Part shown: in pieces, positions 1 through 50,736 of the stretch
How positions within the stretch are numbered: position 1 is the first letter of the stretch
Layout of the letters: each line of letters begins with the position of its first letter
NCBI GenBank assembly: GCA_016873735.1
Contig: VGWD01000015.1
Span: 1 to 50,736, forward strand
Reading direction: 5' to 3'
DNA: 50,736 bases
Source of the DNA: Ignavibacteria bacterium
Lineage (GTDB): Bacteria > Bacteroidota > Ignavibacteria > Kapaibacteriales > UBA961
Translations under genes and position numbers: made by a program
The notes under the pieces: generated by a model
What the model was told of the DNA's origin: nothing
Seen by the model: the letters and a program-made list of their open reading frames with translations, nothing else
Databases searched by the model: none

Positions 1-1212
1 ATGGTTGGAACAACATATCTACCACATACAACCCTTCAATTACCAATCAGATTTGTTCCCAAAAGATCGGGTTCACATGCTATTGAAGTAGAAATAGTTT
101 CAAATGCAGCACCTTATGGGCAGAAATCAATAACCAGATCAATCATATCTGGTAATGCACTACCCCTTGATACCATCGCTTTACGATTAGAAGTTCAAGC
201 TATAGACACAATGTATGTTTGTGAAAAAAGGGTAATCACCGGCAAGATCATCAATGAAGGAAACAAAGACATTATGTTGGATTCGCTCACAGTTACTTCT
301 CGTTTTTCCATTTCTAATGTGATTATTCAGCATATAGATGATTCGACTGTGAAGATGAAAGGCGGTGAGGTCACATTCACTGCTTTGATTGAATCACAAG
401 AGTCCGGTACTGACTTCATAGATTTCACTTCATTTCTACGAGATTCATTGCAATTGAAAGAAGCAATTCCCATCTATGTGAAGTCAAATCATGTTCGATT
501 TGCTCCGGCAATGAATAATATGATGGAATATTTGCCCGGCAGCACAATTACGGTATTGCTTCAAGGCACATTAGATTTTTCCAAAAAGACATCGCAATTG
601 TTCGAGCCCCGAATCACTTTGAACTATTCATCAGTTACACTTGATTGCATGATATCCAATACCGATCTAATTCTGAATTCTACATCCGGTCAAGTTCGTA
701 TTCCAATGCAAATAACAAGCAATAATGGAACAACCTTGCTGACCGCACAAACACAATCAACGATTCAAGGTAGTGGCTTTTGGCAAACTTCTTTGGAATT
801 TCGTACATTCTTGACCGATACTCCCGGAGACATAACATTGCATATTCACAATATGCAATCCGATTGCATAAATGGTGATACGGCAATCATATCATTGGAA
901 ATGACTGATTTTTGCGCGCGAGACATTCGAGGTGTCACTAGCGATCTCAAAGGACAAGGATTATTGGGGATTTACCCCCAACCCATACAGTATGAGGGCA
1001 AGGTGTCATTTCTTTTGCATGAAGAGTCCGAGTTTACTCTCGACATTAGAAATATACTGGGAGAATCCGTAAAGTTCATCCAAGGCAAGGGATCCGCCGG
1101 ACATAATATTATTCCATTCAGAACGGAGGATCTGCCAAGTGGTGCTTATACCCTTATTTTTCAGTCATTTAACAGTCAAAACTCAAGGCCTTTCCTCATT
1201 ACGAAAGATTAA
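1..1212 (+). CDS. Secreted protein with C-terminal T9SS sorting domain, 5'-truncated
   Basis: This is the last 403 codons of a longer extracellular or cell-surface protein. The frame is open to the window edge and the ATG at base 1 is probably an internal Met, because the protein starts in the middle of a beta-sandwich repeat and has no signal peptide. The body resembles repeated choice-of-anchor / Ig-like beta-sandwiches. The last ~85 residues (from about 318, GIYPQP onward) look like a Por secretion system sorting domain: a short proline-containing strand, then ILGESVK, then SGAYTLIF near the end. Such domains direct export through the type IX system and are cleaved at the surface. No enzymatic motif is visible, so the function of the mature part is unknown. 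Its family is inferred from pattern only. Confidence 0.75.
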   Translation: MVGTTYLPHTTLQLPIRFVPKRSGSHAIEVEIVSNAAPYGQKSITRSIISGNALPLDTIALRLEVQAIDTMYVCEKRVITGKIINEGNKDIMLDSLTVTSRFSISNVIIQHIDDSTVKMKGGEVTFTALIESQESGTDFIDFTSFLRDSLQLKEAIPIYVKSNHVRFAPAMNNMMEYLPGSTITVLLQGTLDFSKKTSQLFEPRITLNYSSVTLDCMISNTDLILNSTSGQVRIPMQITSNNGTTLLTAQTQSTIQGSGFWQTSLEFRTFLTDTPGDITLHIHNMQSDCINGDTAIISLEMTDFCARDIRGVTSDLKGQGLLGIYPQPIQYEGKVSFLLHEESEFTLDIRNILGESVKFIQGKGSAGHNIIPFRTEDLPSGAYTLIFQSFNSQNSRPFLITKD

Positions 1213-1339
1213 AAGAATACAAGGTTATCCACATTATGCCCGAAACATCGAAAAACCTATATTTTTTCTTGTCTAATGCCAAGTTTTCTATTAAATTTGA
1301 CCTGTTGTTGTGCAAGTGTATGCTCTCTGAAAAGTAAAG

Positions 1340-1347
1340 TACTTTTG
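1340..1347 (+). promoter_or_regulatory. Possible -7 element (TACTTTTG)
   Basis: This exactly matches the Bacteroidota -7 consensus TAnnTTTG and lies about 113 bases before the ATG at 1461. No convincing TTTG -33 partner stands 19 bases upstream, so it may be a chance match in AT-rich DNA. The rest of the 1213-1460 gap shows no gene. Confidence 0.2.
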
Positions 1348-1460
1348 ATGTAAGAAACCTGATTGCAGTCTATTGATCAGAGTTTATTCCCCAATTACAA
1401 CACAACACACCCTCAATCTGTACATAATACATACTTTTTACTGGCGAAAAGGTGAAACTC

Positions 1461-2336
1461 ATGCATCTATTGCGACTGTTCTTTGCCCTTGCGGCTCTCA
1501 CTTTTTTCTTTTCTTCTGAAGCTTATTCACAAGCGGCTGACCCTCGTAAACCGCAAGCAAAGAAGTCACCCCTTTTGGTTGGTCCTGTAGCCGGCTATAA
1601 CAAATCCTCACATTCAGGAGGATTTTCATCAATTGCGGCCGATGCTAATTGTCCGACATTTGAAGCTGGTACAGAAAATGGCTACTATTTCGGATTTTCA
1701 GCGGAATATCTCCTCGGAGATCCAAAGAATGCCAATTCTTCTATCATCGCCAGAGTTGTGTATGATTATCAACCTGCTGCCTTTCAATTAGAGGGTGATA
1801 ATTATCCTTCAAGACCAGTTGGTTCACAAAATGTGGTTTACTCTCAGATCTTGCATACATCAGTATTCAAGTACTCTTTGTTGAATTTCGAAGTGATGTA
1901 TCGCTTCAATCTACCCGGTACAATGCTTGGTGTTACAATCGGACCTCAATTCGGCATTCCAATGGGTGGAACACAAGAGCAACGCTATGAATTGCAATTC
2001 GATCCAAACAATCCTGTTCAATTCGTTAAAGAAACCGAGCCGGGAAGTTTGATTCTTAAGCAAGAACCAACTGATCCTATTGTTGGATTGAATGGCTATA
2101 AACCACGATATGTAGATGATACAAAGACATCAATCAGATTGTACGAGGGAGACATCATCGATCCAAATCCATTCAGGTTGGCTTTGAAAGCTGGTGTTCA
2201 GTATGAAATCCTTGCGGGTAACCTACTGTTTGTTCCTGCGATATATTACAATTTTGGATTAACCAAAATCAGCACTTCAAACAATTCCAGTGTTAGTGCA
2301 TTGCAAATTGGTGCCGATCTTCGCTTCTCTCTCTAA
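1461..2336 (+). CDS. Outer-membrane beta-barrel protein
   Basis: This 291-aa protein begins with a clear signal peptide (hydrophobic stretch LFFALAALTFFF, cleavage near AYSQA). It is followed by alternating polar and hydrophobic strands ending in a terminal aromatic-containing strand, ADLRFSL, typical of outer-membrane barrels. Strands such as FEVMYRF, LGVTIGPQFG and FRLALKAGVQYEI support a barrel of the PorT/OmpA-like general type. ATG 1461 is preferred over the in-frame GTG 1452 because AAGGTGA (1450-1456) sits at Shine-Dalgarno distance before it; GTG 1452 would add only three residues. It is a single gene with its own strong terminator just downstream. The substrate or role is unknown. 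Confidence 0.75.
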   Translation: MHLLRLFFALAALTFFFSSEAYSQAADPRKPQAKKSPLLVGPVAGYNKSSHSGGFSSIAADANCPTFEAGTENGYYFGFSAEYLLGDPKNANSSIIARVVYDYQPAAFQLEGDNYPSRPVGSQNVVYSQILHTSVFKYSLLNFEVMYRFNLPGTMLGVTIGPQFGIPMGGTQEQRYELQFDPNNPVQFVKETEPGSLILKQEPTDPIVGLNGYKPRYVDDTKTSIRLYEGDIIDPNPFRLALKAGVQYEILAGNLLFVPAIYYNFGLTKISTSNNSSVSALQIGADLRFSL

Positions 2337-2356
2337 CATTGTATTGGGATTTTTAT

Positions 2357-2387
2357 AAGTCCGTCTTTTTTGACGGACTTTTTTTTT
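2357..2387 (+). terminator. Rho-independent terminator after the beta-barrel gene
   Basis: A 9-bp perfect stem (AAGTCCGTC at 2357-2365 with GACGGACTT at 2372-2380) has a T-rich 6-base loop and is followed by T residues through 2387. It lies 20 bases after the barrel gene's stop codon. Confidence 0.9.
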
Positions 2388-2397
2388 GCCCAAACAG

Positions 2398-2434
2398 AAA
2401 AAACAATGCCCATCCGAATGAACGGATGGGCATT
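2398..2434 (-). terminator. Rho-independent terminator after pepA (minus strand)
   Basis: A 12-bp perfect stem (2405-2416 with 2423-2434, core TGCCCATCCG) has a 6-base loop and is followed on the minus strand by GTTTTTT. It lies just beyond the stop codon of the aminopeptidase gene and forms a back-to-back pair with the plus-strand terminator at 2357-2387. Confidence 0.9.
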
Positions 2435-2456
2435 TTAAAATGTAGTTCTTTGGGGC

Positions 2457-3944
2457 TTATGCCTTATAGTGATTCACCAAATCTACCAGCATGCGAACTC
2501 CGATTCCGGTACCACCCTTTGGCCAATAGTCGCGCTCACTTGAAGACATACCCGTACCGGCAATATCCATATGTGCCCATGGATAATCACCTATAAAATG
2601 TTTCATGAATAAACCGGCGGTGATTGCACCAGCCCATCTGCCACCTGAATTCTTCACATCTGCAAAGTCACTCTTGATTAAGTCTTCATATTCTTCATGT
2701 AGTGGCAATTCACAAACATATTCATTGGTTCGGGATGCTGCTTTTTTGATTTGTTCCAACAAATGAGAATTGGTACCCATAAGACCGCTTGTTATCGTTC
2801 CCAATGCAACAACACATGCCCCGGTTAATGTTGCAAAGTCAATAACTGCTTTGGGTTTGAATTTTGACGCATAAGTAAGAGCATCTGCCAGGATCAATCT
2901 TCCTTCGGCATCCGTATTGTCAATCTCCGCTGTTTTGCCATTCATGAATGTGACTATATCTCCGGGCACCAGAGCCGAGCCACTCGGCATATTTTCTGTT
3001 GATGGAACCAAAGAAACAACATTCACCGGCAGTTTTGCTTTGGCAATTGCTATGATACCACCAATCACAGTTGCTGCACCATGCATGTCACCTTTCATGT
3101 CAGACATGCCGGCTGCAGGTTTGATGCTGATTCCACCTGTATCAAACGTGATACCTTTACCAACAAATACAAATGGTTTGTCATTTGCCTTACCGCCTTT
3201 ATATTCCATGATAATAAAAACGGGAGGTCTAACGCTTCCTTGATTTACGGCAAGCAATCCACCCATCTTCAAGGACTGAATCTTTTTCTTATCGAGAATC
3301 GTAACCTTGACACCCGTGCCTTTTGCAGCTGCTATTGCAGATTTTGCAAGCGTTTCAGGATAAATTTCATTATTGGGTGCCTGAGCCAGATTTCTAGCCA
3401 ATGTGACTCCATCATAAATTGATCGTGCCATATTCAATACAGATTTTCCTGCATTGACCAATTGCTTTGAATCTGAAAACAATGTGATGGTAGATATCTT
3501 CTTCTTGTTCTTAGCAGCCGTGATATACTTATCAAATTTATAATTGGAAAGCATTGCTCCTTCCAATAATGCAAGACATCCGTCTTCAACTGAAATACCG
3601 TGTGCAGTTACTCCTTCAAGTGCAATATTCTGCACCCCATAAGAAGCTGCTCTTTTCGATGCGGCAGAGGCGGCGCGACGTAGTGTTTCGATGGTGCACG
3701 TTTCTTTTTTGCCAAGACCTGCTACAATGATTTTACTTGCGCCTTTTGCACCTGTGTACAGAACCATTGTTGAACGCAAAGAACCTTTGAAATCATCGCT
3801 ATTTACAACTGCTGCAGTTGCGGGAAACAATTCGGCCAAGCGCTTCTTACCGGCCTTCAACAAGGAATCATCTTCAAAACAAAAAGTGATAAGAATATCA
3901 GCTTTTTGACTTTTCAATGATGATTGAGAAATGGAGATATTCAT
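2457..3944 (-). CDS. pepA: Leucyl aminopeptidase (M17 family)
   Basis: This is a cytosolic di-metal exopeptidase that removes N-terminal Leu and other hydrophobic residues from peptides. The M17 signature NTDAEGRL is intact (around residues 343-350), as are the upstream metal-site segments GKGITFDTGG (Lys263, Asp268) and KGDMHGAA (Asp286). Asp345 and Glu347 complete the two-metal site, and Arg349 fits the catalytic Arg. I start at ATG 3944 (495 aa, the usual length). The frame stays open to 4025, but that would overlap the preceding gene by 47 bases and add a non-conserved stretch. It follows the PNGase-like gene on the same strand by 34 bases, so co-transcription is likely, and it ends at the terminator at 2398-2434. 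No export signal is seen. Confidence 0.93.
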   Translation of the reverse strand: MNISISQSSLKSQKADILITFCFEDDSLLKAGKKRLAELFPATAAVVNSDDFKGSLRSTMVLYTGAKGASKIIVAGLGKKETCTIETLRRAASAASKRAASYGVQNIALEGVTAHGISVEDGCLALLEGAMLSNYKFDKYITAAKNKKKISTITLFSDSKQLVNAGKSVLNMARSIYDGVTLARNLAQAPNNEIYPETLAKSAIAAAKGTGVKVTILDKKKIQSLKMGGLLAVNQGSVRPPVFIIMEYKGGKANDKPFVFVGKGITFDTGGISIKPAAGMSDMKGDMHGAATVIGGIIAIAKAKLPVNVVSLVPSTENMPSGSALVPGDIVTFMNGKTAEIDNTDAEGRLILADALTYASKFKPKAVIDFATLTGACVVALGTITSGLMGTNSHLLEQIKKAASRTNEYVCELPLHEEYEDLIKSDFADVKNSGGRWAGAITAGLFMKHFIGDYPWAHMDIAGTGMSSSERDYWPKGGTGIGVRMLVDLVNHYKA

Positions 3945-3978
3945 GAATATCCATAAAAGTAAATAAACAAAATTGTAA

Positions 3979-6285
3979 TTAGTCTGCTGAATGCATGAAC
4001 AACGAATGTAAAGACTTCCCTTCAAATGTTATGCGAATAAAATAAGCACCCGAAAATTGTCCTTTCAATTGCAAAGGAATGGTCTCTAAATCAGTGGTAG
4101 ATACTTGTTCTTGATGAATGACCTCGCCAATCGATGAGATAATTTGCAAAGTGGCAGGTACATCAAGAGGCAATCCTGTGACTTGTAATGTGGAAATGCC
4201 TGCACGAGTTGGATTAGGCATCACCTTAATCTCAGGAGTTTGAGAGATTGGCGTGAATTCATTAACAGAAGCTGCCTTTCTATTGATGATGAAAGGTATA
4301 ATTTCCCTATCACCAAAACTTGCATAAATAGCAGCCGGTTGACCATAATTCGCAGCTTGAGAATTGAATATGACCGTGGAACCACCTGCTTCGCGCAATG
4401 AGTAAAATCCACGCGTTGAACCTTGGAAAATAGGATATAAGCCATCCCCGAGTGATTCATCATATATAATGAATTTATAGCATCCATCTTCAAGATCGAA
4501 TGTATCCCGAATGGAAGCTCCATCTTGAAAATTTCCTCGCTCTTTAATGACATATCCTTCTGAATCCTGGACTTCATAACGAATACCATTGGGGATTCCT
4601 GAGACAACATCCGTTTTTAAAAACAAAGCAATCTTCCCGGCTGTCGTTTGCTTGGGATTGGTAAATGACACTGTCTTCGTATCCCCGATATCTGATTCAT
4701 CCAATCTTCCATTGGGTTCAAATACTTGAACAGTGAATGTATGATCACCGCTTGGGAAATTGAGTGCAGGTAACTCGATCTCAGCTTCTTCCATAAAAGG
4801 AATATTTCCTGACCACTGAAAATACTTGTCTTCACCATTATCGATATTATATCGAATACGAAGAGCACCCAAAGTTGCCGTACCTTGATTTTTCACAATA
4901 ATCACAGGCTTCTGTCCTGAGCAGACAGGATTCATTCTTCGAAAACGATATGCATTATTGGGCATTTTTATTGCTTCAAGAGAAGCATTGTTCAAATAAT
5001 TGGCCTTTGAATACAATATCTGCCCTTCAATGATATAACTGGCTCTCTGTCCTAAATTCATGTTCTCATATGGTTCCATTTCATAGCCGATGCGAATGCT
5101 GTCTGCGCTTTTTAGAAATCGGGTCATATGATAATCCCAATATTGCACTATATCACCGGGACACCAGCCTGCGCGATTATAATACCAAGTACCTGCTTGA
5201 GGATAAATTGGATTTTGACCGCAGTCGCCTCTCCACAAATATTGTTCGAACATTTCTTCCCCATTGACCAATATTTTATGCGTCTTCTGTGAAAATTCAG
5301 CTGCATTGTCACTTCCGCCGAAACCATGACCGGTTGTCATCAAACGTAAGGTTACATGATCTTGGGGATGCAAACGAGGAATGGATTGCGTCTTGAGGAA
5401 ATTCTCAATGGGGTTATTGGGATCTCCATAGGTTGGATTACCGGACCAGAACACTTTATGCGCATAGGTTTCCCTAGCAGGGATTCCTTCTATGAATGTA
5501 AAATCCAAATCGAATAATGAACCTTGAGACCATCCATCATAAAAGACTTTTATCTCTGTTGAGTCTCGAAGTATATGTGCATAATCAGTCACATCATAGA
5601 TCCAGGTATAATTCCAGTTTTCATTGTGCCATTTTCCATAAGGAGTTATGAAACGACCAATTTCAGTTTCATTGATAATCTCGAATGGTTTATATGCTTT
5701 TCTGGTTCCCTTCAACAGCGTTGTGTCACCGGCAACAAATGAAGAATCTACTTTTGCTCCCGTTGAACTATATGCATAATTCCAATATGCAGCTTCATAA
5801 GCCGGCATTGAATCTGTTAGGGTAAATGGCTCTTGTTCACTTCTATAAAAGTATATCTGAAATGGTGCATTTTGAACTGTATCCGTTTTTTTTGTTGAAG
5901 CATTGAATTTTGTTTTGAATGTCTGTTTCATGGAGATGCGCAATGAGTCGGATACTGCTCCCGCTTTTGTGAACAATGGCGCTTCAACAAGACTGGAATC
6001 AATCTTGCCCGTCTTAGTTCGCGCATAAATTCTCATTGTGTAGTCCCATTCACCACAACCACCTTTAGGACATGTCAATTTAAAATTCATGAATATGCGT
6101 TCATGTCTTTTATCCTTTGATGGAAACACTCCCCATCGATTTTGACTACCATACCATGTCCACAAATATTTATTGAACACATTCACGGTTATGGAGTCAC
6201 CTCGTTCTGCAATAATTTCTTTTGGAAGAAAACATGTAGCAATGGAGATAAGCACCATTGAGAGAAAATGCAAGGTTGTTTTCAT
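3979..6285 (-). CDS. Peptide-N-glycosidase F-like secreted protein with T9SS domain
   Basis: This is a 768-aa homologue of PNGase F, which cleaves the amide bond between Asn and the first GlcNAc of N-glycans. A signal peptide opens the protein (MKTTLHFLSMVLISIATC). The N-domain has CGEWDY with Asp81, aligning to the essential Asp60 of PNGase F. Both EIGRFITPYG and FYDGW follow, and Asp250 sits where PNGase F has Glu118. The C-domain has NAAEF (Glu330, matching Glu206) and DRAGWCPG-like NRAGWCPGDIV. About 100 residues (roughly 100-205) are inserted between the Asp81 strand and the GRFITPYG strand, compared with the Flavobacterium enzyme. The last ~80 residues form a type IX sorting domain (VMPNPTRAG near the start of it). 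ATG 6285 is chosen because it opens the signal peptide; the frame extends to 6354 into the previous gene. Family placement is firm; the activity is inferred. Confidence 0.85.
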   Translation of the reverse strand: MKTTLHFLSMVLISIATCFLPKEIIAERGDSITVNVFNKYLWTWYGSQNRWGVFPSKDKRHERIFMNFKLTCPKGGCGEWDYTMRIYARTKTGKIDSSLVEAPLFTKAGAVSDSLRISMKQTFKTKFNASTKKTDTVQNAPFQIYFYRSEQEPFTLTDSMPAYEAAYWNYAYSSTGAKVDSSFVAGDTTLLKGTRKAYKPFEIINETEIGRFITPYGKWHNENWNYTWIYDVTDYAHILRDSTEIKVFYDGWSQGSLFDLDFTFIEGIPARETYAHKVFWSGNPTYGDPNNPIENFLKTQSIPRLHPQDHVTLRLMTTGHGFGGSDNAAEFSQKTHKILVNGEEMFEQYLWRGDCGQNPIYPQAGTWYYNRAGWCPGDIVQYWDYHMTRFLKSADSIRIGYEMEPYENMNLGQRASYIIEGQILYSKANYLNNASLEAIKMPNNAYRFRRMNPVCSGQKPVIIVKNQGTATLGALRIRYNIDNGEDKYFQWSGNIPFMEEAEIELPALNFPSGDHTFTVQVFEPNGRLDESDIGDTKTVSFTNPKQTTAGKIALFLKTDVVSGIPNGIRYEVQDSEGYVIKERGNFQDGASIRDTFDLEDGCYKFIIYDESLGDGLYPIFQGSTRGFYSLREAGGSTVIFNSQAANYGQPAAIYASFGDREIIPFIINRKAASVNEFTPISQTPEIKVMPNPTRAGISTLQVTGLPLDVPATLQIISSIGEVIHQEQVSTTDLETIPLQLKGQFSGAYFIRITFEGKSLHSLFMHSAD

Positions 6286-6316
6286 GGGATATGATGATAA
6301 TTCTGAATGCAAAATA

Positions 6317-8632
6317 TTATTGTCGTATTGGAAGAATGTAATGATAAACATCATTCATGTTTGAAATAGGGATTATCTCCAGTACATACATTCCCGAAGC
6401 TGGCTTTTCAATAGAATACTCTGAACATGATATTGTTCCGGATAGAAGCATTCTACCGGTTATATCTAGGATGGATGCCTTAAAACCAGATTCAAAAGGA
6501 GTTGTTATGATGATTCTATCATCAATCCGAACATAAATCTTTGACGCAACCGCTTCATCGATGGAACTTGGAACATATGTTCCTTTCAATTGCACTGTGA
6601 TAGGATCAATCCCCTGCTGACTTGATATAATGCGAAGTTCCGCATTTTTCATTCCGGCATCACTTGGTGAAAATCCAATTGTTATATTCACAGAACCACC
6701 GGCAGGAACTTTCGTCACATTTGAAGGTTGAAACGTAAAAGATGAAGCATCCGGTCCGCTGATTGCAATTGAAGAAATCAGCGTCTCGACATTACCCGGA
6801 TTTGAAAGCGTACAAACTTTAGTATTGCCGCTCGTGGAAGCAACGGTACCAAAATCAATCATCATTGTCGAAGAGGTCAGAGCAGGTTTTGGAACAAAAG
6901 TGAAATTTTCCAACCAAGCCAATGATCGATCAATCAATATTCTTCGTTGAGCGCTATCTGTGATGGCAAATGGATGTAAACCTAGATATACTATTCTGTT
7001 TTTGATTCTCTGTACTCTCACACCACCGATTGTGTCACCGGTGACACTTGTCGATAATTTTAATATAGGTGTTACAGACAAATTCGATTTGTCTTTAAGC
7101 TTTAATGGATAAAACGCATAGCTCCTGGGCGCGCAAGCCAATGATAGACCATTTGATATTGTATCGCCTTGAACTCCGTTCAATGCATACTGTGCATTGC
7201 GTATTGTATACCCTGCATAGGTTAAACCAAGTGTATCAAAAAGGGGCGTTTTATCAAAAAACATATTATTGGTAATAAACTGACCCGCTACCAAGAAAGA
7301 AACTCCCTTGTCAGCAAGTGAAAGCATAAAATCCGATTCAGCCTTCACAATTCTGCCACTATCTGCACAATGCCAGATAAATCGTTTAAGCGCAGTAAAC
7401 TTTTCGATATTCTGCATGAATTCAGTGGTATTCATAGCAATGTACTTTTTCACTCCGGGTGATGCAACGGCATCCACAAATGGCCCTACATTTCCACTGG
7501 CATTGTCCATCACCAAAAATGCCTCGGATTCTTTCGATACAATGGTAATCGGAATGGCATTGTATTGCTTGCCACTTGTTTCTGAGAAACTCAATAGTAC
7601 CTCGCCTATTCCAGGCTCTGCAGATCTTTGTAGTTCGATGCCGATTTCTTTCTTTTCGCCGGGATTCAAAGTAAATGTTGACTGATTCCCAGTGATGGTC
7701 AGCTTCCAATCAGAAGGCGTACGTTCCGACTTGTTGATGGCAACATCTTTATACGTAATCGCTGAACCCGATGCATTCCCAATGACGGCTTTCAAAGATA
7801 TCGCTACTTGTGGAGGAAGTGCTTCAAAAACAGGTGCAATGGAAGGAGGAAAACTCAAGGTGGTTGAAATCATCGTACCGGGCTTATTCGAAACACTCGT
7901 GGCAGCTTGAATAATCTCCAGGGTTCTGGGGTTTTGGAGAAAAGCGATGACATTCACATCACTATTCCATAGTTCACCGTTTCCTTTGGAATAAGTGAAT
8001 GAAATAGTTTTCTGTTCATTTGGCAATTGATTCCATGCGCTTCCTTGCTCATTAGGTAGCATGGTCATCATGGATGATGCAAATTCAGTTTGGCCATTGG
8101 AACCGGTTAATGTGGTGACGATATTTGGAAGCTTAACCAATTCGGTGTACACCGCTGTGTGAAGGATATAATCTTTCAGCTCTATATCAGATTTAACATC
8201 CACTGTGACTTTCATCTCATTGCCCGACACAACTTCCTGCTTGATGGTCATGCTGATTGGATATGGCATTTGTTGATCCAGCCTTGCAGCATTCCACATA
8301 CCGAGTGAGTCTCGCGGATCAACCGAACGATATCCATTCACGCGGGAGGCAGGCAATGCCGGTATGGCATAGAGTGAACCCCTTGCATCATTTTGGGTTG
8401 GATTAGCTTTATAGAAAGGATCACCGGGTGAGGGTATATTCAAGTGATATTTCAGTGCGATGATACCACTATCCAATTTTGCGACAACCTTTAGTACTTT
8501 GTCTGCATCGACACATGGCTTGCATGTGGCGCTTGTGAATTCTTCAATCAATACAAGCCTTTTGGGACTTCCTTGGGCAAGCAGAAGAACGGGACACAGA
8601 AGCAAAAGAATGAAAAATTTGTATGAGGACAT
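6317..8632 (-). CDS. Omp28-like thiol protein with choice-of-anchor and T9SS domains
   Basis: This 771-aa secreted protein starts with a signal peptide (SSYKFFILLLLCPVLLLAQG). A thioredoxin-like Omp28 domain follows, with a CxxC motif at Cys37/Cys40 (TSATCKPC). A middle ~300 residues has no recognised motif. Near residues 570-690 there is an ASPM/SPD-2/Hydin-type beta-sandwich (IDFGTV ... VTIGFSPSD-like VNITIGFSPSDAG), and a Por sorting domain ends the protein (DITGRMLLSG, ASGMYVLEI). A TTG at 8650 would add six residues, but ATG 8632 immediately precedes the signal peptide. It is the first gene of a probable three-gene unit: the PNGase-like gene follows after 31 bases, then pepA. A surface thiol-disulfide or adhesion role is plausible but unproven. 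Confidence 0.82.
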   Translation of the reverse strand: MSSYKFFILLLLCPVLLLAQGSPKRLVLIEEFTSATCKPCVDADKVLKVVAKLDSGIIALKYHLNIPSPGDPFYKANPTQNDARGSLYAIPALPASRVNGYRSVDPRDSLGMWNAARLDQQMPYPISMTIKQEVVSGNEMKVTVDVKSDIELKDYILHTAVYTELVKLPNIVTTLTGSNGQTEFASSMMTMLPNEQGSAWNQLPNEQKTISFTYSKGNGELWNSDVNVIAFLQNPRTLEIIQAATSVSNKPGTMISTTLSFPPSIAPVFEALPPQVAISLKAVIGNASGSAITYKDVAINKSERTPSDWKLTITGNQSTFTLNPGEKKEIGIELQRSAEPGIGEVLLSFSETSGKQYNAIPITIVSKESEAFLVMDNASGNVGPFVDAVASPGVKKYIAMNTTEFMQNIEKFTALKRFIWHCADSGRIVKAESDFMLSLADKGVSFLVAGQFITNNMFFDKTPLFDTLGLTYAGYTIRNAQYALNGVQGDTISNGLSLACAPRSYAFYPLKLKDKSNLSVTPILKLSTSVTGDTIGGVRVQRIKNRIVYLGLHPFAITDSAQRRILIDRSLAWLENFTFVPKPALTSSTMMIDFGTVASTSGNTKVCTLSNPGNVETLISSIAISGPDASSFTFQPSNVTKVPAGGSVNITIGFSPSDAGMKNAELRIISSQQGIDPITVQLKGTYVPSSIDEAVASKIYVRIDDRIIITTPFESGFKASILDITGRMLLSGTISCSEYSIEKPASGMYVLEIIPISNMNDVYHYILPIRQ

Positions 8633-8718
8633 GGCTACACCATTTGTCAAGAATTCAAGGAAAGTGATTCTCCCTTTCCAGACATGCTCTTTATTGAACT
8701 ATTTGGACGGGAATGTTG

Positions 8719-8748
8719 CAAAATAGCCAAAGTCAGCCCTTTGACCAA
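8719..8748 (-). promoter_or_regulatory. Candidate promoter for the Omp28 / PNGase / pepA unit
   Basis: On the minus strand TTGG, 19 bases and TATTTTG are arranged like the -33 / -7 promoter of Bacteroidota. The same TTG(G/C)-N19-TATTTT layout appears before the TPR gene and the glutamine amidotransferase gene in this window. The start codon at 8632 lies about 87 bases downstream of the -7 element. Confidence 0.4.
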
Positions 8749-8775
8749 CAGAATTTTGTCCACCTGACAGCTCAT

Positions 8776-9765
8776 TTATGCTTCCGGAATTCCAACAGTT
8801 TTCCCTGAAAATATTTCTCTGATCACCTCTTCAACAGGCATGTCTGAAATTGTGATGTCACGAACGGAAAATTTGCCAAGACACTTCGTTGTGATGCCTG
8901 CAATCTCATGTTTTGGAACTTTGAAGATTATGCGATCTTCACCGATTTCGGCAATATGTTCCATATCTTTCAAGGTTTCTACATCCGGCATTTCATCAAG
9001 GAAAATGGTCACGACTTTTTCATGTGAGAAACGGTCAACCAATACACTCAATCCCCCATCGAATTGAATGCTTCCTTCATCCATAAGGATGACTCTCTCG
9101 CAAAGGGCTTCGATATCATCCATATAATGACTTGTCAAAATGATGGTGGTTCCATGCTCTTTATTGAATTCTGCTATGAATTCCCTTAATGCATGTTGAG
9201 CGACTATGTCCAAGCCGATAGTTGGTTCATCCAGAAACACCACTTTGGGATAATGCAATAATGCTCCGATGAGTTCGCATTTCATGCGTTCTCCCAAACT
9301 GAGTTTGCGAACTTGGACATGCAGTTTATCGGCTATGCCGAGGTGTTCGGACATGATGTTCAATCGTTTCTTATAATCAGTATCGGAAATCCGATACATT
9401 TTTTTGTTCAATAGAAATGTATCAGCAGCCGGCAAATCCCACCACAGTTGATTTCTTTGCCCCATCACCAACGAGAAATTCCTACGAAACTCATTGTCTC
9501 TTTGCCATGGCACAAAGCCCATCACAGTAGCTGTGCCGGATGTCGGGTATAATAATCCTGAAAGCATTTTCAATGTGGTTGTTTTTCCTGCACCATTTGC
9601 ACCAAGCATCCCAACCAATGCACCTTCCGGAATGGAGAATGTCACTGCATCCGCGGCGATGAATTCAGTATATTGTCTATTGAACAAAGACTTGATCGAG
9701 CCCACCAATCCTGCTTCTTTTTTATGGGTTCGAAAGATCTTTGTGAGTGATTCTACATGAATCAT
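8776..9765 (-). CDS. ABC-2 type transporter ATP-binding protein
   Basis: This 329-aa ATPase has Walker A GANGAGKTT, Q-loop VMGQRNQLWWD, signature LSLGERMK, Walker B VVFLDEPT and H-loop TSHYMDD. The WDLPA segment after the Q-loop and the GFVPW strand match the COG4586 group, whose members pair with two ABC-2 integral membrane subunits and export poorly defined substrates. The ~100-residue C-terminal extension is usual for NatA-like ATPases. ATG 9765 is chosen because AGGA precedes it at ribosome-binding distance; a TTG at 9792 would extend into the 36-base divergent gap. No permease gene is adjacent, so its membrane partners must be encoded elsewhere. The next gene on the same strand begins 143 bases downstream. 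Confidence 0.9.
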   Translation of the reverse strand: MIHVESLTKIFRTHKKEAGLVGSIKSLFNRQYTEFIAADAVTFSIPEGALVGMLGANGAGKTTTLKMLSGLLYPTSGTATVMGFVPWQRDNEFRRNFSLVMGQRNQLWWDLPAADTFLLNKKMYRISDTDYKKRLNIMSEHLGIADKLHVQVRKLSLGERMKCELIGALLHYPKVVFLDEPTIGLDIVAQHALREFIAEFNKEHGTTIILTSHYMDDIEALCERVILMDEGSIQFDGGLSVLVDRFSHEKVVTIFLDEMPDVETLKDMEHIAEIGEDRIIFKVPKHEIAGITTKCLGKFSVRDITISDMPVEEVIREIFSGKTVGIPEA

Positions 9766-9801
9766 GTACTTATTCCTATCATTCTGCTGCAATTTAGATA
9801 A

Positions 9802-10677
9802 ATGACTTCATCATCCCGCATGTTCATTCCATTGATACTTATGGTCATCTTGCATATAACTCTTCATTCGACAGAGGTGATTCCTAGTTCCGACAGCGCA
9901 TCTACGAGTGACACATCTTCATATTCCTTGATTCCATGGGGGGCATCTGCATTGTTCATGGGTATCTCATTTTCTAAGCAAGCAAATGAATATTGGAGCG
10001 AGTCTTCCCCTTTTTATGTGATGGATTGGAAGACGGAATATGATGATGCATTACTTGCCGATAAATTGGGTCATACTGCATTTGCATATACTACGGCAAG
10101 GACATTATCCGGCTTATTCATGCAATGTGGATATGAAAAAAGGACAGCTACGTGGATTGGAAGCGGACTTTCGCTTTTTCACCAATCTGTTGTGGAATAT
10201 CATGATGGATTTTCGGCCGGGGCACCATATCTTGGATTTAGCAGAGGTGATTTCATTGCAAACATTATTGGTGCCGCCCTTCCCATTGCTCAAGAATATG
10301 TTCCTTCATTGGATATAATGCGTTTCAAATTCTCCTTTTTGCCCGGCAATGACTTCAATGATCACGGAGGGAATACTTTCAATGATTATCAGGCCACCTA
10401 TCATTGGCTCAGTTTCAATATCGCGGGTGTATTTCCTGATAATCAGCATGAATGGTCACGCTATGTGAATATTGCCGTGGGACATTCAGTAAAAAATATT
10501 GATCGCTATGGAAGTGGTAATCATGAATTCTATCTTTCACTCGATTTCAATGCTGAGGCACTTCCTTTTGATGATTCATGGGGTCTTGCGCTAAAACGCA
10601 TTCTCAACACGATCAAATTTCCAATGCCATGCATTAAGATCTATCCAAACATCGTTTGGTATGGCATCAGAATCTGA
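9802..10677 (+). CDS. DUF2279 (YfiM-like) periplasmic or membrane protein
   Basis: This is a 291-aa protein with an N-terminal hydrophobic export segment (FIPLILMVILHITLH). Residues ~55-180 carry the DUF2279 pattern: DKLGHTAFAYTTAR, then a glycine-rich helix region with VEYHDGFS, and GFSRGDFIANIIGA. DUF2279 proteins are predicted envelope proteins of unknown function. The C-terminal third (from ~190) has strand-like segments such as HEWSRYVNIAVGHS and HEFYLSLDFN, hinting at a barrel-like or envelope-associated tail. The gene diverges from the ABC ATPase with only 36 bases between start codons. Its TGA stop abuts the polA stop with no spacer. Function unknown. Confidence 0.75.
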   Translation: MTSSSRMFIPLILMVILHITLHSTEVIPSSDSASTSDTSSYSLIPWGASALFMGISFSKQANEYWSESSPFYVMDWKTEYDDALLADKLGHTAFAYTTARTLSGLFMQCGYEKRTATWIGSGLSLFHQSVVEYHDGFSAGAPYLGFSRGDFIANIIGAALPIAQEYVPSLDIMRFKFSFLPGNDFNDHGGNTFNDYQATYHWLSFNIAGVFPDNQHEWSRYVNIAVGHSVKNIDRYGSGNHEFYLSLDFNAEALPFDDSWGLALKRILNTIKFPMPCIKIYPNIVWYGIRI

Positions 10678-13479
10678 TCAATGAGCTTCTTCCCAATTAT
10701 TGCCAATGCCGGTCTCGACCAATATGGGTATTTCTCCCAATGGCATCGCAGATTCCATTTCCTCTTTTACCAAAGTTCGCAAATAGTCAACTTCATCCTT
10801 GATTGCATCAAAGACAAGTTCATCGTGAATCTGGAGAATCATGAGCGATTTCAATTGCTCTTTCTTCATCCTACCATGTACATTGATCATCGCAAGTTTC
10901 ATCATGTCTGCAGCAGTACCCTGAATCGGCATATTGATTGCAGCTCTTTCCGCACCTTGCCTAATTGCCTGATTATTACTTTCCAATGAAGGGAAATATC
11001 TTCTTCTTCCCAAAAGCGTTTCCACATATCCTTGTTTTTTGGCTTTTTCTATTGTTTGATCGATATAAAGTTTGATATTCGGATAGCGTAGAAAATACTG
11101 ATCAATGATCTCTTTTGCTTCCGTTCTGGAAATTCCCAATTGTTTGGCAAGCCCAAAACTTCCTTGGCCATACATGATCCCGAAATTCACGGTTTTGGCG
11201 ATTCTTCTTTTATCGGAATCAACATCTTCCAATGATATACCAAAGAGTGCAGCTGCAGTTGCCGCATGAATGTCATGACCATTGATAAATGCATGAGTCA
11301 AAGTCTGATCACTGCAAACATGCGCCATCACACGAAGTTCAATCTGAGAATAATCGGCGGAGAGCAAAATATTTCCGGGCTTAGGAACAAATGCTTTTCT
11401 GATTTCTCTTCCCAATGCTGTTCGAATGGGAATATTCTGAAGATTTGGTTCTGTGGAAGATAAACGTCCTGTGCCGGCAATGGTTTGATTGTATGTGGTG
11501 TGAATTCTTCCCGTTTTTGCATTGACCATTTTAGGCAATGATTCCACATATGTTGATTGCAGTTTTTGTAATTGTCTGTGCTCAAGTATATATCCTGCGA
11601 TTGGATATTCTTCAGATAATTCGGAAAGTACGGAAACATCCGTGCTATATCCTGTTTTTGTTTTTTTGGGGGAAGGCAAAGCAAGTCTATCAAACAATAT
11701 TTCCCCAACTTGTTTTGGAGAATCTATATTGAATGCATCTGTACCCGCCGCTTCATATATTTTCTCTTTAAGTTTTGTCACTTCTTCACGAATGTGAACA
11801 GAGATCGAACTCAATGCCTGTAAATCTATTGAAACGCCATTGTACTCCATTTCAACGAGCACCTCACTGAGCGGGAATTCAACGGTCTGTGCAAATCCAA
11901 GTTGCCCTGATTGTTCCAATTGATGTTGCAAGCAATGTGCAAGTTCAAGTGTGATATCGGCATCTTCTGCGGCATACTCCATTAATTTCATTGGTTCCAC
12001 ATCACGCATTGATCCTTGTTTCTTTTCACCAATCAAAGCACTGATCGGAATAGGTTCATATTGAAGCCAAGTCTTTGACAAAGCATCCATGCCATGCGGT
12101 GTATCAGGATTGAGAACATAGCTGGCAAGCATTGGATCGAAGGACAATGGGTGTACTGTAATTCCATATCTCTTCAATATCAATGCATCAAATTTGCCAT
12201 GCTGAGCGATTTTTTCAATTGCAGAATCTTCCAAGAGTGGTTTCAATGCCTTCGCAACATCGCGGGCATTCAAATAACCAGCATGAGGATGTGATGTATC
12301 GGTGGATTCAGCTGGAATATCAAACAATGAATCGCCAAATAAAGATTGTGCAATGTCATCATCATTTGTAATGATGAAAAAAGCTCTGCTGGGTTTCGCA
12401 CTTAATGCAAATCCGACAATTGAACAATTCATTGTATCAAGTGATGTCGTTTCCAAATCAAAACATATGCCCTTTGCTGCTTTCAATTCATGCATCATGA
12501 GCTTAAATGACAATTCATCTGTTATCAACTGATAATCATGCTCACGATTGGTTACATTCGCATAATGTGGATTTGTTTCGCTACGATCTATTGCATTGAT
12601 TTGGCCGGAAGTGCGTTCTGCCCATTTTCTGCGCAATGTGTTGAATTGCAACAATGAAAATAAAGCATCTATTTCTGTCGGATTTGGTTGCATTGGAATG
12701 CATTCCTGCAAGGACAAAGGAAGCGGGACTTCCGTATGTATGGTTACCAATTCTTTTGAAAGCATGGCTGAATCTTTTCCGTCAATCAGCTTTCTCTTCA
12801 CGGTTTCTCGCTCAATCTCATCTATTGCTTCATAGAGATTATCGACAGTGCCATATTTTTCGATCAATGGCTGAGCTGTTTTTTCTCCAATGCCTTTGAC
12901 ACCCGGAATATTATCGGATGCATCCCCTATCAAAGCCAAGAGATCAATGATTTGCTCCGGGTACACTCCCATTTTTTCTTTGACTTGATCCCTTCTATAT
13001 TCATCATAAGCATTCGCATCTTTTCCGGGTCGCAGAATACAGATACGGTCATCCACTAATTGAAAATAATCCTTATCAGAAGTAAGACAGCGCACATCAT
13101 ATCCCAATGCTCCTGCTTGCTTAGCCAGAGTGCCAATGATGTCATCGGCTTCAAATCCGGGCAATTCAAGAACCGGAATTCCAATATGCTTGAGAAAATC
13201 TTTTATGCGAGGCATTTGCGGAATCAATTCTTCCGGAAATTCATCTCGATGTGCTTTATAACCATCATAGCGATCATGCCGAAACGTTGGCGCAGATGTA
13301 TCGAATGCAGCAGCTATGAAATCAGGTTTTTCTCGATCAAGCAATGAGGTGATCATATTTGCAAATCCAAATACAGCACCTGTAGGTTCGCCATTGGGAG
13401 CTTTGAAGCCACTTTTGGACATTGCATGATAGGCCCTGAATACCAGGCCCATGGAGTCGATGAAGAGAGCTGTTGGCAT
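10678..13479 (-). CDS. polA: DNA polymerase I
   Basis: This 933-aa protein fills gaps and removes RNA primers during replication and repair. The N-terminal 5'-3' exonuclease (about 1-290) includes AFDTSAPTFRHD, DDIIGTLAK and GDASDNIPGVKGIGEKTA. The 3'-5' proofreading domain looks active: FDLETTS supplies Asp341 and Glu343, and YAAEDADITLEL supplies the Exo III Tyr/Asp. Polymerase motif A is SADYSQIELR (Asp709), motif B is RRIAKTVNFGIMYG and motif C is QIHDELVF (Asp886). Spacing matches E. coli Pol I (Asp705, Asp882). I use ATG 13479, which opens directly into the conserved ALFIDSMGLVFRAYHA strand, although the frame is open to 13545. It diverges from a DNA glycosylase gene, 94 bases away. Confidence 0.96.
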   Translation of the reverse strand: MPTALFIDSMGLVFRAYHAMSKSGFKAPNGEPTGAVFGFANMITSLLDREKPDFIAAAFDTSAPTFRHDRYDGYKAHRDEFPEELIPQMPRIKDFLKHIGIPVLELPGFEADDIIGTLAKQAGALGYDVRCLTSDKDYFQLVDDRICILRPGKDANAYDEYRRDQVKEKMGVYPEQIIDLLALIGDASDNIPGVKGIGEKTAQPLIEKYGTVDNLYEAIDEIERETVKRKLIDGKDSAMLSKELVTIHTEVPLPLSLQECIPMQPNPTEIDALFSLLQFNTLRRKWAERTSGQINAIDRSETNPHYANVTNREHDYQLITDELSFKLMMHELKAAKGICFDLETTSLDTMNCSIVGFALSAKPSRAFFIITNDDDIAQSLFGDSLFDIPAESTDTSHPHAGYLNARDVAKALKPLLEDSAIEKIAQHGKFDALILKRYGITVHPLSFDPMLASYVLNPDTPHGMDALSKTWLQYEPIPISALIGEKKQGSMRDVEPMKLMEYAAEDADITLELAHCLQHQLEQSGQLGFAQTVEFPLSEVLVEMEYNGVSIDLQALSSISVHIREEVTKLKEKIYEAAGTDAFNIDSPKQVGEILFDRLALPSPKKTKTGYSTDVSVLSELSEEYPIAGYILEHRQLQKLQSTYVESLPKMVNAKTGRIHTTYNQTIAGTGRLSSTEPNLQNIPIRTALGREIRKAFVPKPGNILLSADYSQIELRVMAHVCSDQTLTHAFINGHDIHAATAAALFGISLEDVDSDKRRIAKTVNFGIMYGQGSFGLAKQLGISRTEAKEIIDQYFLRYPNIKLYIDQTIEKAKKQGYVETLLGRRRYFPSLESNNQAIRQGAERAAINMPIQGTAADMMKLAMINVHGRMKKEQLKSLMILQIHDELVFDAIKDEVDYLRTLVKEEMESAMPLGEIPILVETGIGNNWEEAH

Positions 13480-13573
13480 GGGAGAAGAACAAGAATCGTG
13501 ATGACCGACATCACACATGAAGAAATTCACAATATTCGCATGCAAATTACAAAATCAATTCACGATTATGTAA

Positions 13574-14215
13574 ATGATGGAAAAGAAACCAAGGCAATTT
13601 CCAGAGTTTTATGATTCGGCCTATCAAAGAATGAAAGCAGACATCATTCAACGCTTGGAAGATTTCAAGGCAATACCCGAACAAGATTGGTTCTATGAGG
13701 CATGCTATTGCATACTGACACCACAATCCAAAGCTGTTCATGCGGACTTGGTTGTAAAACAACTGATCGATCTAAACTTTGAATTCGATGATGCAGATAT
13801 TTTGCCTCTTCTTCGAAATCCACAACACTATATCCGTTTTCATAATCAGAAAACAAAAAATGTATATGCCTTGAAAGAACAATTCCCTTCCATTCGAGAA
13901 CTTATCAAACAACATGCCCATACACCTTTGCAATTGCGTAACCTTCTCACAGATGCAATTCGGGGTTTTGGCATGAAAGAATCCGCACATTTCATGAGAA
14001 ACATCGGCATTTTCGGTCCTACTATTCTGGACAGACATATCCTCAAACACTTGCTTGCATGTGGCATTCGCTCGGCCAAAAAAAATCCGACCAATAGATC
14101 TGCATATATCAAGATTGAGCAGGCATGGCTTCGATATTGCGAACAGGTGGAGATCCCCATGGTGGAAATGGACTTGCTATTTTGGGCTCTTGAAACCGGA
14201 TTCATCCTGAAATGA
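13574..14215 (+). CDS. 8-oxoguanine DNA glycosylase / AP lyase, Ogg2 type
   Basis: This 213-aa helix-hairpin-helix enzyme of the Ogg2 family excises 8-oxoguanine and cleaves the abasic site. Support comes from the helix-hairpin-helix RGFGMKESAHFMRNIG, whose Lys fits the Schiff-base lysine, and from LDRHILKHL, whose Asp fits the catalytic aspartate. The opening CILTPQSKA matches the N-terminal part of archaeal and bacterial Ogg2 proteins, and the ~210-residue length is right for them. ATG 13574 and ATG 13577 are adjacent alternatives. It stands head-to-head with polA, and a MutT-like gene lies much further right at 48.7 kb, so oxidised-base repair is represented twice in the window. The stop codon lies within a small hairpin (14213-14235). 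Confidence 0.87.
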   Translation: MMEKKPRQFPEFYDSAYQRMKADIIQRLEDFKAIPEQDWFYEACYCILTPQSKAVHADLVVKQLIDLNFEFDDADILPLLRNPQHYIRFHNQKTKNVYALKEQFPSIRELIKQHAHTPLQLRNLLTDAIRGFGMKESAHFMRNIGIFGPTILDRHILKHLLACGIRSAKKNPTNRSAYIKIEQAWLRYCEQVEIPMVEMDLLFWALETGFILK

Positions 14216-14235
14216 GCTCCGGAGGAAAGAGCTCA
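14213..14235 (+). promoter_or_regulatory. Hairpin with Shine-Dalgarno in its loop, before a 22-codon leader ORF
   Basis: A 7-bp perfect stem (TGAGCTC at 14213-14219 with GAGCTCA at 14229-14235) exposes GGAGG in a 9-base loop. The first ATG after it (14238) opens a 22-codon ORF that stops at 14304-14306, overlapping the first codons of the sensor kinase (ATG 14281) in a different frame. The kinase start itself has no Shine-Dalgarno. The structure is seen; a role in controlling kinase translation is inference. The 12-base gap between GGAGG and ATG 14238 is longer than ideal. Confidence 0.3.
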
Positions 14236-14280
14236 CGATGAATTTTCATAGATTGCAAGGCCATACATTGAACATGACAT

Positions 14281-15873
14281 ATGAAAAGTATCTCTTTACG
14301 CTTTAGATTGGTTTTCTGGTATAGCGCGATTGTAACATTGACATTGCTTGTCTTTGGTATCGCTGCATATCTGACAGTCTCCAAGGATTTATATCAGAAT
14401 CTTGATGCTTCATTGGAAAGGGTAGCAACATCGCTTGACTTCATCATCAGAAAAAAACAGAAAGAGACGATGCAGCCATTGAGGCCTGCGACGCAAAGGA
14501 GAAAAAAATCCAGAAGAAATCAACAAGAAATCACGGATTCATTCGCTTTTTTCAGAAATCCCACCAGCATCGCAGATACCATGCGAATGTCCCGATCTGA
14601 TTCATCCGAAATTTATGAAGACCCGGTTTGGTCTGCAGTATATGAGCATATATTGTTTAATCCAAAGAATTATTATATCCAGATCGCCGATCTTAATGGT
14701 CAAATCGTGTGGCGATCTGAAAATCTGGACACAAATGCACTCCCATTGCTTGATCAAGCAGAAGCATCTTCAGGAATTTCATTTATCTCGACGATCAATG
14801 CATTCAAAGGGCAACAACAAAATCTTCGTCTCTATAGAAAAAGGACAGCAAAGGCTTATATCACTGTTGGTTATTCACTTGAAGAAATTGATTCCACTCT
14901 TTATGAATTATTCAATGCCCTTTTGATTGGATTTCCAATTGTCTTATTTGTCTCCACACTTGGTGGTTTCATCCTCGCACGAATATCTCTCAAACCCATT
15001 GATGATTTATCACGCTCTGCCAGAGAGATTACTGCAAGTAATTTGAGCAATCGCTTGCCTGAACCCAAAACCAATGATGAAGTTGCACGATTGACTCATA
15101 CCTTGAATGAAATGATTGCTCGTTTGGAGTATTCATTCAATCAAATAAAGCAATTCACAGCGGATGTTTCTCATGAGTTAAGGACTCCTTTGGCTATTCT
15201 CACCGGTGAATTGGAAGTTGCGCTTCGAAGCGATAAATCACCGGAAGAATATCAATCTTTGCTCATCAGCGCTTTGGAAGAAGTTGGGAGACTTTCAAAG
15301 GTGGTACGTACATTATTGGACTTGTCAAGGGCAGAAACAGGTCAAGTCAGCATTGAACATGCAACCGTGAATCTAAGCTCAATGCTTGATGATCTTGCCG
15401 AAGATGCCATGATTCTAGCCGAAGAACGATCAATATCGGTTGGCAGCATGATTGAGCCGGGCATATTGATAGACGGAGATTCCCTGAGACTTCATCAGGC
15501 ATTACTGAATATCGTAGACAATGCGATAAAATACACTCCCGCTGGTGGCGATATTCTCATGCGCATGGTTCGCGAAGGAGATCGAGCGATTTTACGTGTC
15601 AGTGATACAGGCATCGGAATAGCCAAAGAACATCTACCTCATATTTTTGATAGATTTTATCGTGCTGATCAAGCAAGGTCTCAAGATATACAAGGTAATG
15701 GACTTGGACTTTCAATCGTGAAATGGATCATTGAAGCTCATCGTGGCACCATCAGAGCTGAAAGCACACCCGGGAAAGGAACCATGATTACTATTGTTCT
15801 TCCAATCCTTGAACAATCAATACAAAGTGTAGAACATCCACCCACCTTTTATGGAAGGAATCCATATTCATGA
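14281..15873 (+). CDS. Membrane sensor histidine kinase (HAMP-type), no adjacent response regulator
   Basis: This 530-aa two-component kinase has the order TM1 (~8-33), a periplasmic sensor region (~34-208), TM2 (~210-235), HAMP (~236-288), HisKA and HATPase_c. The phosphoacceptor is His298 in ADVSHELRTPL. The ATPase shows the N box LLNIVDNAIKYTPAGG, G1 VSDTGIGIA, F box IFDRFYRAD and G2 GNGLGLSIVKW. The general type is BaeS/CusS-like. The sensor region has no recognised fold and includes an unusually basic run at ~57-79 (RKKQK, then RRKKSRR), which could bind an anionic ligand or phospholipid. No response regulator lies on either side. The stop overlaps the next gene's start as ATGATGA, so translation is probably coupled to the CrtC-like gene. 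ATG 14281 is the first possible start, because an in-frame TGA lies just upstream. Confidence 0.92.
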   Translation: MKSISLRFRLVFWYSAIVTLTLLVFGIAAYLTVSKDLYQNLDASLERVATSLDFIIRKKQKETMQPLRPATQRRKKSRRNQQEITDSFAFFRNPTSIADTMRMSRSDSSEIYEDPVWSAVYEHILFNPKNYYIQIADLNGQIVWRSENLDTNALPLLDQAEASSGISFISTINAFKGQQQNLRLYRKRTAKAYITVGYSLEEIDSTLYELFNALLIGFPIVLFVSTLGGFILARISLKPIDDLSRSAREITASNLSNRLPEPKTNDEVARLTHTLNEMIARLEYSFNQIKQFTADVSHELRTPLAILTGELEVALRSDKSPEEYQSLLISALEEVGRLSKVVRTLLDLSRAETGQVSIEHATVNLSSMLDDLAEDAMILAEERSISVGSMIEPGILIDGDSLRLHQALLNIVDNAIKYTPAGGDILMRMVREGDRAILRVSDTGIGIAKEHLPHIFDRFYRADQARSQDIQGNGLGLSIVKWIIEAHRGTIRAESTPGKGTMITIVLPILEQSIQSVEHPPTFYGRNPYS

Positions 15874-16892
15874 TGAAGATTCAATTGGGGATGCAAGGCG
15901 ATATTCCCTTGCGGACCAAAGCCCCCGGCACTTATGAATGGTGGTATTTTGATGCAGTGGATGAAGTTAGAGAACTCGCCGTGACTATCATTCTGTTTGA
16001 TGGCATGCCGATGTCTCCCTATTGGCTTGAAGCACTTCCGGATGCACAGGCAGAAGAATATGGTGGGTATGCCGTATCAGTATATCGCAAAGGAAATAAA
16101 ATTGCAGGCTTTGTGCATCATACCAAAGACAATTGCATTCAATATGAACAGGATGCCTTGAGCATAAAGATGGGCGATGTCAGTATGAAGCGTTCACAAA
16201 ACGGCGAATACACAATTACCATTGATACGTATTTTGAAGATTGCGCTCAATCATTGAAAGCGTCATTCACATGCAAGCCAATAATCATGGATGATACGAA
16301 TGAACAAATTGGCGAAGGAAATCATTGCTGGAGATTGATTGCACCCATATGTGGTTTCGAGGGTGAACTTTTATTGAGGCAATATCAAGACATTGTCGAG
16401 ACAATGCAATTTTCGGGACATGGATATCACGACTGCAATTCGGGTGATGATGCACTTGATGCCGACTATGATGATTGGTATTGGGGCAGAGTACCGCTTG
16501 ATGAACAACAAACACTGATTTATTATCATTATCCGGCCTGTTCACGGCATGATGTTTTCAGCATTGCATTCATTGCTGACAAACAATTGGGATTGCAGCG
16601 ATTACAATCCTGCTCCATTGAGGAAAAAAAACGTGCATTGACATTATCTCTCATGACAATAGCGCGGTCCATTGAAATACATGGCACAATTGACCATAAG
16701 ACCCTGCACCTTCGCATACAACAATCTGAAGCACTGGAAATTGGTCCATTCTATTATCGCTACCTTATCACAGCTGAAGATGAAAACCAAGTCTGCATGC
16801 CATTTCATGGGATATCGGAATATTTCAATGCACATCGTTTACGGTCCCGCTTCGTGCAAATATTGATCAAGACACCAATCCAACGCCTTTGA
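15870..16892 (+). CDS. CrtC-like (hydroxyneurosporene synthase / lipocalin-like) protein
   Basis: This 340-aa protein has no signal peptide or membrane segment. The N-terminal APGTYEWWYFDA and the internal SGHGYHDCNSG ... DDWYWGRV match the carotenoid 1,2-hydratase (CrtC) and AttH-like double-lipocalin family, in which these aromatic and His/Asp-rich segments line the cavity. CrtC adds water to acyclic carotenoid ends; other relatives act on different hydrophobic compounds, so the substrate is not certain. No carotenoid genes lie nearby. The gene overlaps the upstream sensor kinase by 4 bases (ATGA), indicating translational coupling; ATG 15873 is a possible second start. The next gene is alaS after 74 bases. 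Confidence 0.7.
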   Translation: MMKIQLGMQGDIPLRTKAPGTYEWWYFDAVDEVRELAVTIILFDGMPMSPYWLEALPDAQAEEYGGYAVSVYRKGNKIAGFVHHTKDNCIQYEQDALSIKMGDVSMKRSQNGEYTITIDTYFEDCAQSLKASFTCKPIIMDDTNEQIGEGNHCWRLIAPICGFEGELLLRQYQDIVETMQFSGHGYHDCNSGDDALDADYDDWYWGRVPLDEQQTLIYYHYPACSRHDVFSIAFIADKQLGLQRLQSCSIEEKKRALTLSLMTIARSIEIHGTIDHKTLHLRIQQSEALEIGPFYYRYLITAEDENQVCMPFHGISEYFNAHRLRSRFVQILIKTPIQRL

Positions 16893-16929
16893 GCAGTTCC
16901 CATTCAAATGAGAACTCATAAAAAAAACG

Positions 16930-16937
16930 TATTTTTG
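16930..16937 (+). promoter_or_regulatory. Possible -7 element before alaS (TATTTTTG)
   Basis: This exactly matches TAnnTTTG and is 29 bases before the alaS ATG, a distance also seen for other candidate -7 elements here. The -33 position has no good TTTG, so only half of the promoter is supported. Confidence 0.3.
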
Positions 16938-16966
16938 AGCCATTCACAATTTCCTGTTCATTTGTC

Positions 16967-19510
16967 ATGACTTCACGCGAAATACGCTCATCATTCCTTG
17001 AATTCTTCGCCTCCAAAGGCCATACAATCCTACCGAGTGCGCCGGTCATACCTCATGGAGACCCTACATTGCTATTTACAAATGCAGGGATGAATCAATT
17101 CAAAGATGTATTTCTTGGTCAAGGAAAAAGAGAATTCACCCGTTGCGCAGATACTCAAAAATGCATTCGTGTTTCCGGAAAACACAATGACCTTGAAGAA
17201 GTGGGGTATGACACCTATCATCATACATTATTCGAAATGCTCGGTAATTGGAGCTTCGGGGATTATTATAAAAAAGAAGCGATTGCATTTGCTTGGGAGC
17301 TTCTCACCGATATCTGGATATTACCCAAAGAGCGCATTCATGCAACCGTGTTTCGCACTGATGATGAAGCATTTGAATTATGGAAAACATATCTCCCTGA
17401 AACGCATATTCATCGTTGCGATGAGAAAGATAATTTCTGGGAAATGGGTGATACAGGTCCTTGCGGACCTTGTTCGGAGCTGCATTTCGATCGAACACCC
17501 GATCTTTCTGGCGGACCGCTCGTCAATACAGGTGTTCCGGAGGTGATTGAGATTTGGAATCTTGTATTCATACAATATAATCGTAAAAGTGATGGGACAT
17601 TGGAAGACCTGGCCCAAAAACATGTGGATACGGGCATGGGATTCGAACGCATTTGCGCGGTGATGCAGCAAGTTCATTCCAATTATGACACCGACGTATT
17701 CACTCCCATCATCAAAGCATTGGAACAATTGAGCAAAAAGCAATACTCCGGAGATCTCGACAATAAAACCGGCATTGCAATGCGAGTGATTGCCGATCAT
17801 ATCAGAACATTAGTATTCTCGATTGCCGATGGAGCAATGCCCGGAAATGAAGGACGCGGTTATGTTCTTAGACGCATTCTTCGTCGTGCTTGCCGATATG
17901 CACGTAATCTTGGATTCCGTTCGCCGATGATGTATCAATTGACAGATGTCTTATCTGAAACCATGGGCGATGTATTCCCCGAAGTTCCGCTCAATATCGA
18001 TCATATCAAACGGGTAATCAAAGCCGAAGAAGAAAGCTTCCTTCAAACACTTGATCGTGGCTTGGAACGCTTTGAAGAAATACAATCCGCAATGGAAAAG
18101 AATGCGCGCACAATCATTTCAGGAGCAGATGCATTTTTGCTTTATGATTCATTCGGATTTCCGGCTGATCTAACTGAATTGCTTGCAAGAGAGAGAGGTC
18201 TTTCTGTTGATATGGAAGGATTCACCACTTTGATGAATGAGCAAAGATCAAGATCAAGAAGTGCTCGTAAGCAAATAGTTCAGGAAGTTGCATCCATTCA
18301 ACATGATGTGCAATCAATATTCAAAGGTTGGGAAACATTGACGCTTGAAGCAAATATTGAATTTGCTGAAAAGACATCTCTCATAACCGATGCGACACCA
18401 TTCTATGCGGAGATGGGCGGACAAGTCTCAGACACAGGAATCGTCACCATCGAGAATATCAGTTATCATGTTGAAGATGTCCGTAAATCCGGTTCCGCAT
18501 TCATTCACGTTCTTGACAAACCCATTTCTGATGCAATAGGTAAAATAGCTCATTTAGCAGTCAACCATGATCGTCGCTGGGACATACAGAAAAATCATTC
18601 AGCAACTCATCTTTTGCATGAGGCACTAAGAAGAGTGCTTGGAACACATGTTCAGCAATCAGGATCTTTTGTCGGACCGGATGCATTACGTTTTGATTTT
18701 TCACATATTCAAAAAGTAAGCCCTGAAGAACTTGCCGACATCCAAACAATCATCAATGAAAAAATTCGCGAACGCATTCCTGTGATTACGCAGGAATTAC
18801 CCATCGAAGAAGCGCGGAAAGTACCTCATGTAAAAATGTTCTTTGGAGACAAATACGGCGATTCCGTTCGGGTTGTGACAATCGATGAATCTTTCTCCTC
18901 AGAATTCTGTGGTGGCACTCACGTAGTAAACACTGCAGACATTGGGTATGTGCAAATCATCAGCGAAAGCTCAGTGGCTTCCGGAATTCGTAGAATTGAA
19001 GCAATATCCTCATTTGGGATCGAACACTATATTCGTAAGCTCCAAAACGATTTAGCAAGTAAAGACATCGCCATTCAAACAGCGATGGATACAGTTAGAA
19101 CATTGGAAAAAGAACTCTCAGGTCTAAAGGTTGGCGATCTCTCCTCTCAATTGGAAACAATCATCAATAATGCTGTCACTATCCCGGATACAACCATCCG
19201 CTTTGCAACATTTAGAGCAGACAGATTATCTATGGACGAAGCAAAGCAATTGGGCGATTCTCTAAGAAATGCCCTCAAACAACAAGGGTTGGGACTTATA
19301 GCTTCAGTGCAAGATGAAAAAATCTCGCTCGTCTGCATTGCAACCGATGATATTGCAAAGGAAAGGTCTGCAGGGCAATTAGTTGGCATCATTGCAAAAA
19401 AACTGGGTGGCGGAGGTGGCGGAAAACCTCATATGGCAACAGCCGGTGCAAAGGATGTCAAAGGGCTTGAAGCCCTCTTGAATGACCCCCTGTCGGTGTT
19501 TCGTGCCTAA
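16967..19510 (+). CDS. alaS: Alanyl-tRNA synthetase
   Basis: This 847-aa cytosolic class II synthetase charges tRNA-Ala and edits mischarged Ser and Gly. The N-terminal catalytic core (about 1-240) includes FTNAGMNQFKD and MLGNWSFGDY; a tRNA-recognition region follows with GRGYVLRRILRRA. The editing domain carries its zinc-type site His544 and His548 in HSATH, Cys648 and His652 in CGGTH, the same order as in E. coli AlaRS. A coiled-coil linker and C-Ala domain follow, ending with the glycine-rich GGGGGGKPHMATAG segment. The length is slightly under the usual ~875. ATG 16967 leads directly into the conserved start helix SREIRSSFLEFFASKGH. No frameshift or missing motif is seen. Confidence 0.98.
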   Translation: MTSREIRSSFLEFFASKGHTILPSAPVIPHGDPTLLFTNAGMNQFKDVFLGQGKREFTRCADTQKCIRVSGKHNDLEEVGYDTYHHTLFEMLGNWSFGDYYKKEAIAFAWELLTDIWILPKERIHATVFRTDDEAFELWKTYLPETHIHRCDEKDNFWEMGDTGPCGPCSELHFDRTPDLSGGPLVNTGVPEVIEIWNLVFIQYNRKSDGTLEDLAQKHVDTGMGFERICAVMQQVHSNYDTDVFTPIIKALEQLSKKQYSGDLDNKTGIAMRVIADHIRTLVFSIADGAMPGNEGRGYVLRRILRRACRYARNLGFRSPMMYQLTDVLSETMGDVFPEVPLNIDHIKRVIKAEEESFLQTLDRGLERFEEIQSAMEKNARTIISGADAFLLYDSFGFPADLTELLARERGLSVDMEGFTTLMNEQRSRSRSARKQIVQEVASIQHDVQSIFKGWETLTLEANIEFAEKTSLITDATPFYAEMGGQVSDTGIVTIENISYHVEDVRKSGSAFIHVLDKPISDAIGKIAHLAVNHDRRWDIQKNHSATHLLHEALRRVLGTHVQQSGSFVGPDALRFDFSHIQKVSPEELADIQTIINEKIRERIPVITQELPIEEARKVPHVKMFFGDKYGDSVRVVTIDESFSSEFCGGTHVVNTADIGYVQIISESSVASGIRRIEAISSFGIEHYIRKLQNDLASKDIAIQTAMDTVRTLEKELSGLKVGDLSSQLETIINNAVTIPDTTIRFATFRADRLSMDEAKQLGDSLRNALKQQGLGLIASVQDEKISLVCIATDDIAKERSAGQLVGIIAKKLGGGGGGKPHMATAGAKDVKGLEALLNDPLSVFRA

Positions 19511-19604
19511 GCGTTCATTTGGGGGAACCTCTGTATAGCACATTCGCCCTAAATCCGTAAATTGCATGCTGTTTTATCAACCATCTCCATTCATTGGATT
19601 ACTC

Positions 19605-20483
19605 ATGTATTCGAGACATTCTTTGGCAAAACATCTCTCAGGTGGCGTCCTCCTATCTTTTGCCTGCTTGATCATGTTCTTCGTGCTGTCATCCTGCAAG
19701 GATAAAGTGGATGAACCCGTGACCATTAATGGTAAATCAATGGAACAATTGATTGCCGATAATGCTGAACTCGAGGCCTTATCTTTGGAAAAGGACAGAC
19801 TCATGACCGAATTGATGGAAACATCAAGTTTCATCAATGATATTTATGCAGCGATGGAAGAAATAAAAACTTCTTCGGGTGCCGACCGCGAGAGAATCCT
19901 TGGAAGAATCAGACGATTGTCTGATTCTTTGACCGCATCTCAAGCAATCATCAAAGCAAGTAGCGCGAAAATCCGTCAAATGCAAAGTAATGCCGATGCC
20001 CTAACAAGAAAAATTTCCGAATTGGAGCGCAATGTATCTACCATGCGCGAGCAGGTGTTGTCAAGGGACAATGAAATCGCTCAATTGAAAGCCGATGCGG
20101 GCATTATCACCGAAAGCAGAGATCAATTCAAAGAACAAGTGAATGTGATGTCTTCCGAAAAGGAACGCATCGAGATGGAAAGAAGCACCTACTATTATAT
20201 CATCGGCAAAACACGAGACCTGGAAGAACGTGGAATCATAGCCGAAGAAGGAAAAGGTTTTCTTGGAATTGGCGGAACCTTTGTACCCGGAAAAAACTTG
20301 AATGAGCAGGATTTTATCAAAATTGATGCACGTTCCGTTCGCACATTGCCGATTCCTGAAAAATATCAAATCGTTTCCTCACATAATCCTCGATTATTGG
20401 AACGAGTTGCAGGTGGCATGGCAATCATAGATCCTGCAAAATTCTGGAATTCAAAATTTTTGATCATCATAGATAAACGTTAA
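19605..20483 (+). CDS. Coiled-coil lipoprotein of a Bacteroidota-wide family
   Basis: This 292-aa protein has a lipoprotein signal peptide ending in VLSSC (lipidated Cys about residue 31). It is followed by a long Glu/Lys/Leu-rich coiled coil (~45-185, for example ISELERNVSTMREQV). The C-terminal ~95 residues form a compact conserved domain starting YYYIIGKTRDLEERGII and continuing through GFLGIGG to DPAKFWNSKFLIII. I recognise this arrangement as a common uncharacterised family in Bacteroidota genomes; its function is unknown. ATG 19605 opens the signal peptide; ATG 19566 is in frame but would add 13 unlikely residues. It leads a same-strand group with DUF3127 (15-base gap) and ferredoxin, ending at the terminator at 21258-21302. 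Confidence 0.75.
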   Translation: MYSRHSLAKHLSGGVLLSFACLIMFFVLSSCKDKVDEPVTINGKSMEQLIADNAELEALSLEKDRLMTELMETSSFINDIYAAMEEIKTSSGADRERILGRIRRLSDSLTASQAIIKASSAKIRQMQSNADALTRKISELERNVSTMREQVLSRDNEIAQLKADAGIITESRDQFKEQVNVMSSEKERIEMERSTYYYIIGKTRDLEERGIIAEEGKGFLGIGGTFVPGKNLNEQDFIKIDARSVRTLPIPEKYQIVSSHNPRLLERVAGGMAIIDPAKFWNSKFLIIIDKR

Positions 20484-20498
20484 ACAGTAAGGTCCCTA

Positions 20499-20864
20499 AT
20501 GGCTTATGAATTGCAAGGAAGATTATTTGAAATCTTCGACACGCAACAGATCACAGACACATTCAAAAAAAGAGAATTTGTGGTCGAAACAACAAGCGGC
20601 ATGTATAATGAATACATAAAAATGCAAGCCGTTCAAGACAAATGCGATTTACTTGATTCCATGAATAAAGGAGACCAAGTGAAAGTATCATTTGATTTAC
20701 GAGGAAAATTGGTGAATACAAAAGATGGTCGCCAAGTGTATATCACAAATATCAATGCATGGAGAATCGACCGTCAAGCCGGTGGTTCTTCTGCACCACA
20801 ACAACCAAATTATGGCCAAGAACCTCCTGCAGCAGGCGGTGATTATGAAGATGTTCCATTTTAA
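20499..20864 (+). CDS. DUF3127 OB-fold-like protein
   Basis: This 121-aa protein matches DUF3127, a small family found mostly in Bacteroidota. Strands such as YELQGRLFEIFDTQQI, FKKREFVVET and GDQVKVSFDLRGK suggest an OB-fold. The C-terminus has a Pro/Gln/Gly-rich linker and an acidic tip, YEDVPF, strikingly like the partner-binding tail of single-stranded-DNA-binding protein (DDDIPF). This makes a nucleic-acid-binding or replisome-associated role plausible, but no function is established here. It lies between the coiled-coil lipoprotein gene and the ferredoxin gene (25-base gap). Confidence 0.85.
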   Translation: MAYELQGRLFEIFDTQQITDTFKKREFVVETTSGMYNEYIKMQAVQDKCDLLDSMNKGDQVKVSFDLRGKLVNTKDGRQVYITNINAWRIDRQAGGSSAPQQPNYGQEPPAAGGDYEDVPF

Positions 20865-20889
20865 CTAGTATAGAAAAAGAGGAAAAAAG

Positions 20890-21240
20890 ATGGCTATTTA
20901 CATAAATGCCGATGATTGCATCAACTGCGGTGCTTGTGAGCCCGAATGCCCCAATAATGCCATTTATGAAGGCGGTACCGTTTGGACATTGGGAGACAAA
21001 CAATATGAAGATTCAACATCCCCCGGCAACTTCAAAGGTGAATTCTGGAAACCGGATTTCTATTATATAGTGCCTGACAAGTGTACCGAGTGCAAGACAT
21101 TTCATGATGAGCCCCAATGTGCTGCTGTTTGCCCTGTTGATTGCTGTTTGCCTGATGCGAACAATGTTGAAACAGAAGAGCAATTAGTTGCAAAGGTTGC
21201 ATATCTTGATGAAATCGATCCGAGCAGAAGAAGAAATTAA
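20890..21240 (+). CDS. 2[4Fe-4S] ferredoxin, Chlorobium type
   Basis: This 116-aa small soluble electron carrier has the first cluster motif CINCGACEPECP (Cys10, 13, 16, 20). The second is split by an 8-residue loop: CTEC at 65 and 68, then CAAVCP at 77 and 81. That long loop and the C-terminal tail resemble the low-potential ferredoxins of green sulfur bacteria (CTYCGACEPECP type) that serve reductive carbon metabolism. Residues 27-60 form an insert between the clusters. GAGG at the usual distance precedes ATG 20890. It is the last gene before the strong terminator at 21258-21302. Redox partners are not evident in the window. Confidence 0.93.
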   Translation: MAIYINADDCINCGACEPECPNNAIYEGGTVWTLGDKQYEDSTSPGNFKGEFWKPDFYYIVPDKCTECKTFHDEPQCAAVCPVDCCLPDANNVETEEQLVAKVAYLDEIDPSRRRN

Positions 21241-21257
21241 TTTCAGTGAACATGGAC

Positions 21258-21302
21258 AACCGGTTATGCAGGGCTTTGCCCAATCATGACCGGTTTTTTT
21301 TT
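21258..21302 (+). terminator. Strong rho-independent terminator after the ferredoxin gene
   Basis: AACCGGTTATG (21258-21268) pairs with CATGACCGGTT (21285-21295), with one G-U pair. Inside it a second small stem, GGGC/GCCC, closes a TTT loop. An 8-9 base T run ends at 21302. The 3' arm contains ATG 21286 and the T run ends one base before ATG 21304, both in frame with the amidohydrolase gene. Confidence 0.88.
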
Positions 21303-22830
21303 GATGGATATCATGAAACCAATACAAGCAATCATAACAATTGAGCGTGGCAGAATCATCGGCATAGAACCTATGTCTGATGGTGTCACCATCATTTCCG
21401 AACAAGGAATACACACATATCCCGGCGCATATGTCCTACCCGGCTTAGTTGATGCCCATTGCCACTTTCATGCTCTGGGCGAATTGCTTAATGGACTTCG
21501 ATTATATGATCTGCATTCAAAAGAAGAAACAATAAATCATTGCAAACATCATATTGGATTGCGAGGCGACTGGCTCTATGGCATGGGTTGGAATCAAGAG
21601 TTATGGAAAGAAGCAGTGTATCCTCATGCCGGAGATTTGGATGCTATATTCCCCGACACACCCGTGTATTTGAGGAGAGCCGATGGTCATGCTGCCTGGG
21701 TCAATTCAAAAGCCATGGAATGTGCAGGCATCACGGACTCAACACCGGATCCTGAAGGCGGCACCATCATTCGAGAACATGGAAAAGCAACGGGCATTTT
21801 GATTGATAATGCAATGGATATAGTGGCGCATCTCATCCCAGAGTTGGCCAAAGACATGCAAATCAACAATATCTTGACAGCAGCAAAACATTGCTCATCA
21901 TTAGGTTTGACCGAAGTCCATGATATGGATGTTCATCCTTCGCTCTTACCCATTTACCTAGAGCTTGCTGAAAATGGATTATTACCCATTCGGATTCAAT
22001 CATTTGTTAAAGCTCAGCAGGATCAATGGATCGAACATGGATGTTTGCCTGCCGGCGGTGAATTCGTACGTGTCGCAGGCTTGAAATTCTTTGTCGATGG
22101 CGCTCTCGGATCAAGAGGAGCAGCTATGATTGAGCCCTATGCAGATGCTGATCATAATGGGCTGATGCTAATGGATGAAGAGACGTTGTTTCAAAAAGCA
22201 AAGCGTGGAATTGAGGAAGGCTTTTCCATTGCCACTCATGCCATTGGAGATATGGCAAATCGCATAGTGATCAATGCATATAAGCGATTGCGCAAAGATG
22301 GCATAGCAGACGCCGATGTTATTTTACGCATAGAACATACACAGATCATCAAAATGGAAGATATTATTCGCATGAATGAGTATGCCATCAAAGCTATTAC
22401 ACAATCAGTCCACTGCATCAGTGATGCACCGATGGCAAAAACACGTTTGGGGAGAAGAGCAAGCATAGCATATCCGTGGAAATCCTTGATAAAACGTGGT
22501 TTACATCCCGCCGGTAGTTCTGATTTCCCAATTGAATCAGCAAATCCACTTGTCGGAATTGATGCTTATTGCAGAAGGATTCCATTCCAGGATAATTCTG
22601 CATGGATGCCTGAAGAGATTATTTCTCAGGAAGAGGCAATCAGCAGTTATACCTCTTGGGCACATGAAGCTGCAGGGATGGAATATCGTCGAGGATCCAT
22701 TGAATTGAAATTTGATGCAGACTTGACTATTTTGAATACAGATATTGCTTCATGCCCAGTAGATGATATCTTACATACGCAAGTATTGGCAACATATACA
22801 GCAGGCATTCGCCGTTATCATGCGGAATAA
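21286..22830 (+). CDS. Amidohydrolase of the YtcJ-like (amidohydrolase 3) family
   Basis: This ~510-aa metal-dependent hydrolase has the HxH motif in LVDAHCHFHALG, a mid-protein metal or catalytic segment ATHAIGDMANR, the later His in RIEHTQII and the Asp in GSSDFPIES, all in the order expected for the family. YtcJ-like enzymes act on varied N-acyl or cyclic amide substrates, so the substrate is unknown. Start choice is uncertain: ATG 21286 lies in the 3' arm of the ferredoxin terminator but keeps the first beta strand (GFFLMDIM) typical of the family. ATG 21304 and ATG 21313 lie just past the T run and would lose it. The gene converges on the GH57 gene and overlaps its end by 13 bases. Confidence 0.85.
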   Translation: MTGFFLMDIMKPIQAIITIERGRIIGIEPMSDGVTIISEQGIHTYPGAYVLPGLVDAHCHFHALGELLNGLRLYDLHSKEETINHCKHHIGLRGDWLYGMGWNQELWKEAVYPHAGDLDAIFPDTPVYLRRADGHAAWVNSKAMECAGITDSTPDPEGGTIIREHGKATGILIDNAMDIVAHLIPELAKDMQINNILTAAKHCSSLGLTEVHDMDVHPSLLPIYLELAENGLLPIRIQSFVKAQQDQWIEHGCLPAGGEFVRVAGLKFFVDGALGSRGAAMIEPYADADHNGLMLMDEETLFQKAKRGIEEGFSIATHAIGDMANRIVINAYKRLRKDGIADADVILRIEHTQIIKMEDIIRMNEYAIKAITQSVHCISDAPMAKTRLGRRASIAYPWKSLIKRGLHPAGSSDFPIESANPLVGIDAYCRRIPFQDNSAWMPEEIISQEEAISSYTSWAHEAAGMEYRRGSIELKFDADLTILNTDIASCPVDDILHTQVLATYTAGIRRYHAE

Positions 22831-24464
22831 GTCAACCAATCTTGAATGGTTATTTCCCGTAGAATATCATCTTTGTTTTCGATGCTTGCAAGCTTATGAT
22901 ATTCATCCCATGTACATTGTTCTCTCTCTCCCATCTGAACATATATTCCAATCAATGCTTCAAAAAATGTATGATGTTCAAGAAATCTATGTTCCGCATA
23001 ATCCGAAGCCGTGTTTTTGCTTATGAGCCATGGCCAATCAGAGGCCTGCATTAGCATTAATTCTCGCAATGCTTGATTTAGGATTCGAGATTTATCCGGG
23101 CTTGATACGGTTCCCGATTGTAAGATAGTTTGCAATGTTTGTTCTGCTTTATGGATATGATTCCACAGCATATGCGTTGTATCATTCTTCCATGTTTGAT
23201 CAGTGCCTCCTTCACCCCATGATCCTGATGCGCATGAAACTTTGGCTATATTCTCTTGCTCTTCCATACACTCAGATATTGTAGCCATCTCCAGCAACGT
23301 TGAGTCAGCAACATATTCAATCATACTCTGTAAAAAATGCGGGCCTTCAAACCACCAATGACCGAATAATTCCGTATCGAATGCTAGACAAATCATCCCG
23401 GCATCATCTTTCATTCCCTGATATTCCTTTGCATACTCTTCAAGTTCTTGAACAAATTCTAAAGCATGTTGCTTTGCTTGTTTGTTTCCAATATGTGGTG
23501 AATATGGTTCTTTGTTTTCAGGACCCGTCTTTACATCTGTAACTTTCCAATATCGCAGTGATGAATTATATTCCTTCTTATGGAAGTCTAGATATTCAGG
23601 ATGAGTGGGATATCCTTGTTGTTCAGACCAGATACGTGAACATAATTCTTGATGACGAATGAAAAGCGAAAGTGACTGTGATGTATTAATGGATGATAGC
23701 ATCCGTATCATGCTCATTGGTCTTAATCGCTCGGGGACATTAAAAAGTAATGCATTCTCATATATCACATCCGTTGATTGATCAATGATGGTTGCTTGAA
23801 TTCCGTTATGTATCAAATATTCTTCCAGACCAATCTTTAAGGCGTTCTTCTCATCTTTTATTGCCGGTCGATAACCACATTCCGGAAGCCACATATAAGC
23901 AGGTCTTTGCCCAAAGATGCATCCCTGATGAACCAATGCAGCATTGATTTGCATATGAATGGAACGCCCTTCACTCAACAACGGTAAATATGCATGAGTC
24001 AATGATGTCGGCATCATGTCAATCAATTGTCGTTCCCTGGCTTTTGCCAATGCACTCGGAATCGATTCATGAAATACCTCCCTGAAATCAGATAGCCGAT
24101 GTTGATACCAGGCTTTCCAGAAATTCCCCATGGGAATACTCCAACGTGCATCTTCAATGTTCATGAATTTCTCCAGATCATGTTCTGCCTGTTTTATCTG
24201 CCGACAAGCATATGAAGCAAGAGAATCAGGGAAGCGAGGGTGAAGCAATTGTTCACTCAATATGGGTGAACAACTTATCATTATGCGTGCTTTCAAACCC
24301 TTTTCATCGAGTGCATTGATCATATTGAGAATCGGGATATACGATTCCAATACAACTTCATGAAGCCATATATCACCATGTGGCCATGTTCCATGATTCA
24401 GCACATATGGCATGTGAGAATGAAGAATCAAAATTATGCGCGTCTTTTTCACATCTAGATCCAT
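22818..24464 (-). CDS. GH57 1,4-alpha-glucan branching enzyme (with DUF1957)
   Basis: This 548-aa cytosolic enzyme forms alpha-1,6 branches in glycogen. The N-terminal LILHSHMPYV (His15, His17) is the GH57 opening strand. The nucleophile fits Glu195 in WLPECGYRP and the acid/base fits Asp363 in CLAFDTELFGHWW, equivalent to Glu183 and Asp354 of the archaeal enzyme. The C-terminal DUF1957 helices include LMLMQASDWPWL. The length is normal for the family. No glycogen synthase or phosphorylase lies beside it. The start is odd: the terminator of the upstream DUF3467 gene ends two bases before this ATG. A downstream Met (residue 18) lies inside the catalytic strand, so the annotated start must be nearly right. 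Confidence 0.92.
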   Translation of the reverse strand: MDLDVKKTRIILILHSHMPYVLNHGTWPHGDIWLHEVVLESYIPILNMINALDEKGLKARIMISCSPILSEQLLHPRFPDSLASYACRQIKQAEHDLEKFMNIEDARWSIPMGNFWKAWYQHRLSDFREVFHESIPSALAKARERQLIDMMPTSLTHAYLPLLSEGRSIHMQINAALVHQGCIFGQRPAYMWLPECGYRPAIKDEKNALKIGLEEYLIHNGIQATIIDQSTDVIYENALLFNVPERLRPMSMIRMLSSINTSQSLSLFIRHQELCSRIWSEQQGYPTHPEYLDFHKKEYNSSLRYWKVTDVKTGPENKEPYSPHIGNKQAKQHALEFVQELEEYAKEYQGMKDDAGMICLAFDTELFGHWWFEGPHFLQSMIEYVADSTLLEMATISECMEEQENIAKVSCASGSWGEGGTDQTWKNDTTHMLWNHIHKAEQTLQTILQSGTVSSPDKSRILNQALRELMLMQASDWPWLISKNTASDYAEHRFLEHHTFFEALIGIYVQMGEREQCTWDEYHKLASIENKDDILREITIQDWLTYSA

Positions 24465-24465
24465 A

Positions 24466-24494
24466 TAAAAAAAGCCACACAGAATTGTGTGGCT
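24466..24494 (-). terminator. Rho-independent terminator after the DUF3467 gene (minus strand)
   Basis: A 9-bp perfect stem (AGCCACACA at 24473-24481 with TGTGTGGCT at 24486-24494) has a GAAT loop, followed on the minus strand by seven T residues. The T run ends two bases before the GH57 start codon. Confidence 0.88.
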
Positions 24495-24512
24495 CGGTTG
24501 AAGTCTAATTGA

Positions 24513-24812
24513 TCAGTGGACTTGTTTTGCATCAATGGCAACTTGACCATCCATTTGAATTTCACCATGTTCGGTTTCATAACGAATGATATTATCCGTT
24601 AAAGCATGGAGCAACATTTTTGCATGCTGTGGCGTCATGATGATCCGTGCATGCACTCGTGCTCTGGGAACATCAGGAAGAATCCGCGTGAAGTCAATAA
24701 CGAACTCTGCAGGTGAATGTCGAATGATTGCAAGATTGGAATAAATTCCTTCTGCCTCTTTCTCGCCCAATTCAATATTAATGTGTTGTGGTTCCTGTTC
24801 TTTTTCAGCCAT
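24513..24812 (-). CDS. DUF3467 small protein
   Basis: This 99-aa protein matches DUF3467, a family of short soluble proteins without known function. Characteristic segments are EGIYSNLAIIRHSPAEFVIDF, here broken by positions ~15-35, and ARVHARIIMTPQHAKMLLHAL; DUF3467 proteins typically carry the NLxxVxxSxxEFxLDF and RVxxSPxxAKxL patterns. ATG 24812 is used because GGAG lies nine bases ahead; the frame is open to 24827. It follows the TPR lipoprotein gene by 26 bases, so the two are probably co-transcribed, and it ends at the terminator at 24466-24494. Confidence 0.85.
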   Translation of the reverse strand: MAEKEQEPQHINIELGEKEAEGIYSNLAIIRHSPAEFVIDFTRILPDVPRARVHARIIMTPQHAKMLLHALTDNIIRYETEHGEIQMDGQVAIDAKQVH

Positions 24813-24838
24813 GAAATGTAGCTCCATAAGAGAATATG

Positions 24839-26350
24839 TTATTTATTTTTCTTCAACAAGTCAGCCATTTGAAATGCTTTGTCAGCTTTGTCTTTCATAC
24901 CTTGCTTGGCATAAACTTTGCCCATGTACTCATAATAAGAACCATTCGTGAGATTCGCCGGTTCAGCTGCTTCGAGATCAATGATCAATTTTTTGAATTT
25001 ATCATTCTGACGAGTGATGAGAAAGATATCAGACAACTGTTGCAAAACACCAAGATTATCCTTGTTTGCGGCATTGCTTCTATATTGAGAGAAATAATCC
25101 GCAGCTTTGTTCAATAATGGAAAATATCGCGTTTCATCGGGTTTATACTTGGAATTCGCATCAATCTTTTTATTTTCTTCATCGATGATTTCAACTGCCT
25201 TATTTACATAACAAGCACCGATATTAAAAATGGCATTTTCAAAATTTGGATCTATTGCCAGTGCTTTTTCATAATTGGCGATGGCTTTATCATATTGTTT
25301 TTGTCGAGCCAAAACACGAGCATACTGTTCAAGGTATAATTTATTGTTCGGATTTTTACTTGCGGCCACTTCCAGAGATTTCAAGACTTCATCTGATTTT
25401 CCTTGCTCGTCATATATCTGAATTTTCAAACTCGCCAAGTCATCATCAGTTGGATTTACAGATAAAGTGAATTCGATGATTTCAACTGCTTTATCCAATG
25501 ATTTCGAACCATAATACAGATATGCAAGATTGACAAAAGGGCGAATATTCATGGAATAGAAGCGTTCCCTTTCTTGGCTGAGCCAGCTTTTGGGTAATTG
25601 GGTTCTCAACCCTTCCAAGATTGCCTTCCCTCCCTCTTTTTTGAATGATGAGAGGAATATTTCTTCATTGTTCACGAGCATTTTATCAATGAGCAATGAA
25701 TCACCATTATTGTCCGGAAAAGCTCTTGACATGATCGGCTTGCCCAAAATTCTCAAAACTTCTTCGCGAGACATACCGATGGACATACCATTCTTCTTCA
25801 TGAACTCGATATATGGAGACAATTGGCGTACATATTGTTGATATGTAGCAATGGCTTTTGTTGTATCTCCTTTGAGCTCATAAATATTCCCAAGCAATGC
25901 AAGGGGCTCCGTATTTTCAGGTTTCAATGAAATTGCCAAATCCAATAGTGATGTCATTTCAGACACATCGCCGGACTTGTCTTTACTAAGAAATTCATTG
26001 TACGCATTCGTACCTTTATTGTAAATCTCTGCCCATAGAAAGAAAAGTTGATCTGCTACTTTTGTTTTCATTGGTTCTTTATCCGATCTTTTTGATGCTT
26101 CCAATGAATTTTGAACAGCTTTTGGGAGATCATTGAGTCGATAATGGCAATCAGCTAGCAAATACCATGCTTCGGCATTGCCGGGATTCTTGACAACTTC
26201 CTTTTGTAAAGCTGCCAGAGCCTTGGAATAGTCTTTTTGATTATATGCCAATTTTCCACCCGTGAAATCAGGCGATGCGCACTGAAAACTTTGGATGATC
26301 AAAGAACCAAGGAGTAAACCAAGGAGAATGTGTTGTTTCATGAGTCTCAT
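24839..26350 (-). CDS. TPR lipoprotein with internal BamE-like segment
   Basis: This ~503-aa envelope protein has a signal peptide with a probable lipidated Cys24 (IIQSFQC, a non-canonical lipobox). TPR units follow at about 28-85 (YNQKDYSKALAALQK), 133-180, and again from ~265 to the end (YDKAIANYEKALAIDPNF). Between the TPR blocks, residues ~186-250 contain IGMSREEVLRILGKP, which resembles the SmpA/BamE (OmlA) motif (GM-x-EEV-x-x-LLG-x-P). Three in-frame ATGs (26365, 26350, 26341) are possible; 26350 is a compromise that starts just before the signal peptide, and a TTG at 26392 overlaps the -7 element. It may act in envelope assembly, by analogy with TPR and BamE subunits of the Bam complex, but that is inference. 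Confidence 0.75.
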   Translation of the reverse strand: MRLMKQHILLGLLLGSLIIQSFQCASPDFTGGKLAYNQKDYSKALAALQKEVVKNPGNAEAWYLLADCHYRLNDLPKAVQNSLEASKRSDKEPMKTKVADQLFFLWAEIYNKGTNAYNEFLSKDKSGDVSEMTSLLDLAISLKPENTEPLALLGNIYELKGDTTKAIATYQQYVRQLSPYIEFMKKNGMSIGMSREEVLRILGKPIMSRAFPDNNGDSLLIDKMLVNNEEIFLSSFKKEGGKAILEGLRTQLPKSWLSQERERFYSMNIRPFVNLAYLYYGSKSLDKAVEIIEFTLSVNPTDDDLASLKIQIYDEQGKSDEVLKSLEVAASKNPNNKLYLEQYARVLARQKQYDKAIANYEKALAIDPNFENAIFNIGACYVNKAVEIIDEENKKIDANSKYKPDETRYFPLLNKAADYFSQYRSNAANKDNLGVLQQLSDIFLITRQNDKFKKLIIDLEAAEPANLTNGSYYEYMGKVYAKQGMKDKADKAFQMADLLKKNK

Positions 26351-26389
26351 GGCGATGAATTCCATGTTTGTGAAGCTGAATTGAACGTG

Positions 26390-26419
26390 CAAAATACAAA
26401 AACGATGTCATGCCTGCAA
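26390..26419 (-). promoter_or_regulatory. Candidate promoter for the TPR / DUF3467 unit
   Basis: Minus strand TTGC, 19 bases, TATTTTG. The spacing is identical to the candidates at 8719-8748 and 37696-37726. It lies between the rlpA terminator and the TPR gene, 40 bases before ATG 26350. Confidence 0.45.
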
Positions 26420-26435
26420 TTGAAGAACGCATAAC

Positions 26436-26463
26436 AAAAAACCCCACCGAATTGGTGGGGTTT
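26436..26463 (-). terminator. Rho-independent terminator after rlpA (minus strand)
   Basis: AAACCCCACC (26439-26448) pairs with GGTGGGGTTT (26454-26463) around a 5-base loop. The T run continues on the minus strand to 26436. It lies 20 bases after the rlpA stop codon. Confidence 0.9.
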
Positions 26464-26483
26464 GAAGCATGATGCTATTTTTA

Positions 26484-27278
26484 TTAATTGTCAGCAGGAA
26501 GCATGAGCGATTGAGCGAGCTCAGGGCTTACTGAACTGACGAGATATGTGTATTTCGGCATACGCGGCTTTTTTGTTTTGCCGGAAGGCACATCGGGGAC
26601 AATCATCAAAACAGCTTGATTCCCTGTTTTTTGTTCCATGCTTTGTCGAGTCTGATGGCGTTTTACAGCAGATGTAAAATCTGTGAACACCTCAAGATTC
26701 GTGCAGGCATACAAGGGTACGATCAAAGGCTGATGATCTGCAGTGAACCCGAAATACTTTGCTGTATTGAATGTCAAAGGGCCTAGAAGTGACAAATGCT
26801 CCGGAGTAAAATACTCAACGGACAATTTGTTCAAATGCTTGCCGATTTGACCTGCAGCTGTGTATGACAAATCAATGATGCGAGGATATACATAAGGGCC
26901 TCTGTCATTGATGCATACAAGTACTGATTTTCCTGTGACTTGGCTGGTCACTTTTGCGATTGAACCAAGTGGCAATGTACGATGTGCGGCTGTGTAACCA
27001 TACATGTCAAATGTTTGACCACTAGCAGTTCTACGATTGTGAAATTCTTTGCCATACCAAGATCCGGGACCAAATTGTCTTGGGATCTTTGCATGGAAGC
27101 CACTGTAGCGCACTGAATCGTGCACGACAGGTCCATAACCTTTCTTGGACTTACGAGCTTCTGCTGAATTGACAAAGAACATTGCTGCCATTACGAAAAA
27201 AACAATCAGAAACGACATTGAATTGTTGTGGCTGATCGAGAGGAATTGTCTATGCATGTGCAATGTTTGTTTGTGCAT
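26484..27278 (-). CDS. rlpA: RlpA-like septal ring / cell wall protein
   Basis: This 264-aa exported protein has a signal peptide with a long charged start (hydrophobic SFLIVFFVMAAMFFV, cleavage near SAEA). The double-psi beta-barrel at ~50-165 has SWYGKEFHNRRTASG, AAHRTLPLG and INDRGPYV, which carry the residues associated with lytic transglycosylase activity on denuded glycan strands in RlpA. The C-terminal ~90 residues are basic and lack a recognisable SPOR domain. The start is well supported: AAGGAGG stands five bases before ATG 27278. A terminator follows the stop. It is a single-gene unit by layout. Confidence 0.88.
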   Translation of the reverse strand: MHKQTLHMHRQFLSISHNNSMSFLIVFFVMAAMFFVNSAEARKSKKGYGPVVHDSVRYSGFHAKIPRQFGPGSWYGKEFHNRRTASGQTFDMYGYTAAHRTLPLGSIAKVTSQVTGKSVLVCINDRGPYVYPRIIDLSYTAAGQIGKHLNKLSVEYFTPEHLSLLGPLTFNTAKYFGFTADHQPLIVPLYACTNLEVFTDFTSAVKRHQTRQSMEQKTGNQAVLMIVPDVPSGKTKKPRMPKYTYLVSSVSPELAQSLMLPADN

Positions 27279-27283
27279 AGGGG

Positions 27284-27290
27284 CCTCCTT
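27284..27290 (-). promoter_or_regulatory. Strong Shine-Dalgarno for rlpA (AAGGAGG)
   Basis: A perfect anti-16S match on the minus strand lies five bases before the rlpA start codon. It fixes the start of the gene and shows that this organism uses Shine-Dalgarno initiation for at least some genes, which is uncommon in Bacteroidota proper. The rest of the 27291-27503 gap shows no gene. Confidence 0.8.
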
Positions 27291-27503
27291 CTTATAATGA
27301 ATAATCTCAAGCTGCCTCCCCCCAGAGTCAGATGAGCACCCAATTAATGCTGTGGAAAATGATGTTCATAAGTGGTGAACAAACTGCTCTTTATGCTAAA
27401 AGCAGAACATCACTTCCTTAAGCATATGTGCAAGTTCAGAAAATTTTGGAACTTTGCCAATTAAATTACTCTTAATTTCTGTTCATAATTCTATACAAAT
27501 CAA

Positions 27504-27995
27504 ATGTTTACAGTAAATCCTCAAAACAACGATCTTCCTAAAACCATGATTTATATGCAGTTAGCAAAATCTCTAACTGCGCTCATAGGAGATGAACGGG
27601 AATTTCTACCGAATATGTCCAATATGGCATCTTTGCTCTTTTTTAGCCTTAATGACATCAATTGGTGTGGTTTTTACCTGATAAAGAACGAAGAATTACT
27701 TCTTGCACCCTTTCAAGGCAAGCCGGCTTGCGTGCGTATCGCTATCGGAAAGGGAGTATGCGGTACCTCGGCTGAGAGTCAATCCACCTTCATTGTAGAA
27801 GATGTGAATAACTTTCCGGGGCATATTGCATGCGATGTGGATTCCCGATCAGAGATCGTTATTCCTTTAATCAAAGGAAAGACATTGATTGGAGTATTGG
27901 ATATTGACAGCCCGATTATAGCAAGGTTCGATGATGAAGACAAGAAAGGGCTTGAACACCTTGTCCAAATCCTCATGAATTGTTCCGACTGTTAA
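27504..27995 (+). CDS. msrC: Free methionine-(R)-sulfoxide reductase (GAF type)
   Basis: This 163-aa single GAF-domain enzyme reduces free Met-R-sulfoxide. The three functional cysteines are present: Cys76 (KPACVRIAIG), Cys86 (GVCGTSA) and Cys110 (GHIACDV). Their 10 and 24 residue spacing equals that of E. coli fRMsr (Cys84, 94, 118). SRSEIVIPL and IGVLDIDSP are the usual GAF strands. It is cytosolic, and its role in oxidative-stress repair fits the other oxidation-repair genes here. Its TAA stop shares the palindrome TTAA (27992-27995) with the stop codon of the convergent DUF2752 gene. Confidence 0.93.
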   Translation: MFTVNPQNNDLPKTMIYMQLAKSLTALIGDEREFLPNMSNMASLLFFSLNDINWCGFYLIKNEELLLAPFQGKPACVRIAIGKGVCGTSAESQSTFIVEDVNNFPGHIACDVDSRSEIVIPLIKGKTLIGVLDIDSPIIARFDDEDKKGLEHLVQILMNCSDC

Positions 27996-28432
27996 CTCCC
28001 GGATGGAGCAAACAAGGCGTTTAGGGCTTGAATGGGGAGATTTCTTAGTATGGTATATATGAGCGTGAGAATCAAGAACACCAAGATTGAACGTTTTGGT
28101 GGTTCCCAAATATGTTTGGGCTCCTGATCAATCCAAGACCGAACTGACTGAATCCCCCTATATATGAGATATGGACCCCATAAGATGATCAGAAGATTAT
28201 TTTTTAATGCCAGTGCTACATCGCCATGTAAGATCGATGAAACAGCTCTTGTAGATCCACATCCGGGACAATGCAGTCCTGTTGTTAAGTGAAACAAGCA
28301 CGGCAAATACATATATCTTTCTGGAGGATATTCATATAGCACCAACCCCAAAACAATGATAGACATGCAAAAAGCCGTGATTATCACCAGGATTCTAGAT
28401 GTTCTTGACATGTTCTTCACCGAATCACTCAT
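27992..28432 (-). CDS. DUF2752 membrane protein
   Basis: This 146-aa membrane protein has hydrophobic segments at about 14-33 (LVIITAFCMSIIVLGLVLY) and near 80-100 and 115-135. The DUF2752 signature is clear: LPCLFHLTTGLHCPGCGSTR, with conserved paired cysteines. The family is widespread and uncharacterised. ATG 28432 is preferred over TTG 28435. The start overlaps the stop of the upstream RDD gene by eight bases (ATGAGTGA), implying translational coupling. The gene converges on msrC. Confidence 0.85.
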   Translation of the reverse strand: MSDSVKNMSRTSRILVIITAFCMSIIVLGLVLYEYPPERYMYLPCLFHLTTGLHCPGCGSTRAVSSILHGDVALALKNNLLIILWGPYLIYRGIQSVRSWIDQEPKHIWEPPKRSILVFLILTLIYTILRNLPIQALNALFAPSGS

Positions 28433-28892
28433 CAACCACTGTGGTTTTTACGAGCAAGTCATGAAGTGCTTGTTTATATGAGGTAAAGAACATCACCAAA
28501 CCCAATAGAAAACACAATTGCATGGAGATTGCATTGACAATATATCTCAAAATGGCATTGAGTACGGAGAATTCACTTCCATCAATTGATACAATTCTGA
28601 TATGCAATAATTTTTTACCTAAAGTAGCACCATTGGAAATGGCCTGGTACACCCCAAAGTATAATACGCCAAGTGCAAGTTGTATACCTGTAAGAATTTG
28701 AATGATCGGCACAAGATTTTTAAGCATATTCTCAATATCATCACCTGAAGACTCAACAATCGCTGTCAATGCAGATCCTTGCCCAATTGCAAACAATACA
28801 ATGATGGAGGCAATAGAAATGAACATTGAATCAATGATATATGCCAATAAGCGTTTGACGGGATTCGCAATTGTGTACTCGACACTTTCCAT
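28425..28892 (-). CDS. RDD family membrane protein
   Basis: This 155-aa protein has four hydrophobic segments. The RDD-type opening NPVKRLLAYIIDSM contains the Arg and Asp positions for which the family is named. GATLGKKLLHIRIVSIDG and LRYIVNAIS also fit the domain. RDD proteins are small membrane proteins; some are ion/proton antiporters, but most lack a known function. AGGAGT precedes ATG 28892 at a normal distance. It is the middle gene of trmH (11 bases upstream), RDD and DUF2752. Confidence 0.87.
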   Translation of the reverse strand: MESVEYTIANPVKRLLAYIIDSMFISIASIIVLFAIGQGSALTAIVESSGDDIENMLKNLVPIIQILTGIQLALGVLYFGVYQAISNGATLGKKLLHIRIVSIDGSEFSVLNAILRYIVNAISMQLCFLLGLVMFFTSYKQALHDLLVKTTVVDE

Positions 28893-28903
28893 GGAGTCAC
28901 TCC

Positions 28904-29527
28904 TTACTTTAGTGCAAAAATATTAAGATATTCGTCCAGCATGTGTTGATCCATTTGAGGGGAATCATACATTCCATGCTGCATCCTTTGACGAAAGGCC
29001 TCATATAAGGTTACAGCACAGGCCACAGATATATTTAAACTTTGAATCATCCCAACTTGGGGAATAAGCACATTCCCATCTGCTTTCGCAATTGCTTCAT
29101 CAGAAACACCCGCATGCTCATTGCCGAAGACAATCGCAATTGGACCGGTGAAATCCACGCTATACAATGAGCGAGCTTCATTTCCCATTGCGGTGGTAAG
29201 TATCGTCTTGCCTTGAGACCTCAGGAATGCATAACACGATTCAATACTATGATGCTTATGTGTCAGTACCCATTTTCTTGCGCTGGCTGAACTTTTCTCT
29301 CCCAATTCCGGAAAAGATTGTCCGGAATGATAGACCAAATGCACGTCAAGAACACCAACTGCATCACATGATCGCAAAACAGCCGACACATTATGAGAAT
29401 CATGAACATTTTCAAGCACAATCGTCAGAGTCGGTTGTCTTCTGGAAATACATGCCATGATCTTTCCTGCTCTTTCTTCATTGAGCAATAAAAATGGAGA
29501 TTCCTGTGGGGTATTTGCTTGATTCAT
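28904..29527 (-). CDS. trmH: tRNA (guanosine-2'-O)-methyltransferase, SpoU family
   Basis: This 207-aa trefoil-knot SAM-dependent enzyme resembles TrmH, which 2'-O-methylates G18 of tRNA. Motif 1 is HNVSAVLRSCDAVGV, motif 2 is IAIVFGNEHAGVSDE, and motif 3 is IPQVGMIQSLNISVACAV. The N-terminal RQPTLTIVLENVHD also fits TrmH more than the rRNA-directed relatives. ATG 29527 is the likely start; TTG 29533 would add two residues and lie against the T run of the terminator from the preceding aminotransferase gene. It is followed by the RDD gene after 11 bases. Confidence 0.9.
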   Translation of the reverse strand: MNQANTPQESPFLLLNEERAGKIMACISRRQPTLTIVLENVHDSHNVSAVLRSCDAVGVLDVHLVYHSGQSFPELGEKSSASARKWVLTHKHHSIESCYAFLRSQGKTILTTAMGNEARSLYSVDFTGPIAIVFGNEHAGVSDEAIAKADGNVLIPQVGMIQSLNISVACAVTLYEAFRQRMQHGMYDSPQMDQHMLDEYLNIFALK

Positions 29528-29531
29528 AGAC

Positions 29532-29556
29532 AAAAAAGGCGTCTTGTGGACGCCTT
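29532..29556 (-). terminator. Rho-independent terminator after the aminotransferase gene (minus strand)
   Basis: GACGCCTT (29549-29556) and AAGGCGTC (29536-29543) form an 8-bp stem with a 5-base loop, followed by a T run on the minus strand. The T run ends about four bases before the trmH ATG. Confidence 0.85.
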
Positions 29557-29572
29557 ACTTTCATAAACATGA

Positions 29573-30748
29573 TTAGCTTCGTTTGGCCAGTGCCTGAGTA
29601 AGTCTCCGCATGGCTTCTTCAATGTTTTCAACGGAATTTGCATAGGAGAATCTTACAAATCCTTCACCATTGCTCCCAAATGCAGTGCCGCTAAGACAAG
29701 CAACACCGGCTTCATAAAGAGAAAAATCAGCGAATTCCTGAGAAGTCATTCCCGTACCTTCAATGTTTGGATATACATAGAAAGCGCCTTTTGGTGAATG
29801 ACAACGAACTCCCGGCATTGCATTCAAAGATTCAACGATGACATCTCTTCTACGTTTGAATTCAGCCACAAATTCAGCGGCTTTGGCATCTGTTCTTTCT
29901 GACAATGCCTCAATACCTGCGATTTGATTATAACTCGCAGTGCAACTTGTGCAATTAGTTTGCAACTTGGCCACAACTTGAGCAATGTGCTCAGGCATGC
30001 ATCCATATCCCATTCGCCAACCGGTCATTGCAAATGTCTTGGAAAATCCATCAAGAAGAATCGTTTTCTCTTTCATTCCCGGGAATTGAGTGATTGTTTC
30101 ATGCACAAATCCATCATAGGTGATTTGAGAATAAATCTCATCGCTCAAAACAATAAAACCATGCTGTACGGCAAGTTCTGCTATGCGTTGCAAATCTTCT
30201 TTTGTGAGAATTCCACCCGTTGGATTTTGAGGTGTATTGATAATCACCATTCTCGTTTTGGGTGTGATGCGAGCTTCCAAATCCGAGATGTCGAATCGAA
30301 ATTCCTTCTCTTCTTTTAATGGCAATGGAACAGGAATCGCTTCAAGGAAATTGATCACAGATTCATAAATCGGGAAACCGGGATTTGGATAAATGACTTC
30401 ATCACCTTTATCAATCACAGCCATCATCCCATAAAACAAAATGGGCTTTGCACCGGGAGTGATCACGATCTCATTGGGTGTATATTCTGTTCCACGCGTG
30501 CGCTTGATATAATCGGTAACGGCCTGACGTGCTTCCGGTAGACCGGCAGAAGGACCATAATGGGTGAAACCATCATCAAGAGCTTTTTTTGCTGCATCGA
30601 TGATGTTTTGTGGAGTATCAAAATCAGGTTCGCCAATTTCCAAATGTACTATGCTTTTCCCTTGTGCTTCCAAAGCTCGAGCACGAACCAGCACTTCAAA
30701 TGCTGTTTCTGTGCCCAAACGGGAAATGCGTTCAGCTATATGCATCAT
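29573..30748 (-). CDS. Class I PLP-dependent aminotransferase, AspC-like
   Basis: This 391-aa cytosolic aminotransferase has the PLP lysine in GFSKTFAMTGWRMGYG. Other fold-type I features are LEIGEPDFDTP, YGPSAGLPEAR, NTPQNPTGG (Asn contacting PLP) and SDEIYSQITYDG (Asp and Tyr). The sequence is closest in pattern to Thermus/Bacillus-type aspartate or broad-specificity aminotransferases; the exact substrate cannot be read from it. ATG 30748 and 30745 are adjacent starts. It lies 24 bases after nuoN on the same strand, so it may be the last gene of the nuo unit, and its own terminator follows. Confidence 0.88.
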   Translation of the reverse strand: MMHIAERISRLGTETAFEVLVRARALEAQGKSIVHLEIGEPDFDTPQNIIDAAKKALDDGFTHYGPSAGLPEARQAVTDYIKRTRGTEYTPNEIVITPGAKPILFYGMMAVIDKGDEVIYPNPGFPIYESVINFLEAIPVPLPLKEEKEFRFDISDLEARITPKTRMVIINTPQNPTGGILTKEDLQRIAELAVQHGFIVLSDEIYSQITYDGFVHETITQFPGMKEKTILLDGFSKTFAMTGWRMGYGCMPEHIAQVVAKLQTNCTSCTASYNQIAGIEALSERTDAKAAEFVAEFKRRRDVIVESLNAMPGVRCHSPKGAFYVYPNIEGTGMTSQEFADFSLYEAGVACLSGTAFGSNGEGFVRFSYANSVENIEEAMRRLTQALAKRS

Positions 30749-30772
30749 AATCTTCTATTCCGAGTGTTGAAA

Positions 30773-32209
30773 TCAATGTGATGAATGTCCAAAGATTGCA
30801 TTTGCAATCGATAAGATGCCGGATGGCATGATACCAAGAATGATTACGCCTGCAATTGTAATTACAAGAGACATTCCGGACAGTCCGATCTCAGTATCGG
30901 GCATGTCTTTTTCAGACTCATTAAAATACATTTTCACTATGAGTCCGATATAGAAATACACTGATATGATCGATGAGAGAACCGCAATGATGGTGAGCCA
31001 TAAATAACCGGCATCAATTGCGGCTGTAAAGAGATAATACTTACCAAAGAATCCTGCAAATGGAGGAATTCCTGCCAATGAGAACATGAAGATAGCCATG
31101 AATGCTGCCAATACAGGATGTTTCTTGCTGAGCCCTGCATAATCAGCAATTTCCAAATGCTCTTCTCCACGACGCTCAAGCAATCCAACAATAATGAATG
31201 AACCGATTTGCATGAACATGTAAGAAGTAAGGTAGAACATGATGCCACTATACCCGGACTGCGATCCTGCTACCAAGCCCATCATGAGATATCCTGCATG
31301 TGCAACAGATGAAAATGCCAACATGCGTTTAATATTTGTTTGTGCAAGTGCACTGATATTTCCTATCAACATTGTTGCGGCAGACAATACCGCGAATGTC
31401 ATTTGCAATTTGGCGGTCGCAGCAGGCATGAGCACCATGATCATGGGCATGAATGCAGCAAATGCAGCTGCTTTCCCAGCAGTACTCATAAATGCGGTGA
31501 CAATCGTTGGCGCTCCTTGATAGACATCAGGAGCCCATTGATGAAATGGAAAAGCCGCAGCCTTAAAACTTAATCCAATGACCATCAATGCGATACCAAT
31601 GGGTAATAATGATTCTAGTGGCAAAGACCCACGAGTGATATTCATAGCTATGTGATTATAATCCATACTGCCTGTGGCACCATAAATCAAGGCCATACCA
31701 TAGACCAAGAATCCTGTTGAAAATGCACCAAGAAGGAAGTATTTCAATGAAGATTCCACCGATGCAATGGAACTACGCATATAACCCGAAAGCACATAAA
31801 ATACAACTGACATTATCTCAATACCAATGAACAAACTCAAAAGATTATTGGAATGTCCGATCAACATCATACCACCGATGGCGAACAATACAAGAGAATA
31901 GAATTCATCATGCTCAATTCCCTCTCTTTGCAAATAGGAACGTGCCGCAAATATGGTGAGTAGCCCGCCGAGTGAAAACAATAGATCGAAATATGATGCA
32001 AATCCACCACCGGTGACCATGCCATTGAATCCGATGCCATGCTGACCAAATGTAGCAATGGCCAATATGCCGGATACGATTAATGTGATCACGCTGAACA
32101 AGAATGTTATACGAGCACTATTCTTGATCAAGGCATCCACAACCATCGCGATGATGGCCATCGCAGACAAGAATGTGAACGGTGCGGTCAACAGTAAATC
32201 TTGAATCAT
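30773..32209 (-). CDS. nuoN: NADH-quinone oxidoreductase subunit N
   Basis: This 478-aa inner-membrane antiporter-like subunit of complex I contributes to proton pumping. The conserved segments PFHQWAPDVYQGAPT and STAGKAAAFAAF carry the channel lysine, and RMLAFSSVAHAGYLMMG has the second. Around 14 hydrophobic segments are visible. AGAGGA just before ATG 32209 supports the start. It is the third and last Nuo subunit in the cluster, separated from nuoM by a gene for an 86-aa unknown protein. Confidence 0.95.
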   Translation of the reverse strand: MIQDLLLTAPFTFLSAMAIIAMVVDALIKNSARITFLFSVITLIVSGILAIATFGQHGIGFNGMVTGGGFASYFDLLFSLGGLLTIFAARSYLQREGIEHDEFYSLVLFAIGGMMLIGHSNNLLSLFIGIEIMSVVFYVLSGYMRSSIASVESSLKYFLLGAFSTGFLVYGMALIYGATGSMDYNHIAMNITRGSLPLESLLPIGIALMVIGLSFKAAAFPFHQWAPDVYQGAPTIVTAFMSTAGKAAAFAAFMPMIMVLMPAATAKLQMTFAVLSAATMLIGNISALAQTNIKRMLAFSSVAHAGYLMMGLVAGSQSGYSGIMFYLTSYMFMQIGSFIIVGLLERRGEEHLEIADYAGLSKKHPVLAAFMAIFMFSLAGIPPFAGFFGKYYLFTAAIDAGYLWLTIIAVLSSIISVYFYIGLIVKMYFNESEKDMPDTEIGLSGMSLVITIAGVIILGIMPSGILSIANAIFGHSSH

Positions 32210-32251
32210 TCCTCTATTCCTTGGTTATTTCTCGTGTAATGAACATGTTGA

Positions 32252-32512
32252 TCAGGACTTGATCGGTCTAAGCATAACAACACCGACGCGATATGTTTCG
32301 CCATTCGAACCATCGGAAGTCTTCCTTTTGATCATCGCTTCTTGCGTCTCAGGATATAATGCCTCCACGGTATATTCAACATCTTCGGTGACGGTCATTG
32401 CAAATTCAACAGTGTCTCCGGTGCGAATAAATTTCCATTGATCCGTGGTGTCATGACCGTTCTTTTTCCAATCATACGGTCTTTCAAATATTTTCTTTAA
32501 AAGATTTGCCAT
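32252..32512 (-). CDS. Small unknown protein between nuoM and nuoN
   Basis: This 86-aa soluble protein with no signal peptide or membrane segment is not recognised. The N-terminus is basic (LLKKIFERPYDWKKNG). It is followed by an antiparallel strand-rich region (GDTVEFAMTVTEDVEYTVEAL ends near residue 48) and a C-terminal GETYRVGVVMLRP. ATG 32512 has AAGGAA at the right distance; the frame runs open to 32611 but would overlap nuoM. Its place inside the nuo unit, with 25 bases after nuoM and 42 before nuoN, suggests a role in complex I assembly or peripheral binding. That is context only. Confidence 0.6.
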   Translation of the reverse strand: MANLLKKIFERPYDWKKNGHDTTDQWKFIRTGDTVEFAMTVTEDVEYTVEALYPETQEAMIKRKTSDGSNGETYRVGVVMLRPIKS

Positions 32513-32537
32513 GAGTTGCTTCCTTGGTGATACTTGA

Positions 32538-34130
32538 TCAATGACCGGATTTGTGATTGACATGCTCTTGAATCTTCTGTGCTTTAATCTTGGGATATGC
32601 AGATGTGCCAAGGACAGTTTTTTCTATTGACCCAACCAATGTCTGCGCATATAATTCGGTTTTTGAAAGAAATGTCTTTGGAAAAACGCCAATCCATACA
32701 ATGAAAATGACAAGCGGTACCAATTGCCAATACTCGCTTCTTGTGAGATCAGTCAAACCATGATTTTTGGGATTATCATTCGTGCCAAACATCACTCTTT
32801 GGAACATCCACAATAAATAAACCGCTGCAAATATCACTCCTGATGCACTAAATATGCTATACCAAGGATTATTCAAAAACTTTGACTGAAATGAGCCAAA
32901 CAAGGTGAGGTATTCACCAATGAAGCCATTTAATCCGGGCAGACCGACTGATGCCATCATCGCGATGGTGAACATTGCTGCAAACTTGGGCATCACTTTG
33001 GTGATACCTCCAAAATCTGCAATCTCTCTAGTGTGACGGCGCTCATATAGCACACCGACACAAAGGAATAACATGCCTGTTGACAATCCATGATTGACCA
33101 TTTGAATGATTGCACCTTGCAAACCTTCAGGTGTTACAGACACAATTCCCAATACAACAAAACCCAAGTGACTCACCGATGAGTATGCAACGAGTTTTTT
33201 GATGTCCGTTTGGACCATTGCAACCAATGCACCATATATTACACCGATGACTGACAACCAAGCAATGGGATGTGCAAATTCATACAGGGCTTGTGGAAAT
33301 AATTCAAGATTGAATCTGATAAGGCCATAGGTGCCCATCTTAAGCAATACACCGGCCAGAATGACTGATCCTGCTGTAGGCGCCTGTACGTGCGCATCCG
33401 GAAGCCATGTGTGAAAAGGAAACAATGGGACTTTGATACAAAAAGACAAGGCAAATGCCAAGAACAACCAAATCTGTATATCAACCTGAATGCCTGGTGC
33501 CAATTGTTTTAATATCAAGAAATCTGTGGTGAAATGTCCGCCTGGTGTCCATTTTGCATATAATCCCATCCACACAATCGCGATGAGCATTAGCAATGAA
33601 CCAACCAATGTGTACAAAAAGAATTTCACTGCAGCATAGATTCTGTCCTTACCACCCCAAATACCAATCAAGAAATACATTGGAATAAGAATCAGCTCCC
33701 AAAACACATAAAACAACATTGTGTCAAGAGAGACAAATACACCAAGCATGCCGAATTCCAATAATAACATCATGGCATAATACTCTTTGAGTCTTTTGCC
33801 TATTGGTTCGAAGGATGCCAATATACTGATGGGCATGATGAATGTGGTTAGGACAACAAGCAATAAAGACATTCCATCCAATCCAATTCTAAATCCTGCA
33901 TCAATGGAAGGGATCCAAGGAATATTGGAATAAAATTGGAAACCATCCAATCCATCATTGAACGCAAACCACAAAGGAAGTGAGGCAAAGAATGTCAGCA
34001 TTGAAAAAATCAACGTGACATATTTTATCGCCTTCTCTTGAACTCTATCAATGAAAAGTATCGAGAGAAATCCCAATAGTGGCAGGAATAATGGCAAAAA
34101 AAGCAATCCTGCAGAATCAGTATGTGGCAT
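32538..34130 (-). CDS. nuoM: NADH-quinone oxidoreductase subunit M
   Basis: This 530-aa inner-membrane antiporter-like subunit of complex I has about 14 transmembrane segments. The conserved FHTWLPDAHVQAPTAGS precedes the lysine-bearing GVLLKMGTYGLIRF, and KKLVAYSSVSHLGFV carries the second conserved lysine. The conserved glutamate early in the fold lies in LLLEFGMLGVF. The C-terminal tail is basic. ATG 34130 is the first good start. A DUF420 gene separates it from nuoL (gap 69 bases). Confidence 0.95.
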   Translation of the reverse strand: MPHTDSAGLLFLPLFLPLLGFLSILFIDRVQEKAIKYVTLIFSMLTFFASLPLWFAFNDGLDGFQFYSNIPWIPSIDAGFRIGLDGMSLLLVVLTTFIMPISILASFEPIGKRLKEYYAMMLLLEFGMLGVFVSLDTMLFYVFWELILIPMYFLIGIWGGKDRIYAAVKFFLYTLVGSLLMLIAIVWMGLYAKWTPGGHFTTDFLILKQLAPGIQVDIQIWLFLAFALSFCIKVPLFPFHTWLPDAHVQAPTAGSVILAGVLLKMGTYGLIRFNLELFPQALYEFAHPIAWLSVIGVIYGALVAMVQTDIKKLVAYSSVSHLGFVVLGIVSVTPEGLQGAIIQMVNHGLSTGMLFLCVGVLYERRHTREIADFGGITKVMPKFAAMFTIAMMASVGLPGLNGFIGEYLTLFGSFQSKFLNNPWYSIFSASGVIFAAVYLLWMFQRVMFGTNDNPKNHGLTDLTRSEYWQLVPLVIFIVWIGVFPKTFLSKTELYAQTLVGSIEKTVLGTSAYPKIKAQKIQEHVNHKSGH

Positions 34131-34199
34131 GCTTTACTCTAAAGAACTGACAAAAGTTGTGAATACAAATGAAGAAGTGATAAGATCAAACAATTGATC

Positions 34200-34784
34200 T
34201 TATTGCCCCATTGTGTAATAAGGAGAAATCATCAGATATACGATAACTCCGGTAATTGTGACATATAACCAAATGGGCAATGTCCAACGAGCTATTTTCT
34301 TATGTAATGGGAACTCGGACCGCCATGCCCTTAGCAATGTGAATAATGCCAAAGGAACAATAATTGCTGCCAATACAATGTGTGTGATCAAAATCGTGGA
34401 ATACATGAAGCGAATCATACCTTCACCACCGAATGTGGTGGAAGGTGCCTGCGAATGATATGTCACATATGACAGCAAGAAAAGTATGGATAGTCCGAAA
34501 GCACTTATCATCATCATTCGATGAGCTGCTATACGCTTATTGCGAATGAAGTAGTATCCAAGTGTCAACAGTATGGTACAGGCAGAATTGATATATGCAT
34601 TCAACTTGGGCAAAACCATCACATTCAATCCCTCAATTGTAACAGCCTGTGGTACATACAATAAAAATGCCACGAGTATTACAACGATGATTGAAATAGA
34701 ATAAATCGTAAGTGACAATGTACGCTCACTCATCGATTTCAAGAGACTTGTTCCCTGCGCAGAGGGTTGATTGGCATTCATCAT
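34200..34784 (-). CDS. DUF420 membrane protein
   Basis: This ~194-aa inner-membrane protein has five hydrophobic segments, at roughly 20-40, 52-72, 85-105, 125-150 and 165-188. Conserved DUF420 histidines appear in IAAHRMMMISAF, YVTYHSQAPST and LITHIVLAAIIVPLAL. DUF420 members (YozB/CtaM relatives) usually lie near cytochrome oxidase genes and are linked to its assembly. Here the gene sits between nuoL and nuoM, which is unusual. ATG 34784 overlaps the nuoL stop as ATGA, so translation is coupled; in-frame starts at 34799 and 34811 also exist. Assignment to the family is good; a role in a respiratory complex is inference. Confidence 0.8.
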   Translation of the reverse strand: MMNANQPSAQGTSLLKSMSERTLSLTIYSISIIVVILVAFLLYVPQAVTIEGLNVMVLPKLNAYINSACTILLTLGYYFIRNKRIAAHRMMMISAFGLSILFLLSYVTYHSQAPSTTFGGEGMIRFMYSTILITHIVLAAIIVPLALFTLLRAWRSEFPLHKKIARWTLPIWLYVTITGVIVYLMISPYYTMGQ

Positions 34785-36739
34785 GCGATTGTCATCCATA
34801 ATATGATACAAACTATTCCCAATAACATGAGAAGCGCATAATTTTGCGCAATACCGGTTTGAATTTTTCGAAGTGATTCAGCCCATACAGCAATTGATCG
34901 AGCACTTCCATTAACGACACCGTCAATCACTTTTACATCAAATATTTTCCATAATGCTTCAAGCGACATGGTATAAGTAGGGCGAACAATAATCGCATGA
35001 TAAATCTCATCTACCCAATATTTATTCCATAACAATGCATATAACCCTTTGTTTTTGGAAGCAAGTTCATCAGGTTTTGAGGATGACTTTTTATACAAAG
35101 AAGTAGCAATCAAAATACCAATGATTGCAACTCCTAAAGATCCGGCCATCAAACCCCATTCAAGAATTAGTGAGTGTGCATGTTCACCATGGCTCTTGGC
35201 AAGAATCTCATGTGCATTGTGAAAAATCGGATGAAGCCAATGCTCAAGAATATTGATATCTGCACCGAAAGACAATGCCTTGGGTATACCAAGGAAACCA
35301 CCGAGAACAGATAGAATTGCAAGAATCCACAATGGAATTGTCATGGTTGCTGGCGACTCATGCGGATGGACATGATGGTGATCAAAGCGTTCTTCACCAT
35401 GAAAAGTCAGATAAAGCAAACGGAACATGTAAAATGCGGTACACAATGCTGCAAGCACTCCTGCACCCCAAAGAATAGGACTTCCATTCAAAAAAGCATA
35501 CCAGAGTATTTCATCTTTGGAGAAGAAACCGGAGAATGGAAAAATACCTGCAATAGCAATGGTGCCAAGGAGAAATGTGAAATATGTTTGTGGCATATAC
35601 TTTTTCAATCCACCCATTTTCTGAATGTCTTGCTCTTCATGCATACCATGAATAACTGACCCTGAACCCAAGAATAACAATGCCTTGAAAAAAGCATGTG
35701 TCATTACATGAAACACGGCTGCAGTATAAGCTCCAACACCCAATGCGACAAACATGAAACCAAGCTGACTCACCGTAGAATATGCAAGTACTTTTTTGAT
35801 ATCATTTTGAACAATGCCAACTGTGGCCGCTATTAAGGCAGTGGTTATTCCAATACCGGTAATCACTGCCATGGTTGTATGAGACATTGCAAACAATGTG
35901 GAATTTCTTGCGATGAGAAATATGCCTGCGGTAACCATGGTTGCAGCATGAATCAAAGCCGAAACGGGTGTCGGGCCTGCCATCGCATCAGGAAGCCAAA
36001 CGCCAAGTGGAATTTGAGCTGATTTTCCGGTACATCCCAAGAAGAGTAATAATGTGATTGCAGTGATAAGGCCGGCATCAACGCCCTGTGTTGCAGCCAT
36101 CATGTCCACGGTTGCATAATCCAATGATCCAAAACGCCAAAAGATGAGAAACATCGCAATGAGTACGCCAAAGTCGCCTATGCGATTTACGATGAATGCT
36201 TTCTTTGCTGCATCACCGGTCCAAACGATATGTGACCCCTCGAATGTTCTATCATACCAAAATCCGATCAGAAGATATGAACAAAGCCCCACTCCTTCCC
36301 AGCCAAGAAATGTCAAAACAAAATTGTTTGCAAGAACAAGATTCAACATCATGAATACAAACAAATTCAAATAGGCGAAGAAGCGTGGAAAGCTTTTGTC
36401 TCCATGCATATAACCAATTGAATAAATGTGAATGAGCGTACCGATACCGGTTATAATGAGTGTATAAAGGATTGATAACTGATCTACTTGATAGGCAATA
36501 TCAATGGACAATGCCCCGGTATGAATCCATGGGAATAGTCGGATGACATGCGTTCTTGCCTCCGGGGCTTCGCCTGTCAATTGCAGGAAAATTCCAACGG
36601 CCACCAAAAATGCACCCCCTACAGCAGCACTGGCTATTCCACCAATGAGTTGCTCATTGCGGATATGCTTGCCGAAGAAACCAATGATGAAAAATCCAAT
36701 GAGCGGAAGGAGAGGAACGAGGTAAATCAACTCAGCCAT
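34781..36739 (-). CDS. nuoL: NADH-quinone oxidoreductase subunit L
   Basis: This 652-aa largest antiporter-like subunit of complex I has ~16 transmembrane segments and the long C-terminal lateral helix. FLGWEGVGLCSYLLIGFW holds the conserved glutamate, and LPDAMAGPTPVSALIHAATM and KKVLAYSTVSQLGFM the channel residues. Length and order are normal. nuoL is the first gene of the cluster, with nuoM and nuoN following; nuoA-K genes are not in the window. A candidate -7 element lies 25 bases upstream. Confidence 0.96.
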   Translation of the reverse strand: MAELIYLVPLLPLIGFFIIGFFGKHIRNEQLIGGIASAAVGGAFLVAVGIFLQLTGEAPEARTHVIRLFPWIHTGALSIDIAYQVDQLSILYTLIITGIGTLIHIYSIGYMHGDKSFPRFFAYLNLFVFMMLNLVLANNFVLTFLGWEGVGLCSYLLIGFWYDRTFEGSHIVWTGDAAKKAFIVNRIGDFGVLIAMFLIFWRFGSLDYATVDMMAATQGVDAGLITAITLLLFLGCTGKSAQIPLGVWLPDAMAGPTPVSALIHAATMVTAGIFLIARNSTLFAMSHTTMAVITGIGITTALIAATVGIVQNDIKKVLAYSTVSQLGFMFVALGVGAYTAAVFHVMTHAFFKALLFLGSGSVIHGMHEEQDIQKMGGLKKYMPQTYFTFLLGTIAIAGIFPFSGFFSKDEILWYAFLNGSPILWGAGVLAALCTAFYMFRLLYLTFHGEERFDHHHVHPHESPATMTIPLWILAILSVLGGFLGIPKALSFGADINILEHWLHPIFHNAHEILAKSHGEHAHSLILEWGLMAGSLGVAIIGILIATSLYKKSSSKPDELASKNKGLYALLWNKYWVDEIYHAIIVRPTYTMSLEALWKIFDVKVIDGVVNGSARSIAVWAESLRKIQTGIAQNYALLMLLGIVCIILWMTIA

Positions 36740-36764
36740 ATAAACACTTTATGTTAATTGTAAT

Positions 36765-36772
36765 CAAAGTTA
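36765..36772 (-). promoter_or_regulatory. Possible -7 element before nuoL (TAACTTTG)
   Basis: This exactly matches TAnnTTTG on the minus strand in the 39-base gap between the glutamine amidotransferase stop and nuoL. The -33 position is not convincing. It would allow the nuo cluster to be transcribed separately from the upstream gene. Confidence 0.3.
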
Positions 36773-36778
36773 ATAAAG

Positions 36779-37669
36779 TCACGATTCAGAAATAAGATGC
36801 TCGATTGGCAAATCAATATTTCTGAAATGAATACGCATGTTCTCATCAACAGTCAACATTGAATTTCGCTCTACTTTCATCCATTCAGATCGTTTGGATG
36901 TGAATGGTTCAGAAGCAACGACAATTGCATGTGGTTTGCCTGTGCTCGGCTCCATCATGCAAGATTCCTCTCTACAATGATATTCGGTGCCATACATATA
37001 GTACATTGAAGCTGGTTGCACGCTATGATTTGTAGTGTAGCGAACCGCAATCAAACTATCACCATCTGTCAGACATGCATTGATATAAGAATGTTGCTTT
37101 ATCGAAGATTCAAGCAATATCTTGCTTAGGTCTTGCAAAGCCGATTCCATAGCATTCATCAATTGTTCGCTTGTAATGTCCGCATATGGGTCATCTATAT
37201 GATTCAATATCAAACCAAACAAATGCTCTGAATCCGTTGAACCTGAAATTGCATCATATGAGGTGTCATTCAAACTTCTCAAAAGGGATCTGCGTATTTC
37301 CTTGAAACCGCCAATCACACCATTGTGCATGAACATCAAACGACCGCATGTGAATGGATGAGAATTGTATTCCTCAACCGGCATGCCGGGCGAAGCAGCC
37401 CGAATATGTGCAAAGATCGATGGTGCATGTATTTTTCTTGCCAGATTTCGAAGATTCTGATCGCTCCAGGCCGGCTTTATACTTCGGAAAACGCATGGCT
37501 CAGGGTCCAAACCCGGGGCATACCATCCTATACCAAATCCATCGCCATTGACTTGCGCACTCATCTCTCCGGCATTCACGCTCTGTGCGGAAATCAGCGA
37601 ATACCTCGGCTTATAGAGCAGGTCGTCCGCTAAAACCGGACTCCCCAGATATGCGACAAATCTGCACAT
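36779..37669 (-). CDS. Class II glutamine amidotransferase, EgtC/YafJ-like
   Basis: This 296-aa Ntn-type glutaminase-like domain protein has Met removal exposing the nucleophile Cys2 (MCRFVAYLG), so ATG 37669 is the functional start although the frame extends to 37747. NGDGFGIGWYAPG, FAHIRAASPG and FMHNGVIGGF are the typical substrate-binding and oxyanion segments. Related proteins include EgtC, which hydrolyses gamma-glutamyl bonds in ergothioneine synthesis, and the YafJ group. No egtB or egtD gene is nearby, so ergothioneine synthesis is not supported by this window. The unit has its own candidate promoter at 37696-37726. Confidence 0.88.
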   Translation of the reverse strand: MCRFVAYLGSPVLADDLLYKPRYSLISAQSVNAGEMSAQVNGDGFGIGWYAPGLDPEPCVFRSIKPAWSDQNLRNLARKIHAPSIFAHIRAASPGMPVEEYNSHPFTCGRLMFMHNGVIGGFKEIRRSLLRSLNDTSYDAISGSTDSEHLFGLILNHIDDPYADITSEQLMNAMESALQDLSKILLESSIKQHSYINACLTDGDSLIAVRYTTNHSVQPASMYYMYGTEYHCREESCMMEPSTGKPHAIVVASEPFTSKRSEWMKVERNSMLTVDENMRIHFRNIDLPIEHLISES

Positions 37670-37695
37670 ACGGAAATTCTCGCTTAAAAAGTGCC

Positions 37696-37726
37696 TAAAA
37701 ATACGAAAGAGCGAACACTTGACCAA
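37696..37726 (-). promoter_or_regulatory. Candidate promoter for the glutamine amidotransferase gene
   Basis: Minus strand TTGG, 19 bases, TATTTTTA. The -33 half and spacing match the candidates at 8719-8748 and 26390-26419, and the -7 is one base from TAnnTTTG. It lies 27 bases upstream of ATG 37669. Confidence 0.45.
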
Positions 37727-37794
37727 CCACGGAATACCATCAATCAAAGTTCAAAGCAGGTTGAATGAAAAGTTTTTCACAGTTTTTCAACATA

Positions 37795-37829
37795 AAAAAA
37801 TCCGCTTGATTCACAGAATTCAAGCGGAT
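37795..37829 (-). terminator. Rho-independent terminator after the CADD-like gene (minus strand)
   Basis: ATCCGCTTGA (37800-37809) pairs with TCAAGCGGAT (37820-37829) around a 10-base loop, with a T run on the minus strand to 37795. It lies 21 bases after the stop codon of the CADD-like gene. Confidence 0.88.
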
Positions 37830-37849
37830 CTGACCGAAGTCTTTATTGA

Positions 37850-38539
37850 TCAAGCAGCTTGCTTGTCAACACAATATGTTTCATACACACCATCAAGAAG
37901 AAGATTCAAAGCATCTGCTGCTTCTCTTGCAGCATCAAGTGCTATGATTTTTTGATCATCTGTTGTGCAAAGACGAACAAGTGCATCCCGAGTGACTTGT
38001 CTGTGAATAATATCGGCATCTTCATGCACCTCAAAGAACACAAGCGCATCTTCACAGTCCAAATTATATTTGTTCTTCAAGCCTTCAATCTTGGTTGTGC
38101 AGATTTCAGGAATTTGTGATTCATAAGCATACAAAGCAGCAAGGCCTTCAGCCGGATTATCTTTTCCGGCAAGTTCTTTAAGAATTTTGACGGATTGCTT
38201 TGTATGCGGGAGATATTTGCGAGACATCATTTCTTCTCTGCTGATACCGAGAGCATCACCGAATCTACGCCAGAGTTCAGGGTGATTGTTTGGGCCATGC
38301 TCCTCTTCAATCAAGTTTTCAAGTAGCATTTGGCGCACTTCCATGTCATCGCACTTGGAATGTGTGGCACTGACATATGTCGGGAAATGATGCACTTGTT
38401 GATAATATTCAAGGGCATATTCACGTAACATTTGAATTGTCAAATCGCCCGTGTTCCACATTTGATAAAAAGGATGCTGGAGCATGTGACGCTCATTGAT
38501 GATTGCATCAAGTTTTTGGAGAAATTCTTCATTTGTCAT
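37850..38539 (-). CDS. CADD-family di-iron protein, likely self-sacrificing p-aminobenzoate synthase
   Basis: This 229-aa helical protein of the TenA/PqqC-like heme-oxygenase fold is clearly closest to Chlamydia CADD (CT610), for example in HSKCDDMEVRQMLLENL and LYAYESQIPEI. All six metal ligands of CADD have counterparts two residues earlier: Glu79, His86, Glu140, His172, Asp176 and His179. The Tyr that CADD sacrifices as precursor (Tyr27) corresponds to Tyr25 in HPFYQMW, and Lys152 corresponds to Lys150. CADD makes p-aminobenzoate for folate from its own side chain in organisms that lack pabABC. Here the same chemistry is inferred from residue conservation. It has its own terminator and a possible -7 element at 38581-38588. 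Confidence 0.87.
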   Translation of the reverse strand: MTNEEFLQKLDAIINERHMLQHPFYQMWNTGDLTIQMLREYALEYYQQVHHFPTYVSATHSKCDDMEVRQMLLENLIEEEHGPNNHPELWRRFGDALGISREEMMSRKYLPHTKQSVKILKELAGKDNPAEGLAALYAYESQIPEICTTKIEGLKNKYNLDCEDALVFFEVHEDADIIHRQVTRDALVRLCTTDDQKIIALDAAREAADALNLLLDGVYETYCVDKQAA

Positions 38540-38580
38540 GATTATGTCCTGAGAAAAATTTGATCATAAATATTGGTCGA

Positions 38581-38588
38581 CAAAAATA
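38581..38588 (-). promoter_or_regulatory. Possible -7 element before the CADD-like gene (TATTTTTG)
   Basis: This exactly matches TAnnTTTG on the minus strand, 41 bases before ATG 38539, in the divergent gap with the glycosylasparaginase gene. A convincing -33 is lacking. Confidence 0.35.
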
Positions 38589-38640
38589 GTGTTTTTTCGT
38601 AGTTTACCCCCATAATTTTTCCTCTATCTCTCGGTGCTCC

Positions 38641-39639
38641 ATGAGAATGACCAGAAGGTCGATACTTGGCTTGGCAATTTCGGGATTCATCGCCAAAGCC
38701 GCAACTCAGTCGACAAAGAATGAAACTCAAAAAAACAGCATGTCCAATTCAGATTCCGATTCCGGAATAAGGGTACTATCCACTTGGCCATTCGGAATAT
38801 CGGCTAATGATAGAGCCATGAAAATATTAATGCAAAACGGTTCGGCATTGGATGCCGTGGAAGAAGGTGTAAGGGTCACAGAAGCGGATCCCTCAGTCAC
38901 GTCCGTGGGATATAATGGGAGCTTGGACCGAGACGGCCGGCTCACTTTGGATGCTTGCATAATGGACCATAGAGGAATGTGCGGTTCAGTGGCATGCTTA
39001 GAGCATATCAAACATCCCATTTCCGTGGCTAGAGCAATCATGGAACATACCCCTCATGTTATGCTTGTTGGCTCTGGAGCTCTGCAATTTGCTGAAGATA
39101 AAGGCTTTATGCGTGAGAATATTGTTACTGAAGATGCTTTACGAAGATGGAATGAGTGGAAACAATCAAAAGCAGTTCCACCCCCAACTCCGGAGAATCA
39201 TGATACAATAGGCATGCTTGCTTTGGATTCCAAAGGCAATCTTTCCGGAGCATGCACAACAAGCGGGCTTTCATATAAATTACCCGGCAGAGTCGGTGAC
39301 TCTCCATTGATCGGCCCCGGATTATATGTTGATAATGAAATTGGGGCAGCCACAGCAACTGGAGTTGGCGAAGCCATCATTCGAGTGGTAGGCAGTTTCT
39401 TGATTGTGGAATTGATGAGGTCAGGAATGGAGCCCGAAGCAGCTTGCAAAGAAGCTGTGAAGAGGATAGTGAAAAAGCATCCTGAATCATATTCATCCTT
39501 ACAGATTGGATTCATTGCCATCAGAAAAGATGGAAAGATTGGAGCTTATGGTATGAGAAAAAAGGAATTCTCGTATTCCTTGACGGATGAACAATATCCC
39601 CAAGGAACAGTAGTCAGCGCTCCGTCTTGGCTGGATTAA
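38641..39639 (+). CDS. Glycosylasparaginase (N4-(beta-N-acetylglucosaminyl)-L-asparaginase)
   Basis: This 332-aa Ntn hydrolase is made as a precursor and cut between Asp188 and Thr189 (HDTIGMLALDSKG), where Thr becomes the nucleophile. SGLSYKLPGRVGDSP and GAATATGVGEAI are the substrate-binding segments of the family. It splits the GlcNAc-Asn bond left after proteolysis of N-glycoproteins. The N-terminus TRRSILGLAISGFIAKA looks like a Tat signal, so the mature enzyme is probably periplasmic. ATG 38641 and ATG 38647 are both possible. Its TAA stop shares the palindrome TTAA with the convergent acyltransferase stop. A functional link with the PNGase-like gene at 4-6 kb is suggestive. Confidence 0.92.
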   Translation: MRMTRRSILGLAISGFIAKAATQSTKNETQKNSMSNSDSDSGIRVLSTWPFGISANDRAMKILMQNGSALDAVEEGVRVTEADPSVTSVGYNGSLDRDGRLTLDACIMDHRGMCGSVACLEHIKHPISVARAIMEHTPHVMLVGSGALQFAEDKGFMRENIVTEDALRRWNEWKQSKAVPPPTPENHDTIGMLALDSKGNLSGACTTSGLSYKLPGRVGDSPLIGPGLYVDNEIGAATATGVGEAIIRVVGSFLIVELMRSGMEPEAACKEAVKRIVKKHPESYSSLQIGFIAIRKDGKIGAYGMRKKEFSYSLTDEQYPQGTVVSAPSWLD

Positions 39640-40775
39640 TGCTTCTTGAAGAGAAAAGAAATCACATAAATGAACATGCTTACTCTCAGTGACCATTCAG
39701 CATGCTTAGGCAAATACTTCTTATACGTATTCCAAGCATAAGCATATCCATATACCACACCGGCCACCGAAAGTGTCAATATGAAAATGTGCCAGGGATT
39801 CACATAAACAGGCAACATTGCGAGCAATACCTCACCGGAAATTGGTGCTCCATAGATGATGATTCCCTGCCCCACATAAATGACCAATGATTCTTTTCCA
39901 CTGAGCGACAGCATTCTGGAAATAGGGCCTTTCAAATGATCTTGCACTAGATACAAAGCAGCAAATAATGTAAGAACACCAGCTATCCGGAATAGCATAT
40001 GCATCGGGGATACCAGCCACCAGTTCAAACTTGCATCATAATATGACCAAGGAATTCTCGAAGATGCATAGACTATACCCATCAATAGCGGCCCTATCAG
40101 GAGATATTGCAAAGCTCTCTGCCTTCTTGAATCGGCAATCATGAAATAATGCGTAATGATATAACCAGCAAAATAATAGACCGACCAAGGAAACAAGGGG
40201 AATGAAGCCTGTGGATATGTTGTGACATACATTCTGAAAAAAGTGGGAATTTCAGCAATTGTTGCCGGATCTATACTCCATACAAAAGGTGTGAACATGC
40301 TTATCGATAAGAATGTACACCATGCAAAAATCACCATGTTGGAAAGCGACCTTACAAGCAACAATCCCGCCAATGCAATAAATGATGAAGCAACAATCAA
40401 TTGAAGAACATTGCAATCAAGAAAAGTCACCCATTGCTCGGGAGTGAAATTGAGCATTTTTACAAATGAAAAGCGCGGAGGCTGCAATGAATACCCAATG
40501 GCAAGAATGAACAATAATCTCCGAACATAACTCCAAAGGGGTTTTCCATAGGATATATAATCATTGATTTTTGCATCCAATGCCAGTCTGAACCCCGCCC
40601 CGGCACAGAAAATGAACGCCACAGCAACAAAGCCATTGCTTATCTGCAATATCGAAAACAAGGGATTATTCTTATAAGCGGCATCCAGGAAGGCATTGAC
40701 TGCATGCGTTTCTATCATCCAAATGCATGCTATGCCACGTAAGATGTCTATGAATGTAAGTCTTTGCGAAGCCAT
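39636..40775 (-). CDS. HGSNAT/DUF1624-like membrane acyltransferase
   Basis: This 379-aa inner-membrane protein has about 10 hydrophobic segments. The opening RLTFIDILRGIACIWMIETH matches the heparan-alpha-glucosaminide N-acetyltransferase catalytic family (Arg, Asp and His of R-x-D-x-RG ... H). It is expected to move an acyl group, usually acetyl, onto an extracytoplasmic sugar or related acceptor; the substrate is not known. ATG 40775 is preferred because the family starts there; the frame extends to 40847. A TAnnTTTG-type -7 element stands 61 bases upstream. The gene converges on glycosylasparaginase with a shared TTAA, so both touch GlcNAc-type chemistry, which may be coincidence. Confidence 0.78.
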   Translation of the reverse strand: MASQRLTFIDILRGIACIWMIETHAVNAFLDAAYKNNPLFSILQISNGFVAVAFIFCAGAGFRLALDAKINDYISYGKPLWSYVRRLLFILAIGYSLQPPRFSFVKMLNFTPEQWVTFLDCNVLQLIVASSFIALAGLLLVRSLSNMVIFAWCTFLSISMFTPFVWSIDPATIAEIPTFFRMYVTTYPQASFPLFPWSVYYFAGYIITHYFMIADSRRQRALQYLLIGPLLMGIVYASSRIPWSYYDASLNWWLVSPMHMLFRIAGVLTLFAALYLVQDHLKGPISRMLSLSGKESLVIYVGQGIIIYGAPISGEVLLAMLPVYVNPWHIFILTLSVAGVVYGYAYAWNTYKKYLPKHAEWSLRVSMFIYVISFLFKKH

Positions 40776-40835
40776 GCGCCTTTGATCAGCGAATAGTGGT
40801 AAATTTGCATGAATTAATGTTTCGTTCAAGTATGA

Positions 40836-40843
40836 CAAAGATA
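40836..40843 (-). promoter_or_regulatory. Possible -7 element before the acyltransferase gene (TATCTTTG)
   Basis: This exactly matches TAnnTTTG on the minus strand, about 60 bases before ATG 40775. No good -33 is visible. Confidence 0.3.
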
Positions 40844-40916
40844 GCAAAAAACTTTCGTGGGGAATGAGGCGGCAGGATCTTCGCGAATACCAAGAAACAA
40901 ACTCTTTCTTCGATTC

Positions 40917-41858
40917 ATGAGTACAGTATTGTCAACATATCTTTGGATTTCACTGGCTTTGCTCATTCCATTTATGCATGGAATAAGTTCTGCTCAACAA
41001 AAGAATGATTCGATGATCGTTCTTCGTCATGCAGTGAATAATCCCATGAGTTATGCTTATTCAGTGAAGAGCATGGTATCACAATCATTGGGAGAGATAA
41101 TTGAATTCAATGCCAGAACGACTGCCAGCACCGAAATGCAGTTAAGCACAAAAAAAGATACGCATATTGAATATACGTATTCGTATATGCCTGGCACTGT
41201 AACATTGAGCGGACTATCGATAGCAGGAATTCCGGATACCACGTTCACATCTCAAGGACCTCTCGTGCCTTCAGTCAAAGAAGTTGTATCCACCAAAGGC
41301 AATGTTATCAAACGCATAGGAAGCGAACAGAATGCGAATATTCCCGGAAGATCAGAACAATTAATGCAATCGCTCACCCAAGGCGCACGATACTTTTTGT
41401 TGGAGTTTCCCAAAGATCCCGTAAGAATCGGTACTACTTGGAATATTCAAAAGTCTGACACGATCGGGACACAAACCCAAGATGGCAAATCCAATATTGT
41501 ATTGCACACAGAATTGGATTGCAAAGTGATTCGCACTTCATTGGTGAATGGGATTAGGAATGCTTTTATTGAATGTGGCTCCAATGCACTTGGCTTTTCC
41601 GGAACCATTGAACAGCAAGGAATCAATATGACAATTGATGGCGAAGGATCTGCCAAAGGAACATATGCCATCGATTTGGAGACTGGGCTACCCATTAATG
41701 CAACATTGCTGATGGAATATGAATTACGTATGGCAGCAACAGGGCAGGAACAAATACTTGTACCCGTTCAAATGACGATGGAAACTATGTATTCACGATT
41801 GCGTTCAATGACAATGCCAAATAAGTCACAACAATCTATCCCAGGCAAGAGACCTTGA
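40917..41858 (+). CDS. Secreted protein of unknown function
   Basis: This 313-aa exported protein has a signal peptide (LSTYLWISLALLIPFMHGISSAQ). The mature part is beta-rich, with repeated alternating segments such as YAYSVKSMVSQS and GTYAIDLETGLPINATLLMEYELRM. I do not recognise the family with confidence; the strand layout recalls lipocalin-like or DUF6263-like periplasmic proteins of Bacteroidota. ATG 40917 is chosen because it opens the signal peptide; a GTG at 40857 would add 20 unlikely residues. The next gene begins 2 bases after its stop and has a similar size and architecture, so the two may be diverged tandem copies or partners. Confidence 0.65.
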   Translation: MSTVLSTYLWISLALLIPFMHGISSAQQKNDSMIVLRHAVNNPMSYAYSVKSMVSQSLGEIIEFNARTTASTEMQLSTKKDTHIEYTYSYMPGTVTLSGLSIAGIPDTTFTSQGPLVPSVKEVVSTKGNVIKRIGSEQNANIPGRSEQLMQSLTQGARYFLLEFPKDPVRIGTTWNIQKSDTIGTQTQDGKSNIVLHTELDCKVIRTSLVNGIRNAFIECGSNALGFSGTIEQQGINMTIDGEGSAKGTYAIDLETGLPINATLLMEYELRMAATGQEQILVPVQMTMETMYSRLRSMTMPNKSQQSIPGKRP

Positions 41859-41860
41859 TC

Positions 41861-42805
41861 ATGATCAATCGTTTATGTTTTTTTTGCCTTACCTTTTTGT
41901 TGCATGTGATCTCATCATATGCGCAACAGTTTCCAGATAAAGTCAATGCAAAAGACAGTTCCAGATATATATATCGCTTTCTTAGCAGAGATACTTTATT
42001 GTATGAAGCAATTTCACGCGACAGTATTTTGATTGATAAGCAACCTGCACTATTGCGTGACAGAACTGAGCGCTTTCTTCTCTCATGCGACTCTGTCGAC
42101 AAGAAAGGATACATGCATCTTTCACAAAGACTCATCGATATTACAATTGCTGAGTATAGCGGGATTTCGCAAATCATTGATCGAAGATCACATGAGTGGC
42201 TCAATAAAAAGATCTCATTCATTATCGATTCCACAGGCAAACGTCATGGCTTCAGCAGTCCTGATTCCATTCATTCCCTTCTTTCGCCTGGTAGCGTATT
42301 TCAACCAATCATGCTGCAATTTCTTGGTGAAGGATATCATCTCATCAATAGTGGCTGGATTGTTGAAGACACAATAGATACACCTGAATTCGGCATACCT
42401 GCCCCAATGATAAAGTTTTTGTCTTCAATGAGAGCAAGAGCCAAATATGATACTTTGCAAATCAATTGTTCGCGTTTTGAATCAACATTGAGCGGACAAG
42501 GAACATATCAAACTCAAACATCTTCAGGCCAGACCTTGAGAACCACAGGAGTGATTGCAGGTTATTCGCGAATGGCAATATCCACGGACCTGCATGTTCC
42601 GGTTCACTTTTTTGGAACAAATGAGAATAAAACCACGATGAATCTCAATACCACTAAAGGTGCCATGGAGCAAAAAGCAAAGCATTATGTAACAACCTAT
42701 ATCACATTAAAAAAAATGGTCTCATCAAGAGGAATCTTCACCGTTACCGATATGATGGAATCCACAAAGTCAAAGAAATCGGCAAAAAAGAACAGAAAGA
42801 AATAA
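41861..42805 (+). CDS. Secreted protein of unknown function, possible partner of the preceding gene
   Basis: This 314-aa exported protein has a signal peptide (RLCFFCLTFLLHVISSYAQ). The body is strand-rich, with polar segments such as SRYIYRFLSRDTLLYEA and TTGVIAGYSRMAIST. The C-terminus is very basic (KSKKSAKKNRKK). Its size, signal and strand order resemble the preceding gene product, but no clear shared motif was found by eye. ATG 41861 is used; a TTG at 41855 would overlap the upstream stop by 4 bases. The efflux gene set begins 68 bases downstream. Function unknown. Confidence 0.62.
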   Translation: MINRLCFFCLTFLLHVISSYAQQFPDKVNAKDSSRYIYRFLSRDTLLYEAISRDSILIDKQPALLRDRTERFLLSCDSVDKKGYMHLSQRLIDITIAEYSGISQIIDRRSHEWLNKKISFIIDSTGKRHGFSSPDSIHSLLSPGSVFQPIMLQFLGEGYHLINSGWIVEDTIDTPEFGIPAPMIKFLSSMRARAKYDTLQINCSRFESTLSGQGTYQTQTSSGQTLRTTGVIAGYSRMAISTDLHVPVHFFGTNENKTTMNLNTTKGAMEQKAKHYVTTYITLKKMVSSRGIFTVTDMMESTKSKKSAKKNRKK

Positions 42806-42873
42806 TAGTTCGTAACAAATTGACAGCTTGGTCGTAATAGACCTGCATTCATTTACAGACATAACAATTCTTC

Positions 42874-44223
42874 ATGAAACGTTTGATATCCCTCATTTCC
42901 CCAATTGCGATCGTACTGATTACATCGAGTGCATATTCACAAAGAATTGATCAGACTTCTACCGGCTCCATAAGATTATTCACTTTGCAAGAATGTTTGG
43001 CAATAGCAGATTCCACCAATCTGGACATTCTCATTGCTCAATCAAGTATTCAAGGGGCAGAGGCGGATAAGAAAGCTGCATTTGGCGGATATCTTCCTGC
43101 CATTACTGCCAATGCCGGATATTCCCGTCGTTTGAATGAACTGGGTGGAGGCCAATTCAATATTGGTGGCTTTAGAGCACCAGCAGATCAATTTTCACTT
43201 TCTTCTTTAGCAAATGTCACCGTTTTTGACGGCTTTGGCCGGGAATCAAGGATTGATGCAACAAATAGTTCATTGCATGCAATCAAAGAAAATGTCAAAC
43301 AGACCAAGCAGCAAATAGCTCTTGCAATTTATCAACGATATATCGCGGTTTTGAGATCAATGCAAATTGTTGACATCAGAAAAGAAAATCTCAAACTTGG
43401 TCAAGCAGAACTTTCACGTGTCACAGCTCGATATGAAGCCGGTGTTTCAGCAATCGCACCAATCTATGCCCAAGAAGCTGATAATGGACAAAGAGAATTG
43501 GATCTGATTCAAGCAGAAAATCAAGTTGCTCTATCCAAAGCCGAACTCTTGGCCTCCATGGGATTATCACCGGATATGAAGGCAGCATTCGATGGAAAAA
43601 GCATTCCATCAGAAATTCAGAAAGAAACAATTCAACAATTCAGAATTCAATTCACCTCACTCGAAGATGCCGTCCTCTCAGCACTAAAAAAAAGGAATGA
43701 CATCTCAGCCGCAATGCATCGTATTACAGCAGCTAAATCATCAGTTGAAGCATCAAAAAGCGGGTATTATCCAACAATAGGAGCTTCCGGCGGTTGGAGT
43801 TGGTTCAATTCTCAGTTAACTGATTTCAGTTTATTCTCTCGGACATTTGTTGGCTTTTCCATCGATGTGCCGATCTTCGATGCATTCAGGGTTCAACAAC
43901 AACTCGAGAATTCCAGAGTACAATTGCAACAATCCGAAATAGAGTACAAACGCTTGGAGCAAACCATCAGAACACAATTGCAAACAGGACTTCTTAATCT
44001 TGGTGCGGCAGAAAAGCAATTGGAGATCACGGATCGCTCATTGAAATCAGCGGAATTGAATTATCAAAGTGCAAAAGAACGTTTTGATGTAGGTACATCA
44101 AGCATCCTCGAATTTCAAACTGCAAACACTCAATTGGTTACATCAAAAATCAATCGCATCAATGCCGTATACAATTATGTTGATGCACAATATCAGATTC
44201 GCTTCGCCATGGGCGATCTCTAA
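42874..44223 (+). CDS. TolC-family outer-membrane efflux protein
   Basis: This 449-aa protein has a signal peptide (LISLISPIAIVLITSSAYSQ). It has the repeated TolC layout: an opening helix LFTLQECLAIADSTNLDI, beta segments GYLPAITANAGYS and GYYPTIGASGGWSWF, and paired long helices including LGAAEKQLEITDRSLKSAELNYQ. It forms the outer-membrane exit duct of a tripartite exporter. The adaptor gene starts 28 bases downstream, followed by the ATPase and two permease genes, so this is the first gene of an export operon. Confidence 0.93.
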   Translation: MKRLISLISPIAIVLITSSAYSQRIDQTSTGSIRLFTLQECLAIADSTNLDILIAQSSIQGAEADKKAAFGGYLPAITANAGYSRRLNELGGGQFNIGGFRAPADQFSLSSLANVTVFDGFGRESRIDATNSSLHAIKENVKQTKQQIALAIYQRYIAVLRSMQIVDIRKENLKLGQAELSRVTARYEAGVSAIAPIYAQEADNGQRELDLIQAENQVALSKAELLASMGLSPDMKAAFDGKSIPSEIQKETIQQFRIQFTSLEDAVLSALKKRNDISAAMHRITAAKSSVEASKSGYYPTIGASGGWSWFNSQLTDFSLFSRTFVGFSIDVPIFDAFRVQQQLENSRVQLQQSEIEYKRLEQTIRTQLQTGLLNLGAAEKQLEITDRSLKSAELNYQSAKERFDVGTSSILEFQTANTQLVTSKINRINAVYNYVDAQYQIRFAMGDL

Positions 44224-44250
44224 TTATCCATTATTCGACATTTGAATCGT

Positions 44251-45519
44251 ATGGCAAAGAAATCACACAAAGCCAGAAATCTCACACTCATCGGACTAGG
44301 AATATTCGTACTCATTCTTGGGTATTTTTTGTTCATACCCAAAGATGAAACAATTCCGGTAACTATCGACAAAGTCGCAAAGCGCACTATTACACAAAGA
44401 GTGAGTGCAATTGGGAAAATTCGTCCTGAAACAGAAGTGAAGATTTCTTCGGAAGCTTCGGGAGAGATCATCTCTCTTGGTTTTCGCGACGGAGACTCAG
44501 TAACAAAAGGACAATTGCTTGTTCGCATTCAACCCGATATCGTGTCTTCCCAATTGGAGCAATTTTCTGCATCAGCCGATGCAAGTAAAATTGCAATTGA
44601 CGGAGCACGCGCCGAGATGGATAGAGCGAATGCGGATTATAAACGCATCAATGATCTTTTTGCAAAACAATTTGCTTCAAAGGAAGAATTGGATAGAGCA
44701 AAGTCAGCCATGGATCAAGCCATCTCTCGCTATAAAGCTTCAGGTTCGGAATATTCAAGATCTTTTTCTGCTTTGAAACAAATGCGCTCACAAGCTTCGC
44801 GTACAACAATCTATGCGCCAATGAGCGGAACGGTCACGAATCTTTCCGTTGAAGCAGGTGAGAAAGTGGTGGGTACCGCGCAAATGCAAGGCACGGAAAT
44901 GATGCGCATAGCCGACCTAAATGTAATGAATGCTTGGGTTGATGTTGATGAGAATGATATTGTCTTCATAAAAATCGGTGATACAGCCAGAATTCGCGTG
45001 GATGCAATGCCCGATGTGGAATTGCTTGGTTATGTTTATGAAATCGGACATTCAGCGAAAACAGCCGCTGCCGGTACGCAGGAAGAGGTCACGAATTTTC
45101 AAGTGAAGATTCGTATCATCGATAAGAACAAACAATTGCGTCCTGGTATGAGCTGTTCGGTAGAAATCGACACCGAGACACATTATGATGTGCTCTCCGT
45201 TCCGCTTCAAGCTGTTACTGTTCGCATGAATGCTGAAAAAGCTGAAGAAGAATCCGGCAGCATCACCGAAGATAAATCAACCAAGAAGACTATGACCAAG
45301 CGTCCACCATCAGTTGTATTCATCAAAGATGGAAATTCCGCGAAAATGGTGAGCGTTGAAACCGGTCTTAGTGATCGTGGCTTCATTGAAATCAGCAAAG
45401 GATTGAAACTTGGTCAGGAAATCATAAGTGGTAGTTTTCAAGCAGTCAATAAATTGCTCATGAATGGAAGCATGATTCGCTTGGACAATGGAACATCGCC
45501 AGAATCCGGTGGAAAGTGA
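44251..45519 (+). CDS. HlyD/MacA-family periplasmic adaptor
   Basis: This 422-aa membrane-fusion protein has one N-terminal transmembrane anchor ([21 protein letters not shown]). The lipoyl half-motifs are split by a coiled coil (~95-185). The beta-barrel domain includes [22 protein letters not shown], of which ~20 residues around position 235 are typical. The C-terminal membrane-proximal domain includes [15 protein letters not shown]. It links the inner-membrane ABC transporter to TolC. ATG 44251 is the likely start; TTG 44242 would add three residues. Its TGA stop shares one base with the ATPase start codon. Confidence 0.92.
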
Positions 45520-46235
45520 TGAGCACTCCATTGATTCATATCGAACATATCGCACGCACTTATGAGATGGGTGGCGAAACAGTCCATGCTCTCCGCGATG
45601 TATCGCTTGATATTCACCCCAATGAATATGTTGCGCTTATGGGACCATCCGGCTCCGGCAAATCCACACTCATGAATATTCTTGGTTGTTTGGACACACC
45701 AAGTTCGGGAGTCTATACATTCAAAGGTTTGGATGTGAATGAAATGACTGATGATGATTTGGCGGAAATCCGCAATAAAGAAATCGGCTTTGTCTTTCAA
45801 ACATTTAATCTATTGCCCCGAGCAACAGCGCTTAAAAATATTGAGCTTCCTCTTATTTATTCCGGTGTATCCTCCGAAGAACGTAAAGAGCGTGCAATCA
45901 AGGCATTGGAAGATGTTGGTTTGGGTGACAGAATGCTGCATCGCCCTAATGAATTGTCCGGCGGGCAAAGACAAAGAGTTGCGGCTGCCAGAGCACTCGT
46001 CACAAAACCATCCATCATTTTGGCGGATGAACCAACGGGAAATCTTGATACGAAAACCGGCATTGAAATCATGAAATTATTTCAGGATTTATGGTCGAAG
46101 GGTAATACGGTCATTCTCGTTACGCATGAAGAAGACATTGCTCGACATGCTCGCAGAATCATTCGTATTCGCGATGGCAAGGTGGAATCAGACACCATCA
46201 ATCCGAATCCTGTCACCAAATTTGAACTGCCATGA
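45519..46235 (+). CDS. MacB/LolD-like ABC transporter ATP-binding protein
   Basis: This 238-aa cytosolic ATPase of a type VII (MacB-like) ABC system has Walker [11 protein letters not shown]-loop [14 protein letters not shown], signature LSGGQRQRV, Walker [12 protein letters not shown] and H-loop [11 protein letters not shown] 45519 overlaps the adaptor stop by one base (TGATG); GTG 45516 is the alternative. Its stop overlaps the next permease start by four bases (ATGA). Close packing implies fixed stoichiometry with the two permeases. Confidence 0.94.
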
Positions 46236-47479
46236 TACGCATCGGTGAAATACAGGAATCAATTCGCATTGCATTCGAAGGTTTGCAGGCAAATAAATTG
46301 CGTTCATTCCTTACGACACTTGGCGTTGTGATTGGTATCACATTCGTGATTCTCATGGGCTGGTTTTTGAATGGACTCGATACCGCATTGGAATCAACCG
46401 TGAATCTTCTCGGAACCGATGTGATGTATATTGATAAATGGAGTTGGTCAGGCGGACAAAATTGGCGCAAGACCATGCAGAGAAAAAATATCACCTATCA
46501 ACAAGCAATGGAATTTTGTAATTCAATGAAAACAGCCGAAGTAAGTTTGCCTGAGGCACATAAATGGGGTACAACTGTCAAAGAAAGAGGTCGCACAATC
46601 ACTGGTATTTCCGTTATTGGCGTTCCCTATTCCTATTCGCAATTACCGGCAGGAACAATTTTATACGGACGTTTTTTCTCACAATTCGAAGATGAATATA
46701 GCACGAATGTCACTGTACTCGGCTATGGAGTTGCCAAAGCACTCTTCCCTGAAGGCGATGCAATTGGTCGAACAATCAAAATAGGTGGCAGAACATTTGA
46801 AATCATCGGTGTTATCATCAAACGCGGTACAATGATGATGGATTTTGTGGACAATCAAGTGATCATTCCAATCTCCACATTTTTCGGTATTTATGGCATG
46901 ACGGGACGCAGTATATCCGTTGCCGTCAAAGCCGGCTCTGCAGAAAAACTCGATGAAGTGCGCGCTGAGTCAACCGGCTTGATGCGATCTATACGAAATG
47001 TACCACCAGGTGAAGAAGAAGATTTTTCCATCAATGAAACAGAGACTTTCAAAGAACAAGTGGAAACATTGCGCCTAGCAACTTGGGGCATTGGCATTGG
47101 CCTCACATTACTTTCTTTTATAGTTGGTATCATCGGCATCATGAATATCATGTTTGTGTCTGTGACTGAAAGAACAAAAGAAATCGGCATCCGAAAAAGT
47201 TTGGGGGCAAAGAGTTCCTCCATTCTCACGCAATTTTTGGTGGAGTCGGCTTCGCTGTGTTTGGTTGGCGCTCTGATTGCATTCACATTTTGTTCAGTGG
47301 TTATTGCAGTGGCTGTGCACCTTGTACCGGAAGCTGATTTTCTCACGCCATATGTTCCCCCACAACTTATTTTGATTGCCGCAATCGTATCAATCATCGT
47401 CGGCATTCTTGCAGGTATTGTTCCGGCAATGCGTGCTTCCGCGCTTGACCCAGTGGAAGCTCTTCGTTATGAATCATAA
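46232..47479 (+). CDS. MacB/FtsX-type ABC permease, first copy
   Basis: This 415-aa inner-membrane permease has one N-terminal transmembrane helix ([20 protein letters not shown]), then a large periplasmic MacB_PCD region (~50-280). Three C-terminal helices follow, with the FtsX signature [18 protein letters not shown] between them. The end, [10 protein letters not shown], is the usual MacB tail. The ATPase is on a separate chain upstream. The second permease gene follows after six bases. MacB-like systems use the periplasmic domain to push substrates through the adaptor and TolC rather than across the inner membrane. Confidence 0.93.
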
Positions 47480-47485
47480 AACAAC

Positions 47486-48715
47486 ATGAATATTCTTGAA
47501 AGCATCATACAAGCATTGCAATCCATCAGAGCCAATACGTTGAGAACGGTTTTGACTTTGCTCAGCATATCCATCGGCATTTTTGCGATTATCGGTGCAG
47601 GAACTGCCGTGAATACATTGGAAGGATCTTTCAATTCGCAATTGGTGGCGATGGGACAAAACACATTCATGATCAAACGCACATCAAGCATTCAAATTGG
47701 GAATTCTTGGCGCAAGTATAGGAATCGAAAAGACATCACCTATCAGCAAGCGAAGGAATTCAAGTATCAAATGGAAGGAATTTCTTTGGTGTCACTGCAC
47801 AATGAAACCGATGGATATACCGCAAAAAGAGGGAATTTCTCCACTGATCCAAAAGTGACATTGATAGGAGCTGATGAGAACTTTTTCATTGTCAAGAATT
47901 TTGTGATTGAAACCGGCCGAGCATTTGGTTTGACAGAAGTGACATCATCCATTCCTGTTGTCATTATCGGAAATGATTTGGTGGTGCAATTATTCAATGG
48001 AGAGAATCCACTCGGACAATACATCACATTAAAGAATCAGAAATTTCAAGTGATTGGAACATTGAAAACACAAGGTTCGATGTTTGGTCGCAGTTTAGAT
48101 GCGCAAGCAGTGATTCCACTCACTGTATTCTCCAGATATCACAGTGATGAATGGACGAGTTCGATTGAAATCACGACAAAAGCATATTCCAAAGAACAAT
48201 TGGCTCAAGCAGTGGATGAATCAATCGGCGTAATGCGTTCATTGCGTAATCTCAAGCCATGGGAGGATAATACATTCGAAGTGGAAACGAATGAATCCGT
48301 GAGCAGTCAATTCGCATCTTTCTCGAATTATCTTCAAGTGTTTGGTTTGGGTTCGGGATTGATTTCCCTTCTTGCTGCTGGTGTGGGCATCATGAATATC
48401 ATGCTTGTTTCGGTGAAGGAACGCACCAAGGAAATCGGCATTCGTAAAGCGATTGGCGCAAAGAGATCATGGATTTTGTTTCAATTCATCATTGAAGCAA
48501 TCACTTTGTGTCAATTAGGTGGATTGATCGGTATCTTTTTCGGTGTTCTGGCGGGTCAAGGACTCGGCTCACTTATAAGCACAGAGGCAGCAATTCCGAT
48601 CAATTGGGTGATATTCAGCATCGTGATTTGCACCCTGATGGGACTCGCATTTGGAAGTTATCCAGCATGGAAAGCTGCGAGTTTGGATCCAATCGAAGCA
48701 CTTCGTTATGAATAA
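47486..48715 (+). CDS. MacB/FtsX-type ABC permease, second copy
   Basis: This 409-aa paralogue of the previous permease has the same plan: N-terminal helix (LLSISIGIFAIIGAG), periplasmic domain (~45-275), and three C-terminal helices with [18 protein letters not shown], ending DPIEALRYE. The two periplasmic domains differ widely outside shared strands such as SWRKYRNRKDITYQQA (the first copy has [16 protein letters not shown]). They probably form a heterodimer with the single ATPase, or two alternative complexes. The stop overlaps the convergent MutT gene by 10 bases. Confidence 0.93.
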   Translation: MNILESIIQALQSIRANTLRTVLTLLSISIGIFAIIGAGTAVNTLEGSFNSQLVAMGQNTFMIKRTSSIQIGNSWRKYRNRKDITYQQAKEFKYQMEGISLVSLHNETDGYTAKRGNFSTDPKVTLIGADENFFIVKNFVIETGRAFGLTEVTSSIPVVIIGNDLVVQLFNGENPLGQYITLKNQKFQVIGTLKTQGSMFGRSLDAQAVIPLTVFSRYHSDEWTSSIEITTKAYSKEQLAQAVDESIGVMRSLRNLKPWEDNTFEVETNESVSSQFASFSNYLQVFGLGSGLISLLAAGVGIMNIMLVSVKERTKEIGIRKAIGAKRSWILFQFIIEAITLCQLGGLIGIFFGVLAGQGLGSLISTEAAIPINWVIFSIVICTLMGLAFGSYPAWKAASLDPIEALRYE

Positions 48716-49104
48716 TGCTCCTGGAGTAATCTCACGACTTCCCTATTTCCCTCAAGCATGTCATAGAGATGCAGATTGTGAATATGCTCATACTTCATTT
48801 CTTCCCACAACGTTGATTCAATTGTTGGAAGTTCGCATCGTACGAAATAGAATCGTACTGAAAAAGACCCACCATCATCATAGATGATATCATTGCTATG
48901 AAAGAGTTCAAATGGAGGATGGATTTCGCATCCCAATTCTTCATACAATTCTCTTTTGAGGGCCTCTTCGAAGGTTTCATCACTCTCAACTTTCCCGCCC
49001 GGAAATTCCCATTTTAAAGGATATGTGCCCTCTGCTGATCTTTGCGCGATAAATACCTGTTTCTTGGCATTCATGAGTATTCCCACAACCACTTGTTTTT
49101 TCAT
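48706..49104 (-). CDS. MutT-like Nudix hydrolase
   Basis: This 132-aa protein has an intact Nudix box starting at Gly37 (GGKVESDETFEEALKRELYE ...), with Glu55 and Glu56 completing REx2EE, at the same residue positions as E. coli MutT. LKWEFPGGKVE is the 8-oxo-dGTP recognition strand of MutT. It likely hydrolyses oxidised dGTP, cleaning the nucleotide pool. Its ATG overlaps the stop of the upstream hydrolase gene by four bases (ATGA), so translation is coupled. It converges on the ABC permease gene. Confidence 0.9.
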   Translation of the reverse strand: MKKQVVVGILMNAKKQVFIAQRSAEGTYPLKWEFPGGKVESDETFEEALKRELYEELGCEIHPPFELFHSNDIIYDDGGSFSVRFYFVRCELPTIESTLWEEMKYEHIHNLHLYDMLEGNREVVRLLQEHYS

Positions 49105-50039
49105 CGCTTAGACTTCAGATCTTGAATCATTTCATCGAATACATTCTTTTGAAGGATGCGGTCTTGCTCGGTGACATTCGCTCTGCCTTCGAGTCTGGTG
49201 ATGACATGAATACCTGAATGAGGAAGCAATACTTTTTTCATATCAGGACTTTTTGTTTCGATTCCATTATACAGCATGACGGCGCTTACTCTGTCAACAA
49301 CATCATCATAAAGACTTTTATAGATTGATACATGCGTTGAATTTGGAAAACGAATACCGGATTCAAGATTTCTTCTTGTGATCGTAATGATATCTTGTAA
49401 TTCTTGAAGTGTTTCTTGAGGTCTGAATTTATACCAATGTTTTCTTTCCTCTGCTGTCATTTCTCCGGACTCAATATATCCAAGCATTGGACCAACTATA
49501 CCGATCATCGAAAGACTTTTATTGGAGGGAACAATGATTGGATCAATGAGAAATACATGCTTTGGCTGAATCGAATTCTTGAAGAATGATTGAGCGAAGA
49601 GATTCACGATCAAGGGTCCACCGGTTGAAGAACCCGCAAAGGAGATATTTCTATAACCTGCTTGCACAAGTTGTTGATATTCATCAATAATACTTGCTTG
49701 CCAATCCCGCCAAGAAGAATTCTTGAAGTCTTGATATGTTCTGCCATGTCCACCGAGGAGTACTTGCGATACCAACACATCTGCTTTCGTGGAGTCCGCA
49801 TAGCGTTTGAATTCATTCCATTCAAATGTTGTGGCGGTATATCCATGAGCGAAAATGATCACGGGTTTTTGCTTCTCTTCTTCGGTTGGATTGGGTTTAG
49901 ATCTTGAAATCAAGAACTGTTCAGGAGAATAGAGTGAAGGGTCGAAGAGAACATTTCCATCTAAGTCTGCATCAGTGATATTGGGTTCTCCACCGCATCC
50001 AATAAAAAAGACAGTTGCAATCAGAATGAGATATTTCAT
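49101..50039 (-). CDS. Alpha/beta-hydrolase lipoprotein
   Basis: This 312-aa exported protein has a signal peptide ending in FFIGC, giving a lipidated Cys at about residue 15. The alpha/beta hydrolase core follows: IIFAHGYTATTFEW (oxyanion region), nucleophile Ser in FAGSSTGGP (GxSxG), an acidic position in VFLIDPIIVP and a C-terminal His in LPHSGIHVITR. Carboxylesterase, lipase or lysophospholipase activity is plausible; the substrate is unknown. ATG 50039 overlaps the stop of the upstream barrel gene by four bases; the frame runs open to 50066. It sits between the barrel gene and the MutT gene in a coupled unit. Confidence 0.83.
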   Translation of the reverse strand: MKYLILIATVFFIGCGGEPNITDADLDGNVLFDPSLYSPEQFLISRSKPNPTEEEKQKPVIIFAHGYTATTFEWNEFKRYADSTKADVLVSQVLLGGHGRTYQDFKNSSWRDWQASIIDEYQQLVQAGYRNISFAGSSTGGPLIVNLFAQSFFKNSIQPKHVFLIDPIIVPSNKSLSMIGIVGPMLGYIESGEMTAEERKHWYKFRPQETLQELQDIITITRRNLESGIRFPNSTHVSIYKSLYDDVVDRVSAVMLYNGIETKSPDMKKVLLPHSGIHVITRLEGRANVTEQDRILQKNVFDEMIQDLKSKR

Positions 50040-50557
50040 AATGAGAAGCTCCACAAAAGTGTACACTGTACAAAGAGCGGATAGACTGTGCCAATGCCTG
50101 AGGAGCCATCACTGGTGATGAGATTATAACCAAGACCTGCTTGTATGTTCAATGGAACATCGAATGCATATCTCACGCCTGTTTCGATTGAGAGTAGGGG
50201 CATAGTTGGATCGATGTCATCAAAGAGAGAAGACTCATAATCAGCGAAGCAATATCCGGCATTCAATCTAATGAGTGGAGATAGCGAGGATGATGAGAAT
50301 ACATATGTGGAATGAAATAGGATATTATCTTGTAATATGGCATTTGAGTTAATAGCAGATCCAAATCTGGTAGACACATAAGTTGCTCCAAAAGAGAGTT
50401 GATCATTCAAGAGTTTCTTTGGAGTATAGTCAATAGTAATTCCATGTTCATTGTACATGTGTATGGAATGTTGCAAGCGGAATCCGAGTGATAGTTGATC
50501 ATCTTGGGCTTTGGCAACAGAAAACAAAATGGAAGTTAAAAGTATAACGTATATCAT
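50036..50557 (-). CDS. Small outer-membrane beta-barrel protein
   Basis: This 173-aa protein has a short signal peptide (YVILLTSILFSVAKA). The mature part has about eight alternating amphipathic strands, such as LSLGFRLQHSIHMY, SFGATYVSTRF, LIRLNAGYCF and NIQAGLGYNLITSD, ending CTLLWSFSL. This suggests an eight-stranded barrel, of the size of OmpX or PagP, but no family is recognised. It is first in a three-gene coupled unit with the lipoprotein hydrolase and the MutT gene. The rRNA terminator lies 59 bases upstream. Confidence 0.72.
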   Translation of the reverse strand: MIYVILLTSILFSVAKAQDDQLSLGFRLQHSIHMYNEHGITIDYTPKKLLNDQLSFGATYVSTRFGSAINSNAILQDNILFHSTYVFSSSSLSPLIRLNAGYCFADYESSLFDDIDPTMPLLSIETGVRYAFDVPLNIQAGLGYNLITSDGSSGIGTVYPLFVQCTLLWSFSL

Positions 50558-50615
50558 TGATTAGTTGCATGTATTGATATTCTGTAAAATAGGAATTCTT
50601 GACAGTATAAAACGC

Positions 50616-50647
50616 AAAAAGCCCCAATCGCATAGATTGAGGCTTTT
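50616..50647 (-). terminator. Rho-independent terminator of the rRNA operon (minus strand)
   Basis: GCCTCAATC paired with GATTGGGGC on the minus strand (one G-U pair), in a loop of CTATGC, is followed by five T residues. It lies just after the 5S rRNA gene. On the plus strand the same stem would contain a C-A mismatch, so the minus strand is the better terminator. Confidence 0.85.
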
Positions 50648-50657
50648 TAGAAGAAGA

Positions 50658-50736
50658 TGACCCGGCAACTACCTACTCTCCCACACACCTACGCATGCAG
50701 TACCATCAGCTCAACAGGGCTTAACTTCTCTGTTCG
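50658..50736 (-). rRNA. rrf: 5S rRNA, 3' part
   Basis: Read on the minus strand, the segment begins with CGAACAGAGAAGTTAAGCCC, the conserved loop and helix near position 40 of bacterial 5S rRNA. It ends GTAGGTAGTTGCCGGG, which is the conserved 3' arm. The 5' ~40 bases lie beyond the right edge, and the exact 3' end (about 50658) is uncertain by a few bases. 23S and 16S genes are expected to the right. Confidence 0.93.

Follow-up and report, generated by a model that had tools for sequence, protein, structure and literature searches.

The 229-aa protein encoded by the first entry of Table 1 is very probably a synthase of the CADD/NePabS type that makes p-aminobenzoate (pABA) in a single turnover, and the only source from which this organism obtains pABA for folate. 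Its sequence, predicted fold and catalytic residues, together with the gene content of the genome and the pattern across the lineage, all point in this direction. The gene lies in the window, that is, the whole stretch of 50,736 nucleotides that was analysed, which is contig C15 of genome G000 (2.26 Mb in 61 contigs, with an estimated completeness of 99.89%).

Table 1. Positions of the features discussed in the text.
Feature	Coordinates	Strand	Basis
CADD-family self-sacrificing pABA synthase (predicted), 229 aa	37850..38539	-	TIGR04305, Pfam, AlphaFold model
Tyr25 codon, predicted sacrificial tyrosine (CADD Tyr27, NePabS Tyr25)	38465..38467	-	alignment; role from PMC11965152
Lys150 codon, predicted amino donor (CADD Lys152, NePabS Lys159)	38090..38092	-	alignment; role from PMC11965152
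Intrinsic-terminator-like hairpin with U-rich tail, directly after the CADD gene	37794..37831	-	RNA fold
EgtC-like class-II glutamine amidotransferase, first gene downstream of CADD	36779..37669	-	TIGR03442, PF13230

The coordinates that a preliminary description of this DNA had given for the open reading frame stood; the frame lies on the minus strand, as the plus-strand frame is interrupted by stops. The start codon is ATG, at 38539, and an AGGA motif precedes it by about 8 nt. The protein scored 281.7 bits (E = 3.5e-84) with NCBIfam TIGR04305, the model of the CADD family, whose curated cut-off is 200 bits, and it also matched PF03070/PF14518 in Pfam. It shares 40% identity with CADD over the full chain and 43% with NePabS; because of this E value and the whole-chain identity of 40%, a chance likeness to CADD is excluded. 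The preliminary description had proposed modelling the fold and superposing it on CADD. The AlphaFold model (pLDDT 94.4) has a heme-oxygenase-like predicted fold whose nearest known structure is CADD, which was the top Foldseek match (TM 0.88-0.95, rmsd 1.5 A). Moreover, VIA-align placed residues 5-220 of the model on residues 7-220 of CADD with a Z of 32.1 and, for 214 residues, an rmsd of 1.1 A; PqqC came behind (Z 28.1, 2.3 A). Other identities were rejected by their NCBIfam scores, namely PqqC (TIGR02111, 64 bits vs a cut-off of 240), TenA thiaminase II (TIGR04306, 23.8 bits vs 130) and BesC (NF042919, 48.8 bits vs 500).

All six metal ligands previously assigned to the protein (Glu79, His86, Glu140, His172, Asp176 and His179, comprising three His and three carboxylates) are indeed present, and so are Tyr25 and Lys150, which had been equated with CADD Tyr27 and Lys152. 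The offset of two from CADD, described earlier as constant, is consistent over most of the chain in the structural alignment; for this comparison we presumed the CADD ligand numbering. Tyr41, Tyr45 and Trp90, which were absent from the earlier list, are also found in the protein, and their counterparts in NePabS are Tyr41, Tyr45 and Trp99 (PMC11965152). Thus the predicted sacrificial tyrosine, the lysine and the essential second tyrosine (Tyr41) are all in place. In fact, 13 of 13 catalytic positions are present, and they are kept across the 111 canonical homologues surveyed, many of which are near relatives or represent one genome in two collections. The Tyr/Lys pair is missing from PqqC, the closest of the other families; in 5vrc, HPFY is replaced by HPFH and KIEGL by RVAGM. 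In one CADD homologue, L129 (G034:C11), Glu140 is replaced by Lys and extra residues are inserted close to the last three ligands; this may be a degenerate gene or an assembly error.

The genome that carries the window has no protein of PF00425 (chorismate-binding enzymes, including PabB and TrpE) according to a profile search that was positive in 14 of 14 control genomes. Its sole class-IV aminotransferase (PF01063) is IlvE, with 338.7 bits vs a cut-off of 279, so the PF01063 search found no PabC-type aminotransferase, and a family search found no chorismate synthase (AroC). The preliminary description had made its reading depend on the lack of pabABC. For PabB and PabC this lack is borne out and even exceeded, as judged from the PF00425, PF01063 and AroC searches. 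FolP (dihydropteroate synthase) and FolK (HPPK), for which a search had been suggested, are both encoded, as are MetH and COX1 (haem-copper oxidase). The CADD homologue is accordingly found in a folate-making genome that lacks these chorismate enzymes. Since FolP, FolK, MetH and an oxidase are present and the chorismate enzymes are not, the cell requires pABA, cannot make it from chorismate and probably has access to O2. The folate genes are not adjacent to the CADD gene. Lacking both kinds of chorismate enzyme, the synthase and the chorismate-binding ones, the organism probably has to import its aromatic amino acids, and the COX1 gene points to a probably aerobic life. We infer a free-living lifestyle from the nearest MAGs, which are labelled Kapaibacterium, OPB56 and Ignavibacteria, from the 2.3-Mb genome and from the respiratory genes.

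We scored 119 genomes of the same order for CADD, PabB, chorismate-binding enzymes and chorismate synthase. In families f1, f2, f4, f6 and f7, CADD exceeded the cut-off in 50 of 52 genomes, and none of these 52 possesses PabB, TrpE, any chorismate-binding enzyme or chorismate synthase. PabB and AroC are likewise missing from all six congeners and from the other family members. Two near relatives, G013 (82% complete) and G039 (99% complete), contain neither CADD nor PabB, so that CADD can apparently be lost where pABA is salvaged or comes from a source not seen here. In families f8-f10 both chorismate synthase and chorismate-binding enzymes are retained, with CADD in 12 of 14 genomes and PabB in only two; the two chorismate-binding enzymes of f8 that were typed are closest to TrpE. 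None of the 50 genomes of family f3 encodes a canonical CADD that reaches the cut-off, and 11 of them have PabB. About 25 genomes of the order (e.g. G038, G048, G061, G064 and G067 of f3) possess neither PabB nor either form of CADD, the canonical one or the shorter one described below.

A CADD-family gene and PabB occur together in two genomes, G022 and G036. The CADD-family protein of G022 has intact catalytic residues despite PabB. In G036 (family f9), the protein L130 (G036:C88) scored 207 bits, just over the cut-off, and Tyr25, Tyr41 and Lys150 are all replaced by Phe; the PabB of this genome, L035, is closest to the model PRK07508 and scores a little less than the curated PabB cut-offs require. 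The case resembles a natural experiment in favour of the self-sacrificing role, although it is the only one. COX1 is present in 62 of 62 genomes with CADD, a pattern consistent with an O2-using enzyme but of little proof value, because all eight COX1-less genomes fall in one family. Fisher p-values computed across the genomes take no account of relatedness and carry no weight as proof here. Our literature search found no paper tying Kapabacteria or Kapaibacterium to folate or CADD.

The chemistry and the metal can be proposed by analogy with the two characterised homologues. The dimetal centre held by the six ligands would activate O2, and the oxidising equivalent would reach Tyr25 via a Tyr/Trp relay (Tyr41, Tyr45, Trp90 and perhaps Tyr139). 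The side chain of Tyr25 would be cleaved off to provide the ring and the carboxyl carbon of pABA, with the carboxylate oxygens coming from O2 and the amine from Lys150, and one protein would be consumed per pABA. FolP would then couple pABA to pterin. As the genome has no chorismate synthase, the ring of pABA would ultimately derive from imported tyrosine built into the protein.

The residues flanking the metals are Tyr141/Tyr170 in CADD (Mn/Fe) and Phe148/Phe177 in NePabS (Fe/Fe), and the F148Y variant of NePabS works similarly well with either Fe/Fe or Mn/Fe (PMC11965152). The pair in the 229-aa protein is Tyr139/Phe168. It matches the engineered F148Y state, and the window enzyme is therefore a natural counterpart of a laboratory variant; Tyr139 beside Phe168 suggests a predicted centre that may accept either Fe/Fe or Mn/Fe. 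The same pair is found in 111 of 111 canonical homologues surveyed, including those of the cyanobacteria Okeania, Trichodesmium and Microcoleus, and Tyr/Tyr is found in L174, one member of another family in the class. L126/L157 (G053), a CADD-like protein of intermediate length and with 150 bits, has the Tyr/Lys pair; Val stands in place of Tyr139, and Tyr in place of Phe168.

We also found a separate clade of CADD-like proteins of 185 aa in families f3 and f5, which reach about 33-87 bits with TIGR04305 (cut-off 200). Since the clade lies far under the NCBIfam cut-off, it would be missed by standard annotation, and a literature search found no description of it. Its tree support is 100/100, and its branches are long. 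The members (L141-L156) come from 16 genomes, and no canonical CADD or PabB that passes the cut-off is present in any of these. Among the 13 complete aligned members, Tyr13, Tyr29, Tyr33, Trp72 and Lys121 are invariant, and so are Glu65, His68, Glu111, His142, Glu145 and His148; they probably correspond to the residues that serve as sacrificial site, relay and ligands. The ligand spacing is ExxH + HxxExxH vs Ex6H + Hx3Dx2H in the canonical proteins, and because of this difference Glu65 and Glu145 are only tentatively regarded as ligands. The metal-flanking pair, Phe110/Tyr138, is the mirror of Tyr139/Phe168 in the window protein. The model of a 185-aa protein (pLDDT 96) has CADD as its closest fold (Z 23.3), followed by HrmI (Z 18.9). 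We put at about even the chance that the order replaced the chorismate-pABA route by two deeply split self-sacrificing kinds, the canonical one (Tyr139/Phe168) and this undescribed clade. If so, the 185-aa proteins would constitute a new and compact class of putative suicide pABA synthase. The natural metal-site variants (Tyr/Phe, Phe/Tyr and Tyr/Tyr) let the choice of Mn/Fe vs Fe/Fe and the radical path be probed.

The HDO superfamily is chemically diverse, and the nearest folds include PqqC, HrmI, FlcD, UndA and BesC, which raises the alternative of an HDO-fold oxidase with another substrate in a cell that imports pABA or folate; a few relatives with neither CADD nor PabB indicate that salvage may occur. 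We nevertheless regard this as quite unlikely, because every one of the 111 surveyed homologues retains the Tyr/Lys pair and Tyr41, which PqqC does not share, the PqqC, BesC and TenA models of NCBIfam all stay far below their cut-offs on this protein, and G036 combines PabB with the loss of exactly these three residues. That the canonical pABA pathway is present, hidden in an assembly gap or too divergent, seems highly improbable: the assembly is in 61 contigs and its completeness is an estimate, but that estimate is nearly full, PF00425 was recovered in every control and not in this genome, chorismate synthase is absent as well, and the congeners and family members agree in lacking PabB and AroC.

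An additional role beside pABA synthesis, such as one in which the neighbouring class-II glutamine amidotransferase would supply or restore nitrogen, is unlikely. The amidotransferase matches PF13230 and scores 196 bits with TIGR03442, under the cut-off of 218.65; NuoL also lies downstream of the CADD gene. The f1 and f2 loci share the order CADD-amidotransferase-NuoL, and Chlamydia CADD has been described as a moonlighting protein (PMC11965152). However, our neighbour survey did not find the linkage of CADD and amidotransferase in f4, f6, f8 and cyanobacterial loci, and the conserved order with NuoL suggests plain synteny. Moreover, the hairpin between both genes is strong, with -21.5 kcal/mol for 37785-37850 (z = -3.65; none of 200 shuffled sequences was equally stable), although it was not listed by the consensus scan. 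Co-transcription is therefore doubtful, which weakens the case for a CADD-amidotransferase operon.

pABA synthesis by self-sacrifice, the reading we prefer, had been assigned in the preliminary description only to intracellular pathogens, which is out of date. NePabS (NE1434) has been characterised from Nitrosomonas europaea, a free-living soil bacterium; it rescues E. coli deleted for pabABC, and in vitro formation of pABA is known for homologues. The enzyme is also listed for further environmental bacteria, among them Chloroflexi and Sphingomonas (PMC11965152). CADD and NePabS are both biochemically proven self-sacrificing pABA synthases (PMC11965152; review PMC13108848), and a comparative-genomic study of 2007 had already connected CT610 with folate genes (PMC1971073). 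Judged by its peptides, PDB 9pj4 is probably NePabS. What is new here is the lineage-wide replacement with absence of chorismate synthase, the uniform Tyr/Phe pair at the metal site, and the short clade. As a result, what had been an oddity of some intracellular pathogens and a single ammonia oxidiser becomes the apparent standard pABA route of an environmental group without chorismate synthesis.

Compared with known systems, the window protein has its helical fold in common with PqqC, TenA, BesC and UndA, but the models of the first three score far under their cut-offs on it, and PqqC lacks the Tyr25/Lys150 pair. CADD (CT610 of Chlamydia trachomatis; 1RCW, 8VA9) has the same fold (Z 32) at 40% identity, with the ligands and the Tyr/Lys pair at an offset of two, and the Chlamydia genome likewise lacks pabABC. 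It differs in its Tyr141/Tyr170 pair with Mn/Fe, in its folate gene cluster, whereas the window gene has no folate neighbours, and in a reported role in host apoptosis. NePabS differs in having Phe148/Phe177 (Fe/Fe), where the window protein resembles the F148Y variant, and in carrying a loop, some 10 residues long, that the window protein lacks. However, its Tyr25/Lys159, Tyr41, Tyr45, Trp99 and ligands are all matched in the window protein, its organism is free-living, and its gene is likewise not clustered with folate biosynthesis genes.
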